This document shows, one piece after another, positions 1 to 64,000 of a stretch of 64,000 nucleotides of DNA; positions within the stretch are counted from its first letter, which is position 1, and the number at the start of each line of letters is the position of its first letter. The position numbers were made by a program, and so were the translations under genes. Under the pieces are notes generated by a model, which was not told where the DNA came from, made no database searches, and was given only the letters and a program-made list of their open reading frames with translations. The DNA is taken from NCBI RefSeq assembly GCF_000213655.1, contig NC_015554.1, positions 2,666,001 to 2,730,000 on the forward strand, written 5' to 3'. Origin of the DNA: Alteromonas naphthalenivorans. Lineage in GTDB: Bacteria; Pseudomonadota; Gammaproteobacteria; Enterobacterales; Alteromonadaceae.

Positions 1-1
1 G

Positions 2-490
2 GGGTTCGACCGGGTATTCTTAGATGAAAACACCCTAGGAACAAAAGCGATACTTACCCTTGACGATGTAAGCAAAACGCAAGTTACCGCGACAATTCAT
101 CGTGACACGGGCGTTATCGACAGTGCCACCAGAATGACCCATTTTGTAGCCAGAATTGAAGACCCTTACGCCCTGAATGCAACTAAACCTATCGTGAAAT
201 TCGGTACCTATACCACGATAAGTTTTGAAGGTAAGACGCTAGAAGATGTATACCGTATTCCTCAAGAATTAGTCACCAACCGCACGCTTTGGACAATAGA
301 TGAAGAAAGTAAGTTGGTCTCGCAAAAAATTCAGGTTATTCGTGAAGATGGCAGCGACTTTCTTATTCAAGGCACTTTTAACCCGAACAAAGTGGTGATG
401 TCTTTACCTGAATACCCTCAAAATGGCATGGAAGTAAAAGTCATCGATAACAGCGCTGGTTTTGCGGCGAACAGCGACACCGCGAAATAG
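2..490 (+). CDS. RND efflux periplasmic adaptor (MFP/HlyD family), C-terminal part
   Basis: The reading frame is open from base 2 to the TAG at 488-490; the N-terminus lies before the window. The visible 162 residues are beta-rich, like the beta-barrel and membrane-proximal domains of RND adaptor (membrane fusion) proteins, which link the inner-membrane pump to the outer-membrane channel. The stop is followed after 10 nt by an RND pump gene, the usual adaptor-pump order, which is the main support. The biotinyl-lipoyl and hairpin domains and the lipobox cannot be checked here. The family call is an inference; substrate unknown. Confidence 0.7.
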   Translation, partial: GFDRVFLDENTLGTKAILTLDDVSKTQVTATIHRDTGVIDSATRMTHFVARIEDPYALNATKPIVKFGTYTTISFEGKTLEDVYRIPQELVTNRTLWTIDEESKLVSQKIQVIREDGSDFLIQGTFNPNKVVMSLPEYPQNGMEVKVIDNSAGFAANSDTAK

Positions 491-500
491 GAGCGTCACT

Positions 501-3500
501 ATGAATAAAACAAATTCAGAAACGGGCATTATCGCGTGGTTTGCCAATAACGCCGTAGCCGCGAACCTATTAATGATATTTATCATTTTGATGGGCTTGG
601 CCAGTTACTTTACGATTCAGCGCCAAATGTTTCCCAACATCGAAATAAACTACATTACGGTGTCGGCACAATATCCTGGTGCATCTCCACAAGAAATAGA
701 AGAAAGTATTCTTATTAAAGTAGAAGAGGCGCTAAAAGACGTTACCGAGATTAAAAGAACAGTAGCCCGCGCTTTTCGTGATTCTGGAACCGTAACACTT
801 GAAATTGATACCGATGAAGAACTCACCGATGTACTCGATAAAGTTAAACTGAGAGTTGACGGTATTGCTACCTTCCCTGCGGGAATGGAGCCGGTAAATA
901 TATCGCAAATTGAGTTTCAACAAGACGTGATTGAAATGCCATTGGTGGGCGATTTACCTCTTCCAGAGCTTAAAATCATCGCCAATGAGATTGAAGATGA
1001 ACTGCTTCAACTAGGCAACGTGTCCTTAGTAGAAGTGTCTACACCCAGTGATGAAATTGCCATTGAAATAAAGCCAGAAATGTTGCGTAAATACAGCCTT
1101 AGCATTGCCGATGTTAGCCGTGCAATAAGCAACTATTCTACTAACATATCAGCCGGTCAGCTCCGTACTAATGCAGGCATCATTTCTGTTCGGGTAGAAA
1201 ACCAGTATTACAGCGGAAATGAGTTTGCCCAAATTCCCGTTAAGATTGGCACTGCAGGGGCCAAAGTCACTTTGGGTGACATTGCTACAATTAAAGATGG
1301 CTTTACCGAAGGCGAACGATACTTTAAATACAATGGTAAAAACGCCATTTACATGTCGGTAAGTGCGACTAAGTCGCAAAATACCATCCCCGTGGCTAAC
1401 ACGGTGAAAGCCTATATCGAGCAAAGAAATAAAACCCTTCCCAATGGGGTGAGCTTAGAAATATTGGTAGATATGACCTACTACTTGAATGCTCGCTTAG
1501 ATATGATGCTTAAAAACCTGTTTCAAGGCTCCATTCTTGTCGCCTTGATGCTAACCCTATTTCTACGTTTCAAGCTGGCCTTGTGGGTAATGGTAGGCTT
1601 ACCGGTATGCTTCTTAGGTGCTGTTATGCTAATGCCGATATTTGGCATCAGTATTAATATTCTTTCGTTATTCGCTTTCATTATGGTGCTAGGTATTGTG
1701 GTAGACGATGCCATCGTCATAGGGGAAAGTGCCTATACCGAAATAGAAAGCAAAGGCGGCGGCATTGATAACGTAGTACGGGGCGCAAAGCGTGTTGCTA
1801 CGCCAGCTACATTCGGTGTTTTGACCACCATTGCCGTGTTCGCTCCGTTTACCCTAAGTAGCGGCCCTGAAGGTGCCTTCTTCTACAATATCGCAATTGT
1901 GGTTATCTTTTGCTTAGCGTTCAGCTTAGTTGAATCGAAGCTAATACTACCAGCACATATTGCCCATACACACTTTACACCGATTAAAAAAGGAAGCTGG
2001 CGGGATAAATTTAACACCCGATTCTACAGCTTTGTAAACGGTCCTTATAAACGCACCGTTGAGCGCGCGTTAAAGTGGCGTTGGGCGGTGTTTTTCCTAT
2101 TCTTTGGGATATTGATGATTAGTATCGGGCTAATCAACGCAAACTATGTGCGAATGGTGCCTAATCCGAAAGTGCCTCATGACTTTCCTAGCGTTCGCAT
2201 TGAAATGAATGAAAACGTGTCAGATACCGCCACCATCACAGCGTTAAAAACGATAGAACAAACTATTTTAGACGTTGAAGAACAAGTTATTGAAGAGTTT
2301 GGCACCGGTATGATCCGCGACAGACTGGCCTTCAACAATGAGCGTACCCAAGGCCAAATTCTGACTCCGTTGGTGCACGAGGACAAACGCCCTATTGATA
2401 CCTTCGAGTTAGCAAGGCGCTGGCGAGAAGCCATACCGGACATTCCCGGTATGAAGTCGTTCACCGTGATAGACGATGTGAATGGCGGAAATGGTGATGA
2501 TGGTGAATTTGGCTATCTCTTATTCGGCCCTGATATCAACACATTGAACGCTGCAGGTTTGAAGTTTATTGAAATGCTTCAACAACAAGATGGACTATTT
2601 GACGTTAGTTCAACCATAGATCCTGCCAGCAAAGAAGTGCAATTAGTTATGTTGCCGGTGGCCTATGACCTAGGTTTAACCCTTTCTGACATTGCCTCTC
2701 AAGTTGGCGCTAGCTTCTATGGCGGCGAAGCACAACGCGTTATTCGTAATGGCGAAGAAGTGAAGGTAATGGTGCGCTATCCCGAACTTACCCGTGAGCG
2801 TTTTGCTGATTTGAAATATACCGTTATCAAAACACCTGAAGGCCGTGACGTATTGCTAGGTGACATTGCGTTATTGGAAGAAAAACCTGGCATCAGTTAC
2901 ATTCGTCGTGAAGGTGGATACCGTAGCGTGTATGTGTGGGGCAATATCGATGAAGAGGCGGTAGAGCCAAACGAAGTGGTAGAACAGATTAAGGAAAAAC
3001 TACTTCCTCAGTTACAAGAAGAATTTCCATCAGTGATGACCGAACTTGGCGGCGATATTGAAGAACAGCAAGCGCAGCAAAGTGAGCAATTATTGTTTTT
3101 CTTAGCCGCGATGATTATGGTCTATATTCTTCTGGCCGTACCGCTTAAAAGCTACGGGCAACCGCTTATCATAATGTCGGTTATTCCATTTAGCTTTACT
3201 GGGGCAATATGGGGTCACTTCTGGCTCGGCCTAGATTTAAGCATGATGTCTACTTTTGGTCTGATAGCCGCCGCTGGTGTGGTGATAAATGATTCCCTAG
3301 TAATGACAGACTTTGTTAATCAACGCCGCGCACAAGGTTACAGTGTTAAAGAAGCGGTAACAGAAGCTGGCAGTGCGCGCTTCAGGGCTATCACACTGAC
3401 TTCGATTACTACCTTTGCCGGTGTACTGCCGATTATGTTTGAAAGTAGCCTACAAGCGGCGTTCGTCGTACCCATGGCCGCCGCACTCGGTTTTGCCGTA

Positions 3501-3656
3501 CTTTACGCCACACTGGTCACATTAATTTTAGTGCCTTGCTTGTACTTAATCATGCTCGACTTAGCCGTACCGTTTTCGTGGATAAAACGTAAAATCTTTC
3601 GTAGATCTCGTGCAAATGATTCTGAGGTGGAGGTTGAGATTGAGTATGGCAACTAG
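501..3656 (+). CDS. RND efflux pump, inner-membrane permease (AcrB/HAE1 superfamily)
   Basis: Proton-driven transporter of 1051 residues, the usual RND length. It has a first membrane helix near residues 13-33, a large periplasmic loop, a block of helices around residues 335-500, a second periplasmic loop and a final block from about 865. The motif GIVVDDAIVIGE near residues 398-409 carries the TM4 Asp pair (about D402-D403) used for proton relay. The ATG at 501 is chosen over the longer frame from 462 because AGGAG lies at 487-491 and 462 is inside the adaptor gene. It forms an operon with the adaptor. Substrates cannot be read from sequence. Confidence 0.93.
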   Translation: MNKTNSETGIIAWFANNAVAANLLMIFIILMGLASYFTIQRQMFPNIEINYITVSAQYPGASPQEIEESILIKVEEALKDVTEIKRTVARAFRDSGTVTLEIDTDEELTDVLDKVKLRVDGIATFPAGMEPVNISQIEFQQDVIEMPLVGDLPLPELKIIANEIEDELLQLGNVSLVEVSTPSDEIAIEIKPEMLRKYSLSIADVSRAISNYSTNISAGQLRTNAGIISVRVENQYYSGNEFAQIPVKIGTAGAKVTLGDIATIKDGFTEGERYFKYNGKNAIYMSVSATKSQNTIPVANTVKAYIEQRNKTLPNGVSLEILVDMTYYLNARLDMMLKNLFQGSILVALMLTLFLRFKLALWVMVGLPVCFLGAVMLMPIFGISINILSLFAFIMVLGIVVDDAIVIGESAYTEIESKGGGIDNVVRGAKRVATPATFGVLTTIAVFAPFTLSSGPEGAFFYNIAIVVIFCLAFSLVESKLILPAHIAHTHFTPIKKGSWRDKFNTRFYSFVNGPYKRTVERALKWRWAVFFLFFGILMISIGLINANYVRMVPNPKVPHDFPSVRIEMNENVSDTATITALKTIEQTILDVEEQVIEEFGTGMIRDRLAFNNERTQGQILTPLVHEDKRPIDTFELARRWREAIPDIPGMKSFTVIDDVNGGNGDDGEFGYLLFGPDINTLNAAGLKFIEMLQQQDGLFDVSSTIDPASKEVQLVMLPVAYDLGLTLSDIASQVGASFYGGEAQRVIRNGEEVKVMVRYPELTRERFADLKYTVIKTPEGRDVLLGDIALLEEKPGISYIRREGGYRSVYVWGNIDEEAVEPNEVVEQIKEKLLPQLQEEFPSVMTELGGDIEEQQAQQSEQLLFFLAAMIMVYILLAVPLKSYGQPLIIMSVIPFSFTGAIWGHFWLGLDLSMMSTFGLIAAAGVVINDSLVMTDFVNQRRAQGYSVKEAVTEAGSARFRAITLTSITTFAGVLPIMFESSLQAAFVVPMAAALGFAVLYATLVTLILVPCLYLIMLDLAVPFSWIKRKIFRRSRANDSEVEVEIEYGN

Positions 3657-3670
3657 GTAAGATTTTTTAA

Positions 3671-3718
3671 CGTCTAACAATATTCCCACTGGTGTATAGC
3701 GGTGGGAATATTAAGACG
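3671..3718. other. Long hairpin between convergent genes
   Basis: CGTCT at 3671-3675 and AATATTCCCAC at 3679-3689 pair with GTGGGAATATT at 3702-3712 and AGACG at 3714-3718 around a 12-nt loop. It sits between the 3' ends of the RND pump gene and the tetR gene. Neither side is followed by a run of T on its transcribed strand, so it is not a standard intrinsic terminator. It may protect mRNA 3' ends or act as a weak bidirectional terminator. Confidence 0.5.
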
Positions 3719-3788
3719 CAGAAAGAAAATATTGTGGGGTTCACTAGTATGCTGATTAGCTTCGCAGCCTTATTGCATCTGCTTTGAA

Positions 3789-4406
3789 CTAAGTGTTCAC
3801 GCCATAACGACAAAGTATCAGTTCAGTCACGCCTTTTGCAATTTGCAACTTACGCGCTTCAGTAAGTGGGTCTTCTAACTTAAACAATTGAGGCCAGAAA
3901 CACTGTCCTTTTACAAGGCTATCCAACTCTTCAACCACTTGGTCAATGTCATCAAAATCCATACGGTTGTCTTTTTTTGCGGCTTTTAACCACCTATGCA
4001 TGGCTTTTTCTTGGGCTTGAAGTTGAGCAACTTCGTCTTTTAAACGATTAGGTTCGTAAAAAAAATGGCCAATAGCTACACGAGCCAACTCTAAGTGCTC
4101 ATCACCGCTCATAAAGTTTATGTCGGCCATAATAAGATCGGTAAGTTGGTCAGCCAACAACGCCTTAGGATTGTAAGGCGCACCTATATCAACAAGGGCC
4201 GATTGCCACTGCTCTTTAATGAGATGCATAACCAGCTCTTCTTTCGCTGAGAAATGGTTGTACACTGTTCTTTTAGACACGTTTGCTAGCTCAGCCAATT
4301 TATCCATGCTGGTTCCATTTACGCCAAACTCCTGAAATGCGTGCTTTGCCGCTTGAATAATGGCATCTCGCTTAACATCACTTCGGGTACGTGTAGTGCT
4401 AGTCAT
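3789..4406 (-). CDS. TetR/AcrR family transcriptional regulator
   Basis: 205 residues. The N-terminal helix-turn-helix spans about residues 10-60, with the typical TetR pattern AIIQAAKHAFQEFGVNGTSM followed by LAELANVSKRTVYNHFSAKE. The C-terminal half is a variable ligand-binding domain with a TetR_C-like helix pattern. It is divergent from the second RND operon and shares a control region containing two copies of a 14-bp repeat, so it very probably represses that operon and itself, as AcrR-type regulators do. Ligand unknown. Confidence 0.92.
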   Translation of the reverse strand: MTSTTRTRSDVKRDAIIQAAKHAFQEFGVNGTSMDKLAELANVSKRTVYNHFSAKEELVMHLIKEQWQSALVDIGAPYNPKALLADQLTDLIMADINFMSGDEHLELARVAIGHFFYEPNRLKDEVAQLQAQEKAMHRWLKAAKKDNRMDFDDIDQVVEELDSLVKGQCFWPQLFKLEDPLTEARKLQIAKGVTELILCRYGVNT

Positions 4407-4446
4407 AATTTTGCTGTCTAAAAATATTATGTAGCCATTTTACACT

Positions 4447-4500
4447 GCACAGTTTACTTTTCAATGGATGATCTTTAAAATGCACCGCACAGTTTACTTT
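4447..4500 (+). promoter_or_regulatory. Two 14-bp direct repeats, probable TetR operators
   Basis: GCACAGTTTACTTT occurs exactly at 4447-4460 and 4487-4500, 40 bp apart, in the space between the divergent tetR and RND adaptor genes. The first copy is part of an imperfect palindrome (TTACACTG, two bases, CAGTTTAC). TATACT at 4523-4528 could be the -10 of the rightward promoter. Binding by the neighbouring TetR protein is inferred from position. Confidence 0.5.
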
Positions 4501-4561
4501 AATTATAGTGAATATAGTCGTCTATACTGTGTTCACCACAAATACGGATCGAAAAATTCTT

Positions 4562-5635
4562 ATGCCCATTTCGCGAATTCGTCACCTTGTTGCGTTTACT
4601 GCCTTGTCTGTTCTTACCCTTGCTGGCTGTACATCAGAGGATGACATACAAAATAAAACGGTAGCCCCCCGCTATGTGAAACTTGCCGAGGTGAGCACGG
4701 TTCCTGCATTTGATGAATTTACCTTTCCGGCAGTGGTTTCTGCAGTGAAAACGGTAGATCTTAGTTTTGAAGTGTCAGGTCGGTTAGTACAAACCGATTT
4801 AACCACTGGTAATGACATTGAAGAAGGAAAGCTGTTAGCTACGATTGACCGACAGCCTTTCGAGCGCCGTGTTGATGAACAACGTACTCGCTTGGAACAG
4901 TCTAAACGCGAATTAGATCGTATTGAAAAAATGTATGCGCAGAAACTGGTTGCGCAGAGTACTCTTGATACGGCAAAGACCACCTACGAATTAGCTGAAA
5001 TAGAACTAAAAACGGCAAAGCAGGATTTAAGTTACACCCAATTATATGCCCCTTTCGATGCCAAGGTGTCTCAGCGTCTTGTTGAAAATAATAGCTTTGT
5101 AGCCGCAGGAACGCCTATTGCTCGGTTACAAGATGTCTCTAAAATTTACTTCAATATTAACGTGCCTGAAAGGCTACTCACCGCGAACCTTAATCGTGGA
5201 ATAGAGCAAGCTAGTGCATCGTTAACGACAGAAGAAACACAGTGGTATCCAGTTAATTATGTAGAGCACAACACTCAGCCCGACCCTGTCTCGCAAACTT
5301 ATGAAGTCGTTTTTGCTATGGAGCCACGTGCAGATTTACCTCTTACGCCAGGCGCTCGCGCGGTTGTGAAAGTGAGCTTACAAGGTTCACCATTTCCTGA
5401 CGGTGTCGTTGTTCCAGTGCAATCGTTAGTGGGTGACAAAGCCTCAGGCTTTGGGGTTTGGGTATATAACGAAAGCAGCAAATTAGTGAACAAAGTTAGC
5501 GTTACTGTTGAACACATTCACGAAGATTTCGCAGTACTAAGTGGTTCATTAGCGCTGGGTGAAAAGGTGGTTGCAGCAGGCGCAACTAAAATGCGAGCAG
5601 ACATGAAGGTGCTTCCTTACGAGGGAGAAAAGTAA
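4562..5635 (+). CDS. RND efflux periplasmic adaptor lipoprotein (MFP family)
   Basis: 357 residues from ATG 4562. The N-terminus is a lipoprotein signal peptide ending in the lipobox LTLAGC, so the mature protein is anchored by a lipidated Cys near residue 23. Then follow the biotinyl-lipoyl half (FEVSGRLVQ), an alpha-helical hairpin (about residues 95-150, rich in E, R and K) and beta-barrel domains. A longer frame from GTG 4508 exists but would bury the signal peptide and overlaps the likely promoter, so it is rejected. The pump gene starts 3 nt after the stop. Confidence 0.9.
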   Translation: MPISRIRHLVAFTALSVLTLAGCTSEDDIQNKTVAPRYVKLAEVSTVPAFDEFTFPAVVSAVKTVDLSFEVSGRLVQTDLTTGNDIEEGKLLATIDRQPFERRVDEQRTRLEQSKRELDRIEKMYAQKLVAQSTLDTAKTTYELAEIELKTAKQDLSYTQLYAPFDAKVSQRLVENNSFVAAGTPIARLQDVSKIYFNINVPERLLTANLNRGIEQASASLTTEETQWYPVNYVEHNTQPDPVSQTYEVVFAMEPRADLPLTPGARAVVKVSLQGSPFPDGVVVPVQSLVGDKASGFGVWVYNESSKLVNKVSVTVEHIHEDFAVLSGSLALGEKVVAAGATKMRADMKVLPYEGEK

Positions 5636-5638
5636 GTT

Positions 5639-8600
5639 ATGGATATCGCTCGTTATTCAATTGATAAACCTGTAAATGTATGGCTAATGGTAGTAATACT
5701 GCTGTTGGGCGGTATTATTGCAATGACCAATATTGGTCGTTTGGAAGACCCCGAATTCACGATTAAACAGGTGAAGGTTTACACCAGCTACGCTGGCGCT
5801 GGCGCAGAGAAAGTGGAACAGGAAATTACCGAACCATTAGAAATTGCTATACAGCAAATGCCGCAACTTAAAAAGCTGACCTCAACTTCTTCGCCAGCCT
5901 TGTCTGAAATTACTGTTGAAGTTAAAAGCAACTATGACAGTACTGAACTTCCTCAAATTTGGGATGAACTTAGGAAGCGCTTACGAGATGCCGCCACATC
6001 CTTGCCCACCGGCGCACAAGACCCAGTGGTTTTTGATGATTTTGGTGATGTTTACGGGCTTTATTACGCCCTAAGTGCCCCCGACTTTACCACCAGTGAG
6101 TTACGGGAATTTGCGCGCTTAATTCGACGAGACCTATTAACGACTGAAGGCGTTGCCAAGGTCACTGTAAGTGGTGTACAAACCGAACAAATAGTTGCCT
6201 ACGTGAATCCTTATCAGCTTGCCGGATTGGGTATATCCTTTCCTGATCTAACTTCACTGTTTGAAGATAACTTACGCCCTTTTAACGGCGGCAGAGTGTT
6301 GGTAGACGAAAAGAATGTACGGTTAATCGTAGAACGGGCACCAGATAAAATAAAAGAAATATCTAACCTTTCGTTAGTTATTCCCGGTACAAATCGCTCT
6401 ATTCGCGTTTCCGATGTCGCCACCCTCAAGTTAGAGCCTGCTGATATTCAGTCCCAGCTCATTCGTTATAACGGTGAAGAAGCTTTAACTGTATCGGTTT
6501 CAGCGCTGTCTAACGTGAACATTGTTGATGTAGGCACCCGAGTAAATGCCAAAGTGGACCACCTACTGAATACCCTTCCTGTGGGGATTACCCTTACCCC
6601 CATTTACGACCAAGCCTCGGTGGTTGATGAGTCGGTCGATGGCTTTATTGCAAATCTAGTAATGTCGGTAGTCGTTGTGACCCTGACGCTGTGCCTATTC
6701 ATGGGTTGGCGCTCTGGCGTGGTAGTGGGCGCGGTACTGTTAGTTACCGTACTTGGTACAATTCTTATCATGTGGCTAATGGACATTCAGCTTCAGCGTA
6801 TATCCCTTGGCGCGATGGTTATTGCCATGGGAATGTTGGTAGACAACGCTATTGTAGTGGCCGAAGGCATGATGCTTCGAATGGCTACCGGCGCCTCTGC
6901 CAAAGATGCAGGAAGCTTTATTGTAAAACGAACGCAGTGGCCTTTATTAGGCGCAACAGTAATAGGTATCGCGGCGTTCTCAGGGATTGGATTATCTGAT
7001 GATGCTACCGGTGAGTTCTTGTATTCCTTATTTGCCGTCGTATTAGTATCTTTAATGATGAGTTGGGTACTTGCTGTTACCTTAGTACCAGTGCTTGGCG
7101 AGCTAGTGTTCCGTAAAGGCATAAAGCAAACGGATGGTGATGAACCAACCTTACTGCAGCGCTGGTTCACCAAAACCCTCACTGGGGCTTTAAAATTACG
7201 ATGGGTGACCATGGCCGTGTTGTTTGTGATTACCGTGGTAGCCTACGGCAGTTTCGGGATGGTTAAACAAGGCTTTTTCCCACCCTCCAACGCACCGCTG
7301 TTCTTTGTGCATTATTGGGGCCCTCAAGACCGTGATATTCGGGCTACCGAAAAAATCATTAAAGAGGCTGAAGAACGTATTTTAGCGCAAGAAAATGTAA
7401 CGGCTGTAACCACCATTATAGGTCAAGGTGCTGACCGCTTTACGCTGACTTACGCGCCCAAAAGTGCCAATGAAAACTATGGATTTTTCATGGTACGCGT
7501 TAATGAATTAGAAAATATTCCCGCCGTTCAAGAAAAGCTTTCGGGCTTGCTCGACAACATCGACCTTGATGCCAACTTCTACCAAGAACGTATGCAATTT
7601 GGGCCAGGTTCTGGCGCTAAACTTGAAGCACGCTTCTCAGGCCCTGATGCAGAAGTTTTACGCACCCTTGCCGAAGAAGCGAAAGGCATGATGCTGGCCG
7701 ATGGTAATATTAAAGATATTCGCCATAATTGGCGTGAAAAAGGCGTAGCCATAAACACCCAGTACGATAATTACAATGCCGGTATTGCTGGTGTTTCTCA
7801 CTCTGACTTTAGTCAAACCGTACAATATGCCAGTAGCGGATTGCGTCTAGGCAGCGTGCAAGATGGAGACTATGCCTACAGTATTGTGGCAAAAATGGGG
7901 CATCCTGATGATACCGCCATTCAATCGGTGCGAGAAAGCCAAGTATGGTCGTCACAGCAACGTCAATACGTGCCTTTTACGCAAGTATCTAGCGGTTTAG
8001 ATATTGTGACAGAAGAGCTGCGCATTCACCGAAAAGACAGATTACGTACTATCACAGTAGAAGCTGAGCCTAGCGATAATGAAACTGCCGCGAAAGCATT
8101 TGCCCGTATTCGCCCTCAAATTGAAGCAATGGACATTCCTGCCGGGTATGCCCTTGAATGGGGTGGTGAGTTTGAAAGCTCTAGCGATGCACAAGCGGCG
8201 CTTGGTGCAGGTTTACCTGTGGGTTTCTTAGTGATGTTCATTATTTCTGTACTGCTATTTGGACACGCTCGTCAGCCGCTGATCATTTGGTTAGTGGTGC
8301 CTATGGCGATAGTTGGTGTAGTGACAGGGCTTCTGTCTACCAATATGCCATTTGGCTTTATGTCACTTCTTGGGTTCTTAAGTTTATTCGGCATGTTGAT
8401 TAAAAATGCCATCGTACTTATTGAAGAGATAGATTTACAAATTGAAGAAGGGCTAGAAATTAAAAAGGCAATAGTAGAAGCAACGCTAAGCCGTTTGCGT
8501 CCTGTAACGTTGGCTGCATTAACCACTATTTTAGGTATGGCGCCACTGTTATTCGATGCCTTCTTTGCAGATATGGCAGTGACGATTATGGGCGGACTAA

Positions 8601-8683
8601 CCTTTGCCACCATTCTAACGCTTATTGCAGTGCCTGTTCTCTATAGCATTTTGTTCAAAGTAAGCTATCGAAAAGCCAGTTAG
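5639..8683 (+). CDS. RND efflux pump, inner-membrane permease
   Basis: 1014 residues, full RND length. It begins with the short cytoplasmic stretch MDIARYSIDKPVNVW and then helix 1. The TM4 motif is GMLVDNAIVVAEG with D402-N403, so the second Asp of the classic pair is Asn, as in a branch of HAE1-like pumps with a single TM4 Asp. Two periplasmic loops and two membrane blocks are present. GAGGGAGA at 5621-5628 is the ribosome site. It is co-transcribed with the adaptor and followed by a strong terminator; no outer-membrane channel gene is adjacent, so a TolC-type channel elsewhere is expected. Confidence 0.93.
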   Translation: MDIARYSIDKPVNVWLMVVILLLGGIIAMTNIGRLEDPEFTIKQVKVYTSYAGAGAEKVEQEITEPLEIAIQQMPQLKKLTSTSSPALSEITVEVKSNYDSTELPQIWDELRKRLRDAATSLPTGAQDPVVFDDFGDVYGLYYALSAPDFTTSELREFARLIRRDLLTTEGVAKVTVSGVQTEQIVAYVNPYQLAGLGISFPDLTSLFEDNLRPFNGGRVLVDEKNVRLIVERAPDKIKEISNLSLVIPGTNRSIRVSDVATLKLEPADIQSQLIRYNGEEALTVSVSALSNVNIVDVGTRVNAKVDHLLNTLPVGITLTPIYDQASVVDESVDGFIANLVMSVVVVTLTLCLFMGWRSGVVVGAVLLVTVLGTILIMWLMDIQLQRISLGAMVIAMGMLVDNAIVVAEGMMLRMATGASAKDAGSFIVKRTQWPLLGATVIGIAAFSGIGLSDDATGEFLYSLFAVVLVSLMMSWVLAVTLVPVLGELVFRKGIKQTDGDEPTLLQRWFTKTLTGALKLRWVTMAVLFVITVVAYGSFGMVKQGFFPPSNAPLFFVHYWGPQDRDIRATEKIIKEAEERILAQENVTAVTTIIGQGADRFTLTYAPKSANENYGFFMVRVNELENIPAVQEKLSGLLDNIDLDANFYQERMQFGPGSGAKLEARFSGPDAEVLRTLAEEAKGMMLADGNIKDIRHNWREKGVAINTQYDNYNAGIAGVSHSDFSQTVQYASSGLRLGSVQDGDYAYSIVAKMGHPDDTAIQSVRESQVWSSQQRQYVPFTQVSSGLDIVTEELRIHRKDRLRTITVEAEPSDNETAAKAFARIRPQIEAMDIPAGYALEWGGEFESSSDAQAALGAGLPVGFLVMFIISVLLFGHARQPLIIWLVVPMAIVGVVTGLLSTNMPFGFMSLLGFLSLFGMLIKNAIVLIEEIDLQIEEGLEIKKAIVEATLSRLRPVTLAALTTILGMAPLLFDAFFADMAVTIMGGLTFATILTLIAVPVLYSILFKVSYRKAS

Positions 8684-8711
8684 TTTGTTTACTGTAAACT
8701 AGGAAAGAATC

Positions 8712-8742
8712 AAAAAAGGTGCGTTTATACGCACCTTTTTTA
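8712..8742. terminator. Bidirectional intrinsic terminator
   Basis: GGTGCGT at 8718-8724 pairs with ACGCACC at 8729-8735 around a TTAT loop, flanked by a run of A and a run of T, so it can serve both the RND operon (+) and the CBS gene (-). Confidence 0.9.
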
Positions 8743-8794
8743 TTGATGTTAGCATCGCTGATTATATGGTTTTCACAACTTCTACCAATAGCCT

Positions 8795-9217
8795 CTAACC
8801 TTTCTTAGCATTCACCCTCGCTTCCATAAATCGCATAACATCTCGCCAAGAGACAATGCCAACCGGGCATCGCTTCTCATCAATGATAGGAATGCAGGAA
8901 ATCTTGTTGTCATTGAATAATGAAATTGCGCTAACAATTGAATCGCTTGCAGAAAGGGTTAACACATTTCGTGTCATAATTTGGTGCGCTTTCTTTTCTA
9001 GTGTCGCTTTATCACGAAAACGCTCATTAACCGTATTTGCAAAAGGGCTTGTCGCCTTTAACACGTCGCGGTCTGAAATGATGCCTTGCAGTTGATTCTG
9101 ATGCACGACTACCAAATGATGAAACCCCGTTTCAGCGAACAAGGTTTGTATCAACTCTAGGCTATCATCCATGTGCACACTGACCACACGAGTAGACATA
9201 ATATGGGACAAACTCAT
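8795..9217 (-). CDS. CBS-domain pair protein
   Basis: 140 residues made of two CBS motifs and little else. The first covers about residues 5-60 (MSTRVVSVHMDDSLELIQTL, then GIISDRDVLKAT) and the second about 78-135 (IMTRNVLTLSASDSI, then GIVSWRDVMRFM). Such stand-alone Bateman modules usually bind adenine nucleotides and act as energy sensors, but no partner is visible. It stands alone between a terminator and a dehydrogenase. The upstream leader has TTTTAC three times in tandem near 9225-9243. Confidence 0.88.
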   Translation of the reverse strand: MSLSHIMSTRVVSVHMDDSLELIQTLFAETGFHHLVVVHQNQLQGIISDRDVLKATSPFANTVNERFRDKATLEKKAHQIMTRNVLTLSASDSIVSAISLFNDNKISCIPIIDEKRCPVGIVSWRDVMRFMEARVNAKKG

Positions 9218-9314
9218 GGTATTCCTTTTACTTTTACTTTTACGTTAACCCTAGCGATTCCTGCTTTGCTAAATAAGGGGGCAGCGTGCGATGTTGCTGC
9301 CCACAATGCTTAGC

Positions 9315-10325
9315 TTAAATGCTCACGCAAATTTTGCCAAAGTGTTTACCCGATTCCTCAAAAGCAAACGCATCCGACAGCCTTTCAAGGGCAAATGTAG
9401 TATCAACCACAGGCTTAAAGTTCATGCATTCCAAGGCACTGACAAAGTCCCACTGGTCTTTGTTGCTTCCCACAATTACGCCAGTTAACCTAATTTGTTT
9501 TCGCATAAGGGTAGCCGTTGGAATATCACCCTTAATACCGGTTAATACACCAATAAGTATAATGCTGCCCCCTACTCTACACGCATGAATAGATTGCCCT
9601 AATGTCGCGGGCCCACCAACTTCAACCACGTGATCGACACCTTTTCCACCAGTCCATTTGGCAACGGTTTTGCCCCACTTTTCGTCTGTATTATAGTTAA
9701 CCGTGAAATCTGCACCCAAGGCTTTTGCTTTCTCTAACTTTTCATCAGAGCTTGAGGTTATTGCCACTTTCGCTCCCATTGCTTTGGCAATTTGAAGCGC
9801 ATAGATAGAAACACCACCCGTACCTAACAACAGAACCGTGTCTCCAGCTTTTAACCCGCCTTCTACAACCAAGGCTCGCCATGCGGTCAGCCCTGCCGTA
9901 GTAATAGTAGCCGCTTCTTCATGAGACCACCCGCTCGGTGCTTTAGTAAACCACTGCTGCGGTTTTACCACGACTTCTCTGGCATAACCGTCAATACCGT
10001 CGCCAGGTGTGCGACTAAAATCACCTACCGTAGGTGCGCCACTTAACCAGTCAGGGAAAAAGGTAGAAACCACATGGTCTCCTGGGGCAAATTGTGTAAC
10101 GCCTTCCCCAACTTCTACCACTACGCCAGCGCCGTCAGACATAGGAATACGATCGCCCTCTGTGGGAATAGCGCCCGTCGCTACACTGTAATCATGATAA
10201 TTTAGAGAGCTAGCATGGATCCTTACTTTAATTTCATCGTTGCCGACGACGGTTGGCTCTGCTTCGTCTGCGCAGTAAAGTGATGCTAATCCTTCACTGT
10301 TGTCTTTCAAACGCATTACTTTCAT
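9315..10325 (-). CDS. Zinc-type/MDR NAD(P)-dependent alcohol dehydrogenase family protein
   Basis: 336 residues. It has an N-terminal GroES-like domain (about 25-130) and a Rossmann domain with the nucleotide loop LLGTGGVSIYALQIAK near residue 168. The catalytic-zinc Cys of classic ADHs is replaced (SSLNYHDYSV) and the four-Cys structural zinc lobe is absent, so it resembles the zinc-independent quinone reductase branch of the MDR superfamily. Substrate unknown. It is followed on the same strand by the CBS gene with about 100 nt between them. Confidence 0.85.
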   Translation of the reverse strand: MKVMRLKDNSEGLASLYCADEAEPTVVGNDEIKVRIHASSLNYHDYSVATGAIPTEGDRIPMSDGAGVVVEVGEGVTQFAPGDHVVSTFFPDWLSGAPTVGDFSRTPGDGIDGYAREVVVKPQQWFTKAPSGWSHEEAATITTAGLTAWRALVVEGGLKAGDTVLLLGTGGVSIYALQIAKAMGAKVAITSSSDEKLEKAKALGADFTVNYNTDEKWGKTVAKWTGGKGVDHVVEVGGPATLGQSIHACRVGGSIILIGVLTGIKGDIPTATLMRKQIRLTGVIVGSNKDQWDFVSALECMNFKPVVDTTFALERLSDAFAFEESGKHFGKICVSI

Positions 10326-10659
10326 AAAATTTCCTTCCTGATTAGCAAGTGAAGATAGTTTAGGGGATGTTTACAATTGCGAGTACAAAATACCAATAGC
10401 GCTAAAAAACTCGCAACGCAACATGCGAACATAAGTAAATATGCTCTATGGTTTAATACAGAGATAAGGATATTGACGATTAATTAAAGGCGAGAGAAAA
10501 AATAAAAGCCCCTTGGCGAGCATAACGGCTATCACCAAGGGTAAAAGTGCGCAAAGGGTAGCGCTTAGGGAAAGTAAACAGTACAAATCTAAAAGTTAGC
10601 ACAAGTCGTTATTTCAAGAGCTTGTTCAAGAACGTATTCAACAGCTTGTGCTCGGAAAT
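10326..10659. other. Intergenic region
   Basis: 334 bases between two leftward MDR genes. It holds the promoter region of the downstream gene and one terminator-like hairpin (10495-10541). No ORF with coding character was seen. Confidence 0.6.
10495..10541 (-). terminator. Probable intrinsic terminator, leftward
   Basis: CCCTTGG at 10510-10516 pairs with CCAAGGG at 10535-10541; read leftward, the stem is followed by GCTTTTATTTTTT. The loop is long (18 nt), so strength is uncertain. It lies about 120 nt past the upstream MDR gene. Confidence 0.55.
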
Positions 10660-11655
10660 TTAAGAGGCTACATCGATAACGATTTTGCCCATGGCTTTGC
10701 CGCTTGCTAAGCGCGCATGTGCATCACTTACTTGATCAAGGGTATACACCTCGCTATCCAGGATTGGGGTTAATGCACCTGCATCAACAATGTCGGTTAT
10801 AGCGCGTAATATAGCGCCATGACTTTCACGCTTGTAGTCGTGGATCATAGGGATCAGCATGAATACCACATGTAAGCTCAAACCTCTGAAGTGCACAGGG
10901 CTCAAATCAGTTTCAATCAATGAAACAGTAGTCGCCACTTGACCGCATAGTTTTGCTGCTTCAAAAGAGTTCTGTAAATTGCCGCCACCCACAGAATCAT
11001 AAATCACATCGAAACCTGCGCCATCGGTGTGCTTAGCAACATAATCAGCCACTTTTTCTGAGCGATAATCAATATAAGTAGCACCCAGCTTCTCAATAAG
11101 CGCGGCTTGCTCATCTGAGCCACCTGTAGCAAAAACGGTTGCACCAAAGTGACGGGCCATTTGGATAGCAAGGTGACCTACACCGCCAGCGCCGCCATGG
11201 ACCAACACGGTTTGACCTTTTGCAGTTTGTGCGCGGGTTAATCCTTCATAAGCGGTGATCCCCACTAAAGGTAGCGCTGCCGCTGCACGCATAGATAGAG
11301 ATTTAGGTTTTGGCGCAATCAAACGCACATCCGCTAGAATGAGCTCAGTTAATGTACCTTGCAAGTCAGCTAATCCACCCGCGCAACCGTAAACTTCATC
11401 ACCTACATTAAAGTCTTCTACGCCTTCGCCTACAGATTCGATTGTTCCGGCGAAATCCATCCCTAAAACACCGCCTGGAAGTTTAGGGGAAAATGGTAGG
11501 TCTTGACCCATTTCACGGATCATGGTGTCTACAGTGTTTACGCTAGTTGCTGCAATACGCACAATGACGTGGCCCGCTTTAAGTCGTGGGGCATCTATTT
11601 CAGCCGCAGTAAATACTTCAGGTCCGCCAAATTCGTTAATAACCATTGCTTTCAT
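10660..11655 (-). CDS. MDR-family NADPH:quinone reductase-like dehydrogenase
   Basis: 331 residues from ATG 11655. MKAMVINEFGGPEVF is the standard opening of zinc-independent quinone reductases; the nucleotide loop VLVHGGAGGVGHLAIQMA (about residue 138) fits an NADPH-binding Rossmann fold. The ATG at 11655 has GAGG 8 nt upstream; a longer frame from 11700 lacks such a site. It is divergent from the broken LysR gene, the usual layout for a LysR-controlled oxidoreductase, so loss of the regulator may alter its expression. Confidence 0.87.
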   Translation of the reverse strand: MKAMVINEFGGPEVFTAAEIDAPRLKAGHVIVRIAATSVNTVDTMIREMGQDLPFSPKLPGGVLGMDFAGTIESVGEGVEDFNVGDEVYGCAGGLADLQGTLTELILADVRLIAPKPKSLSMRAAAALPLVGITAYEGLTRAQTAKGQTVLVHGGAGGVGHLAIQMARHFGATVFATGGSDEQAALIEKLGATYIDYRSEKVADYVAKHTDGAGFDVIYDSVGGGNLQNSFEAAKLCGQVATTVSLIETDLSPVHFRGLSLHVVFMLIPMIHDYKRESHGAILRAITDIVDAGALTPILDSEVYTLDQVSDAHARLASGKAMGKIVIDVAS

Positions 11656-11765
11656 GTGAGTTAGCCTCGTTGCGTTAAGTTCGAGACTAATAATAGACAC
11701 TAGCCAGGCATATGATAATTAGGTTATAAACACATACAGTTTATAGATTTTATTGATAATCCATT

Positions 11766-12678
11766 ATGAACATCGATCACCTTAAGCTTTTTGTACGTAT
11801 CGCCAATACCAATAACATCAGTGTTGCTGGGCGTGAACTGAATGTTTCACCGGCCGTGGCTAGCGCTCACATTAATAAATTGGAAGAAAATTTGGGTGCG
11901 GCTTATTCACCGAACCACGCGAAAAGTGTCGTTAACCGATGAAGGAAAACTATTCTTACCTCATGCGGAAGAGGTGCTATCGAGTATTGAGATCGCTCAA
12001 GCCGCCGTTGGGGTTGGCTCACAAACGCCACAGGGCACATTGCGAGTAACCGCTCCAGCCTCTTTTGGTCGCCTACACTTAGTACCTGCTATGGAAGAAT
12101 TCTTAGCCTCTTACCCTCAGCTAAATATCGACTTTCGATTCAGCGACAGTATTTTAGATCTGATAGAAGGCGGGTTTGATGTAGCAATTCGTGACGCGGT
12201 GCTAAAAGACTCTAATTTGCACGCTAGGAAACTGGCTGATGACAAGCGAATTATTGTAGCGTCACCAGACTATATTAAGAAATATGGTGCGCCGAAAACC
12301 CCGCAAGACATACCTCAACATGCTGCTGTAAATCTTGTGGGTTTGGAAACATGGGAATTCGACACACCCCAGGGCGTAGTATCGATAAAACCGAAAACGC
12401 GAATTCGTATGGATAACGGTGAAGCAGTACGCGACGCAGCCATTGGTGGCAACGGCTTAACCCTCACGGCCACCTGGTGTAGCTACCCATATCTTGAAAG
12501 TGGTCAATTGGTTCAAGTCTTAAAAGATTACCCCCTAACCGCTGAGTGTGCACTGTGGGCTGTATATCCAAGCAACCGTTTATTAGCGCCCAAAGTGCGC
12601 GCCTTTATTGACTTTTTAAAAAAGCGATATAATGGTGAACCGTACTGGGATAAAGCGTTAAGAGAAGCGGGTCTTTAA
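11766..12678 (+). pseudogene. LysR-family regulator, frameshifted near codon 44
   Basis: ATG 11766 opens a LysR helix-turn-helix (MNIDHLKLFVRIANTNNISV...) that runs into a TGA at 11940. From about 11896 the next frame continues the family pattern VRLIHRTTRKVSLTDEG and then a full substrate-binding domain to 12678. Restoring the family's usual LGVRL spacing needs two extra bases at the GGGTG run (11894-11898), for example TTGGGTGTGCGG, giving 304 residues, normal for LysR. So a TG dinucleotide seems lost. It is either a recent pseudogene or a sequencing error; the rest shows no decay. The downstream frame has its own ATG at 11842, but that protein would lack most of the HTH. Confidence 0.85.
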
Positions 12679-12698
12679 CAAAAGCATAGAAAAGTCAT

Positions 12699-12731
12699 AA
12701 AAAAACCACAGCAAGTAAACTGTGGTTTTTT
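12699..12731. terminator. Bidirectional intrinsic terminator
   Basis: AAAAACCACAG at 12701-12711 pairs with CTGTGGTTTTT at 12720-12730. It separates the convergent LysR and cytochrome b561 genes. Confidence 0.9.
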
Positions 12732-12766
12732 GTCTATTCGAAGCCGTTAGTCTTAAATTTTACTAA

Positions 12767-13327
12767 CTAAATACTTTTGCCTAACATACGTCGTAACGTG
12801 CCGTCTTTGTCCATAATGTGGTGTTTTAACGCACCGGCAACGTGAAGTACAACAGCACCAATCAATACATAGCCTAAATAATGATGCACAGTGCCGCCGA
12901 GTTTTGAAAGCTCGTAGTTTATTGGCAACGTTTTTTCAGGGTCTTCTACACTGAAATTTTGTGCGAATACCTCTAATCCAAACACAGATAAACCGTGGCC
13001 ACCCAGTACCGAAGTCATAAGCCCTGATATTGGCATTAGCAGCGTGCTAAGAATAAGTACCCAATGAATCACTTTAGCTACGCCGTGTACTAACGCAGAG
13101 TAATCCCCTGCCGCTGTAGGCCAACCATTTTTCATTCGCCATGCCACCCTAGCTAATGCTAGGAATAGCACAATAAAGCCAAAAGATTTATGCCACGAAA
13201 ATACCCAATAGGCATTTTGCTCTACCATATAGACACCTGAAGCCAGCATGCCAATTATGATTAAGCCAACAGTCCAGTGTAAAAATAGTGTGGTAGGTGA
13301 AAACTTTTGATGTGTATCGTACTGCAT
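12767..13327 (-). CDS. Cytochrome b561 family protein
   Basis: 186 residues with four membrane helices (about 12-32, 44-64, 86-108, 145-168). Heme-ligand histidines fit the bacterial b561 pattern: FLHWTVG in helix 1, SWHKSFG before helix 2, and HHYLGYVLIGAVVLHV in helix 4. The family moves electrons between quinol and other carriers in the inner membrane, some members acting as superoxide:quinone oxidoreductases. ATG 13327 is chosen because GAGGAAA lies 5 nt upstream; a TTG at 13342 would overlap that site. Confidence 0.9.
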   Translation of the reverse strand: MQYDTHQKFSPTTLFLHWTVGLIIIGMLASGVYMVEQNAYWVFSWHKSFGFIVLFLALARVAWRMKNGWPTAAGDYSALVHGVAKVIHWVLILSTLLMPISGLMTSVLGGHGLSVFGLEVFAQNFSVEDPEKTLPINYELSKLGGTVHHYLGYVLIGAVVLHVAGALKHHIMDKDGTLRRMLGKSI

Positions 13328-13652
13328 ATTTTCCTCGGGCAACGCGATGGTTATTAACGCGATGGTTGTTAATGTGCATCACCATAAAAGACATAGTGAA
13401 ATTGCGCTCTTATACATTTCATAGAGCCTTGCTACTTTTTACCGCAAATGCAATTACATTTTACGCAACTTGCAAAGTAAAGCTCACGAGCCTTTTAGCT
13501 ATTCTAAATTAAAAATTAAACTTAGCACGAGAAAATTTGCTTGGGTATAGGGGGAAACGCCTATAAAGCGCCCCCCCTCAGGTTGGAGACTAGGGCCAAT
13601 TCCCTTTCGATTACTGTAAACTTGTTAAAGGGAAAATAGCCAAAAAACGCCC
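13328..13652. other. Intergenic region with a 15-bp tandem duplication
   Basis: 325 bases between b561 and catalase. AACGCGATGGTT followed by ATT or GTT is repeated in tandem at 13341-13355 and 13356-13370, just upstream of the b561 ribosome site. A G/C-rich stretch at 13539-13577 can form a stem past the catalase stop but has no T run. No gene seen. Confidence 0.6.
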
Positions 13653-15722
13653 TTAACCCCTAGCCCAAAAACGTATGTCGCGAAGCTGTTTGATAAACGC
13701 ATCTGGCTTGATAGATTCGATATCCAACCAACCATCGTCCATTGCATCACCCAAACCTGCAGCTTTAATCAATGGCATGGCGTTCGCCGTGTAACCTACA
13801 AACTTCTGGTGAGCATGCGCATCTGAAACAAAATCTTTTGCTTCAGGTTTCATCGATAAAGATGTTGCGCCATCTTCTGAAAGTAATAATAGTACGGCGT
13901 CATAAAGCACAGATGGTCCACCATCTACCTTTTGATGCGCCGCAATATGTTTTCCTTTGCTGCATGTTACACCACCTACTTTAGGCGCCACTAACTCAAA
14001 CATAGCCCCTTCAGCCATTAGGGAGTCGATAACATTTGAAAGCATATCGGCATCAATTCCATCAGACACAAGAATGCCTAATTTACGGCCTTTAAAAGTG
14101 TTAGGAGCATTTTTTAAGATACTAAGAGCGTCAGATACCGGTAAATCTTGTCTGGTAGGCATCGCTGCTTCAGCGGGTTCAGGCATTTCTAAAAAACCCA
14201 ACTCTTGTGCAACGCTTTCGGCTAATGTTTTATCTACATTTAGCAAATGAGACACTACCCGCTCGCGAATAGCTAACCGTTCAACTTTTGACAGTTCGAA
14301 CGCAAATGCATCACGCATATGTTTTTGCTCTGTTTCAGTTTGACTAATATAAAACTGACGTGCTTGGCTGTAATGGTCTGCAAAGGTTTCTGAGCGGTAG
14401 CGTGTTTTACTGCCTTCCATAGGCTCTGCATGTGATTGATAACCCGTCTCTGGGCACGCACGAGGGTTATTTTCATCAGCATCCCACGAATTTGGTTCGT
14501 AGTTTGCTCGCCCTTTCGGGTTTTGCATTGCCATATGGCCGTCTTGTTGAAAATGGCGCATTGGGCATTTGGGTGCATTAATAGGAAGCTGCGTAAAGTT
14601 CGTGCTACCTAGCCGCTTTAACTGCGTATCTAAGTAGGAAAAGTTTCTGCCTTGCAACAAAGGATCATTGGTAAAGTCGATACCTGGCACTATGTTTTGG
14701 GTACAAAACGCCACTTGTTCCGTCTCTGCAAAAAAGTTATCAACCACATTATTAAGTACCATTTTGCCTACTATTTTCACTGGCACCTGTTCTTCAGGGA
14801 TCAGTTTAGTCGCATCCAAAACATCGAATTCAAAATTGTCTGCAAAATCTTGGTCGAACACCTGAACGCCTAATTCCCACTCTGGGAAGTCACCTGCTTG
14901 TAAGGCATTCCACATATCTCGGCGGTGAAAATCAGGATCTGCGCCATTAATTTTAAGTGCTTCATTCCATACGACCGACTGTAAACCTTGCTTTGGCTTC
15001 CAATGGAATTTAACGTATTTCATCTCACCTTCTGCATTTATAAACTTGAAGGTATGCACACCGAAACCTTCCATAAATCGGAAAGATCGAGGTATTGCGC
15101 GATCTGACATAGCCCACATCAACATGTGTGTAGATTCTGGCGATAGACTGGTAAAGTCCCAAAAGTTGTCATGGGCAGTTTGCGCTTGAGGAAAGCCGCG
15201 GTCAGGCTCTTGTTTTGCAGAATGAATAAGATCTGGGAACTTAATAGCATCTTGAATAAAAAATACAGGGATATTGTTTCCTACCAAATCCCAGTTACCC
15301 TGCTGAGTATAAAACTTCACGGCAAAGCCGCGCACATCTCGCGCTAAATCGGGTGAACCTTTATTGCCCGCAACAGTAGAAAAGCGTGTGAATACAGGCG
15401 TTTTTTCGCCTTTACGCTGGAAAATATCTGCTGATGTAATATCTGATAATGATTCGTAAGTTTCAAAATAGCCGTGAGCGCCAAAGCCTCTAGCATGTAC
15501 CACACGCTCAGGAATACGCTCGTGGTCGAAGTGAAAAATCTTTTCTCTAAGTACGTGATCTTCTAAAACAGTAGGCCCTCGTTGGCCAGCTTTAAGAGAA
15601 TTTTGATCGTCGTGAATGGGGCAACCTTGCGCTGTTGTCATAGCTGGGTGTCCATTACCCGCGGTTTGATGTAACTCGCCGCCTTGCCCTTTTTGTCCTT
15701 GGTATTTAAACGATTCAGCCAT
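13653..15722 (-). CDS. katE: Large-subunit (clade 2, HPII-type) catalase
   Basis: 689 residues, the size class of large-subunit catalases, which have a C-terminal DJ-1/PfpI-like domain. The catalytic His lies in [12 protein letters not shown] (about residue 75), the distal Asn region follows, and the proximal heme Tyr lies in [12 protein letters not shown] (about residue 363). From about residue 545 ([16 protein letters not shown]) the flavodoxin-like C-terminal domain follows. It dismutates hydrogen peroxide in the cytoplasm, usually in stationary phase under RpoS. It stands alone; no OxyR gene is adjacent. The symbol is by similarity to E. coli HPII. Confidence 0.95.
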
Positions 15723-16044
15723 TTCAGTTCCTTATAGAGATAACCTAATTGATTACGTTGTAATAACGGTCTCGGGTGAAACATTCATGTTTCAGAACTG
15801 AACGAAGCAAGGAGAATTCCATGTTAAATTATTAAATTAAATTAATGACTTAAGTTAAAACCGATTTATGGGCATTAGAGAAATTACAAGAAGAAGGAAT
15901 ATTTTACATACTCGCAAGGCAAGCAATGATAAGGATTAAAATTAGTACAAGGGCGAGATTGAAAAAATGAAATAGTGCCGAATAGGCAAAACACACCAAA
16001 GGCTCTGATGTGTTCTACATGAAGATGCTAATGTTTGAAAATAA
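15723..16044. other. Intergenic region
   Basis: 322 bases upstream of katE and downstream of the SDR gene. AT-rich and likely to hold the katE promoter; a 6-bp AACACA/TGTGTT stem near 15991-16015 lacks a T run. No coding frame was recognised. Confidence 0.5.
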
Positions 16045-16851
16045 TTAACTTAGGTGACAGGCAACAATAGATTCAATTGCATTAACCAATTGCTCTCTAT
16101 TTGCTGAGTTTTCACCAAATGGATGTGCAGGCGCAAACTGATTGTTGTCGTTGTCAAAATATTCACCTTTTACGTTTGCAAACCTATCACTAAGAGCTGC
16201 TTCCACAAATATCTTCGCACCTATTGCTAAATCACCTCCGGCTACACCATAAGCTTCTTTCACCATTTTACTGCCTAACAAAGATTTAGGATTAACAGAC
16301 ACGAACAATGGCCCTGTTGCTGCGTATTTTTCGGCAAAAAAGCGTGTCCACATGGTTATAGCAAGCTTGCTTTGTGCGTATGCCATGCCGTCACTCATAG
16401 AAGGGCCTTGGCTTAGCAGATCAAAGTTAACGGGGGCTTGAGCCGCAGATGACACGTTAACTACACGGCCATCACTTGGCATAAGTGGCAACAAACGTTT
16501 AGTAATGATGAACGGCGCTATCGTATTTACCATGAAGCGTACGTCTAGTCCTGCGCTTGTCTCAATGTCGGGAGAATGAAACACACCCGCATTATTGATG
16601 ATAACGTCAATGGCTGAAAAAGCGCCTGCCACATCAGTTGCAAATTTATCAACTGCTTGAAAGTCGCTTAAATCTTCCACGAACCCTGTCACCTTTATTG
16701 CAGGGTAATCGGCACCTAACATTTGCTCTACACGCTTTAACTTATCAGCACTTCTTCCGTGAATGATCAAATTGTGCCCTTCGTGAGCTAACAATTTTAC
16801 GGTTTCAAGACCAATGCCGTCGGTCGCGCCTGTTACTAATATGGTTTTCAT
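16045..16851 (-). CDS. Short-chain dehydrogenase/reductase (SDR)
   Basis: 268 residues, a single Rossmann domain. The cofactor loop is TGATDGIGLE (about residues 7-16), the structural motif NNAG is at about 90 (IIINNAGVF), and the catalytic Ser and Tyr-x-x-x-Lys are seen as NVSSAAQ and YAQSKLA. The retinol-dehydrogenase-like pattern HGRSADKL suggests NADP(H). It is divergent from asd and has no operon partner, so the substrate is unknown. Confidence 0.9.
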   Translation of the reverse strand: MKTILVTGATDGIGLETVKLLAHEGHNLIIHGRSADKLKRVEQMLGADYPAIKVTGFVEDLSDFQAVDKFATDVAGAFSAIDVIINNAGVFHSPDIETSAGLDVRFMVNTIAPFIITKRLLPLMPSDGRVVNVSSAAQAPVNFDLLSQGPSMSDGMAYAQSKLAITMWTRFFAEKYAATGPLFVSVNPKSLLGSKMVKEAYGVAGGDLAIGAKIFVEAALSDRFANVKGEYFDNDNNQFAPAHPFGENSANREQLVNAIESIVACHLS

Positions 16852-17198
16852 CCGTTTATTTCCTTTTAAATTTCGTAAAGTAGAGCGCGTTTGACTCGGT
16901 ACTCATTTAGACTGCTAAAGCCTGAAAAACTGTTGAATCAAGACTACCTTTCTCTAACATGAATGATAATTATGCATTTTAAGAATTAGTTTCAACAAAA
17001 GATTGATAATGCCCTCGCCAAATGTGATTCACTTATATCTATAACGTAATATTTCTAAAAACCCGCTAGCCAGCGTTTTAAATTGTTTATAGACTGCAGG
17101 CATAATAATGAATATGCGACAGGTATAGGGTTGCCAGAGTGATATCACCGCTGGTTCAACATAAATACACAGTTTAGTTTTATAGGGTTCTCAAGTTA
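16852..17198. other. Intergenic region between divergent SDR and asd genes
   Basis: 347 bases holding both promoters. I looked for a lysine riboswitch upstream of asd and did not see its conserved core. An AT-rich palindromic stretch (AATGATAATTATGCATT near 16962-16978) weakly resembles a Fur site but is not a confident match. Confidence 0.5.
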
Positions 17199-18323
17199 AT
17201 GTCACAACAAAAAGTAGGTTTAGTGGGCTGGCGCGGTATGGTTGGCTCAGTGTTAATGCAGCGCATGCAAGAAGAGCGAGATTTCGCGCACATTGAACCC
17301 ACATTTTTTACTACGTCGCAAAAAGGCCTTCCGGCGCCAGATTTTGCAGGTGCTAACGCTGGCGTACTAGAAGACGCATTCGATATTCAAGCGCTTGCGA
17401 AGCAAGATATTATCATTACCTGCCAAGGCGGTGATTACACCAAAGAAGTGTATTCTTCACTGCGCGACAGCGGCTGGAATGGATACTGGATAGACGCAGC
17501 GTCAGCGCTGCGCATGAAAGACGATGCGGTCATTGTTTTAGATCCTGTAAACCGCAAAGAAATTGACGCTGGCGTTGAAAGCGGCATTCGCACTTTCGTA
17601 GGTGGAAACTGCACGGTATCGTTAATGTTGTTGGCACTAGGTGGCTTATTCGAAAAGGACTTGGTTGAGTGGGCTTCACCCATGACATACCAAGCTGCCT
17701 CAGGTTCTGGCGCTAAGCATATGCGCGAACTTATTAGCCAAATGGGTGCCATTCACACTAATGTACAAGCAAATTTAGACAATCCAGCGTCTGCTATTTT
17801 AGATATCGATAAGCAAGTCGCTGAGTTTATCAGAAGCGATGATTACCCTTCTGAGCAATTTGGCGTGCCGCTAGCAGGAAGCTTAATTCCTTACATTGAT
17901 TCGCAGTTGCCATCTGGGCAAAGCCGTGAAGAATGGAAAGCCCAAGCTGAAGCCAATAAGATTATGGGTTTAACTGAACAGCCTATTCCTATTGACGGAA
18001 TTTGTGTACGCGTAGGCGCGATGCGTTGTCACAGTCAAGCTATCACCATCAAGTTAAAACAAGACTTGCCAGTTGAAGAAATTGAGCAAATTCTTGCCCA
18101 GCATAACGAGTGGGTGAAAGTGGTACCAAATGACCGTGATGCCACCATGCAAGAACTCACGCCAGCGAAAGTGACAGGCACATTGTCTATTCCTGTAGGT
18201 CGAATTCGTAAATTGACCATGGGGCCTGAATATATTTCAGCCTTCACCGTGGGCGATCAACTGCTATGGGGTGCTGCCGAGCCGCTTAGAAGAATGCTGC
18301 GTATAGTTCTTGGTAAGGCTTAA
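17199..18323 (+). CDS. asd: Aspartate-semialdehyde dehydrogenase
   Basis: 374 residues, the length of gammaproteobacterial Asd. The NADP loop is [14 protein letters not shown] (residues 6-19) and the catalytic Cys lies in [10 protein letters not shown] (about residue 136). It reduces aspartyl phosphate to aspartate semialdehyde, the branch point to lysine/diaminopimelate, threonine and methionine. The C-terminal part carries [11 protein letters not shown] with the substrate-binding Arg and catalytic His. Single gene with its own terminator. Confidence 0.97.
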
Positions 18324-18361
18324 TAAATAATAGCGTAAACACCGCTAAAAATAAGCGACAG

Positions 18362-18391
18362 AGCCCAGCTTTTTCTAAGCTGGGCTTTTTT
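18362..18391 (+). terminator. Intrinsic terminator of asd
   Basis: AGCCCAGCTT pairs with AAGCTGGGCT around a TTTCT loop, followed by a T run at 18386-18391. Confidence 0.92.
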
Positions 18392-18462
18392 ATACAGCGC
18401 TTTTTTATAAAGGGCTCTTTTATACAGATCATCTCTGGGCCAGCCTGAACATGCGCAGGCTT

Positions 18463-18534
18463 CTATTACTTTTCAGGGCACTGCTCCTTTTCAGGCCACT
18501 ATTCCTTTTCAGACCTCTATTCCTTTTCAGACCA
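18463..18534. repeat. Four tandem copies of an 18-bp unit over a stop codon
   Basis: Imperfect 18-bp units lie at 18463-18480, 18481-18498, 18499-18516 and 18517-18534, each containing CTTTTCAG. On the minus strand the unit encodes W/R-S-E-K-E followed by a stop, that is, the last six codons of the VOC gene. The gene stops in its first unit; two of the three units beyond it also end in a stop codon and one does not. Confidence 0.85.
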
Positions 18535-18873
18535 AACCGCGAATTCATTGCCCCCAGGTTCTATAAAGTGAAATCGACAACCGCCTGGAAATTCAAAGAT
18601 AGGCTTGTTCACATTGCCACCAGCGTCTTCTACCTTGCTTAAGGTTTGTCTAATATCAGCACTGTAAAAAACTAATAACGCACCGCCATTTTCTGTAATG
18701 CCAGCATGCTTAGCTTTAAAAAAGCCCCCGTCTAATCCTTGATTAGAAAATGCCGTGTATTCGGGGCCGTAATCGGTAAACGCCCAACCAAATACAGTTT
18801 CGAAAAAGCGCTTAGTACTACTGATATCGAATGTACCGAACTCAACGTAGTTAAGCTTTTCATGTATTGCCAT
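18517..18873 (-). CDS. VOC (glyoxalase/bleomycin-resistance) family protein
   Basis: 118 residues with one vicinal-oxygen-chelate fold of two beta-alpha-beta-beta-beta units: MAIHEKLNYVEFGTFDISS opens the first and GGALLVFYSADIRQTLSKV the second. It ends EFAVWSEKE. Metal-ligand His/Glu positions are only partly conserved, so an enzyme or a binding-protein role are both possible. The last six codons, including the stop, are tandemly duplicated downstream. It stands alone between asd and a lipoprotein gene. Confidence 0.85.
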   Translation of the reverse strand: MAIHEKLNYVEFGTFDISSTKRFFETVFGWAFTDYGPEYTAFSNQGLDGGFFKAKHAGITENGGALLVFYSADIRQTLSKVEDAGGNVNKPIFEFPGGCRFHFIEPGGNEFAVWSEKE

Positions 18874-18997
18874 GTTTTTTCCTCATCTATTCAGGTAGAT
18901 ATGGTGAATACTGTAGTGTTAGCGGCTAATATTCCGTATTATTAACACGTCAATGAATGTCATCTTCAATAATATAAAAGCCACATGGAAGTATTTA

Positions 18998-19170
18998 ATG
19001 CAAGCTCTTGATTATTCAAACTACAGCCTTGCCGAACTTGAAGATGTGTTAGCGGACATCGACGCATAGCTATATTCATGTGTGGCGCTGCCATAGAAAT
19101 TCAGCAGCGATTTATCGATTTCGAAATCCAAAAGGCGGCTAAATTACTAAGAACTATTAGTGCTCAGTAA
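18998..19170 (+). pseudogene. Remnant of a small protein gene (frameshifted)
   Basis: ATG 18998 opens 23 codons (YSLAELEDVLADIDA then TAG at 19067), resembling the start of small acidic helical domains of the pattern SLEEL.DVL..ID found in several gammaproteobacteria. A different frame from 19078 to 19170 continues with helical residues (IEIQQRFIDFEIQKAAKLL). Together they look like one short protein split by a frameshift. Evidence is weak and chance is possible. Confidence 0.35.
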
Positions 19171-19219
19171 TTAATTTATATATCAGTAGCTAATAGCTAC
19201 ATCTACAACGGATTTAAAG

Positions 19220-20065
19220 ATGAAAAAGTTATGGCTTGTTCTTGGCTTCTTAGTACTGACAGGGTGCTCGTCTAAGCTTGCATACAATAACCTCGATTGG
19301 CTTATTTATTGGTACATGGACGATTATGTAGAGCTTAACGATTCACAAGAAGCTATTTTCGATATTAAGCTTGAAGGGTGGATTGATTGGCACAGAGAAG
19401 AACAATTGGCTTTATATTTGGCCCAACTAGAGCAGATAACCGAAGATATCAAACAAGATAAGTTAAACAAAGCTGTTATTGCCAATCATCTAAATCAGGC
19501 TAATGAACACGTAATGACGTTACGCTCAAAAATAGCGCCTGAGTTAGCAGAACTCGCTTCCCGCTTAAGTGACGACCAAGTTATTTATTTGTTTGCTGCC
19601 ATCCAAAAAGAAAATGACGAAGAGCAAGAAGAGCTTGATGAGTACGACTCAATGTCTGAAAGTGAAAGGCTTGAAAAGTTAATTGAGAATTTCGAAGAAG
19701 GTTTTGAAGACAGTGTAGGTGACTTAACTGACGAGCAAAAAACGAAGATAGCGAACGCTGCACCTCACTTCGCCCGTACCCGTGGAAACTGGCTTGAATA
19801 CCGAATAGCCATGCAGAATGAAGCGCGCCGATTGTTTGCAAGCAGACAAAACACAGAAGCGTTTCAACAAAAGCTAACCCACCTACTTACTCACCCTGAT
19901 GACTACCGCACCGAAGAGTACCTAGCACGCAGACAAGCTAATCGAGAAGCATATTTATCGCTGGCCGATAAGTTGGTAAAAACAATGACCGCAAAACAGA
20001 AGTCACATCTGCTGAAAAAGCTCAACAATATTATTGACGATATTAAAGACCTTCAAGACGATTAA
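19220..20065 (+). CDS. DUF6279 family lipoprotein
   Basis: 281 residues. The N-terminal signal peptide ends in the lipobox LVLTGC (Cys about residue 16), so it is a lipidated envelope protein. The mature part starts with the family's YNNLDWLIYWYMDDYVEL pattern and is almost all helical and highly charged, with an acidic patch near residues 133-160. Proteins of this kind are annotated DUF6279; function is unknown. It is monocistronic and converges on the panE-like gene. Confidence 0.85.
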   Translation: MKKLWLVLGFLVLTGCSSKLAYNNLDWLIYWYMDDYVELNDSQEAIFDIKLEGWIDWHREEQLALYLAQLEQITEDIKQDKLNKAVIANHLNQANEHVMTLRSKIAPELAELASRLSDDQVIYLFAAIQKENDEEQEELDEYDSMSESERLEKLIENFEEGFEDSVGDLTDEQKTKIANAAPHFARTRGNWLEYRIAMQNEARRLFASRQNTEAFQQKLTHLLTHPDDYRTEEYLARRQANREAYLSLADKLVKTMTAKQKSHLLKKLNNIIDDIKDLQDD

Positions 20066-20081
20066 AAGCGATAGGCTAGGG

Positions 20082-21137
20082 CTAGGTAGCAGCTATCGCT
20101 TGTTGTAAAGTGGCAGCGCTCAACCTCGGCGACCCGTCGCTTGCGTTTTCGGCCGCTTTAATGAGTTTTACTATTGCGGTATTGGCGGGGGTACTCACTT
20201 GATGCGCTTCACCTAAAGCAACAATTTCGCCATTTAGGTAATCGACTTCTGTTTTTCTATTCAGCGCTAAATCCTCATACATAGATGAGCGTGCCTGAGG
20301 GTCAATTTTTAACGTAGCTGCAGCCACCTTTTTAAATAGAAAATTAGGTAAAGACATAATGTAAGGCATAAGCTTAGGGACGACCTTACCTGTTTTAGCC
20401 GGCTCAATACCGGCAGCTTTCATTGCGACTAATGCTTCTTTTAGCACAACCGCCATTACTTTTCGGTATTCGTTTTCGTGCAATTGCTCAAGCAATGGCC
20501 TGCCAGAAAGTGCATTAACGGCGTTATTTAAATTCATGAGCAGTTTACCCCACTGCACACTAGATAAATCCTTGTACACCTGAACAGGCAAGTCGGCCAT
20601 GGCAAACAGGCCGACGAGATCTCCCGATTTCCCTGTTGTGTCTTCAATACACAAATTCCCTTCTGTGCCACAATGAAAATGCCCGTCGCCCTGCCCCAGC
20701 ACGTTAAATGGAACCATGCCTTTCATGACGGTATGATTCGGTAAGCATTCTGATAGCACTTGACCGTTTCTTACCCCGTTTTGAAAGCTGATGACAACAG
20801 GATTATCCTTCAACGAGTCACTATTTTCATATTGCGCAATAAGCGACGCGGCCTCTTGGGTATCACCGCTTTTTACGCACACTAAAATATAATCAGCGCC
20901 CGCCATGACCTCGGCATTTTCAGTAAAGTTAACGTCGGCCGGTTTAAGCTTTGTATTCCTACCCCGCCAATCGGTTAACGTTAAGCCGCTATTCGCAATT
21001 TGATCTTTAAGTCTTGCACGGCCAATTAAGGTGACATTCGCGCCAATAGACAGCAAACAACCTCCTAAATAACATCCAATGCTCCCAGCGCCCAATATGA
21101 CGATATTCGCTTTGTTTGCTGTCGCTGTTTTGCTCAT
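20082..21137 (-). CDS. 2-dehydropantoate 2-reductase family protein (ApbA/PanE-like)
   Basis: 351 residues, slightly longer than PanE (about 300). The N-terminal Rossmann loop is VILGAGSIGCYLGG (about residues 13-26) and the C-terminal helical domain has the conserved Lys/Asn pattern VQWGKLLMNLNNAVNAL. The family reduces ketopantoate with NADPH, but many paralogues act on other 2-oxo acids. It is 18 nt downstream of a dioxygenase gene, so a catabolic or secondary role is more likely than pantothenate synthesis. The exact substrate is not readable. Confidence 0.82.
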   Translation of the reverse strand: MSKTATANKANIVILGAGSIGCYLGGCLLSIGANVTLIGRARLKDQIANSGLTLTDWRGRNTKLKPADVNFTENAEVMAGADYILVCVKSGDTQEAASLIAQYENSDSLKDNPVVISFQNGVRNGQVLSECLPNHTVMKGMVPFNVLGQGDGHFHCGTEGNLCIEDTTGKSGDLVGLFAMADLPVQVYKDLSSVQWGKLLMNLNNAVNALSGRPLLEQLHENEYRKVMAVVLKEALVAMKAAGIEPAKTGKVVPKLMPYIMSLPNFLFKKVAAATLKIDPQARSSMYEDLALNRKTEVDYLNGEIVALGEAHQVSTPANTAIVKLIKAAENASDGSPRLSAATLQQAIAAT

Positions 21138-21155
21138 GATTAACCTACTGCTGTG

Positions 21156-22343
21156 CTAAATACTAAGATCTAAAAGGTTGTAGTCTTTTAGTGCTTCCTT
21201 TGTATCATTGTTGTATTCAAACTGGGTATCGGAATTTGCAAATAATGCATAAACATAAGGTGTCTCTTCTGGATACTTTTTCATACGAGCATCAATGGCA
21301 TAACCTAATACCGCCGTTCGCTTTGCAATATGTTCGTCGTCGAATTCTTGCGGAGCACAATGAATACCGGCTCCACTGACATTCAACACCGAACTCCGGC
21401 GATGGAATCCAAAGTTCACTGTAACTCTAGGCTCAAAGCCTGTATTGGCAAAAGAGCCATGTACAATTTGACGGTTACAAATAACTACATCGCCGGCATT
21501 ACAAATAAGAGGGACCGCTTCAGTTAACCGTTCGCTACCCGCCTGCGCCACCATTTCTTTAATATCAAGCTTGCCCTGTTTATGCGTACCAGGTACTACC
21601 CACACCCCGTTTACTGCGGTACTTCCGTAAACCTGTGCCATAAAATTAAAACCATGAATGCCTTCATCGAAGTCTGGGCTATTCCAGTGAGTATCACCGT
21701 CTTGATGCCAAGATACCGCAGCGCCTAACCCGGGCTCTTTGATAAACAAGCATTCATGAAAAGGCGCAAAGTCTTTACCATTAATAGATTCGGCTACTTT
21801 TAACAATTCCGGGTGTGCATAAGCACGTAAGCAAGCGTCAGAATATTCAAGTGAACCGAGTAGCACAAATACCGCTTCCTCTGGAGCATCTTTCGCGGCG
21901 CTGGGCTCAAATAATTTCACCTGATGACGGCCATTTGCGATAGGGGTTCCGCCTAAAGGATCACCAAGTGGTTTTGACCAAATTAATCTAGGCCCTAAAG
22001 CATCAATGGCGAGTGCTTTTTCTCCTTGGGCATTTAATTTTTCGCCATTTTTTAATGGAAATTGAGTTTTTAGCAGTTCGATGTCTTGCTCTAAATCGGC
22101 GAGTTCTTTATCAGAGATTAATCCCTCAAATATATAAAAGCCATATTTTGAGTAAGCATCTTTAATGTGGGTGGCAAGAGAACCATCTGTTTCAAACTTG
22201 AGCGGGCCGCGGTTATCCATGGCAAGCGCTTTACGCTGACCTTCCAACAAGTAGCTTTTCATCGCGTTAGCATCTTTACCGTAATGCGCCGCGCAGGCTT
22301 CAATTGATTCACTAATATCTACAGGGTGTTTTATGGGTGTCAT
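21156..22343 (-). CDS. Phytanoyl-CoA dioxygenase (PhyH) family protein
   Basis: 395 residues from ATG 22343. The Fe(II)-binding His-x-Asp is WHQDGDTHW (about residues 216-218) and the distal His lies in QIVHGSFANTG, with the 2-oxoglutarate Arg shortly after (EPRVTVNF). These enzymes hydroxylate substrates using oxygen and 2-oxoglutarate. A longer frame to 22514 overlaps the divergent tetR gene and its extra part is hydrophobic and unlike the family, so the inner ATG is chosen. It is probably an operon with the panE-like gene and controlled by the divergent TetR. Substrate unknown. Confidence 0.85.
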   Translation of the reverse strand: MTPIKHPVDISESIEACAAHYGKDANAMKSYLLEGQRKALAMDNRGPLKFETDGSLATHIKDAYSKYGFYIFEGLISDKELADLEQDIELLKTQFPLKNGEKLNAQGEKALAIDALGPRLIWSKPLGDPLGGTPIANGRHQVKLFEPSAAKDAPEEAVFVLLGSLEYSDACLRAYAHPELLKVAESINGKDFAPFHECLFIKEPGLGAAVSWHQDGDTHWNSPDFDEGIHGFNFMAQVYGSTAVNGVWVVPGTHKQGKLDIKEMVAQAGSERLTEAVPLICNAGDVVICNRQIVHGSFANTGFEPRVTVNFGFHRRSSVLNVSGAGIHCAPQEFDDEHIAKRTAVLGYAIDARMKKYPEETPYVYALFANSDTQFEYNNDTKEALKDYNLLDLSI

Positions 22344-22352
22344 TTTTGATCT

Positions 22353-22427
22353 CACAGTTTTTATTAGTGATAAAACTTTACGATCAATAAAATCTGTGGT
22401 CAACAAAAATAAAAATGATAAACTGTG
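22353..22427. promoter_or_regulatory. Widely spaced inverted repeat between phyH-like gene and tetR
   Basis: CACAGTTT at 22353-22360 and AAACTGTG at 22420-22427 are exact inverted copies in the divergent control region, each followed inward by an AT-rich stretch. They could be two operator half-sites for the adjacent TetR regulator. Confidence 0.35.
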
Positions 22428-22492
22428 TCTTAATGCTGAGCTATCAGTAACAACGTATATATAAAGCAAGTCACCTAGGCAGAAAAATAACG

Positions 22493-23164
22493 ATGACACA
22501 AAAAGGGTTAGCACGAGGCAGCAGCACTAGAGCTGCCAACGTCAATAAACGCAAACATATTATTCTAGAGCGCGCTGGAGATATTATTGCCACCCAAGGC
22601 GTAGATGCGCTTACCATGAGTAAGTTAGCCCTTGCTGCCGACGTGACCGTGCCCACCATTCATAATTTGTTTGGTAAAAAAGCGGATATTTTTGAAAGAC
22701 TCGTTATTGAAATGATTGAGCGAGTAGAAAAGGCGCTTGCAGACCTCGTATTATCTGATCCTATCACCGCAAGCGAAGCTTTTATCGACAAACTTATCTC
22801 GCTTTTTAGGGCAAATGAGGGGTTGTATAAAGCGGCCTTTGTAGCTGGGGAAAACACGAAAATATTTGATCAAAAACTACCCGGAGGTATTTTTCAGACA
22901 TCCTTAGACATCTGCTCACAAGTGTGCCAAAAAGGCCGTGAAGATGGCTATTTGTTAGGTAATATCAACACCGAAATTCTGGCTATACAGGTGTTTGGCT
23001 GCCAACGCTTGGCCCGACAAGATTGGGTTAATAGCTATATTGATTTAGACAGATACAGAGCACAAGTGCTATGCGGTATGTACATCACCTTCATGGCCGA
23101 TGCCCGGCAAGATTACAAAGAAATGCTTCAGCGACGCGTAGAGCATTTAAGTCAAACTTATTAG
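22493..23164 (+). CDS. TetR/AcrR family transcriptional regulator
   Basis: 223 residues. The HTH spans about residues 20-65 (HIILERAGDIIATQGVDALT, then LALAADVTVPTIHNLFGKKA), preceded by a basic N-terminal arm. The C-terminal ligand domain is unassigned. It is divergent from the dioxygenase-reductase pair and presumably regulates it. The ribosome site is weak. The next gene downstream, a glpT remnant, is convergent. Confidence 0.9.
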   Translation: MTQKGLARGSSTRAANVNKRKHIILERAGDIIATQGVDALTMSKLALAADVTVPTIHNLFGKKADIFERLVIEMIERVEKALADLVLSDPITASEAFIDKLISLFRANEGLYKAAFVAGENTKIFDQKLPGGIFQTSLDICSQVCQKGREDGYLLGNINTEILAIQVFGCQRLARQDWVNSYIDLDRYRAQVLCGMYITFMADARQDYKEMLQRRVEHLSQTY

Positions 23165-23261
23165 CTTGAGCCTAGCAGTCACTTAACAAAATGTAAGAAA
23201 AGACCGGGCTATCCATTACCCAGTCTATCTTGACGTTCTAGCGTTAAATAAACGTCATCAT

Positions 23262-24270
23262 TTAGCTAGCTGCAGACGCCTCTTTACTTTTTAAATGCGC
23301 AATTTCATGTTTAACCGTAAATCCGATTAGCACAATGGCACAAATACACCCACCTGTGAGAAGTATGAACCCGCCATTCCAACCGAAGTAATCGACGGTA
23401 AAACCTAAAGCAATATTGGCGATAACGGCACCACCAAGATACCCAAACAGTCCTGTTAACCCGGCTGCCGTGCCAGCGGCTTTCTTTGGCACCAATTCTA
23501 GCGCGTATAAACCTATCAACATAACAGGTCCATAGATTAAAAAGCCGATAGCCATTAGCGCAGCCATATCTATGGAAGGGTTTCCAGCAGGGTTAAACCA
23601 ATATACAAGAACGGCGACTAATACGAGCACCATGTACAAAATAGCAGCTGGTGAACGACGGCTTTTAAACCATTTGTCGCTAATGTAACCGCATAACAGC
23701 GTACCTGGAATGCCCGCCCACTCATACAACAAGTACGCCCAAGAACTATGCTCGAAGGAGAAGTCTTTTACCTCTGACAAGTACGTCGGCGCCCAATCTA
23801 AAACGCCATATCGAATGAGATACACAAACGCATTGGCAATAGCGATAAACCACAGGAGTTTGTTGTTCAATACGTAGGTAACAAATATTTCTTTAGCACT
23901 GAGTTCTTGCTCATGCTTTTCTTCATAATCGATGGGATAGTCATTACGATGTTCCTCAATAGGCGGCAAACCACAACTTTGCGGTGTATCTCGTAAGGTT
24001 AAAAATACAAAACCGGCGATTAATGCAGCGAAAGCTGCGGGTACATAAAAAGCGCTATGCCAATCATTAAACCACGCCATTCCCAAGATAAATAAAGGGC
24101 CAATGAGTCCGCCGCCAACGTTATGAGCAATATTCCAAACCGAAACAACTTGTCCTCGTTCATTCCCCGAGTACCAATGTACGATAGTACGGCCACAGGC
24201 GGGCCACCCCATACCTTGCACCCAGCCGTTAATAAAAAGCAGCAGAAAAATAGTGGCGTATGCGAATGTA
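23262..24270 (-). pseudogene. glpT: Glycerol-3-phosphate transporter (GlpT) remnant lacking its 5' end
   Basis: From [16 protein letters not shown] onward the frame matches E. coli GlpT from about residue 118 to near its end: [53 protein letters not shown] and [19 protein letters not shown]. The first three helices, including the phosphate-binding Arg of helix 1, are missing. The open frame continues to 24377, but that part is antisense to the adjoining kinase gene and unlike GlpT. The retained part has no internal stop, so the deletion looks recent. A truncated product would not transport. Confidence 0.85.
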
Positions 24271-26715
24271 TTGACTGAACTTGAGTCGTTGAATTCACGG
24301 GTTAAAACTGAAAGCCCCATGCCCATTGGCGAAGTGATATCGACGCTGGAAACACGATTACTCACCCCTGACTTCACCTCGTTTGAAAAAACTAAAATAG
24401 CCGTTAGCTACATTCAACTTAAGCTCAAATTACATCACACCGCCCCTGATGATGTGATGACTATTCTAGAATCTTTAGTCACTGAAACGGAAGATGGTTT
24501 AATCATTAAATTGGGGCTGGCGAGAATGGTAGGCATCAATGCTAATTATGACCGGTCATATCAGTTGTTCGGTGAAGTCATACAATCTCCTGCTGCCAGT
24601 TCTTCTGTTAAGGCTATAGCAATTGCGTATCTCATCCTTTCCTACAATGAAGGGCAAGTTTTCGCATCAAGCGCTAACTTATTAAATACCCTTAACGAAC
24701 TGGTTCATGAAAATAACCTCACTTATGCCACGGCCCTGTATCACTATATGGCTGCTGATTATTATCACTCGGTAAAGTCTTTTGATATTGCCTTTGAGTA
24801 TTATGAGAAGTCGTTAGCTGGGTCGAAAGCCCTCAATGAATGGCCGCTTGTTAGTGACAACCTGTACGCCATTGGCATTTTATTTAGAAATATGGGCAAC
24901 TTCGATAAAGCGATTACCTACTTTAAGCAAACCATTGAATCTGACAGAAAGATAGACATTAATTACGCAGAATACATCGCCTTATATGGAATGGCGTCTA
25001 CTTATTTTCGAACTGACGACATTGAAGAAGCGTTGAAGCTTGCTGAAACAGTCACTTCTCACCCACTTACCACCTCTTTTTACGATAGCGAAATTTATAG
25101 ATTAAAAGCGAAGGCATTGATGGAACGGGGACGTTTGAGCGAGGCGAGAGTCGCGCTTGATAAATCTCGCAGCACCTATGACGACTACCGCGTGGGTGAA
25201 AAGACAACATGGCGGGCAGAACTTGAAAAGCTCGCTTCACAAATTAGTGCGCAAGAAGGTAACTTTGAAACGGCGTACAAGGAATACGAGGTTTACCATA
25301 ACGAATACCTTGAAGCTAAGAAGTATGAAGATTTAGAGCTATTAGAGAGCGCAAATTTAGTTTACGAAATAGAGCAGCAAAAAGAAAAAACCACACTATT
25401 AGAAAAAGAAAACCGCGCTATTTCTGAACTGCTTGACGCTAGGGAAGCTGCTCAGCAAACGCAAAAGCTCTTCACCCGCTGGCTCGTGATTTTTATTGCA
25501 TTAACCCTTGTCACCTTGGTTATTATTTTAATTTTGCTTAAAAAAGCACGCAAGACCAATGCACTTTATATATCAGCGAAGGAAAAAGCCGAACTTCACA
25601 GCAGGCTTAAAACAGAGTTCATTTCTAACATAAGCCACGAAATTAGAACCCCTTTGAACGCTATCATTGGTTTTGGGCAAGTACTGACTGACAAACTAGA
25701 AGATAAACAAACTAAAAAGCTCACCAGCCAAATTGTCAATTCATCTGAAATGCTTCTGCAACTTATTAATGACTTACTGGACTTCTCTAAAATTGAAGCG
25801 GGTAAGCTAGCGCTAGATTACGGACCGTATAACTTACGTCAAAGCATAAGAAAGCTACTTGATATATTCCACGCGCAAGCAAGCAACAAGGGATTAACGA
25901 TTAAGCTAAATATCGATAAAGAGCTTCCTAAAGAGATGATTTTTGACGAACTTAGGCTTAAACAAGTACTTGCTAACTTGATTAGCAACGCCATTAAATT
26001 TTCAAGTGCTGGGGATATAGAAATAGGTATTAAGGTTAAACAGAAAGACAACACCCACTGCTTGTTCGACGTATGGGTTCAGGACAACGGCATCGGTATT
26101 AGTGAGTCTCAACAAGAAAACTTGTTTCAACCCTTCATTCAAGCTGAAAGCTCAACGGCACGAAAGTATGGAGGCTCAGGCCTAGGCTTAAATATTTGCA
26201 ATAAATTATTAGAGCAAATGAGCTCTAAACTTCACGTTGTTAGCGCCATTGGACAAGGTTCACGCTTTTACTTTACTTTGGAATTTTGTCATTCAATAGG
26301 TGAAGAATACATTCAGAACCAAGAAGCCGAACAACTCATTACCCAGTTCCAAAAAACACGCGTGCTATTGGCCGAAGACAATGACATAAACGTTGAAGTT
26401 ATAATGGCAATGCTAAACGCCACAAATCTACAAATAATTCGTGCTGCTAACGGAAACGACGCTATTTACACGTTATCTCAACAATCATTTGATATTATTT
26501 TGATGGATATTCAAATGCCAGAAATGGATGGGTACGAAGCCACTCGGGTAATACGCCATCAAATGAACGGCACCTTACCTATTATTGCGTTAACAGCAAA
26601 TGCTATGCAGCAAGATATAGACGCCTGTCTACATGCAGGCATGAACGACCATGTTAGCAAGCCAATAAGAAAAGAAAAGCTGCTTAAAGTGTTAGATAAA
26701 TACCTCAACCCTTAA
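24253..26715 (+). CDS. TPR-containing hybrid sensor histidine kinase/response regulator, 5'-truncated
   Basis: 820 residues from GTG 24253. Residues 1-360 are TPR-like helical repeats, followed by a coiled coil (about 365-405), one membrane helix (410-429), a HisKA domain with the phospho-His in [13 protein letters not shown] (about H462), an ATPase domain ([23 protein letters not shown]) and a C-terminal receiver with the acceptor Asp in [12 protein letters not shown] (about D752). TPR kinases of this layout normally start with a signal peptide that exports the TPR part. None is present, and the first about 6 codons overlap the glpT remnant, so the N-terminus was probably lost in the same deletion. 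Translation could also start at ATG 24319. Function as a sensor is doubtful. Confidence 0.8.
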
Positions 26716-26783
26716 AAAGGTATTCACCTCTATTTATATACCACCCACAATTTCTGAAGTGCGCTCTGTACCATGTTAAAAGA

Positions 26784-27560
26784 CTAATACCGAACAAGGG
26801 TTCTCGTTTCAATACTCTTTCGTGGTTTCGTCACAGCAGTATCGCCTTCCATATCGAGTGCGCTATGCGCCAAATGTGGCCTTCCACGGTTATCGTAAAT
26901 ATTAAATATAATCGCTTCTTCGGGCGTCATATCAGATTGATAGAACCATTCGTGGGTTTCATTTTCCGCTACCCCTAATATTTGACCTTTGCGATCGGGG
27001 TATTCCAATTCGATGTTCATCCAATCATCTTCTTGCATCGAGCGTGGGCAGATAAACCCTAAAGGGGATGAAGGTATCGTGTATTCCACTGGGCGCCATA
27101 CATTAACAAACCCAAAATGCCCTTGCTGAAACTCTTGCGCTTTTTGGGCACCTAAAATATCCAACAAACGCTTTTCTACTCCAGCTTCACTATAGTCATT
27201 GTGAACGTTGCGGGCAGGTCTTCGTGTTGCATTTGGGTCGTCGATTCGTACTGTGTGGTCGAATACAATGACTTCTTTTGCTTTTATCTGTTGCTGCAGA
27301 ATGGCAGTAAGCTCACTTTCATAGTCACTCGCCCACGCTTCAGACTCATCGAACCCATGTACCTTTGTTGGTGCGTTTATAAAAGTGATCCCATCTTTAT
27401 TGAAATTCACTGAATAGTTTTTTTTTCGTATATCAGTAACCGGCACTTTGACTGAAATTAATTTAGGTGAAATCAAATTCCCAACAACGCCATTAACATC
27501 GAAATGAAATGCCTGAACTTCGTTACTTTTCACATGATAGTTTACTGTGGCTATAGCCAT
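26784..27560 (-). CDS. CmcJ/NvfI-type Fe(II)/2-oxoglutarate oxidoreductase
   Basis: 258 residues from ATG 27560, which has AAGGAG 8 nt upstream; a GTG 9 nt earlier touches that site and is rejected. The pattern RRPARNVHNDYSE (H120-x-D122), FVNVWRPVEYTIPSSPLGF and a later THEWFYQSDMTPEEAIIFN fits the CmcJ/NvfI/GA4-desaturase-like family, whose members hydroxylate or desaturate secondary metabolites. The His-x-Asp would bind iron with a distal His near residue 208. It stands alone, with no biosynthetic cluster adjacent; the substrate is unknown. Confidence 0.75.
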   Translation of the reverse strand: MAIATVNYHVKSNEVQAFHFDVNGVVGNLISPKLISVKVPVTDIRKKNYSVNFNKDGITFINAPTKVHGFDESEAWASDYESELTAILQQQIKAKEVIVFDHTVRIDDPNATRRPARNVHNDYSEAGVEKRLLDILGAQKAQEFQQGHFGFVNVWRPVEYTIPSSPLGFICPRSMQEDDWMNIELEYPDRKGQILGVAENETHEWFYQSDMTPEEAIIFNIYDNRGRPHLAHSALDMEGDTAVTKPRKSIETRTLVRY

Positions 27561-27900
27561 ATAAAGCACTCCTTAAAAAATGGTATAGGTTTCCCCGATG
27601 CGAGGGAATATAGTTTTTTAAGGACAAGAGATAAATGGGATACAGGTATAAACAGAATTTTGAAAATGAAGATAATAGTCAATCACAATGGCTGATAAAC
27701 CATTTGTGATGACAGCAACCGCTTTAAGGCCGAGCTTTTGAAAGTATTTAACCAGTCTTTACATTTCGTCAATGGCGAGCGTTGCGAGTTTACTTTATGA
27801 TCTTTACATTACTAGCATCACTGCTTTTTTCATTGATACTCAGTAGGCGAGGAACGGCTCGCATTATTTACTTTTTTTAAGTGGGAAGGAATCAACACCA
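27561..27900. other. Intergenic region
   Basis: 340 bases between divergent genes. It carries the leader of the oxidoreductase gene and presumably the promoter of the membrane cluster; AAGGAA at 27885-27890 is the ribosome site of the next gene. No further gene was seen. Confidence 0.5.
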
Positions 27901-29613
27901 ATGTGGAATCTACGATGCCTATGTGTACTTGTAGCGCTTATTTTACCGAATGTGGCCTTCGCCCATCATGGAAGTAGCGGTCAATTTGAAACGAATAAAA
28001 CGATTGAGTTGTCTGGCGAGATTACTCGAGTACGGTTAGTAAACCCGCATGCCTATGTGTATTTCGATGTTACGAACGAAGATGGCAGCGTAACAAATAT
28101 GCGTTGTGAGCTACAGTCAGGCTCGTTACTCAAACGTAGAGGATGGAACACAGAGCAATTCAAAGCAGGCAGTGCTATTACCATTTTAGGCTCTCCCGAT
28201 AGAAACGACCCCACTACATGTTATATGCAGCAAATTACTTTCGAAAATGGCGTAACCGCTAACCGAAATAGTGTGTTTGATGACAACGGGAGCCTTGTTA
28301 ACGGCGCAAGTACCGCATCAGCTGTTGACAGTGACGTTACCGTTGAACGCGAAACTATTCGCGCTGATGGAAGACCAAATCTAGCAGGAAATTGGGCAAT
28401 GGTGCGCAAAGAAGGTAGCAGACCTGGCGGTGGCGGCGCTTTTGCACAGTTAACTGATGCAGGTGCTTTGGCGGTAGAAGGGGCTACTCAAGATGAAAAC
28501 CCTAGATACCAATGTGAACCGACTAATATCATCATGGATTGGTGGTTCGATCTTATGGTTAATAAAATTGAACAGTCTAGCACTCAGATAAACCTGACTT
28601 ACGGATTTATGAGTCTGACACGTACCATTTATTTAGATGGTACTAAGATGCCCGAAGACTATGAGCCCAATCGTGCAGGATTTTCAACCGGTGTATGGGA
28701 AGGAAATACCTTAGTCGTTACCACCACTGGGTTTAATGAGGGTTGGATAATGGCGCCTATGGGGGGAAGCCCTCAAGGCAACAATCGTCCTCCACGCCCT
28801 GAAGGCGCACCTGATGGTAAAAAAGGTCCTCCAGCAGGCCCAAGAGGCAATGGCGGGCCACCGTCACCGGCCAAAAATAGCACTGCGTTGGTTGTTGTTG
28901 AGCGCTTTTCATTAAACGAAGACGGCACGGTGTTAAAACGTGAATATACCCTGACCGATCCGCTTTACCTTAAAGCGCCAATGACGGGGTCTGATGAAGT
29001 AACTCTCACAAAAGACAGCTATCAACCTTATGACTGTGACGACCTCACTGCCGAACGAGGCTCAGGTAATCTTGATATTAGCGCCACAACACTCGACAAC
29101 AAAAATACAGGAAATGACAATTTAAAAAACAGCAGTGCAAACAGTCAATCTGTTATGAGCTCGCTGTACAAACTTGAAGACTCAAAAGTAGGTCAAACCA
29201 TATCAACTACCGAATGGGGCTACCCTATCGTGCTGTCGTTACATGCAATAGGGATGGCTACTATGGTGGGCATAGCATTAATGCTAACCCTTCGGGTGCT
29301 TGGCTTCGCTTCAGTTATTCCGGTTACTGCAATGGCAAGTTATTGGAATATTGCCTTAATTGGGTTTGGCATTAATTTCGTTTCCGGTGTGGCGCTATTT
29401 TGTGGAAATGCATCAGAGCTTTATTTTAATTGGGCATTTCGGATTAAAATTCTTTTGGTTGTTGCAGGCCTTGTGCTGACATGGCGGTTAGTCATTATTT
29501 GTATTAAACAAACTGACAGCGTGTCGGCTAAGCATAAAAAACTTGCTGCCATTGCCATGGTCAGTTGGGTGGCCGCAATTATTGCTGGCCGATTAATTGG
29601 CTACATGTCTTAA
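27901..29613 (+). CDS. DUF6152-like periplasmic domain fused to a DUF6644-like membrane domain
   Basis: 570 residues in one intact frame. A signal peptide (residues 1-21, ending VAFA) is followed by a His-rich start HHGSSGQFETNKTIELSG and a small beta domain of the DUF6152 type (to about 115). A middle region (about 150-290) has a DGRPNLAGNW motif, then a Gly/Pro-rich linker (about 293-325). The C-terminal 140 residues have four membrane helices (SLHAIGMATMVGIALML onward) like DUF6644. The DUF6152 and DUF6644 parts look like domains that also occur as separate proteins. The next gene encodes a second DUF6644-like protein, starting 11 nt after this stop. Function unknown; copper or nickel handling is a guess from the HupE neighbour. 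Confidence 0.75.
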   Translation: MWNLRCLCVLVALILPNVAFAHHGSSGQFETNKTIELSGEITRVRLVNPHAYVYFDVTNEDGSVTNMRCELQSGSLLKRRGWNTEQFKAGSAITILGSPDRNDPTTCYMQQITFENGVTANRNSVFDDNGSLVNGASTASAVDSDVTVERETIRADGRPNLAGNWAMVRKEGSRPGGGGAFAQLTDAGALAVEGATQDENPRYQCEPTNIIMDWWFDLMVNKIEQSSTQINLTYGFMSLTRTIYLDGTKMPEDYEPNRAGFSTGVWEGNTLVVTTTGFNEGWIMAPMGGSPQGNNRPPRPEGAPDGKKGPPAGPRGNGGPPSPAKNSTALVVVERFSLNEDGTVLKREYTLTDPLYLKAPMTGSDEVTLTKDSYQPYDCDDLTAERGSGNLDISATTLDNKNTGNDNLKNSSANSQSVMSSLYKLEDSKVGQTISTTEWGYPIVLSLHAIGMATMVGIALMLTLRVLGFASVIPVTAMASYWNIALIGFGINFVSGVALFCGNASELYFNWAFRIKILLVVAGLVLTWRLVIICIKQTDSVSAKHKKLAAIAMVSWVAAIIAGRLIGYMS

Positions 29614-29624
29614 GGAGGTTACCT

Positions 29625-30143
29625 ATGAATTCGTTACTTTCGTGGGTTATCGATACCCTTAATGCTAGCCCTATCAACAGCTTTGTGATGGACAATGCCG
29701 TCGTATTTCCAACATTAGAAATGGCACATTTTCTAGGGCTGAGTCTGCTTTTTGGCTCGCTGCTTGTGGTTGATTTAAGAATGGTAGGCTTTGCTAAGGC
29801 TGTGCCCATCAAGCAGGTTGACGTATTCTTACGTTGGGCGTTAATTGGTTTCGCCATCAATGTGATTTCAGGCTTGCTCTTTGTTGTGGGCGATGCCGAT
29901 AGGTACCTTGTGAATATTGCGTTTTGGGTCAAAATGGGATGCATAATACTGGCGGGGCTCAACACACTGTATTTTGTAATACGAGTCAAACCGCAAATGG
30001 CCACTATGCCGATATCTGCGCGTGCGTTGAATACCCCGGCGCAACTAGATAAAAATGCGCAGGTGGTAGCTTGGATATCACTATTCTTGTGGACTAGCGT
30101 TATTATTTTAGGGCGCTTTATTCCTTATGTGGAAACCCCTTAA
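29625..30143 (+). CDS. DUF6644-like four-helix membrane protein
   Basis: 172 residues from ATG 29625 with TAAGGAGG at 29611-29618; a longer frame from 29565 overlaps the previous gene and is rejected. It has four membrane helices with the pattern FPTLEMAHFLGLSLLFGSLLVVDLRMVG, shared with the C-terminal domain of the preceding protein (LSLHAIGMATMVGIALMLTLRVLG). The conserved His in helix 1 and Arg/Asp in the first loop could bind heme or metal, but that is speculation. Co-transcribed with the upstream fusion gene. Confidence 0.75.
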   Translation: MNSLLSWVIDTLNASPINSFVMDNAVVFPTLEMAHFLGLSLLFGSLLVVDLRMVGFAKAVPIKQVDVFLRWALIGFAINVISGLLFVVGDADRYLVNIAFWVKMGCIILAGLNTLYFVIRVKPQMATMPISARALNTPAQLDKNAQVVAWISLFLWTSVIILGRFIPYVETP

Positions 30144-30161
30144 TTGACTAGACCTGGGTGT

Positions 30162-30237
30162 GCACGAGCTCCAATACCACCGGCTCGTGTGCTGCAAGCT
30201 TTCACTTTGAACCACTCGGACCCGCAGATTCGCGGGT
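30162..30237 (+). other. Two adjacent hairpins in the leader of the HupE gene
   Basis: CACGAGC at 30163-30169 pairs with GCTCGTG at 30183-30189, and ACCCGC at 30220-30225 pairs with GCGGGT at 30232-30237. They fill most of the 120-nt space before the hupE-like ATG. The second is followed by only three T, so it is not a convincing terminator; a cis-regulatory RNA is possible. Confidence 0.4.
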
Positions 30238-30263
30238 TTGAGGCTATAGCTTAGAGTGTTTAA

Positions 30264-30980
30264 ATGAATAACGCTGTGGTCAAAAACACATTAACTCGCT
30301 TTCTATTAGCCTTTTTACCCGCTTTTCCTTTAGCCGGCATATTAGTTTTTCTGTTAGCAACGCCGTCGGCATTAGCCCATGGTGTAGCACAACAAGATCA
30401 AGGCTTTCTCTCCAATGCCTCCGGTGTTCACATCTGGCCTTTTATGTATTTGGGTGCCAAACACATGGTAACCGGATACGACCACCTGCTTTATCTTGTG
30501 GGTGTCATTTTCTTCTTATCCAAATTTCGCGACATCGCTATATTTGTGAGCCTTTTTGCGTTGGGCCACTCCATAACACTACTACTTGGAGTGTTGTCAG
30601 GTCTTCATGTTAACCCCTATCTTATTGACGCTATTATTGGCATATCTATTTGTTATAAGGCACTGGAAAACTTAAGTAAGTTTCGCTTTTTAAACCCTAA
30701 AATGGCCGTGTTTGGCTTTGGGTTAGCTCATGGATTCGGGCTTTCGAGTAAACTGCAAGATTTGGCTTTGGCTACGAATGGGCTCATTCCTAACATGTTG
30801 GCGTTTAATTTAGGTGTCGAAATCGGCCAATTGTTAGCACTTGTCATGCTATTGAGCAGTTTATCTTGGCTGCACAGGCAGCCCCACTACCCTGCTATTT
30901 CAAACGCTGTAAATATGGGGCTATTTGGTGCTGGGCTTATGTTGTTCGGCTTGCACATTACCGGCTATTTATTGGGCTAA
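30264..30980 (+). CDS. HupE/UreJ family membrane protein
   Basis: 238 residues. After a first helix and a signal-like segment ending SALAHG come six or so membrane helices. The family motif is KHMVTGYDHLLYLVGVIFF (about residues 71-89), with later LFALGHSITLLLG and GFGLAHGFGLSS. The His and Asp in these motifs are the likely metal ligands; HupE/UreJ proteins are nickel transporters or hydrogenase/urease accessory proteins. No hydrogenase or urease gene is nearby, so the metal is uncertain. Confidence 0.87.
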   Translation: MNNAVVKNTLTRFLLAFLPAFPLAGILVFLLATPSALAHGVAQQDQGFLSNASGVHIWPFMYLGAKHMVTGYDHLLYLVGVIFFLSKFRDIAIFVSLFALGHSITLLLGVLSGLHVNPYLIDAIIGISICYKALENLSKFRFLNPKMAVFGFGLAHGFGLSSKLQDLALATNGLIPNMLAFNLGVEIGQLLALVMLLSSLSWLHRQPHYPAISNAVNMGLFGAGLMLFGLHITGYLLG

Positions 30981-31096
30981 AACAACGCAAATACAGCATG
31001 AAAACCCAAGGTATAGCTATCTAAAAGACTTGAAGCTAAAACTATTAGAAATAGCGAAAACACCGCGATAAAAGACGCGGTGAAGGAAAATAAATA

Positions 31097-31789
31097 ATGA
31101 CATTGTTAAATAAAATAATACTCACCACCCTTGCCGCTGGCGCTATTTTAGTGGTGGCTATTTTGCCTGCAGAATATGGCATCGATCCTACAGGTTTAGG
31201 TAGCACACTTGGCCTTGTCGAGATGGGTAAAGCCGAGATGGGTAAAGCCGAGCAATCGGTAAGTGAACATACACAACAGGAAAGCGCTGCTCGATTCAAT
31301 ACACAAGATTTAACGCTGTCATTTAATATAGGTGATTACGATCCCACCGCCGAGCGCATAAACGAGTCGGTACAAGGGCTTATTCATCTTGAAGATACGC
31401 CGTTTAAATCAGAAACTTTTGATATCGATATTGAAGACTACGGCGAAATAGAACATAAATTCATTATGCCTGCTGACAGTACATTCGTGTATAGCTGGAA
31501 AGTGCTAAACCACAAGGGTGAAGGTGTGTATTACGATTTTCATGGCCATCCCTCAAGCCAAGACGCGATGCAGTACCCTGACGGATTTGAAATGGCGTAT
31601 TCCCGGGGTGAAGGTATCAAGCAAAGTGGCGCTTTCACAACGCCTTTTGCAGGTTATCATGGCTTTTACTTTATGAATATTGAAGAGGGCCCCATTACTG
31701 TAAGGGTAACAATAAGCGGCTATTGGAAAGAACACAAAGAGATGTTTCGTGCGATAGATGGCAAAGTGATAACTAAAGTGCCTTTTTGA
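31097..31789 (+). CDS. Transmembrane anchor protein, conserved hypothetical
   Basis: 230 residues with one N-terminal membrane helix (about 5-25) followed by LPAEYGIDPTGLGSTLGL, a signature of proteins annotated 'transmembrane anchor protein'. The rest is a periplasmic beta domain with HKFIMPADSTFVYSWKV and a His-containing patch YYDFHGHPS (about residues 142-150). EMGKA is encoded twice in tandem by an exact 15-bp duplication (31220-31249). It follows the HupE gene on the same strand with 116 nt between, and the shared theme is envelope or metal function. True function unknown. Confidence 0.75.
   Translation: MTLLNKIILTTLAAGAILVVAILPAEYGIDPTGLGSTLGLVEMGKAEMGKAEQSVSEHTQQESAARFNTQDLTLSFNIGDYDPTAERINESVQGLIHLEDTPFKSETFDIDIEDYGEIEHKFIMPADSTFVYSWKVLNHKGEGVYYDFHGHPSSQDAMQYPDGFEMAYSRGEGIKQSGAFTTPFAGYHGFYFMNIEEGPITVRVTISGYWKEHKEMFRAIDGKVITKVPF
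31220..31249 (+). repeat. Exact 15-bp in-frame tandem duplication
   Basis: GAGATGGGTAAAGCC occurs twice back to back inside the anchor-protein gene, adding five residues and keeping the frame. It may vary in copy number between strains. Confidence 0.9.
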
Positions 31790-31916
31790 GATTTAGGTTC
31801 TTTTTTTACTAAAATAACTGTGCTCTTTTACTGAGGTAAACGCTGGGTGCGTCAGTTTTTACCGCATTAATACATCATCCTAAGTACTCTTCTTTGGTCA
31901 AGTTTCGGTGGTGGTT

Positions 31917-33032
31917 ATGTGGGAAAAAGACGCAACAAAAATAAATATTCACGTTATTGGTGTAGGTGGGTGTGGAGGTAACGCAATTAGCAATATGTCT
32001 TCCGCTTCAGCGCACAGCACCATTAGGTTTAGCTCGATTAATACCGATATTTCTGCGCTAAACCAGTGTCAAAACCTTTCACATAAACAATCTCAAGAAC
32101 ATTCAACAAAGCATGAAGTTGTGTTGATTGGCGAGCACACCACAAAAGGTTTCGGCGCAGGCGCCAACCCTGAAGTGGCTAAACATGCCGCCGAACATAG
32201 TATTGAGTTATTAAAAGCCCTGATCGCCGACGACACCCTCATTATAGTGATAGCAGGGCTTGGAGGAGGAACCGGCAGCGGTGCCACTTCAGTGTTGTTA
32301 GATTTAGCATCAGAAATGGGAATAGATGCCCTTTGCTTTGTTACCCTGCCCTTTAAATCTGAAGGGGATAAACGCAAAGAAATAGCCTATCACGCCCTTG
32401 AAGAAATTAAGCGCAAAGCCAACGCGACCCTGGTGCTTTCAAACGATGCACTTATCACCGCGCTTGATGCAACCGTGGGCATTATTAGCGCCTTCCGGCA
32501 TTGTGACACGCAAATGCAGCGAATTGTTGAATCCATCATTACTATGCTAACCAGCACGGGTTACATCAATGTTGATATCAACGATTTCAGCCATATTCTA
32601 TCACTTGAAGGTGATACCGCCTTAGGCGTTGGCGTGGCGCACAGTGATGAAACACTTTGTGATGCACTAACGCATGCTTTGAAGAACCCTTTAGTACAAA
32701 CCAACCATATTAAAGGCACGCAAGGTGTAATAGTTCAGCTATCTTGTCAACAAGAGCCCAGCCTTGCAATGTACGAAAGTATGCTGGCTGAGCTACAAAC
32801 CTTGATAGACAGCTCTCGAGCATTGATTATTAGTGGCGTAACTATCTCGGAAGAACTTCCCCACTTTGCTGAGGTGTTGGTTATTGCGACAGGCATTCCA
32901 CCTGATGCGCAAAGCGAACCTTCTTCTGAAAAGATAGTAGAGATGAAGCGACCAAGACTATCTCAACCCTATAATGGTAAAAGCGAGTATCTAGATACCC
33001 CGACTTTCGTGAGGCTAAAAGGAAAAGGCTAG
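31917..33032 (+). CDS. Second FtsZ-type GTPase (divergent FtsZ paralogue)
   Basis: 371 residues. The FtsZ nucleotide motifs are all recognisable: VIGVGGCGGNAISNM near the N-terminus, INTD (T2 loop), AGLGGGTGSGA (tubulin signature, about residues 112-122), PFKSEGDKR, SNDALI, and the catalytic T7 loop NVDIND (about 218-223). After a short linker of some 35 residues the protein ends EYLDTPTFVRLKGKG, closely like the FtsZ C-terminal peptide DYLDIPAFLRKQ that binds FtsA and ZipA. Spacing elsewhere is FtsZ-like but the sequence is far more divergent than a housekeeping FtsZ, and no dcw genes are near. A weak ribosome site leaves ATG 31917 or GTG 31908 possible. It is convergent with a WYL regulator. 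It may modulate division or form a separate filament. Confidence 0.85.
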   Translation: MWEKDATKINIHVIGVGGCGGNAISNMSSASAHSTIRFSSINTDISALNQCQNLSHKQSQEHSTKHEVVLIGEHTTKGFGAGANPEVAKHAAEHSIELLKALIADDTLIIVIAGLGGGTGSGATSVLLDLASEMGIDALCFVTLPFKSEGDKRKEIAYHALEEIKRKANATLVLSNDALITALDATVGIISAFRHCDTQMQRIVESIITMLTSTGYINVDINDFSHILSLEGDTALGVGVAHSDETLCDALTHALKNPLVQTNHIKGTQGVIVQLSCQQEPSLAMYESMLAELQTLIDSSRALIISGVTISEELPHFAEVLVIATGIPPDAQSEPSSEKIVEMKRPRLSQPYNGKSEYLDTPTFVRLKGKG

Positions 33033-33085
33033 AGAATAACGCTTCGCCAGCCCGAATAATCAACGCTAAAACGCGCGTTGTTATA

Positions 33086-34129
33086 TTAATTGCAGTAAGT
33101 CTGGTAGAGGCTTTCCGACAAGCCTGTAAAGTAACGTCTAAGCGATAAGGGCTCAAGAACTTCAATATTACTTCCTAGCCCTCTTAAAAATGCGCGAAGC
33201 TTACTGTCGTCGGTAACCGTTGCCGTCAATAGTGACTTTCCGGCAATCGTTGAGCTGCAGATGTTTTGATCTTCAGCCAGCTTATAGCCGTGTAATAGGA
33301 AGAAAGAATTGTCGTTGATAAGCAGTTTCAATTCCGCTTTTTCTTGCGTTGACACCAACTCAGCTCGGAGGCTTTTGTGATAGTCATTGCTTTGCTGGCA
33401 ATCACTCTTTGTCACCTCAACATTTCGAATAAAATTTATCGGTAAGGAATATCGTCTGGTATGCAAAGATCCAAAAGTACATATAAATATTAGACGACCA
33501 TTTTGCTGTATTAACCCCATTGGGTTCACTTTATCATAATGCTTCCATACTGCTTTTTTTGCGCGCTTGAAAAGCCTTTTTATATCTGCATTCACCTGTT
33601 TTTTGTAATACAAAGCGTTTTTTAAACGCTCTAACGTAACCGGGTCGATATCAGGTGGCACCAAAGGTTGTGACACTTGCACATTACTCACCGACTTTGA
33701 CCAATGCTGCAAAAGCGAGTCGTTATCATGAGCTAGTATTTGCTCGGCCTTATTGAAGTAAGGCTGTAGTTCTTTCAATGTAGTATTCGGAAGGGTTTCA
33801 CTAGATTGCTCGAGTACATTGAACGCAAGGGCGGTATTGCCATCCATCAAGCTTAAGTTTAATTTCTTGAAACAGGCATTAATATTCCAGCCAAAGGGTT
33901 TTGAGCGTTTATCCACTTCAAGGCCAAACAAGCCTATTTGCTCAAGGCTTTTTAAATCTCGCTGCACAGTACGCATATCAATATTGGCGTGACCACTGTT
34001 TTGCAAGTTATCTAAAATCTGCCGACTCGACACTTTACGAGGTGCGCGGGGTATAAATTGTAGAATGTCTAACTTTCGCTGGAATGCGTTCACAAGTATC
34101 GACCTGTTATTGGAATTGCCTATTAGCAT
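33086..34129 (-). CDS. WYL-domain type transcriptional regulator
   Basis: 347 residues from ATG 34129. The N-terminal winged HTH (about residues 8-70: RKLDILQFIPRAPRKVSSRQ, then DMRTVQRDLKSLEQIG) is of the DeoR/YafY kind. The C-terminal half resembles a WYL domain followed by a C-terminal extension, but the namesake motif is degenerate (RLIFICTFGSLHTRRYSL). WYL proteins sense ligands or nucleic acid and several regulate phage-defence genes. ATG 34159 lies within a palindrome and is less likely as start. It is convergent with the FtsZ-like gene and divergent from the ParD-like/map pair. Confidence 0.82.
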   Translation of the reverse strand: MLIGNSNNRSILVNAFQRKLDILQFIPRAPRKVSSRQILDNLQNSGHANIDMRTVQRDLKSLEQIGLFGLEVDKRSKPFGWNINACFKKLNLSLMDGNTALAFNVLEQSSETLPNTTLKELQPYFNKAEQILAHDNDSLLQHWSKSVSNVQVSQPLVPPDIDPVTLERLKNALYYKKQVNADIKRLFKRAKKAVWKHYDKVNPMGLIQQNGRLIFICTFGSLHTRRYSLPINFIRNVEVTKSDCQQSNDYHKSLRAELVSTQEKAELKLLINDNSFFLLHGYKLAEDQNICSSTIAGKSLLTATVTDDSKLRAFLRGLGSNIEVLEPLSLRRYFTGLSESLYQTYCN

Positions 34130-34133
34130 AAAT

Positions 34134-34164
34134 AACACATGCGACAAAAAGTGTCGCATGTGTT
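34134..34164. promoter_or_regulatory. 13-bp palindrome, probable regulator operator
   Basis: AACACATGCGACA at 34134-34146 and TGTCGCATGTGTT at 34152-34164 are perfect inverted copies with a 5-nt centre. It lies just upstream of the WYL-type gene start and about 100 bp before the divergent ParD-like gene, a good place for autoregulation. As RNA it would also make a strong hairpin. Confidence 0.65.
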
Positions 34165-34267
34165 TTGTTAACGTCTGCTGCTATTAAGTTCACGAATCAA
34201 GCATTAGACAAGATACATGTTTTAGTACATTATGTAGCAAAACATATATTTCTAAATTGGGTTTATT

Positions 34268-34474
34268 ATGGGAATTGTTAAGATATCTGATGCATTGCAT
34301 GAAGAGGTGCGTAAAACCAGCGCAGTGATGGAACGTTCTATTAATTCGCAAGCAGAATTTTGGATGAAAGTCGGCCGGCTAGCAGAGCAAAATCCCAAAT
34401 TATCTTATGAACAAATCATTGATTTAGAGATGCGCTCTCAAAACGTATCTTCAGTAAGGTTGGTTAGTGAATAG
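34268..34474 (+). CDS. ParD-like antitoxin family protein
   Basis: 68 residues, beginning MGIVKISDALHEEVRKTSAVMERSINSQAE, a ribbon-helix-helix-like start typical of ParD-like antitoxins. The rest is helical. Its stop overlaps the start of the methionine aminopeptidase gene by 8 bp, so the two are translationally coupled. No toxin of known type is adjacent. The ribosome site before ATG 34268 is weak. DNA binding and autoregulation are inferred from the family. Confidence 0.75.
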   Translation: MGIVKISDALHEEVRKTSAVMERSINSQAEFWMKVGRLAEQNPKLSYEQIIDLEMRSQNVSSVRLVSE

Positions 34475-35237
34475 CCTTATAAAATCAGCCAGTGAAATTG
34501 CACTAATGCGTGAATCAGGCAAATTACTGGCAAAGGTTTTCAACGAGCTAGATAGCTTTATGGCTCCTGGCATTACCACCCTTGAAATTGATAGCTTTGT
34601 AGAACGGTTTATTGTTGATTGCCTTAAAGCAAGACCCGCAAGTAAAGGGCAATATGGGTATCAATTTGTACTCAATAGTTCTGTGAATGACGTGGTTTGC
34701 CATGGTGTTCCTTCTGCAGCTAAAAAGCTTAAGAATGGTGATATCGTCAACATAGACATCACCCTAGAAAAAAATGGCTATATTGCAGATAGCAGCAAAA
34801 TGTACGCAATTGGTACAGTTTCACCTATTGCGAAAAAGTTAATTGATGTGACTTATGAAGCGATGTACAAAGGCATAGAGACCGTTAAACACGGCTCGAC
34901 AATTGGTGACATTGGTGCCGCTATTCAAGAGCATGCGCAGAAACATGGGTACAGTGTTGTTCGCGATTATTGTGGCCATGGCATTGGCAAAGAAATGCAT
35001 GAAGAGCCAGAAATAGTCCACGTGGGTAGCGCGGGAACTGGGCTTAAATTGGAAGCAGGCATGACCTTCACAATAGAGCCCATGATTAACCAAGGCACGT
35101 ATAAAACAAAGCTTAAAAAAGACGGTTGGACCGTGGTTACACGAGATAAGAAACTATCTGCTCAGTGGGAACACACGGTATTGGTAACGGCGACAGGCGC
35201 AGAAATACTAACATTAAGAGATTCTGAGCCTAGATAA
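34467..35237 (+). CDS. map: Type I methionine aminopeptidase
   Basis: 256 residues from GTG 34467. All five metal ligands of the family are visible: Asp in VNIDITL, Asp in IADSSKM, His in YCGHGIG, Glu in FTIEPM and Glu in QWEHTVLV. It removes N-terminal Met from nascent proteins. The housekeeping map usually lies by rpsB-tsf; here it sits behind a ParD-like gene, which suggests a second copy with its own regulation. TAAGG at 34455-34459 is the ribosome site. Its C-terminus is near-standard. Confidence 0.92.
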   Translation: MNSLIKSASEIALMRESGKLLAKVFNELDSFMAPGITTLEIDSFVERFIVDCLKARPASKGQYGYQFVLNSSVNDVVCHGVPSAAKKLKNGDIVNIDITLEKNGYIADSSKMYAIGTVSPIAKKLIDVTYEAMYKGIETVKHGSTIGDIGAAIQEHAQKHGYSVVRDYCGHGIGKEMHEEPEIVHVGSAGTGLKLEAGMTFTIEPMINQGTYKTKLKKDGWTVVTRDKKLSAQWEHTVLVTATGAEILTLRDSEPR

Positions 35238-35241
35238 GAAT

Positions 35242-35598
35242 CTAGCTTTTAACGGATAGAGGAAAAGCCTCAAAACTCACGCCTTCATGCCCTGTCTGCA
35301 TAAAATTGCGAATATTTGCGTGGTCATCACCATCAGGATTTTTTAAAACGTCATCACGATAGAAGCCACCAAACAGTGCTAATGTCTGTGCTTGGTTAAG
35401 TTGAAGATGCTGGCCTAACGCGAGTAATTTGCAAGAACCATTGTTTTGGTTAGCTTCATTAGTTACTTCACCATTGGTAAAGGCCGTTGGCGTGAATGTG
35501 AATGCATTATCGATAAGGGCTGTTACATCTCCAAACTCAACGCTTTCAGGAGATTTAATTAAGTGCTTTTTTAAAGCATCGACATTGTTGTAATTCAT
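35242..35598 (-). CDS. HopJ type III effector family protein
   Basis: 118 residues matching the HopJ family pattern: VEFGDVTALIDNAFTFTPTAF near the N-terminus and SCKLLALGQHLQLNQAQTLALFG in the middle, ending DHANIRNFMQTG. Despite the name, the family is common in bacteria without type III secretion, and its function is unknown. It is convergent with map, with 4 nt between the stops. Confidence 0.85.
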   Translation of the reverse strand: MNYNNVDALKKHLIKSPESVEFGDVTALIDNAFTFTPTAFTNGEVTNEANQNNGSCKLLALGQHLQLNQAQTLALFGGFYRDDVLKNPDGDDHANIRNFMQTGHEGVSFEAFPLSVKS

Positions 35599-35710
35599 AT
35601 AAAATTTCCGTTACGGGTCTTAAAAAACGGAAGTGTAAAATCGTATGTGTAGGGTTGCAAGCAGGTTTACATGCTTCTGGGTCTTATTGAACGAATAGGT
35701 TGTGCAACAG

Positions 35711-36119
35711 TTAATCACCAAGTACCACTTGATTACGGCCCATCTGTTTGGCTTTTAGCAAGGCTTTATCGGCTCTGTCGATGATAGATTCTGCTTTGCT
35801 GTCGGTTGGTACTAGGTTAGCTACGCCTAAACTAACCGTAACGTTAGATACCTGTGATGAGTTTTCTAAGCCAATTTCTAGCTTGCTCACAGCTGCTCTA
35901 ACCCGCTCAGCAATGGTCAGGGCTTGTTCACCTGAAGTGCCTGGCAAAATAGCAATAAACTCCTCGCCGCCAAAACGCCCTGGAGTATCATAATCCCGCA
36001 AGGTCACTTTAATGGTGTCGGCAATCGTTTTGAGAACCGTATCACCGACTAAGTGACCATAATTGTGACATGAATCGGCTATCTAAATTTACCGCTATGA
36101 GCTGCAACTTCAAATACTC
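35711..36119 (-). pseudogene. Decayed diguanylate cyclase (GGDEF) fragment
   Basis: The frame from 36007 to 35711 encodes the second half of a GGDEF domain with an intact active site (GRFGGEEFIAILPG) and the usual DRADKALLKAKQMGRNQV end. In the same frame further upstream HNYGHLVGDTVLKTIADTI is visible, then LIAVNLD appears in another frame. About 5 nt are missing between 36064 and 36083 compared with the family spacing. No sensor domain or start precedes it. So it is a truncated, frameshifted relic. Confidence 0.75.
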
Positions 36120-36191
36120 ACCACAGTGTAAAGTAACGAGATGGATATGTAGTACAATGCCCTCTAAATCAAACGTGTTAAAGAGGCGCCA

Positions 36192-37895
36192 ATGTTAGAC
36201 GATCAAGAGAATAAAACTGAACAGCCAATTCAAACTGTTAGCGACCTTGCAAAATACGTTGATTATTCATTTTTAAATAGTCTGGTTGTGGATCCGCACG
36301 CTAAAGAAGATGGTAATGAGCATAACCCAAGGCAGGTATTCTCTGGCCATTATGTACCGGTAACGCCCACCCCTATTGAAAACCCTATCTACGTTGCTCA
36401 TAGCCAAGCGTTCTTTGAAGAATTAGGCTTTGATAACAGTCTTGCCCACACGCCTGAATTTATGCGTTTGTTTTCTGGTGGCATGACTTCCCTACCCGCC
36501 GAGTTACGACCCTATGGCTGGGCTACCGGCTATGCCTTGTCAATTTATGGCACCGAATATATTCAGCAATGCCCATTTTCAACGGGCAATGGATATGGAG
36601 ATGGCCGAGCCCTTTCAGTACTGGAAATTGTTACTAATGGAAAGCGCTTTGAAATGCAGTTAAAGGGCGCAGGAAGAACACCATACTGCCGAGGCGCTGA
36701 CGGCAGAGCAGTATTGCGCTCGAGTGTTCGAGAGTTTTTAGTACAAGAGCATATGCACGCATTGGGTGTTCCTACGTCGCGTTCTCTCAGTTTATTTATG
36801 TCTCAGTCTGAAACTGTCGACAGACCTTGGTATTTAGAGGGCTCAAACTCTCAAGACCCAGAAGAGATGGTGCCAAATCTTGTGGCCATCTCAACCCGCG
36901 TTGCCCCTTCATTTATTCGCGTGGGCCAGCTAGAACTTTTTGGAAGACGAGCAAGAAGCAACCAACACCCTACGGCTTTAAAAGAGCTTCAGCTTCTAGC
37001 AACGCATTTGATTGAACGTGAATATAAAAATGATATCGATACAGCCCAACCCTTTGAAGCTCAGATTGTTGCCCTAGCTACTGCGTTTCAAGACCGACTC
37101 ACATCCCTTGTGGCGCATTGGATTCGAGTAGGTTATTGCCAAGGAAACTTCAATAGCGACAACTGCGCGGCTGGAGGATATACACTTGATTACGGACCCT
37201 TTGGGTTTTGTGAGTTATTCGACCCAGCTTACCAACCATGGACTGGTGGAGGTCGTCACTTCTCGTTTTTAAACCAGCCTGTAGCGGCAGAAAAAAACTT
37301 TGATATGTTCTGTCGCGCTGTGGAGCCCTTGCTCATCAATGCACCAACTGAACTAGAAGCATTACGTGATGTGAACAGCAACTTTGCCACGGTCATGCAA
37401 GAAAAGATGGACAACATGTGGGCCGCAAAACTCGGGCTTAACGCTTACGATAATGAGCTGCTGCTTCAACTATTACACTTAATGATGCGCACTGGTGTGG
37501 ACTATAACCACTTTTTTAGAGAGCTATCTAACCTTCCTAAAGATGTTGAAGCACTAAAAACAAGTTTTTATGCTGAGCTTAAAGAAAGCATGAGTTTTGA
37601 ATGGAATGAGTGGCTAAAAAGTTGGCGAACTCAACTTGAAAAGTCGGGTGATATTAATGATATTTCAAAAAAGATGAAGCTTACTAACCCTAAGTTTACA
37701 TGGCGTGAATGGTTAGTTGTACCGGCGTATAAAGACGCACAAGTTGGCAATTTTGATCGTATTCACGCACTGCAAGACGTGCTGACTAAACCCTACGAAG
37801 AACAATCAGAGCAAACACAAAGCGGTTATTACCGTTTGCGCCCGCGAGAATATTTTAATGCTGGAGGTATTTCACACTACAGCTGTTCTTCGTAG
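36192..37895 (+). CDS. selO: SelO/YdiU-type protein adenylyltransferase, divergent
   Basis: 567 residues, longer than E. coli SelO (478). The pseudokinase core is recognisable: [20 protein letters not shown] (about residues 156-175), [31 protein letters not shown] (metal-binding Asn/Asp, about residues 317-328) and [14 protein letters not shown]. SelO transfers AMP to Ser/Thr/Tyr of target proteins and is linked to redox stress. The N-terminal part ([20 protein letters not shown]) lacks the usual AGHQFG motif, so this is a divergent subfamily. GAGG precedes the ATG. The symbol is by family only. Confidence 0.85.
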
Positions 37896-37973
37896 AGGGT
37901 TAGCCCTTTTAGCAGGGCTAGCCGTTACAGTGAAGCTAGGAACTTTAACAATAACTTCAACTATAATAATCAG

Positions 37974-38354
37974 TTACTTTGCTTCAACAAAGCGTGTTTC
38001 TAAATAGCCGATAATCGCTTTAGAGTCGTATAGCCACTCAACGCCATCGTTATTTTCAATTCGAAGACATGGCGTTTGAATTTTTCCGCCGCCTTGTAAC
38101 AGCTCTTCTCTGTAAGGCGAACCTTCTGATACATTTCGCTTTTGAATAGGCAGATTATATTTGTACATTGCGCGGCGAGTTTTAATGCAAAAAGGGCAAC
38201 CAAAGAACTGGTATAAAGCCAAATTTTGGCTTTCCTCTGCCACTTGCACTTGTTGTTCTGGCGAACGTTTTAGTTTAGTGCCCCGGGTTATTACATCGAC
38301 AAATGCAATGATAGCCCCAAGTAAGTTGCGAATAAGGGTTATAAAGAATTTCAT
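37974..38354 (-). CDS. Glutaredoxin/GST N-terminal domain protein
   Basis: 126 residues. One N-terminal membrane-like stretch (ITLIRNLLGAIIAFVDVITR) precedes a thioredoxin-fold domain with the redox motif CPFCIKTRRAMYKYN (about residues 54-68), a cis-Pro region QTPCLRI and ending DSKAIIGYLETRF. The layout is like small membrane-bound glutaredoxin-GST proteins. It would exchange thiols with glutathione. It is convergent with selO, itself a redox-stress protein. Confidence 0.85.
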   Translation of the reverse strand: MKFFITLIRNLLGAIIAFVDVITRGTKLKRSPEQQVQVAEESQNLALYQFFGCPFCIKTRRAMYKYNLPIQKRNVSEGSPYREELLQGGGKIQTPCLRIENNDGVEWLYDSKAIIGYLETRFVEAK

Positions 38355-38564
38355 TTTACGGCTCTACTAACGAATGATGAAATAAAAAACGCGATTGTAC
38401 TACTTGGTGCCGCGCTTTGATAATTAAGATCATGAAATTTATTCATGTAGTGGTTGTGTCATCTGCTCATTGAAGAGGCTTTAAATTTTGGTACTTCAAT
38501 AAGCTGAGTTTTAAAATTTTTATGCATGCATGGTTTATGCTTTTACACATTTTGCATTAAACAC

Positions 38565-38602
38565 AAAAAAGCCCCGTTCTTCGCAAAGAAACGGGGCTTT
38601 TT
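38565..38602 (-). terminator. Intrinsic terminator after tRNA-Ser (works on both strands)
   Basis: AAAAAGCCCCGTT pairs with AACGGGGCTTTTT around TCTTCGCAAAGA. It lies 5 nt past the encoded CCA of tRNA-Ser. Confidence 0.92.
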
Positions 38603-38607
38603 CTATT

Positions 38608-38697
38608 TGGCGGAGAGAGAGGGATTCGAACCCTCGTTAGGTTTAACCCTAAACACACTTTCCAGGCGTGCGCCTTCAGCCACTCAGCCACCTCTCC
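38608..38697 (-). tRNA. tRNA-Ser(GGA)
   Basis: 90 nt on the minus strand beginning GGAGAGGTGGCTGAGTGGCT, with a long variable arm as in class II tRNAs. The anticodon loop CTGGAAA reads GGA. The T-loop GGTTCGAATCC is standard and CCA is encoded at 38610-38608. Confidence 0.96.
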
Positions 38698-38857
38698 AAA
38701 TTTTTGTGCTATTTGCGGTGAACGCAAATAACGAAATACTGCCAAAGCATTTGCCTAGAGCGCGCGTATAGTAGGTAAAGCGAGTGTCTTAATCAAGACG
38801 TTGCGCGAAAAAACACGCTAACTGCTGAATAATTACTCGTCTTTACCTTAATAAGCG

Positions 38858-39913
38858 TTATAGGCCGCCTTTTGCTTTTAGTTCTTCTGAGAAAGTGAGC
38901 ATACGATCGAGTGGGATTAAAGCGCCCTCACGCAGGCTGTCGTCAACGAAGATCTCATGGCCTTCATATGTAGCGCCTAATGAGGCTTTTATCGCCTCAA
39001 GGCCGTTCATGGCCATCCACGGGCAATGAGCGCAGCTCTTACACGTTGCGCCGTTTCCACCAGTCGGTGCTTCAATAAATGTTTTATTGGGCGTGAGTTG
39101 CTGCATTTTATAAAAAATGCCTTTATCGGTGGCCACAATGAAGGTGTCGTTGTCCATGGTTTGCGACGCTTTAATCAGTTGGCTAGTGGAGCCTACTGCG
39201 TCAGCCATGTCTACCACACTGGCAGGTGATTCAGGGTGAACCAATACTGCCGCGTTAGGATACAGTGCTTTCATGTCAGCCAGCTTCTGCGCTGAGAACT
39301 CATCATGAACAATACATTCGCCCTGCCACATCAACATTTCCGCGCCAGTTTGTTTGGCAATGTACGAGCCTAAGTGACGGTCAGGCCCCCAGATGATTTT
39401 TTTACCTTGGCTATCTAAGTGCTCAACTATCTCTAATGCAATACTTGAGGTCACTACCCAATCTGCTCGGGCTTTTACGGCAGCCGAAGTATTAGCATAA
39501 ACCACGACCGTGTGATCGGGGTGTGCATCACAAAACGCACTGAATTCTTCGATGGGACAACCAATATCCAGCGAACAGGTAGCTTCCAGAGTTGGCATTA
39601 ACACCGTTTTTTCTGGACTGAGTATTTTTGCTGTTTCCCCCATGAAGCGAACGCCCGCTACAATTAACGTTTGTTCTGCTGCATCACGACCAAAGCGTGC
39701 CATTTCTAACGAATCAGCAACACAACCACCAGTTTCTTCAGCTAATGCCTGAATTTCAGGATCGGTATAGTAATGCGCAACCAGCACAGCATTTCGCTGT
39801 TTAAGCAAAGATTTAATCTCAGCTTTAAGCGATGCTCTACGGGCATCTGATAATGGCTGCGGTTTAGCGGGAAAAGGATACTCTACCTGTTCCACTCGAA
39901 AGGCTACTGACAT
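38858..39913 (-). CDS. nadA: Quinolinate synthase A
   Basis: 351 residues from ATG 39913. It condenses iminoaspartate with dihydroxyacetone phosphate to quinolinate in NAD synthesis, using a [4Fe-4S] cluster. Seen motifs: [13 protein letters not shown], cysteine regions [12 protein letters not shown] and [12 protein letters not shown], and the C-terminal [13 protein letters not shown]. Start 39913 is preferred to the TTG at 39937 because AGG lies just upstream and the protein then has the normal length. Single gene. Confidence 0.96.
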
Positions 39914-40263
39914 TGACCTACATCTCGGTTGTGACAAGGGCGTGGATTATACCCAACTGTCATAAAAAATACATACTACTTAGTTAAGGATGATTGACCG
40001 ATTTTCAACCACATCATTCTAAAAAAGTGAATTACACATGGAATAAGTGCTAGTTGAGGATTAACACGAGCCGGTAACCCCATTTTTGCAGAATTGTTAG
40101 CAGCAGATAGCCTAACAGCGCTACGTTTCTTTTACTTGAATATTGTGTTCTGGAGCAACTTTGGCGCAGCACACTAATAGGTAGAAGGGAATTTTTGAAT
40201 ATATCGCTTTGGGAGTGATATTTTTTATGTAGTAAGCTTGGTAGAAAGCACTTTATGAAATGA
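39914..40263. other. Intergenic region
   Basis: 350 bases between nadA and the tRNA-Lys cluster. It presumably holds the nadA promoter and the trailer of the tRNA transcript. No clear terminator and no coding frame were found. Confidence 0.5.
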
Positions 40264-40339
40264 TGGTGGGTCGTGCTGGATTCGAACCAGCGACCAATTG
40301 ATTAAAAGTCAACTGCTCTACCAGCTGAGCTAACGACCC
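40264..40339 (-). tRNA. tRNA-Lys(TTT), third copy of the cluster
   Basis: 76 nt on the minus strand, GGGTCGTTAGCTCAGCTGGT at the 5' end, anticodon loop CTTTTAA (TTT), T-loop GGTTCGAATCC and encoded CCA. Identical to the two copies upstream. It is last in transcription order. Confidence 0.97.
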
Positions 40340-40434
40340 ATCAAATAACACATTTACTACTCACACATTTACAAATGAAACAATGAGCATACAAGCTGTT
40401 GGTATTAGCTTGATTGTACTTCGCTTTCAAATGA

Positions 40435-40510
40435 TGGTGGGTCGTGCTGGATTCGAACCAGCGACCAATTGATTAAAAGTCAACTGCTCTACCAGCTGAG
40501 CTAACGACCC
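40435..40510 (-). tRNA. tRNA-Lys(TTT), second copy of the cluster
   Basis: 76 nt, identical to the other two copies, including the encoded CCA. It is 95 nt upstream (in transcription) of the last copy, an unusually long spacer, and 24 nt downstream of the first. Confidence 0.97.
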
Positions 40511-40534
40511 GTCATTTGGAGCCAGGAGAAGAAT

Positions 40535-40610
40535 TGGTGGGTCGTGCTGGATTCGAACCAGCGACCAATTGATTAAAAGTCAACTGCTCTACCAGCTGAG
40601 CTAACGACCC
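40535..40610 (-). tRNA. tRNA-Lys(TTT), first copy of the cluster
   Basis: 76 nt, identical to the other two copies. A promoter lies directly upstream at 40652-40679, so the three genes probably form one transcript. Confidence 0.97.
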
Positions 40611-40651
40611 AATCTTTCCTGATGTTGCCTGTGTCTTGGCAACGGCGGCAT

Positions 40652-40679
40652 ATAATACTCAGATTTTTATCTGACGCAA
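40652..40679 (-). promoter_or_regulatory. Sigma-70 promoter of the tRNA-Lys cluster
   Basis: On the minus strand TTGCGT, 16 nt, then TATTAT. The -10 is followed by a G/C-rich stretch (GCCGCCG), typical of stable-RNA promoters under stringent control. Confidence 0.7.
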
Positions 40680-40912
40680 CCCAAAAGGCGTTTTTATTTT
40701 GATTTTTGTAGTAAAAAGCTTTCAACCGCTCAAAATCAACACAAATCGCGCATAATTCCTACCACAAAACCATTATAAAACTTTTTTAGACCGACAAAAT
40801 GTTACCGAATTAAGTCTAAAAAAATGCGTAGTTTTTGGAATTTCTTTAAAAATATACTTATAAATATTGTGTCTGGTTCAGTACAACAGAGGTATAAAAT
40901 TTCAAAGGGGTG

Positions 40913-40944
40913 AAAAAAAACCTCTCGTTAAGAGAGGTTTTTTT
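40913..40944 (-). terminator. Intrinsic terminator of the Tol-Pal operon
   Basis: AACCTCTC pairs with GAGAGGTT around GTTAA, flanked by A and T runs, starting 2 nt past the cpoB stop. Confidence 0.92.
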
Positions 40945-40945
40945 A

Positions 40946-41734
40946 TTATAGATTATTTAATCTAGATTCCGCTAACCGCTTTGCAGAAGAATTAGGGTAT
41001 TCGCTAATCACTTGCTGAAAGAAGTTTCGCGCTCCACTACTGTCGCCAGTGCGTTCGGCAATGACGCCTAACTTTAATAATGCATCCGGACGTTTCACTG
41101 AATCAGAAAAACGGTTCGATACAATATTAAACTGCTCAATAGCGTCATTCCATTGCTGTTTGTTAAACAACAGCTGTCCAAGCCAGTAGTGCGCATTTGG
41201 CGCATATTCGCTATTCGGAAATCGTTGTATGAATGACTGAAAAGCAGGAATGGCTTTATCGTATTCACGAGATTTCAGAATAAGATTAACAGCACTGTCG
41301 TATGCTTCGTCCTCACCCTCTTGTGGGGATGATGAGCTTGTAGAAGGGGTAACCCCTGCAGAATTGCTTTGCGAAGCGCCAGTACCACCTACGTTTGCCA
41401 AACCGCCTTGTTTAAGTGCCTCAACACGCTTATCTATCTCAAGGTACAATTCACGCTGACGTTCAAGCACCTTTTCCAGCTCGTTGGTGTTAACTTCAAC
41501 AGACCCTCGCAATTGGTCAACTTCGCTTTGCATGTTGTCCAATTGGGTTTGTAAACGGTGCTGCATTTCAGTTCGGCTTTTAACAATACGTTCTAAAACC
41601 GCAATACGCTGTTCTAGGTTGCTGCCGCCATTGGCATCTACCACTGGCGCCTGCGCGAAAGCTGAACTTGAAATAGCAAAGGCGGCACACAAGGTGACGC
41701 CTGCTTTAATAGTATTAATTGCTGTAAAAGCCAT
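40946..41734 (-). CDS. cpoB: Cell division coordinator CpoB (YbgF), Tol-Pal associated
   Basis: 262 residues. A signal peptide (cleavage after SSAFA) is followed by a trimerising coiled coil (about residues 38-115), an S/G-rich linker and three TPR units (from about 145: YDSAVNLILKSREYDKAIPAF, then YAPNAHYWLGQLLFNKQQW). It is periplasmic, and in E. coli it links PBP1B activity to Tol-mediated constriction. The ATG shares its A with the pal stop codon, so it is translationally coupled to pal. Confidence 0.95.
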   Translation of the reverse strand: MAFTAINTIKAGVTLCAAFAISSSAFAQAPVVDANGGSNLEQRIAVLERIVKSRTEMQHRLQTQLDNMQSEVDQLRGSVEVNTNELEKVLERQRELYLEIDKRVEALKQGGLANVGGTGASQSNSAGVTPSTSSSSPQEGEDEAYDSAVNLILKSREYDKAIPAFQSFIQRFPNSEYAPNAHYWLGQLLFNKQQWNDAIEQFNIVSNRFSDSVKRPDALLKLGVIAERTGDSSGARNFFQQVISEYPNSSAKRLAESRLNNL

Positions 41735-42300
41735 TATCGGTAAACAACCACTCCGCGACGATTTTGCGCGAATGCATATTCAGTTGAACCCATTACCGCA
41801 GATTTTTCTTCACCGTATGAAACAACCGTAATTTGACTGCTGCTTACACCAGCGTTCATTAGGTAAGTTTCAACAGACTGGGCACGACGCTCACCTAGTG
41901 CAATGTTGTACTCAGGCGTACCACGACTATCAGTGTGACCTTCAATAGTCACTTTCGTGCTAGGGTTTTTCACCAAGAACGCCGCGTGTTTATCAAGTAA
42001 ACGTTGGAATTCTGGCTTGATACTAGCGCGGTCAAAATCGAAGTAAACGGTTTGTTCGTTTTTCAGCGCTTCCATTTCTTGCTGAACCATTTCTTCTGAA
42101 CGCTTCATACGCTGAGCAGCTTCTGCTTCTACGCGCTGTGCTTCAGCTTGACGAGCATCTTGCTCTGCTTGTGCTTGTTCTTGTGCAAGACGGTTACGTT
42201 CAGCGGCTAGCTCTTCTTCGCTAGGGCCAGACGAACAAGCCATCATGGTCACCACTGGCAAGACGATAATGAAGCTCTTCATTAATTTATTCATTTGCAT
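41734..42300 (-). CDS. pal: Peptidoglycan-associated lipoprotein Pal
   Basis: 188 residues. Lipobox TMMAC at about residues 18-22, a long charged Glu/Ala/Gln-rich helix (about 28-75), then an OmpA-like peptidoglycan-binding domain (VYFDFDRASIKPEF, TIEGHTDSRGTPEYN, ALGERRAQSVETYL). It anchors the outer membrane to peptidoglycan and binds TolB. Two in-frame ATGs (42300 and 42294) are both compatible with the AAGGA and TAGG sites upstream. The helix is longer than in E. coli Pal. Confidence 0.97.
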   Translation of the reverse strand: MQMNKLMKSFIIVLPVVTMMACSSGPSEEELAAERNRLAQEQAQAEQDARQAEAQRVEAEAAQRMKRSEEMVQQEMEALKNEQTVYFDFDRASIKPEFQRLLDKHAAFLVKNPSTKVTIEGHTDSRGTPEYNIALGERRAQSVETYLMNAGVSSSQITVVSYGEEKSAVMGSTEYAFAQNRRGVVVYR

Positions 42301-42340
42301 CCTACTAATCCTTAAATGTTATTGTTTGATATTTCAATTG

Positions 42341-43696
42341 TTAGAACAAAAATGGTGACCAACTTGGCGATTTCACTTGCCCATCGGCTGCAGGTAATCT
42401 GGCTTTAAAGCGCCCATCAAGAGAAACAAGTGAAAGTACTTGTGTCCCTTCATGAAGGGTACTATAAATAATCATACTACCGTTAGGCGCTACACTAGGA
42501 GACTCATCCAAAAAGGTTCTTGTTAGTACCTGTGGAGAGCCACCGTCTAATGCCTGCTTAGCAATATGGTAGTTTCCATTGGTTTGATTAACCACTACCA
42601 TTTGCTTACCGTCGGGCGTTAATGTAGCACCCAAGTTCTGTTCGCCTACAAAAGTAACGCGTCTTACCTTTCTAGAATTTAAATTTACGCTATATATCTG
42701 GGGTTTACCACCCCGTTCAGAGCTAAAAATTAAACCACTACCATCAGGTAGCCATGAAGGCTCTGTATCGATAGCACGGTTGCGCGTTACTCTAGTCAAA
42801 TTTTTCGTAGCAAGATCCATAACATAGATCTCTGGGTTCCCATCTTTCGATAAAACCATTGCAAGTTGCTTGCCATCTGGTGAAAACGAGGGACTCCCAT
42901 TAATACCAGGAAAATCGGTTACGGTTGTACGTTTGCTAGTATAGATGTCTTGTATGAAGATTTGAGGTCTACGGTTTTCAAAACTTACGTACGCTAGCTT
43001 TTCACCGTCTGGTGACCAAACCGGAGACATCAATGGTTCAGGTGACGACAACAAGCGTGTTTCGTTCTCGCCATCATAATCTGAAATTACTAGTTGGTAT
43101 GGTTTTTCGTACGCATCTCTATCACGTACAATGACATAAGCAATACGGGTTAAGAATGCACCGCGAACACCTGTTAACTTTTCATACACGACATCACTAA
43201 TGCGATGTGCGTATTGCCTAAAGTCTCTAGGGCTAATAATAGATTGGCGCGCTGCTATTACATGTTCGTTACTTACAACTAACTCACCATTTTTTAATAC
43301 CTGAGACTGGCCACCGTCTAACTGCCCTTTTAGTACATCGACCAATTGGTAAGAAACTAAATATTTGTCCGTACCTTCAGGTTCAATACTACCGACCAAA
43401 ACGGTATCAACACCAAGAGACGCCCACGCAGAGTAATTAACCTCATCAGCGGTTTCAGGCATTTGTGGCATTTTACTTGTCGCAACGGGGCTAAATTTAC
43501 CACTGCGCATCAGGTCTGCCATGATGACTTCAGAAATATCGCTAGGCAATGTACCTGTACCTTTCCACTTAAACGGCACGACACCAATAGGTCGAGCGCT
43601 GTTTATGCCTTCAGTGATCACAATTTCTAATGTCGCGAACACCTTGGCACTAAATACCATCGCGATGGCGGCTATCCATAAACCTGTTTTCTTCAT
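42341..43696 (-). CDS. tolB: Tol-Pal system protein TolB
   Basis: 451 residues, as expected. A signal peptide (to about FAT, residue 22) precedes an N-terminal domain and a six-blade beta-propeller with repeats of the type [31 protein letters not shown] and [15 protein letters not shown]. It is periplasmic and shuttles between Pal and the TolA complex. It starts 4 nt after the tolA stop. Confidence 0.97.
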
Positions 43697-43700
43697 TGCA

Positions 43701-44483
43701 CTACAGTTCCACTTTTAAGTTAATATCTTTTAGTTGCTCATAAACGTCGGGCGCATCTGAGACCGGCAGTTCTTCTGCGCGGCGTACGGCACTTTCTGCC
43801 GCTCTGCATAAGGCATCATGCCCGCCTAAGATACGTATGCTAGTCACATAACCTGTGGTAGCCAATTTGATATTCAATCTACATACCTTACCTTTGAAGC
43901 TGTCATCGTTGTACAAGTTCCGTTTTATCGTTTGCTGAATTAATGCGGTATAACGCTCTACCTCAGTCAAAACTTGTGCACCTCTTCGTTGTTGCTGAGC
44001 CGCTTGCTCTTGCGCAAGTTGCTCTTGCATAATTCTCTCCATCTCAGCATTTTCAGCGGCTTCTTTTTTCTTGCGCTCTGCATCGGCTTTCGCTTTTGCT
44101 TCACGTTCTTTGCGCTGTTGTTCCTTTTGCGCTGCCAACTGCTCTAGCTCTTTTTGACGTTTGAATTCTGCTTCTTCAGCTTGCTTCTTCTCTCTAGCCT
44201 GCTTAGCCTCTGCCGCTCGCTTACGCTTAGCTGCAGCAGCCTGCGCTTCCTTCTTCTTTCTTTGCGCTTCTGCCTCTCGTGCTTGCGCTTCTGCTTGTGC
44301 TTGTTCCCGTTTGGTATCGGCAATGGCTTGAGCATCAATAAAGGTAGCTTCAATAACCGGCGCATTAGTGGCCATTGTCGGCAAAGGAGAAGGTGAAAAG
44401 CTGACGCTAATTAGCAACACTGCAGCCACCACAAGGTGGAGTGCGATAGATTTATAAATGCCAACAGAACTTGCAGTCATCAA
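43701..44483 (-). CDS. tolA: Tol-Pal system protein TolA
   Basis: 260 residues, much shorter than E. coli TolA (421). One N-terminal membrane helix with the TolQ/R-contact His ([15 protein letters not shown], about residues 12-26), then a long helix rich in Ala, Lys, Glu and Gln (about 50-165), and a C-terminal domain ([33 protein letters not shown]). It spans the periplasm and transmits the proton-motive force. The short central helix is the only oddity. It starts 5 nt after tolR. Confidence 0.95.
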
Positions 44484-44488
44484 TAAAC

Positions 44489-44914
44489 CTACTCTGGCTC
44501 AACGGGGTCTGTCATTAAACCTACAGAAGGCACGCCCGCGCCTTGCAATAACACCATAAGTTGAATGACTTCATTATAAGCAACTTGTCCATCTCCTTTT
44601 ACTACCACTGGCGTATTAGGATCTTTTTGTAGCTGAGCTTGTACTAAGGCTGCTAAGTCTTCTTGTTGCAGGGGCGACTCTTGGTCGTCTCCCACATTAA
44701 GAAAATAGCGACCTTTAACGTCTACTGACGCAATAATAGGTGGATTATCTTCTTGCTCAATAGGATTCGCACTCGCTTTAGGTAAATCAACTTTAACCCC
44801 TTGCGAAATTAGCGGAGCCGTTACCATAAAGATAATCAGTAGCACCAACATTACATCGATGTAGGGCACTACGTTAATTTCAGAAACCGGCCTACGGCGC
44901 TTTCTTACATACAT
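44489..44914 (-). CDS. tolR: Tol-Pal system protein TolR
   Basis: 141 residues of the ExbD/TolR family: a cytoplasmic basic start (MYVRKRRRPVSEINVVPYID), one membrane helix VMLVLLIIFMVTAPL with the proton-relay Asp just before it (about D20), then a periplasmic domain. It forms the stator with TolQ. It lies between tolQ and tolA in the usual order. Confidence 0.96.
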   Translation of the reverse strand: MYVRKRRRPVSEINVVPYIDVMLVLLIIFMVTAPLISQGVKVDLPKASANPIEQEDNPPIIASVDVKGRYFLNVGDDQESPLQQEDLAALVQAQLQKDPNTPVVVKGDGQVAYNEVIQLMVLLQGAGVPSVGLMTDPVEPE

Positions 44915-44962
44915 AATAATTCCTCTCTCACCAGTGAATTAAGCTCGCATCAATGTTCGCAT

Positions 44963-45655
44963 TTACGCTTGCGGCTGCTGAGCTTGACCAGATACTGCCT
45001 GACGGTGAAGAATGGCAGAAAACTCTTCCATAAAGTTACCGTAACTGTTTTCCAATTTTTCAACTTGGTGACTAAAACGGTTATACGCAATAACCGCAGG
45101 AATGGCCGCAAATAAGCCAATAGCTGTTGCAATAAGCGCTTCAGCGATACCTGGTGCAACCATGGCTAGCGTAGCTTGTTGTACTTCCCCTAGCGCGATA
45201 AAGGCGTTCATGATCCCCCAAACCGTACCAAATAGGCCGATATACGGGCTAATTGAACCAGCTGTTGCTAGAAACGGGAGTCGGCTTTCTAGTTCTTCTA
45301 CTTGGCGAGACATTGTTACCCGCATTGAGCGATAAGTACCGTCTACAATAGCATTGGTGCCGGTATTTGATTTGCGTAAGCGGACAAATTCTTTGAAGCC
45401 GGCACAAAAGATAGTGCCGATACCTGATAAGTTAGGGCGAGCAGATAGCTCTTGATAAAGTCGATTTAAATCAGCACCTGACCAAAACTTATCTTCAAAC
45501 TGACGCATCTCTTCTCGTGCACTTGAAAGCGCCTTACTACGCTGAAAGATAAATGTCCAAGAGGCAACTGATACGCCTAATAAAAGCAACATAACAAGTT
45601 GAACAATAAAGCTGGCCTGCAAAAATAGGCCGATAAAAGTAAGATCAGATGACAC
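44963..45655 (-). CDS. tolQ: Tol-Pal system protein TolQ
   Basis: 230 residues of the MotA/TolQ/ExbB family, with three membrane helices (about 12-35, 135-160 and 170-195) and the conserved stretch [20 protein letters not shown]. With TolR it forms the proton channel that drives TolA. Its start overlaps the end of ybgC by 11 bp, so translation is coupled. Confidence 0.96.
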
Positions 45656-46043
45656 GCGTTATTTCCCCTAACAATGTACGTGGTAGTCGTCTAGGCTTCA
45701 TAGTATCTAGACTGACACAAGCAACTTGAATATCGGCAGATACCAAAGTTACATCTTGTTTATTTTTAATGGTTTGTTGAAACGTCATACTCGCACCTTT
45801 CAATTCTACAACCTGCGTTTCAATACTCAACAGATCATTGAATCGAGCAGGCGCATAGTTATGCATTTCAACGCGTTTGACGACAAAAGCGACCGATTGT
45901 TCCATTAATCTATCTTGTTCGAAGCCAAGGGCTCTAAGCCACTCGGTTCTTGCCCTTTCCATAAACTTGAGGTAGTTGGCATAATAAACAATGCCACCTG
46001 CATCGGTATCTTCGTAATACACTCTTACTTGGTGTAAATGCAT
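45645..46043 (-). CDS. ybgC: Tol-Pal associated acyl-CoA thioesterase YbgC
   Basis: 132 residues of the hot-dog 4-hydroxybenzoyl-CoA thioesterase family. The motif [19 protein letters not shown] (about residues 8-26) carries the catalytic Asp. ATG 46043 is chosen over the 46073 ATG because the family begins directly before VRVYYEDTD, though the ribosome site (GAAAGA) is weak. YbgC hydrolyses short-chain acyl-CoA and is the first gene of the Tol-Pal operon. Confidence 0.94.
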
Positions 46044-46240
46044 AAATATTCTTTCACCGTCAATAAAATTCATCGATAATCAAGGTAATTGGCTGCATAT
46101 CATTAACTCAACTTACCACAACCACCCCTCTCAACCTCAGCTACGTAGAGCGTTTAGCTGTTTTTAAAGATAAAATGATAAACTATTAACACCCTCGCAA
46201 CACATTAGTTTTTCTAAGGCTAAAAAACAATTTTACTCAA

Positions 46241-46268
46241 TTGCAAGAATACTAACTAAGCCTATAAT
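46241..46268 (+). promoter_or_regulatory. Sigma-70 promoter of the candidate sRNA
   Basis: TTGCAA at 46241-46246, 16 nt, then a perfect TATAAT at 46263-46268. It points right, into a region with no ORF and opposite to both neighbouring genes. Confidence 0.7.
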
Positions 46269-46274
46269 ACGCAG

Positions 46275-46407
46275 CATCAGTCCTACAGAGCGTAATGGTG
46301 TATCACACGGTTATGCAAGAGTTTTTCTCCTGTTAGACATGAGTTCCCTGGATTTATTTCCTTTAACACTTGTTGTTTTGGCCCGTTCATTGAGCGGGCT
46401 TTTTTTT
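46275..46407 (+). ncRNA. Candidate small RNA with intrinsic terminator
   Basis: The predicted transcript starts about 7 nt after the TATAAT and ends at a strong terminator: GCCCGTTC and GAGCGGGC (46381-46399, 8 bp with one G-U, 3-nt loop) followed by eight T (46400-46407). That makes about 133 nt. No start codon with a ribosome site and reading frame is inside. A U-rich stretch before the terminator (TTGTTGTTTTG) would suit Hfq binding. It does not match any sRNA I recall. It is antisense to neither neighbour. Confidence 0.6.
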
Positions 46408-46500
46408 GCCTGAAGAAAAGTGATGTACATAGCAGATATAAGTGCATTGAGTATGAGCAAACGTAAGGTCTGCCCACACAACCATGCATACAGTGGACAG

Positions 46501-47505
46501 TTAAGCTGAAGGCGTGAAGCCAAAATGAAGATACGCCCGCTGTGACACTATACGTCCACGTGGAGTACGCTGCAGGAAGCCTTGCTGAATAAGAAAGGGT
46601 TCTATTACATCTTCAATGGTTTCTTTCTCTTCACCAATTGCCGCTGCTAAGTTGTCTAGCCCTACTGGGCCGCCATCAAATTTCTCTATAATGGCACAAA
46701 GCAATTTCCGATCCATGTAATCGAAACCTTCTTTGTCTACATCTAGCATATCCAATGCCTTTGCAGCGGTTTCAACACCTACCGTACCATCAGATTTAAT
46801 TTCAGCGTAATCTCGAACTCGTCGCAATAGCCTGTTTGCAATACGCGGTGTACCTCTAGAGCGACGTGCAATTTCTTGAGCGCCTTCTGAACTCATATCC
46901 AAATTTAAGTAACTCGCACTACGAGCCACAATGGTGGTAAGGTCTTTAACCGAATAAAACTCTAATCGTTGAACTATCCCAAACCGGTCACGCAATGGCG
47001 AGGTAAGCGAACCTGCCCGCGTTGTAGCACCAACGAGTGTGAAGGGAGGTAAATCTAGCTTAATAGAACGAGCAGCAGGCCCCTCGCCTATCATGATGTC
47101 TAATTGATAGTCTTCCATCGCCGGATACAGAATTTCTTCCACTACAGGGCTTAATCGATGAATTTCATCTATAAAAAGCACATCGTTGCGTTCAAGGTTA
47201 GTCAGCAATGCAGCTAGGTCACCAGCCTTTTCAAGTACCGGCCCTGAGGTGGTTTTAATACTGACATCCATCTCGTTCGCCACAATATTTGCTAGCGTAG
47301 TTTTACCTAGCCCAGGCGGACCAAATATTAATAAGTGATCGAGAGCATCGTCACGCTTTCTAGCTGCCTGAATGAAGATTTCCATCTGCTCACATACGTG
47401 AGGCTGGCCTGTGTAATCATCAAGCATTTTGGGGCGAATAGCACGGTCGATAACTTCATCTTCGGTACTCGCATCAGGCGTAATCAGTCTGTCAGCTTCT
47501 ATCAT
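46501..47505 (-). CDS. ruvB: Holliday junction branch migration helicase RuvB
   Basis: 334 residues. AAA+ ATPase with Walker [10 protein letters not shown] (about residues 64-72), Walker [10 protein letters not shown], sensor 1 [19 protein letters not shown], the arginine finger in [15 protein letters not shown] and a C-terminal winged helix ([11 protein letters not shown]). It forms hexameric rings that pull DNA through the RuvA-junction complex. It follows ruvA with about 100 nt between. Confidence 0.98.
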
Positions 47506-47611
47506 TATGGCTCTGCTTTAGTGTAAATCGGCAACGTTGCTCTATCATTCTTGGCATATTGAGCTTTGGCTCATTTTAGCCTTAGCTTATTCTGGCCTTG
47601 CGTAACTAGGT

Positions 47612-48232
47612 TCAAATAGCGGCTTTTAACGCTTCACGTATAAGCGATTCGCTTTCCATGCCTTCTTTATACACACTATCGATAAGTTTACTGGCCTGCG
47701 CAGGCTTATAGCCTAGTGCCACTAGCGCGCTCTGGGCATCTTCTCTCGTATCGTTTACTTCTACTAACGTATTGGTATTAAGTAAATCACCACTTGGCGG
47801 TGGAATAGCAATACTTTGCACTTTGCCAAACTTCGCTAACCTATCTTTTAACTCAACCACTAACCTTTCAGCGGTTTTCTTACCAATACCCGGTAAACTT
47901 ACTAGTGCCGAAACATCTGCATTTTGAACCGCTGACAAAAATTGGCCTGCGGACATACCCGATAATATGGTTAAGCCTAATTTAGGGCCCACACCGTTTG
48001 CTTTAATTAGCTCTCGGAATAATCCTCGCTCCATTTTATCGGCAAAACCAAATAATAATTGCGCGTCTTCTCGCACGACGAAATGGGTATAAACCACCAC
48101 TTCCTCACCTACCGCTGGTAATTGATAGAAGCTGGTCATTGGCATATGAATTTCATAACCTACCCCATTTGCATCTACCAATATTTCTGGGGGCTGCTTT
48201 TCGGCTAATGTACCGCGAATACGTCCAATCAT
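47612..48232 (-). CDS. ruvA: Holliday junction DNA helicase subunit RuvA
   Basis: 206 residues. The N-terminal OB fold starts [18 protein letters not shown]; the helix-hairpin-helix pair is seen as [18 protein letters not shown] and [20 protein letters not shown] (about 70-130); the C-terminal domain III (about 155-206) binds RuvB. It recognises four-way junctions. Downstream in the ruvC-ruvA-ruvB block. I did not find a clear LexA box upstream. Confidence 0.98.
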
Positions 48233-48361
48233 GACTGCTCTCTTACCTGATATTTTCCCAACTTAGGGAAATAAAACGAATAGGAAGGTTCTATTGTTTA
48301 CAAACAGTGTTTACAAAAAGTGATTACAAAAACCCATGCTTTTTATAGGCGAGCAAAGCAA

Positions 48362-48880
48362 TTAGCGTAAACGGCCTCGCACTGTTTTACGTGCTTGCCC
48401 TGCCATATTTATTAGGCTTTGCTCGGTATGGGCATGACATAGCGCCACAGCTAGAGCGTCAGCAGCATCAGCTTGCGGTGTACCGCTTAAACTCAATAAA
48501 TGCTTCACCATGTGCTGCACTTGGGTTTTATCTGCACTTCCCTTACCTACGACAGCCTGTTTAATTTGCCTTGCCGAATATTCTGCTACTGGCAGTTCAC
48601 CTTGAGTGGCTGCCACAATAGCGGCACCACGGGCTTGCCCTAACTTCAATGCAGAGTCGGGATTTTTTGCCATAAACACTTGCTCGATAGCAAATTGCGC
48701 AGGGTTGTACTGGCGAATAATATCGCTAATACCGGTATAAATATTGGCTAGTCTCGACGGCAAATCTGCCGTCCCTACGCGAATACAACCGCTCGCCACA
48801 TACACAAGTTTACCCTGCTTACGTTCAATAACACCGTAGCCTGTAACCCTAGAACCTGGATCTATACCCAGTATAACCAT
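48362..48880 (-). CDS. ruvC: Crossover junction endodeoxyribonuclease RuvC
   Basis: 172 residues from ATG 48880, whose A is shared with the nudB stop (TAATG). The first catalytic Asp is in [15 protein letters not shown] (D7 or so), then [21 protein letters not shown] with the second acidic residue, and [14 protein letters not shown] with the last two. It resolves Holliday junctions by paired nicks. A longer frame to 48934 overlaps nudB and is rejected. Confidence 0.98.
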
Positions 48881-49320
48881 TAAGGTACGTTTGGTACAAA
48901 CATTGATACCGCCTCTTTGTTTGAAGGCGACCAAAGTCGCGCTAATGCTTGTGCTTTATCTACCCACTCATACTGCAAATGTTCAGTAAGCACCAACGGT
49001 AAGGTACTGTCTACTTGAAGAGAAAAAACGTGTTCGGTGTTGAACCGGGTTCCGGGGGGATATCGATGCAACCAGCGGCTGCGAATTTCGTATTGGTTTT
49101 GTCTATTGTGGTTAAACATTTCTATAGACAATTGTTTGGCGTCAATCCCTGTTTCTTCCGCTACTTCTCGGTATGCGGTTTCAATAGGGAGTTCGCCATC
49201 TTCCATTGCGCCGGTAACCGACTGCCAAAATTCAGGGTCGTCATTGCGCTGTAGCAAAAGTACCTTATGGTGCTGATCGTACAACACCACAAGGACCGAC
49301 TCGGGCTTTTTATAAGCCAT
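48880..49320 (-). CDS. nudB: Dihydroneopterin triphosphate diphosphatase
   Basis: 146 residues with a complete Nudix box: [20 protein letters not shown] followed by TG (about residues 37-58). It hydrolyses dihydroneopterin triphosphate in folate synthesis and in E. coli lies between aspS and ruvC-linked genes, as here. Start 3 nt after the aspS stop and end overlapping ruvC indicate one operon. Confidence 0.93.
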
Positions 49321-49323
49321 CGT

Positions 49324-51084
49324 TTACGACGGCTTTTTTACCGTTGCAATCGCCAACTCTTCCAACTGCTGTGGATTCGCTGGACTTGGCGCAGATGTTA
49401 ATGGGCAAGCCGCTGTCGTGGTCTTAGGGAATGCCATTACATCTCGAATAGAACTAGCACCTGTCATAAGCATAACAAGGCGATCTAAACCGAACGCTAG
49501 ACCTGCGTGAGGCGGCGCACCAAAGCGTAACGCATCAAGTAAGAAGCCAAATTTATTCTTCGCTTCTTCTTCTTCAATACCCAAAATCTCAAACACGGCA
49601 GATTGCATTTCTTCGTTGTGAATACGTACTGAACCACCACCAAGCTCGCAACCATTTAATACCATATCGTAGGCATCAGACAATGCGCCAACCGGGTTTG
49701 CTTTAAGCTCTTCTGCGGTTAAGCCGCGAAGTGCAGTAAACGGATGGTGTATAGCATGAAGCTGTCCATCGAATTCTTCAAACATAGGGAAGTCGACAAC
49801 CCACAACGGCTTCCACTCACCTTCTAAGAGTTCAAAGTCTTCACCTAGCTTAAGGCGAAGTGCGCCCATAGCTTCGGTAACTACTGTGTTAGTGTCGGCA
49901 CCGAATAACAAGATGTCGCCAGCTTGAGCGCCAGTGCGCTGCAAAATACCGTCGGTAATATCTTCGCTTAAGAACTTAAGAATAGGTGATTGTAAACCTT
50001 CTTGGCCAGGTGCCATTTCGTTCACTTTCATCCAGGCTAAGCCCTTCGCGCCATATATGCCAACAAACTTAGTGTACTCGTCAATTTGCTTACGAGACAT
50101 GCTCGCACCGCCAGGTACGCGAATAGCAGCAACACGACCTTTAGGATCGTTCGCAGGGCCACTGAATACTTTAAACTCAACAGTTTCAAGTAAGTCAGCA
50201 ATATCGGTAAGCTCTAGTGGATTACGTAAATCAGGCTTATCGCTACCAAAACGCTTCATTGCTTCGGCGTAGGTCATGCGTGGGAAGTCACCTAAATCTA
50301 CGTTCAACATAGTGCTGAATAAATCGCGGATCATGCTTTCGGTAATCGCCATTACGCCATCGGCATCTAGAAACGTAGTTTCGATATCGATTTGAGTAAA
50401 TTCTGGTTGGCGATCGGCACGTAAATCTTCGTCACGGAAGCATTTTACGATTTGATAGTATCGGTCCATGCCAGACATCATCAGCAATTGCTTAAACAAT
50501 TGTGGCGATTGCGGCAGTGCAAAGAACTCGCCTTTATGCGTACGGCTAGGTACTAAATAATCACGAGCACCTTCAGGTGTCGCTTTGGTCAATATAGGGG
50601 TTTCAATATCTAGAAAGCCTTCGCCTTCTAAGAAACGACGTACTGCCCCAGTTACCTTAGCGCGAAACTGCAAGCGCTGGCTCATAACAGGGCGACGTAA
50701 ATCAAGGTAGCGGTAGCGTAAACGCTGCTCTTCAGAGTTCTCTTGGTTCCAATCAAGTGGAAGCGCATCAGAACGATTGATGATTTCTAGGCCTGTGCCC
50801 AAAATTTCAATTTCGCCGGTACGCATATCTTTATTAATTTGACCTTCTGGGCGAGCACGAACTTTACCAGTAAGTTTCACGCAGAATTCACCGCGAAGTT
50901 TATTCGCTACGCTTAATACCTCTGGTAAATCAGGGTCGAATACCACTTGAACGATACCTTCGCGGTCTCGTAAGTCGATGAAGATAACGCCACCTAAATC
51001 ACGGCGTTTGTTTACCCAACCACATAGGGTGATTTCTTGCCCAATGTATGATGAATCGATGTTCCCACAGTAATCTGTGCGCAT
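49324..51084 (-). CDS. aspS: Aspartyl-tRNA synthetase
   Basis: 586 residues, bacterial type. The N-terminal OB anticodon-binding domain ([20 protein letters not shown]), class II motif 2 ([11 protein letters not shown]), the bacterial GAD insertion (about 280-420) and motif 3 ([15 protein letters not shown]) are all present. It charges tRNA-Asp. Head of the aspS-nudB-ruvC-ruvA-ruvB block. Confidence 0.98.
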
Positions 51085-51246
51085 GGTCGTTGACCCCTGA
51101 TATTCTTATCTTGCGTTACACGATGGAAGGCAAACCCTTGAACCTGCTTGCCATTACTCTACAATGAGGCGATCGCGCCCCTTGCCATCATGCACTATGT
51201 GTTAAATTAAGGTCGCATAGTATAAACAAATGCGCAGTAAAGCCCA

Positions 51247-52194
51247 ATGACAAATACAAACAATCCTGCAGTAACTAAATTATCAACTTCTTCGGCGCTA
51301 CCCAAGGTATTTATTGGCTTGCCACAGTGGCAGCATAGTCATTGGCCTAAAACCTGGTTTGCTAATTACCCGAAAAGTGACAATCAACTGGTTCATTACG
51401 CTAATGAGTGTAATACGGTTGAGGGAAATACGACCTTTTATTCTCTCCCCCATTCTGATGCGGTAGCACGCTGGGAGCAATCGGTAGGAAGCGATTTTTC
51501 GTTTACCTTTAAATTTAACCAACAAATTACCCACGTTCATCAATTATTGCACTGTGAAGATGAAGTAAATGAGCAATTACAGACACTTGCGCCACTTAAG
51601 CACAAACTCGGTATAATGTTGCTGCAACTTCCTGCAAGCTTTGGCCCTGAAAAACTAGAAAGGCTGGCTGCGTTTTTACACCATTTACCACGCCACATTA
51701 CCGTTGCGGTTGAAGTCAGGCATTTGGCTTTTTTCGGTAAGGGCGATGAAGAAAAGCAATTGAATCAACTGTTAATTGAGCAAAACGTTAATCGTATTAT
51801 TATGGATACTCGCGCCTTGTTTACCGGCCCTGTTTCAAGGCTAGATACAGGGGCTAATACAAGGGCTAGCAACAGTGCGCTATTAAGTGAGGTACGACAT
51901 AAAAAACCTAAAGTGCCGGTGAATGTGATTGCCACCGCGAATAACCCTGTCGTTCGTTTTGTAGGAAATGATACAGACGAAGATAATATTGCGTGCTTAA
52001 CGCCTTGGGTAAATAAAATTCATCAATGGCGGCTAGAAGGAAAAAGCCCGTATTTCTTTTGTCATCGACCCGATAACAAAGATGCCCCGTGGTTGGCGCA
52101 GCAGTTTATTGATTTGTACAACCAAAAGCATGGTGATACGGCAATTCCTAACCTTGCCATTAAACAACAGCCGAGCCAAAACGCCTTGTTTTAG
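51247..52194 (+). CDS. DUF72 domain-containing protein
   Basis: 315 residues. The TIM-barrel-like DUF72 (YecE) fold is seen as VFIGLPQWQHSHW, ECNTVEGNTTFYSLPHSDAV and FSFTFKFNQQITH (about residues 21-105), then VAVEVRHLAFF and a C-terminal YFFCHRPDNKDAPWLAQQF. The family is widespread with unknown biochemical role. It lies next to and divergent from aspS, as yecE does in E. coli. Confidence 0.9.
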   Translation: MTNTNNPAVTKLSTSSALPKVFIGLPQWQHSHWPKTWFANYPKSDNQLVHYANECNTVEGNTTFYSLPHSDAVARWEQSVGSDFSFTFKFNQQITHVHQLLHCEDEVNEQLQTLAPLKHKLGIMLLQLPASFGPEKLERLAAFLHHLPRHITVAVEVRHLAFFGKGDEEKQLNQLLIEQNVNRIIMDTRALFTGPVSRLDTGANTRASNSALLSEVRHKKPKVPVNVIATANNPVVRFVGNDTDEDNIACLTPWVNKIHQWRLEGKSPYFFCHRPDNKDAPWLAQQFIDLYNQKHGDTAIPNLAIKQQPSQNALF

Positions 52195-52370
52195 CATGCA
52201 TTCTGATGCACATAAATTTCTTTAAAAATGCTGCTGTTTTACCTCTTTAAAATAGCAAAGCCGTGCACTATAAATTAAGAATATTAACTAGTGCTTATTC
52301 TTACCTTACTATAAGATGAAAGTTATTGAGACAGTCTCAATAGTAACTTTTTATTTAAGTGAAATAATTA

Positions 52371-52859
52371 ATGGAATCATCAACGCTTGATCGCGAAACC
52401 TTGCGATTAAAAGCCCTAGAAAATTTAAATATTCTAGACACCAAACCCGACGCACAGCTAGATGCCGTTACCAAAGCAACCCAAGAATATTTTAAATGCA
52501 AAATTTGTTTGGTGAGCTTAATTGCCGAAGACAGACAATGGTTTAAGTCTCGCCAGTGTTTAGATGTGTCAGAAACACCGCGCAATATTTCATTTTGCAC
52601 TTACGCGATAGCGGAAGAAGAATATTTGATTGTGACCGACGCAACAAAAGACAGCCGTTTTGCAGGCGGTCCCTTGGTTAAAGGTGAGCCTTACATTCGC
52701 TCTTATGCAGGCGCTATTCTTCGTTCAACCGATGGGTACGAGCTTGGCACCTTATGTGTAATTCATGATGAACCGAGAGAGTTTTCTGCTGAAGAAATTC
52801 TTATGTTAAAAGAGATGGCCAAGAAAGCGGAAACCATCATTAATGAGAATCAATGGTAG
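52371..52859 (+). CDS. GAF domain protein
   Basis: 162 residues consisting of one GAF domain: ALENLNILDTKPDAQLDAVT at the start, then ISLIAEDRQWFKSR-type and FCTYAIAEEEYLIVTDAT patterns (about residues 45-95) and GYELGTLCVIHDEPREFS near 125-140. It lacks an output domain, so it may sense a small molecule and act by protein contact. Ligand unknown. It is followed by a bidirectional terminator. Confidence 0.88.
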   Translation: MESSTLDRETLRLKALENLNILDTKPDAQLDAVTKATQEYFKCKICLVSLIAEDRQWFKSRQCLDVSETPRNISFCTYAIAEEEYLIVTDATKDSRFAGGPLVKGEPYIRSYAGAILRSTDGYELGTLCVIHDEPREFSAEEILMLKEMAKKAETIINENQW

Positions 52860-52905
52860 ATTAACCATCGCTGACAAGGCTATTGAAGCCTACGTTTCTA
52901 AATAA

Positions 52906-52934
52906 AAAAGCTGCCACATTGGGTGGCAGCTTTT
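52906..52934. terminator. Bidirectional intrinsic terminator
   Basis: AAAAGCTGCCAC pairs with the mirrored GTGGCAGCTTTT at 52923-52934. It lies between the convergent GAF and glrR genes. Confidence 0.92.
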
Positions 52935-52973
52935 ACGCTTTACGCTTCAAAGATACTTCCAGTGCAGATCGTA

Positions 52974-54314
52974 CTAGCGAAAGTCTCCTGCATCTAAGTC
53001 ATGCTTCTTCATTAACTTATGCATATCGGTTCGGTTACGACCGGCTAGCTCAGCTGCACGGGTCACGTTTCCATCCGTCATTTTCAAAAGCTTGTTCAAG
53101 TACTGTTGTTCGAAGGCATCGCGGGCTTCGGTCAGCGTTGGCCAACTTTGCTTAGTGGCTGATAGTGCTTGCTCTACAAGATGCAGAGGCACTACTGGAG
53201 TTTGTGTTAACGCAACACATTGCTCTACCACGTTCACCAATTGACGCACGTTTCCTGGCCAAGATGATTTCACTAACAACTGCATTGCATCGTCTGAAAA
53301 CTGGCTCACGTTCACACCATGACGCTGGGCACTTTGCTGTAACAATGAACGAGCGAGTAATGGAATATCTTCGCTACGCGCTTTCAACGATGGAAGCTTT
53401 AAGTTCACCACATTTAGACGGTAATATAAGTCTTCTCTGAAAGTGCCCTCTTCCATTTCTTTGAGCAAATCTTTGTGCGTTGCCGAGATAATACGAACAT
53501 CGATATCTACATGCTTACTGCTGCCTACAGGCCTAATTTGACGCTCTTGTAATGCACGTAATAGTTTAACTTGTAGTGTCATTGGCATATCGCCAATTTC
53601 ATCTAAAAATAAAGTACCGCCATCGGCTTCTCGAAACAAACCTGGGTGAGCAGCTACCGCACCAGTAAAAGCACCCTTAGCGTGTCCGAATAACTCTGAT
53701 TCAAGTAAGTTTTCTGGCAGTGCGCCACAGTTAATGGCAACAAACGGCTTGTCGCGTCGATCGCTTGCCTGATGCATGGCATTGGCAAGTAATTCTTTAC
53801 CTGTACCACTTGCTCCGCTAATGAGTACACTGACTTCTCGTTGTGCAATCCGGTACGCTTGATCAAGTACATTAAGCATATCTTGAGAGCGGGTAACAAT
53901 ACTTTTCGCCCATTCACCGGGCTGAGCCGCTTGTGACTGACTTAATGCTTTTTGTAACAAGGTACGCAGTTCATCATGATCAACAGGCTTTGGAAGAAAA
54001 CCAAATACGCCACGCTGAGTAGCCGCAACCGCGTCCGAAATAGTACCGTGGGCGGTCATTAAAATAACGGGAATATCTTTTCGAATGCCCATGATTTCTT
54101 CAAATAAACTTAATCCGTCAAGGCCAGGCATGCGCAAATCACTGAGTACCACGTCAAAAGCATCATTTTGAAGCTTTCTTAACGCCGCATTACCATCTTC
54201 AACCGCAGTAACTTGATAACCTTCACCTTCTAAACGAATGGTTAAAAGGCGAAGTAAACTTTTATCATCATCAACCAACAATAAATGGGGTTTGTTCTTG
54301 CTACTTTCACTCAT
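52974..54314 (-). CDS. glrR: Sigma-54-dependent response regulator GlrR (QseF)
   Basis: 446 residues. Receiver with the acceptor Asp in VVLSDLRMPGLDGL (about D57), AAA+ domain with Walker A GASGTGKE (about 166) and the sigma-54 contact loop GAFTGA, and a Fis-type HTH at the end (NVTRAAELAGRNRTDMHKLM). In E. coli GlrR activates glmY from a sigma-54 promoter with QseG and GlrK. The order glrK-qseG-glrR is as here. Confidence 0.95.
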   Translation of the reverse strand: MSESSKNKPHLLLVDDDKSLLRLLTIRLEGEGYQVTAVEDGNAALRKLQNDAFDVVLSDLRMPGLDGLSLFEEIMGIRKDIPVILMTAHGTISDAVAATQRGVFGFLPKPVDHDELRTLLQKALSQSQAAQPGEWAKSIVTRSQDMLNVLDQAYRIAQREVSVLISGASGTGKELLANAMHQASDRRDKPFVAINCGALPENLLESELFGHAKGAFTGAVAAHPGLFREADGGTLFLDEIGDMPMTLQVKLLRALQERQIRPVGSSKHVDIDVRIISATHKDLLKEMEEGTFREDLYYRLNVVNLKLPSLKARSEDIPLLARSLLQQSAQRHGVNVSQFSDDAMQLLVKSSWPGNVRQLVNVVEQCVALTQTPVVPLHLVEQALSATKQSWPTLTEARDAFEQQYLNKLLKMTDGNVTRAAELAGRNRTDMHKLMKKHDLDAGDFR

Positions 54315-54316
54315 TG

Positions 54317-54901
54317 TTAGTTGTTCCTGTTTTTATCCATAAGTGTTGCTTCAATTTGGAGTAGTTCTTCTAGTTTTTTCTGCTGAGCTTTAAGCTCAGC
54401 ATACAGCTTTTGTAATTCTTGACCTCGAAGGGTGTTTTCTTTGCTTAATACACTCAACGCAGACTCAAGTTCCATTAATTGTTTGTTTGGGTTACTTACC
54501 ACAACGTCAATAACCAACGCGGCAGCGTCGGTAAATTCAGGCATTAAATCATCTATAGAAAGTTGGGCTCGTAGCCTGTCTTGATACGGGGTATCGCTGG
54601 ATAAGGATAAAAGGTAAGCGTGAATTTTGTCTTTTTTCGATTGACCAAGCGCTGTCAATTGCGCTTTGCGTTCAATCCAAGGCGTAGCATCAGCTTCAAG
54701 CCAAACTTCTAACCAGTAAGCCATGTCGCAATTGTAATCAAAATTTTCAGGTTCTGAAGTGAACAGGCAAATATCGTCATCTACAGCCACTTCAACGATC
54801 TGGGGTGGAGTAACTTCAATTTTCTGTTCGATTGGCTGCTTAGACAACACACTGCAACCCGACATCATCGTCAGGGCCAGTATCATACAACTTATTCTCA
54901 T
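54317..54901 (-). CDS. QseG-like outer-membrane lipoprotein
   Basis: 194 residues. Lipobox MMSGC near residues 12-16. The mature part has CLFTSEPENFDYNCDMAYWL with two cysteines, then mostly helix with a C-terminal coiled coil (about 148-185). Position between glrK and glrR, and the length, fit QseG (YfhG), which activates the GlrK sensor. Sequence is divergent from E. coli QseG, so no symbol is given. Its stop is 2 nt before glrR. Confidence 0.8.
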   Translation of the reverse strand: MRISCMILALTMMSGCSVLSKQPIEQKIEVTPPQIVEVAVDDDICLFTSEPENFDYNCDMAYWLEVWLEADATPWIERKAQLTALGQSKKDKIHAYLLSLSSDTPYQDRLRAQLSIDDLMPEFTDAAALVIDVVVSNPNKQLMELESALSVLSKENTLRGQELQKLYAELKAQQKKLEELLQIEATLMDKNRNN

Positions 54902-54902
54902 T

Positions 54903-56330
54903 TTATTTTTCCTGTTGAGGAATCGTCACCCTAAAGCACACATCAGCATAATCAACATCGACAACTTGCACGTCGCCATGCATCAGTCGCGCACAATCCG
55001 CAACAATCGATAAACCTAATCCTGTGCCTATAACGTTGTCATTTCTCGGCTCTGCGCCACGGGTGAAAGGTTCAAACAGTGTTGCAACCGACTCTTTGGC
55101 AATCCGCTTGCCCCGATTTGCAACGTCCAATATAGCAAAGTTATTATCTAAATATATATGTACATTGATGGGTCGCCCTACAGCACCATGAGCTACTGCG
55201 TTAGACACCAAATTGTCGAGTATTCGTCGGAATAACTCTTCGTCAGCCCAAATATGACTGCTTTCTACCGATACCGTCACTTCGCGTTCTTGTAACGCCA
55301 GTGCGTAATCACCCAAGCATGCATCAACCAACTTCTTCGCATCAGTTTTAACAATGTCGGGCTGAGCTTGCTGTAATAACAAATTATAATCGAGTAATTT
55401 TTCGATTAGGGTGTTCAATCTTTGCGTACTTGCGCTAAGAAGCGACAATATTTCACGTTGAGGATCATTTAAATCGCCCACAACATTTTCCGATAATAAA
55501 CTACATCCTTCTTTAATGCTGGCTAACGGTGTTTTCAACTCGTGAGCAGCATGCCGCAACAATGCTGTGCGTATATGTTCCAATTGACCAAGGCGATCGT
55601 ACAGCCAATGCAGATCTTTCTCCACATCTATTAACTCTCGCGGAGCTTGGCGAGACAAAGGGGGAAGATCACCTTGTTGATGAGCCACTATGCGTATTAT
55701 TTGCTTTAGTTTATTGACTGGATTAACAATCAGTTGGCTTCCTAATAGGATAAGCAGCAAAGAAACACTTACCAACATCGCCGTAGACCACGCCTGCTTT
55801 GCTTGCATCGCGTTTAAGTCATCTTGCTGCACTTTGACCCGTTCGGAAATAGCAAGTTCCACGTCGCCTCGAAGTTGTGAAACACTGCGTGAGACGTTAG
55901 CTAGATACGCATTAAGTAGGAGTTGATCTTCAATTATGCGGTAATCAGAAAGGTCGCCTAATTGTTCTGACAACCTCTCGCAGGTTCTCTGAACAGATAA
56001 GGCTTGGCAAAGATTATCAGCAGCCACGGCAAATTGATCGAGTGCATTATCGGATAAGGTGGCAACTTTTTCGGTGCGAATAACGGCGTATTGGCGAATA
56101 CTTCGCTCTAAATCAACAACAGCACCATCCAGGCGCTGCATATCGCCCACAACATCAACCACATACCGGGTTTCCAGCGTGGTCATTTGCCCCACTTTAG
56201 CTAAGTCACTTTGACTTTGCCACAACAGCGCAATTAATGGGATTAACGCCAGCACGAAGCTACCTAGCGTTAGTTGACGTAATGAGCCTAGCTGAACCAG
56301 CCGTTCACCAAATGAAAATTTCTCAATCAG
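54903..56330 (-). CDS. glrK: Sensor histidine kinase GlrK (QseE), non-canonical start
   Basis: 475 residues if read from CTG 56330. Helix 1 (about residues 21-41), a periplasmic helical domain, helix 2 (about 185-205), HAMP-like linker, HisKA with phospho-His in HAAHELKTPLASI, and an ATPase domain (DNLVSNAVAHG, GTGLGLSIV). The frame is open from a TGA at 56345-56343 and has no ATG, GTG or TTG before GTG 56255, which would cut into helix 1. AAGGA sits 8 nt before CTG 56330 and 11 nt before ATT 56327, and the extra residues (SLRQLTLGSFVLALIPL) match the start of E. coli QseE (SLRQLVMLAF). So a rare CTG or ATT start is likely. Confidence 0.88.
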   Translation of the reverse strand: MIEKFSFGERLVQLGSLRQLTLGSFVLALIPLIALLWQSQSDLAKVGQMTTLETRYVVDVVGDMQRLDGAVVDLERSIRQYAVIRTEKVATLSDNALDQFAVAADNLCQALSVQRTCERLSEQLGDLSDYRIIEDQLLLNAYLANVSRSVSQLRGDVELAISERVKVQQDDLNAMQAKQAWSTAMLVSVSLLLILLGSQLIVNPVNKLKQIIRIVAHQQGDLPPLSRQAPRELIDVEKDLHWLYDRLGQLEHIRTALLRHAAHELKTPLASIKEGCSLLSENVVGDLNDPQREILSLLSASTQRLNTLIEKLLDYNLLLQQAQPDIVKTDAKKLVDACLGDYALALQEREVTVSVESSHIWADEELFRRILDNLVSNAVAHGAVGRPINVHIYLDNNFAILDVANRGKRIAKESVATLFEPFTRGAEPRNDNVIGTGLGLSIVADCARLMHGDVQVVDVDYADVCFRVTIPQQEK

Positions 56331-56403
56331 AGTGGTATTCCTTCAAACAAGTACCGGCAGGCGCATCTGCTAGGCTTTTATTTATTTTGCTCGCTGACCG
56401 CCG

Positions 56404-56685
56404 CTATTTACTAACGGCAGATTTTGCATTTCCCGGTGTCAGTTTACTTTTTGCTAATTCGTCTTCGGTTAATTTGCCATCTTCATTGTCGTCAATTAAC
56501 CCAAAATTACGCAATAGTTCGGTGTGACGAACCGCTTCTTTTAGTGATATCAAACCGTCTTTATTAGTATCTAGCTGCTGCATCAACGTTTTCGCAGGTG
56601 AAGCGTGCGCTTCAACTACCGATATAGCTTGTATCGCCGCGATAGTCATTAAAATCAGAAAAACCTTCTCTAGTCGTTTCATCAT
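56404..56685 (-). CDS. EF-hand domain periplasmic protein
   Basis: 93 residues. A signal peptide (to about EAHA, residue 28) precedes two EF-hand calcium loops, DTNKDGLISLKE (about 39-50) and DDNEDGKLTEDE (about 65-76), with the Asp/Asn and Glu ligands in place. GGAGG lies before two in-frame ATGs (56685 and 56682). It likely binds calcium in the periplasm; the role is unknown. It may be in an operon with glrK, being 73 nt upstream. Confidence 0.85.
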   Translation of the reverse strand: MMKRLEKVFLILMTIAAIQAISVVEAHASPAKTLMQQLDTNKDGLISLKEAVRHTELLRNFGLIDDNEDGKLTEDELAKSKLTPGNAKSAVSK

Positions 56686-56986
56686 GAATCCTCCGCATTA
56701 CTGCTTGTTTATAAATCCCTTAAACTAACTTCGATAACTCTGTTAACTCTGATTGAATAAGCTAAAATTGAGCCAAAAATACAAATAAACTATATATCAT
56801 ACACTTACAAATTATAAACCGACTTGCCTCCTATTCGATGTCTCTAGAAACAGACACAGTTACACGAACTCCTGTAAATGTATCCAACAACCTAATAAAG
56901 CGTCAAATAGGCTGCAAAAACAGTTCGTTAGAACAGTCTATTTAACTTCCCTTAAAAAAAGCAATGCATGGGCTTTGAATGCCTAC
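56686..56986. other. Intergenic region
   Basis: 301 bases, AT-rich, between the EF-hand gene and the GGDEF-EAL gene on the same strand. It likely holds the EF-hand gene promoter. No terminator with a T run and no gene were identified. Confidence 0.5.
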
Positions 56987-59110
56987 CTAGGCTTCACTAT
57001 TGTCTGTATTGCCTATGTAAAACTGTTTAGGTGATTGAACAAGCTCATCCATAGGAATCGGTTTGCTAAACATAAACCCTTGAATGTAGTCACAACCGTG
57101 ATCAATCAAATAATGCCACTGTGTTTCATTCTCAATACCTTCAGCACATACAGTCAGTGAAAGACGTTTGGCCAAATCGATAATAGCGCCCGTTACCAGT
57201 CGACTTCTTTCGGAGGTTTCTAGTTCATGTACGAACTGCTTATCAATTTTTAGGGTATCGATACTAATTTGGGTCAAATAACTTAGTGAAGAATACCCCG
57301 TCCCAAAGTCGTCAAGGGCAATGGCGCATCCCATGTTGCTCATGCGTTTAAAGAATTTATTTGACGACGCAAAGTTCTCTAAGTAAGCAGACTCGGTTAC
57401 CTCGAATTCTACATATTCAGGGTTTACATCGTAGCGCGTAAAAATCTCATAGATATTATCAAACAGGTTGCTATCACGAAGATCGTGCCCTGATAGATTC
57501 ACTGACACGCGAAAACGATGGGGAAGCCATTCTCTTAATTTGGGCAGATCAATACAGACTTTTTCAATGACCCAGCGCGTAATGGCAGATATCTTGCCGC
57601 CTTGTTCCGCGATGGGTATAAATTCATTCGGGCTGACCAAGCCATATTCGGGGTGTTGCCATCTAAGAAGCCCCTCTAAGCCGATAACCTTCCCTTTTTG
57701 ATCGACTTTAACTTGGTAGTACACCATAAACTCATCATTCTTTAGCCCTTGCTCTATGGCATTAGCTAAATGGAATTTACGCTTATGTGATTCCACCATA
57801 TCAGGTGTAAATATGGTAAAGCTGCCACGCCCTTTAGCTTTAGAGCGGTACATGGCAAGGTCTGCATTGCTCATTAATTCGCTTAAATCGTAGTCGGCGT
57901 CTATGGCTCGTGCTACGCCCACACTAACGCCGACAGACAATGACAATCCTCGTAATTCAAAAGGACTGGTAAAGGCATCAATTAATCGAATAGCCATATT
58001 TTCAAGAGTGGTATCTCCCGTTTCCCTGTCGGGTAGTACTAAAAATTCGTCTCCCCCTAAACGGGCGACTAAATCCCCTTCCCGCAACAGTGCGCTCACC
58101 CTATCTGCCACTTCTATCAATATTAGGTCACCGGTCTCATGACCGAGTGAATCGTTTATTCCTTTAAACCCATCTAAATCGAAAAACAGTAGCGCTAGAT
58201 CATCATCATTTCTTCGTGCTCGGGCCAACTCTAAACGCAAATTATCAAGCACAAATTGCCTATTAGGTAGCCCGGTTAGGCTGTCATAGTTAGCCAGGCG
58301 AATCATGGTTTCCTGTTGATTGACCAACGTTTGAGTTTGTTCATGATTGATGAGTAGTTCAACCTCTATCATTTCTAACAGGAGGTTGATGTTTTCTCCT
58401 AACTCTCCAATTTCATCTCTCGAAGTTAGGTTTTGTCGTAACGCATAATCTTTTGTATCGGTGACTTGTTTGGTGAAAAAACTCAACTCACTTAAAGGGC
58501 GAAATACACGACTAATGAAAAACAATGTGCCAATAATGCTTATTACCCACAGCACGAAGATAAGGGGAACGACATTCAGCAATAAACTTTTAACACTACC
58601 GGTGAGTGGTGCCTTAGCATCCACGAAGAGTATCAAGAAACCATCTGGCGATTGCGAAGAACCTATAACCCTTCGTGCCATAATAACGTCATTTTCTGAG
58701 GATACGCCTTCGCTTAAAGAAAATGGCTCGAGTGTATAGAAAAAGGGCTCATTTAACCTATCGGCAGATGGGCCATCTTCTTCTAGTAAAAGCGTAAATT
58801 CACTGTCATAGATTCTTGCTGAAATAACATGTTCATGCTCCTTTAATAGGCTCAAAACATTCGAAATAGACGAGGCTTTTTGTGTAGTTAATAACATAGC
58901 TGGCGCTACATTTTTCACCACGCCATTTGCAAGAGAAACGGTATGAGAATGTGCCAAATTGAGATAAAGCGCTTTGTGCTCTATTACCGCAAACCACAAC
59001 ACAGCTGCAGCCATAACTGACATAGACAAAGTTACGACAATACTAATTGGGGCCTTTATAGACTTAAATACACCCACTTGCTTAAACACCACCCGCGTTA
59101 TACATTGCAA
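56987..59110 (-). CDS. GGDEF-EAL cyclic-di-GMP turnover protein
   Basis: 707 residues. Two membrane helices (about 20-42 and 180-202) bracket a periplasmic sensor, followed by a HAMP-like stretch, a GGDEF domain with intact RLGGDEF (about residue 366) and an EAL domain (LDDFGTGYSSL, DTLKIDKQFV, AEGIE) in which the namesake is EGL (VIGLEGLLRW); the metal-binding Glu is kept. It may make and/or break c-di-GMP. The start is uncertain: TTG 59110 or GTG 59092, no strong ribosome site. Confidence 0.9.
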   Translation of the reverse strand: MQCITRVVFKQVGVFKSIKAPISIVVTLSMSVMAAAVLWFAVIEHKALYLNLAHSHTVSLANGVVKNVAPAMLLTTQKASSISNVLSLLKEHEHVISARIYDSEFTLLLEEDGPSADRLNEPFFYTLEPFSLSEGVSSENDVIMARRVIGSSQSPDGFLILFVDAKAPLTGSVKSLLLNVVPLIFVLWVISIIGTLFFISRVFRPLSELSFFTKQVTDTKDYALRQNLTSRDEIGELGENINLLLEMIEVELLINHEQTQTLVNQQETMIRLANYDSLTGLPNRQFVLDNLRLELARARRNDDDLALLFFDLDGFKGINDSLGHETGDLILIEVADRVSALLREGDLVARLGGDEFLVLPDRETGDTTLENMAIRLIDAFTSPFELRGLSLSVGVSVGVARAIDADYDLSELMSNADLAMYRSKAKGRGSFTIFTPDMVESHKRKFHLANAIEQGLKNDEFMVYYQVKVDQKGKVIGLEGLLRWQHPEYGLVSPNEFIPIAEQGGKISAITRWVIEKVCIDLPKLREWLPHRFRVSVNLSGHDLRDSNLFDNIYEIFTRYDVNPEYVEFEVTESAYLENFASSNKFFKRMSNMGCAIALDDFGTGYSSLSYLTQISIDTLKIDKQFVHELETSERSRLVTGAIIDLAKRLSLTVCAEGIENETQWHYLIDHGCDYIQGFMFSKPIPMDELVQSPKQFYIGNTDNSEA

Positions 59111-59267
59111 TCATGTTTTAAATAAATCTTACGTTATTATCACAATCTCGACGATGTCTGAGACCACAGAAAATCATGATTTATTTATAGCATTATTTTT
59201 CACTAATTACCTGTGTAACAAGCACTTTTTACATTATTAATAGCGAGCAAGTGTTTCAAGTACTGTA

Positions 59268-59708
59268 TTAATTTTCTGGTGAAACATGCAGTTTGGCTTT
59301 AATAAAATGGGAATGCGGCACATGTAGTAAATCTGATATACGCCGTATTGTATGCTCTTCAATAGGAGCAAGTTGATTATCTGCATAAGCAATAACCCAT
59401 AAGCCTTCGAGAATATCCCGCTTTTGGTCTGGATCACACGTTTGATTAATTATCTTAGTAAATTGTACTAAATCGACAGCTTCTTCTGCTGACATACGAC
59501 CTTCTTCCATTAGCAATTTTAGCTCATCATCAGAGAGCTCAAACTGCTTATATAAGTGCGTTTTGTAAGCTTTAAGCTCACTGTCTGTAACATTATCGTC
59601 AGCCCGCATAATTTCACTTAACAATGCAGCAGTGGCAAGTTCGACAGTATGTTTCTGTTGCTCTTCTGACTCTTTCGTTTCGAAAAGCTGTAACAAAGAT
59701 TTAAGCAT
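59268..59708 (-). CDS. TerB-like tellurite resistance family protein
   Basis: 146 residues from ATG 59708, with GGAG 7 nt upstream; the longer frame to 59720 lacks a site. It is all-helical with the TerB-like acidic pattern LLSEIMRADDNVTDSELKAY and WVIAYADNQLAPIEEHTIRRISD, which repeats the same metal-binding motif. The family is often near membrane stress proteins, but no other ter gene is present. Function in tellurite resistance is not implied. Confidence 0.85.
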   Translation of the reverse strand: MLKSLLQLFETKESEEQQKHTVELATAALLSEIMRADDNVTDSELKAYKTHLYKQFELSDDELKLLMEEGRMSAEEAVDLVQFTKIINQTCDPDQKRDILEGLWVIAYADNQLAPIEEHTIRRISDLLHVPHSHFIKAKLHVSPEN

Positions 59709-59807
59709 TAGGCGCTCCAATTAAACAACGACGCTATTGCATAACATATCCACCGTTCTGAAGTGGGAATATACGGCAAATCGTTGGCATTTTTAGTTTA
59801 GTGGTAG

Positions 59808-61460
59808 TTATTCAACGGCTGTATTGAGCAAACAGTTTATTTTTCGCCCGCCTTTTTCAAACCACACTTTACTACTTAGCGCTCTAATAAGGCCCAGCCC
59901 TCTTCCGAATGAGTCATTACTTTCGGGGCTGGCTTTACGCTCCCAATCAAAACCATTGCCGCTGTCTTCTATTGAAAGAAAGACAACCTTTTTCACAGGA
60001 TCAGACTCAATACTAATAATAATCGTCCCTTCATCTAGGGCGCTCAGCAGCTTTTCTCGCTGCTCATAATATAGTTGAAAGCCTTCTGGTGAGTGCTTTA
60101 AACGTGAGTCCATGTTCAAAATACCGTGCTCTAAGGCGTTGCTAAACATTTCGGAAACCACGGTAAAAAGCACCGAACGAACATGTTCAATACCGCTACA
60201 CTGAGAGGTTTGGTGGAGCATACGGGTTTGAATATCGGGCTGCTTCAAATGCTTGGCACTCAAGGTAATAACTATATTCAATGGAATATCGTCGGTAGCT
60301 CTATAGGGCTGCACGCCTTCTAACGACTGACTTTTAAAGATAACCACAGAAACATCGTCGTCAAAACTAGGCGTAGCCGAAAATGCTTTAGCGTGATTAA
60401 AAATCCCGTCGGCAGTAATATCACTAGCATCAGCACACCATTGTTTTACCCCCTCTTCGGTTAGCATATTTCCGTCAGCATCAACCGCTTCTGTTAGTCC
60501 ATCGGAATAGATAATTAACTTGTCATTTGCCAGCATTTCAAAAATTTCGCATTCACTGTCAAACTCATGTTGCTCAAGAATACCCAGTGCCATATGAGGT
60601 GAAGAAATCGTTTTGATAAATCGCCGTTTGCCTGACACCACCATCATCTGTGGCATGCCACCTTGCCACAAAGTAATTCGTGAACCATCAGAGCCAACCT
60701 CGCCGACAACCGCAGCCATAAACATATCGCTGGGTAAAAATCGCAATAGTATTTTATTAAACTCTGTCGCCATTTCATTGACCGACAGCCCTTTTGCTGA
60801 CATCTCTTGAAATGCGCGCGTTACCGGCAATGCACCTATGGCTGAAGCAAGCCCGTGCCCAGTAAAATCTCCCACTAAAAAGTACAGGCCGCCACTTGGG
60901 CTAGCCTCACACACAAATACATCCCCATTAAATGTTTCAGCTGGCGTTAATGCGTGATCAAAATAGTTAAGAATGTGGCTTTTATTAACAATGGCATGAC
61001 TGAAAATATGCTCAACAATGGCATGCTCTCTTGCTACCCGTTGCTGATAAAATCTAAGCTCTTCATTTTGCTGTTCGATATGCGCGCTTAGGTTACGAAT
61101 TTTTTCGTGAGCACGAATTTTAGCGGTGAGAATATGTTTGTCGAAAGGTTTGGTCGCAAAGTCATTCCCTCCTACCTCTAAACACTTAACCAGACTTTCT
61201 TTGTCATCCAGCGCGGTGATGAATAAAATAGGTAAGTATCGGCCGCCAGCTAAGGTTCTAATTTGTGGTGCAACTTCGAAACCACTCATACCCGGCATGA
61301 TTACATCAAGTAACACTAAATCGGGTATCGCTTGTTCAACTATCGCTAGCGCGTCTTCACCGCATGCAGCTTCAACACAATCAGTAAACCCCGCCTCGCT
61401 TAACATGCTAACTAACATGGTGCGATTTATTGGTTCGTCATCAACGATAAGAATTTTCAT
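59808..61460 (-). CDS. Response regulator-PP2C phosphatase-kinase (CrsR/HsbR type)
   Basis: 550 residues in three parts: a receiver (acceptor Asp about 52 in VLLDVIMPGMSG), a SpoIIE-like PP2C phosphatase (about 185-385, with VGDFTGHGLASAIGALP and YSDGLTEAVD), and an RsbW-like ATPase (about 410-545, with EMFSNALEHG and DSGNGFDWE). This is the layout of Shewanella CrsR and Pseudomonas HsbR, which switch partners with a STAS protein to control a sigma or anti-sigma factor. The STAS gene lies 38 nt upstream. The target is not identified here. Confidence 0.9.
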   Translation of the reverse strand: MKILIVDDEPINRTMLVSMLSEAGFTDCVEAACGEDALAIVEQAIPDLVLLDVIMPGMSGFEVAPQIRTLAGGRYLPILFITALDDKESLVKCLEVGGNDFATKPFDKHILTAKIRAHEKIRNLSAHIEQQNEELRFYQQRVAREHAIVEHIFSHAIVNKSHILNYFDHALTPAETFNGDVFVCEASPSGGLYFLVGDFTGHGLASAIGALPVTRAFQEMSAKGLSVNEMATEFNKILLRFLPSDMFMAAVVGEVGSDGSRITLWQGGMPQMMVVSGKRRFIKTISSPHMALGILEQHEFDSECEIFEMLANDKLIIYSDGLTEAVDADGNMLTEEGVKQWCADASDITADGIFNHAKAFSATPSFDDDVSVVIFKSQSLEGVQPYRATDDIPLNIVITLSAKHLKQPDIQTRMLHQTSQCSGIEHVRSVLFTVVSEMFSNALEHGILNMDSRLKHSPEGFQLYYEQREKLLSALDEGTIIISIESDPVKKVVFLSIEDSGNGFDWERKASPESNDSFGRGLGLIRALSSKVWFEKGGRKINCLLNTAVE

Positions 61461-61498
61461 TTAATGTTAGCGCCCTGTGGCTTACTTACCGCTACGTC

Positions 61499-61804
61499 TC
61501 AACGAATAATAAATTTTTTGTCAAAACGCGATATTTTTAGTATTCGCTCAACGGGTGGTCGGCTATTCTCAATACTAAATGTCAGTGACCTTTGTGATAA
61601 TACCTTTTGCATATTAAGCAACATACCTAAGGCTGAACTGTCCATGTATTCTGTCTTAGCTAAATCAACGGTGATGTGCTTCACATCAGAGTCTAAATCT
61701 TGATAGGCTGAGCGAAATGCTTCCACTTTACTGAAATCAAACTTGTCTCCCATCTCTATGATTAAAGTCTCTTGATCATTGACCTTGTCCTTTAATACAT
61801 TCAT
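61499..61804 (-). CDS. STAS-domain anti-sigma factor antagonist (CrsA/HsbA type)
   Basis: 101 residues, a single STAS domain. The phosphorylated Ser site is in EYMDSSALGML (S56/S57). It is the first gene of the pair with the RR-PP2C-kinase, whose phosphatase and kinase domains would control this Ser. No sigma or anti-sigma gene is adjacent, so the target is probably elsewhere (RpoS in Shewanella, FlgM in Pseudomonas by analogy). Confidence 0.9.
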   Translation of the reverse strand: MNVLKDKVNDQETLIIEMGDKFDFSKVEAFRSAYQDLDSDVKHITVDLAKTEYMDSSALGMLLNMQKVLSQRSLTFSIENSRPPVERILKISRFDKKFIIR

Positions 61805-61998
61805 CCAATCACCCCTTTTTCCGTTAACTACACTGCTTCCCTTTTCCTTTTATCCTGAACTATTCCAGGAGTGAACTCAGTGTATATTTAGGCTTTACTG
61901 AATTTATTCTAGCGCAGATATTTCAGCATGCCATGCTACAATTGTAGATAAGCCTAAATATGGCTCGTTTAACGCACAGGAAAAAATCAGAGGATAAA

Positions 61999-62331
61999 AT
62001 GCAAGATTGGCAAGATGCACTGCTGGTATACAGTACCGATACAGGTAAAGTTAAACCTTCGCCTAAAGAAGCAAAGCGTTCCACTTCCGACGATGGTATT
62101 GTTCGCATACATAGAGAAACAAAAGGCCGCAAAGGAAAAGGCGTGTCTATAATTAAAGGGCTCGATTTAGCCCCCGATGCGTTAAAAAAGCTAGGCACTG
62201 AATTAAAAAAGAAGTGCGGCTGTGGTGGCGCGGTAAAAGATGGACACATTGAAGTTCAAACGGATGACCGTGAGAAGCTAAAAGCTTTGCTGCTGGATAA
62301 GGGCTTTAGCGCTAAAATTGCTGGGGGTTAA
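61999..62331 (+). CDS. yciH: SUI1/YciH translation initiation factor-like protein
   Basis: 110 residues from ATG 61999, with AGAGGA upstream; a longer frame from 61960 is rejected. It is a SUI1/eIF1-like fold with GIVRIHRETKGRKGKGVSII (about residues 33-52), KKCGCGGAVKDGHIEVQ and a C-terminal KLKALLLDKGF. YciH modulates start-codon selection. It stands upstream of the double-receiver gene, with 43 nt between. Confidence 0.95.
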   Translation: MQDWQDALLVYSTDTGKVKPSPKEAKRSTSDDGIVRIHRETKGRKGKGVSIIKGLDLAPDALKKLGTELKKKCGCGGAVKDGHIEVQTDDREKLKALLLDKGFSAKIAGG

Positions 62332-62374
62332 TTCACTCCCCTTACTTTCCTTAAAATACCAAAAAGAGAACGGA

Positions 62375-63175
62375 ATGGAAAAGCTGTCAATTTCTGATTT
62401 ACATATCATATTAGTTGAACCCTCTGATACACAGAGGAAGATTATTACTACCCTATTGTTGAAAGAAAAGGTAAAGGAAATTGATCCTGTTAGCACCCTT
62501 TCTGAGGCTATGTCAGCGGTTAAAGCGCACGGTGCAGACCTTATTGTTAGCGCGATGTATTTCGAAGACGGCACAGCATTAGATTTGATAAAATTCATTA
62601 AAGAAAATGACGAATTTAAAACTATTCCATTCATGTTGGTCTCAAGCGAGAACAGAATAAGCAAATTGGAAGAATTTAAACAAGCTGGCGTTTCAGCCAT
62701 TCTTCCTAAACCATTCGAGCCTCTTCATTTGTCTCGCGCGCTTAACGCTAGCCTTGATTTAATCAATCACGACGAACTTGAACTCGAACTATTTGATATT
62801 CACGATGTTAGAGTGCTGCTGGTTGACGACAGTAAATTGGCGCGTAATCACATTCGTCGTGTACTTGAAGGCATGGGTTTGCAGCGCATAAAAGAAGCTG
62901 AGAACGGCGCAATGGCACTTACCTTTATAAAGGATGAAGCCTTTGATTTAGTCGTTACCGACTACAATATGCCAGAAATGGATGGTCGAGAGCTATCTGA
63001 GTTTATCCGTTTCAACCCCGAAACTACGCATATTCCTATCATCATGGTAACGTCCGAAGCGGCAGATAGCGCCCATATGGCCAATATTCAACAAACCGGT
63101 GTGAATGCGCTATGTGATAAGCCCTTCGAACCTACGGAAGTTCGACAAATGCTAGCGGCCTTGTTAGGTAACTAA
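62375..63175 (+). CDS. Double-receiver response regulator, first receiver degenerate
   Basis: 266 residues from ATG 62375. Two tandem receiver domains with no output domain. In the first (about 8-130) the acceptor position is Ala (DLIVSAMYFEDG) though the family fold and the Lys (ILPKPFEP) remain. The second (about 143-266) is complete: VLLVDDSKLARNH, acceptor Asp in VVTDYNMPEMDG and CDKPFEP. So only the second is likely phosphorylated; the first may be a dimer or sensor module. Partner kinase unknown. Confidence 0.9.
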   Translation: MEKLSISDLHIILVEPSDTQRKIITTLLLKEKVKEIDPVSTLSEAMSAVKAHGADLIVSAMYFEDGTALDLIKFIKENDEFKTIPFMLVSSENRISKLEEFKQAGVSAILPKPFEPLHLSRALNASLDLINHDELELELFDIHDVRVLLVDDSKLARNHIRRVLEGMGLQRIKEAENGAMALTFIKDEAFDLVVTDYNMPEMDGRELSEFIRFNPETTHIPIIMVTSEAADSAHMANIQQTGVNALCDKPFEPTEVRQMLAALLGN

Positions 63176-63210
63176 CATTACGAATTGCAAATAATCTCCC
63201 CATATTGATT

Positions 63211-63250
63211 AAAGCAGAAAACCGACACCATAGCGTCGGTTTACTGCTTT
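63211..63250 (+). terminator. Probable terminator after the double-receiver gene
   Basis: AAAGCAG, one base, AAACCGAC pairs with GTCGGTTT, one base, CTGCTTT, a 15-bp stem with a single mismatch. The T run after it is short (CTTTAAGG), so it is a hairpin of moderate terminator quality. Confidence 0.6.
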
Positions 63251-63338
63251 AAGGCAAATTCGTTATTCGCCCTACCCCTTCTACTAGTATCTATCAAGCC
63301 CTCCCCCCAATAAAAATCAAAACCAATGTAAAAACAGG

Positions 63339-63367
63339 TTGACACTGAAACGCTGTACGCATAAAGT
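63339..63367 (+). promoter_or_regulatory. Sigma-70 promoter of pheL-pheA
   Basis: A consensus TTGACA at 63339-63344, 17 nt, then TAAAGT at 63362-63367. It would start transcription near 63374, just before the leader-peptide ATG at 63375, so the leader would be almost leaderless. Confidence 0.7.
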
Positions 63368-63374
63368 CAATCGT

Positions 63375-63434
63375 ATGAAACAGAATAATATACATGCAGT
63401 GGCTATCTTTTTTGCGTTTATGCTCTTTAAATAG
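63375..63434 (+). CDS. pheL: pheA leader peptide
   Basis: A 19-residue frame ending AIFFAFMLFK, with four Phe codons in its last nine residues (63408, 63411, 63417 and 63426). It lies between the promoter and an attenuator hairpin before pheA, as E. coli pheL does. No ribosome site is seen before its ATG, and the predicted RNA start is only about one base upstream. Confidence 0.85.
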   Translation: MKQNNIHAVAIFFAFMLFK

Positions 63435-63484
63435 GGAGGCGCAGCTACATGCATAAAAACCTCCCTCAAGGGAGGTTTTTTTTT
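63434..63484 (+). promoter_or_regulatory. pheA transcription attenuator
   Basis: The terminator stem pairs AAAAACCTCCC (63455-63465) with GGGAGGTTTTT (63470-63480), with T run to 63484. A competing GGGAGG at 63434-63439, overlapping the pheL stop, can pair with CCTCCC at 63460-63465 as an antiterminator. A ribosome stalled at the Phe codons would leave it free; a ribosome at the stop would cover it. Confidence 0.9.
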
Positions 63485-63508
63485 AGCTAATACGATAAGT
63501 GGAAAACT

Positions 63509-64000
63509 ATGTCTGACAACGCCTTAGATGCTGTAAGAGAGCGCATAACATCATTAGATAGTGAACTTCTAACCTTATTGGCTGAGCGCCGTGTGCTCAC
63601 CAACGAGGTTGCTGAAACTAAAATTAAGCACCATATTCCAGTTCGAGATCAGAAACGTGAAGAGCAACTGCTTGTTCGCCTTATTAAAGAAGGTAAAGAT
63701 GTAGGTCTTGACCCACACTACGTTACTCAGATTTTTCACGTCATCATTGAAGACTCAGTGTTAAACCAGCAGGCAATGCTTGCTGAACGCGCGAACCCTG
63801 GCAGTACGCTTCCACTAAATCGCGTGGCTTTCTTGGGCGACAAAGGCTCTTACTCGTACCTTGCTACCCAGAAATATTTCTCTCGACGTCCGGGTGAATT
63901 GCTGGAAATAGGTTGTCAGAGTTTCAGTGAAATTATTCAAAAAGTAGAGAATGTAGAGGCCGACTATGCGGTTCTGCCTATTGAAAATACAACCTCAGGC
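63509..64000 (+). CDS. pheA: Chorismate mutase/prephenate dehydratase (P-protein), N-terminal part
   Basis: The first 164 codons run off the window end. The AroQ chorismate mutase domain is seen (about residues 5-85: ALDAVRERITSLDSELLTLL, RRVLTNEVAETKI, PVRDQKREEQLL), then the start of prephenate dehydratase (RVAFLGDKGSYSYLATQKYF, YAVLPIENTTSG). It makes phenylpyruvate for phenylalanine and is usually feedback-inhibited by Phe through a C-terminal ACT domain not covered here. It is under pheL attenuation. Confidence 0.97.
   Translation, partial: MSDNALDAVRERITSLDSELLTLLAERRVLTNEVAETKIKHHIPVRDQKREEQLLVRLIKEGKDVGLDPHYVTQIFHVIIEDSVLNQQAMLAERANPGSTLPLNRVAFLGDKGSYSYLATQKYFSRRPGELLEIGCQSFSEIIQKVENVEADYAVLPIENTTSG

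Follow-up and report, generated by a model that had tools for sequence, protein, structure and literature searches.

The described systems closest to the locus reported here are damage checkpoints, such as the one whose small division inhibitor is SulA, WYL regulators of defence systems, such as CapW, and FtsZ paralogs found beside the normal FtsZ. In Caulobacter, single-stranded DNA (ssDNA) activates DriD, which in turn switches on DidA, an inhibitor of division, independently of SOS (PMC4211646 and PMC12340889, available text); in this damage checkpoint, the small inhibitor stops division (PMC4211646, same text). The DriD consensus is reported as ATACGAC(X)7GTCGTAT, in a site that covers the -35 position and keeps a constant spacing to the -10 box (PMC12340889, in the part available). 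BrxR is described as repressing a defence island (PMC9122601, in the part available). Concerning FtsZ paralogs, the accessible sections of PMC2875224 attribute to FtsZl2 an extra C-terminal region of about 300 aa and to FtsZl1 an unrecognisable T6-H7 region and FtsZ C-terminal domain, and those of PMC13170164 report that in Agrobacterium a linker and a tail are found in the essential FtsZ only.

This work concerns the window, i.e. the whole stretch of 64,000 nucleotides of the Alteromonas naphthalenivorans genome that was analysed, in which an initial annotation had recognised a divergent FtsZ-type gene (hereafter ftsZ2). That annotation overlooked a convergent gene encoding a WYL regulator and an operator common to both genes, which are the bearers of most of the functional information. 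The features are the following:

31848 to 31866, plus strand: predicted WYL operator TGCGTCAGTTTTTACCGCA, upstream of ftsZ2
31876 to 31881, plus strand: predicted -10 box CATCCT of the ftsZ2 promoter, the operator spanning the -35 position
31917 to 33032, plus strand: ftsZ2, divergent second FtsZ of 371 aa (alternative GTG starts possible at 31908 and 31911)
32985 to 33020, plus strand: FtsA/ZipA-type C-terminal peptide EYLDTPTFVRLK of ftsZ2 (tail Pro and Arg present in 69 of the 71 tree-set members)
33086 to 34093, minus strand: WYL regulator gene (wHTH, WYL-like region, WCX), convergent with ftsZ2
34125 to 34130, minus strand: predicted -10 box TATGCT of the WYL gene
34140 to 34158, minus strand: predicted WYL operator TGCGACACTTTTTGTCGCA, upstream of the WYL gene, with perfectly palindromic arms

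We lean, with moderate confidence, towards the view that these features make up a mobile two-gene module, in which a DriD-type WYL activator would switch on FtsZ2, a protein probably inducible by ssDNA or damage and acting at the divisome. No description of the ftsZ2-WYL pair was found in the literature searched, which lay largely outside subscription papers and preprint servers. Elsewhere in the window, three tRNA-Lys genes lie in tandem (40264-40610).

The initial annotation had proposed that ftsZ2 encodes a second FtsZ, divergent in its body and without dcw genes nearby, and this was borne out. The genome contains two FtsZ genes, the other of which is the housekeeping one and follows ftsA; ftsZ2 is thus not the sole FtsZ of the genome. 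The two products share 29-31% identity, and no dcw gene was found among the neighbours of ftsZ2 in the window. The ftsZ2 product has in common with canonical, dcw-encoded FtsZ (TIGR00065) the fold, the GTP motifs, the T7 loop, the FtsZ_C domain and the C-terminal peptide, but differs from it by its TIGR00065 score (235.9, below the equivalog cut-off of 295.2, compared to 445.4 for the other FtsZ of the genome), by its genetic context, by a shorter linker, by its own regulator and by its position in a separate group. Phylogeny was based on the FtsZ-like ORFs of the loci and 31 chosen proteins (115 distinct sequences), from which a distant 565-aa protein was omitted to give a maximum-likelihood tree of 114 sequences (355 columns, LG+F+R5). 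The ftsZ2 product lies outside the canonical FtsZ clade of the genus, in a 71-member FtsZ2-type group with long branches that is split at 99.9/100 from canonical FtsZ and, by the same split, from two Rhizobium plasmid FtsZs and one Thiodictyon plasmid FtsZ. Barring long-branch attraction, a recent duplication of the ftsZ of the genus is contradicted by this placement. The omitted protein, encoded by genome G029 (L056 9455-11152), is a further FtsZ-like protein that is 24% identical to that of the window.

Rhizobial and Agrobacterium accessory FtsZs are, like FtsZ2, second, non-dcw FtsZs found beside the normal one; however, the two Rhizobium plasmid FtsZs examined are devoid of the tail and belong to a different branch. 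FtsZl1 and FtsZl2 are also FtsZ-superfamily paralogs accompanying a normal FtsZ. As these families are described in the accessible sections of PMC2875224, ftsZ2 fits neither of them: its product totals 371 aa, without an extension of about 300 aa as in FtsZl2, and possesses the FtsZ_C domain and the T7 loop, unlike FtsZl1.

The FtsZ nucleotide motifs and the T7 loop recognised in the initial annotation are intact, and the FtsA/ZipA-like tail that it had noticed is kept by all 22 Alteromonas members of the tree set. Residues are numbered here, including position 187, according to E. coli FtsZ. Residue comparison showed that all 22 Alteromonas FtsZ2 keep G20, G22 and N24 of T1, N43 and D45, the GGGTG of T4, E138, R142, N165 and F182, as well as N207, D209 and D212. 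Their substitutions are T110 to S, M104 to L, N186 to D (the usual residue in other bacteria) and D187 mostly to T, and position 73 is variable. In nearly all of the 71 FtsZ2-type members, the GTP-binding and T7-loop residues are conserved; position 187 is variable. The tail Pro and Arg are found in the Alteromonas (22/22), Colwellia-type (19/19), Pseudoalteromonas (7/7), f25 (10/10), f2/Vibrio-like (3/3) and Shewanella-type (8/9) proteins; they are absent from the lone FtsZ2-type protein of G379, which also deviates at two GTP-binding/T7 positions. A 12-residue insertion (residues 54-65; window 32076-32111) occurs in the FtsZ2 of the window and in its 99% identical relative P0001, and is missing from the relative P0002 and 17 other aligned sequences. 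The dN/dS ratios of FtsZ2 among four genomes (0.063-0.088) indicate purifying selection; values of 0.069-0.074, together with full-length copies in 13 genomes, rule out a chance ORF or a pseudogene.

The intact active site and tail suggest, as judged from the sequence, that FtsZ2 forms a filament and works at the divisome; the conserved catalytic residues and C-terminal peptide are compatible with the polymerisation and the recruitment to the divisome that the initial annotation had suggested. These same features could also be read as those of a replacement FtsZ for times of stress, which the WYL regulator would induce and whose rings would resist inhibitors of the housekeeping FtsZ (be they damage checkpoints or FtsZ inhibitors encoded by phages), thereby permitting division instead of blocking it. 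The residues for GTP binding, the T7 loop and hub binding, kept in nearly all members beyond the needs of a mere poison, and the purifying selection on FtsZ2 speak for such a protein. However, the inhibitor target is not known here and no SulA family match was found in the own genome. Moreover, the linker that joins FtsZ_C to the tail at the end of the 371 aa has a median of 29 in Alteromonas FtsZ2, about half that of canonical Alteromonas FtsZ (57.5), although it reaches 48 in Shewanella-type FtsZ2, which matches the median for canonical FtsZ from the other gammaproteobacteria examined. Overall, we regard this replacement role as unlikely.

Full-length homologues of ftsZ2 (65-100% identity) were found in 13 of the 59 Alteromonas genomes, besides three short remnants with stop codons (in G058, in G014 as a second copy, and in G018). 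In a family-wide sample (295 genomes), 20 of the 279 non-Alteromonas genomes encode a relative (44-65% identity) of P0022, which is a member of the same FtsZ2 group; the G065 copy is interrupted by an in-frame stop, and a second, broken copy is present in G325. Of the 394 genomes of an order-wide sample, at least 29 carry a ftsZ2 relative, including seven f6 g57 genomes and all 12 of the f25 g76 genomes that were listed. At the class level, only the own genome (1/369) passes a threshold of E 1e-106, a cut that would lose some of f25, the branch closest to canonical FtsZ. Named carriers include Shewanella insulae (P0026) and large Pseudoalteromonas replicons. Phage records yielded 24 matches to FtsZ2, none exceeding 34.1% identity, which disfavours a phage origin of ftsZ2.

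The large Pseudoalteromonas replicons, and the integrase gene adjoining some Alteromonas copies, would suit a TubZ/PhuZ-like filament devoted to the partitioning or positioning of a mobile element and detached from division. We consider this highly improbable: FtsZ2 displays the FtsZ fold, FtsZ_C and a conserved divisome tail, phage records contain only the few distant matches mentioned above, and the copies whose surroundings were retrieved lie on chromosome-sized or unassigned contigs and not on known elements.

The ORF of the WYL gene opens at an ATG (34159) inside the operator, and its homologues begin at the GTG at 34093 according to start alignment. The WCX region of the protein scores 24.8 bits (cut-off 23.9); the Pfam WYL domain gave no call on the regulator, in which the WYL tripeptide is, by eye, not conserved. 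A structural search with a weak model (pTM 0.30) ranked DriD, CapW, BrxR and PafBC first, with an rmsd of 13.7 for the best match, and at the sequence level the protein resembles DriD only marginally (E 0.16-0.54) and only in its C-terminal part. Among four genomes, the dN/dS of the WYL gene (0.041-0.062) indicates purifying selection. Five of the 13 Alteromonas WYL matches, retrieved with a query that began 22 codons ahead of the likely start, show internal stop codons; their ORFs are nonetheless open (337-346 aa).

The two genes are frequently associated, also in families other than that of Alteromonas. In Alteromonas, full-length ftsZ2 and WYL homologues (WYL of at least 62% identity) co-occur in the same 13 of the 59 genomes, in several unrelated neighbourhoods, one of which adjoins a phage-type integrase gene; in G018, a 52-residue WYL remnant adjoins the ftsZ2 remnant, and four other genomes or places show WYL relatives of just 25-33% identity. 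A WYL gene lies within 3 kb of ftsZ2 at 39 of 53 loci, as convergent, tail-to-tail genes (n = 21), as WYL-ftsZ2 operons (n = 17) or in another arrangement (n = 1); these loci were picked by ftsZ2 and not by WYL, and are related, so that the counts are not independent events. The wide surroundings retrieved for the genome-search hits exclude G156, the far side of G379 and seven of the 12 f25 genomes. Distances between partners correlate (Mantel r 0.73 for the 36 pairs kept after short or odd pairs were dropped, 0/999 permutations; r 0.88 for the 14 pairs of Alteromonas only, 0/999 permutations). Two further loci (L155 and L158) carry a WYL gene preceded by the operator and a listed ftsZ2, of which no frame passed the ORF filter. 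In L006, ftsZ2 and the WYL gene are separated by a cold-shock-domain gene (4523-5452), and the contig also carries an integrase gene and one encoding a TraI_2/HD protein. In L151 and L152 (Vibrio-like and Shewanella-like), a similar ankyrin-like gene (by eye) and a gene of 193-198 aa lie upstream of ftsZ2.

Since 13 of the 53 loci have neither operator nor adjacent WYL gene, the pairing is not obligatory. Twelve of these 13 belong to genomes without a WYL regulator (G134, G283, G257, G095, G335, G189, G305, G316, G105, G384, G461 and G431, G189 having just one 25% WYL match), and the remaining one is the second, broken ftsZ2 of G325, a genome in which the other ftsZ2 adjoins the WYL gene. Among the 14 loci without a nearby WYL gene, the only operator-bearing one is L088 (G221), whose contig encodes, about 14 kb away, the cognate WYL protein, which shares 90% identity with the one of L091. 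In G156, no WYL gene was found, nor any operator in the 4 kb around ftsZ2. At the loci of one related genus, f1 g38 (L089, L093-L096, L098-L100 and L102), both WYL gene and operator are missing, and ftsZ2 is near biotin-synthesis genes (by eye) and adjoins a gene for a HicB-like antitoxin (PF15919 in L098, the locus tested); this suggests a different control of ftsZ2, perhaps a derived one.

Alignment of upstream regions revealed a common inverted repeat, TGCGNCA-N5-TGNCGCA, containing CGAC-N7-GTCG, ahead of both WYL and ftsZ2. In the window, CGAC-N7-GTCG is exact before the WYL gene and relaxed (TGCGTCA..TACCGCA) before ftsZ2. The own genome contains three matches to TGCGNCANNNTTTNNCGCA, two at the module and a single further relaxed one at 780930. 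A survey with a tolerant consensus built from these same loci (one mismatch at most) found the operator at ftsZ2 in 20 and at WYL in 20 of the 21 convergent loci (in L006, one of the misses, the contig ends at the operator place). Each of the 17 operons has at least one operator (11 have it ahead of ftsZ2 and 10 ahead of WYL), compared to one of the 14 loci without a nearby WYL gene and four of 525 other genes once 14 overlapping regions had been removed; the single locus of another arrangement has it at neither gene, with two mismatches each. Beyond the operator, A at +11 and T at +15 are found in 61 of 61 sites, +10 being T in 47 and C in 14; since this predicted -10 box stands at a fixed spacing, the -35 position falls in the middle of the operator. 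Both the -10 box and the DriD consensus are independent of the consensus used for the operator search. An exact-pattern scan of 55 genomes, which also loses true sites such as the ftsZ2 site of the window, detected few sites away from the module; most of these are G/C variants, and some lie in the module-less G003, G004 and G011. In G054, similar palindromes (TGCGTCA..TGACGCA; G054:C5:58868 and 60010) flank a second WYL gene whose product is 27% identical, suggesting an operator type common to a wider set of WYL regulators. No SOS-type CTG-N10-CAG was found in 31400-34600, which contradicts SOS control of the module.

The module thus resembles DriD-DidA by its WYL/WCX activator (from the structural match of a weak model), by CGAC-N7-GTCG over the -35, by the fixed distance from operator to -10 and by a target acting on cell division. 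It differs in that this target is an FtsZ paralog, whereas DidA is a small FtsN inhibitor, and in that the regulator is joined to its target in a single mobile pair, whose ssDNA response is assumed by analogy.

This DriD-like arrangement bears on another interpretation, in which the pair would be a phage-defence module, the WYL protein sensing infection and FtsZ2 halting division or interfering with the phage in an abortive manner. BrxR and CapW are structural matches of the WYL protein and defence genes lie near some copies, but the predicted targets here are ftsZ2 and the WYL gene. Some copies are near DISARM DrmA/DrmB (L046), type I methyltransferase (L101) or SspE/DUF262-like (L111) genes, annotated McrC and reverse transcriptase genes adjoin Pseudoalteromonas copies, and the distribution is patchy and mobile. 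However, of ten hand-picked neighbours, six match defence families and four, including the annotated McrC, do not; the Pfam-tested neighbours in the window are not defence genes, and the operator resembles that of DriD, an activator of damage genes. A phage-response role is possible given the defence genes near some copies, but we doubt that the pair is a defence module.

Under the preferred reading of a damage-inducible module, ftsZ2 is probably induced by ssDNA or damage, by analogy with the ssDNA activation of DriD and from the top matches of the WYL model. ssDNA, arising when DNA is damaged, when forks stall or when a phage infects the cell, would activate the WYL protein, which, as for DriD and PafBC, would occupy the operator over the -35 and recruit RNA polymerase, thereby inducing FtsZ2 and its own gene. 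FtsZ2 would then polymerise with GTP, its tail would compete for the FtsA/ZipA hub, and it would co-assemble with or displace the housekeeping Z ring, so that division would be paused or remodelled until the DNA signal ends. In this reading FtsZ2 would fill the role of SulA or DidA, but with a filament-forming FtsZ as effector; the failure to find any SulA family match in the own genome speaks for it. Its sequence does not decide between blocking, replacing and remodelling the Z ring.

More tentatively, this may represent an SOS-independent pathway widespread in marine Gammaproteobacteria, by which an ssDNA-sensing WYL protein induces a dedicated, GTP-hydrolysing FtsZ2, so that the Z ring is either taken over or blocked by it. 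The known checkpoints named here use small inhibitors of FtsZ or of the late divisome, whereas the effector predicted here is a second FtsZ with an activator of DNA-stress type of its own. If true, a filament of the tubulin family would itself be the effector of a division checkpoint, the two genes would have spread together as a module, and WYL signalling would be tied directly to the Z ring. FtsZ2 would also offer a natural orthogonal or interfering FtsZ to study ring gating. Such a pathway, if real, would account for the second FtsZ kept by some marine Gammaproteobacteria.
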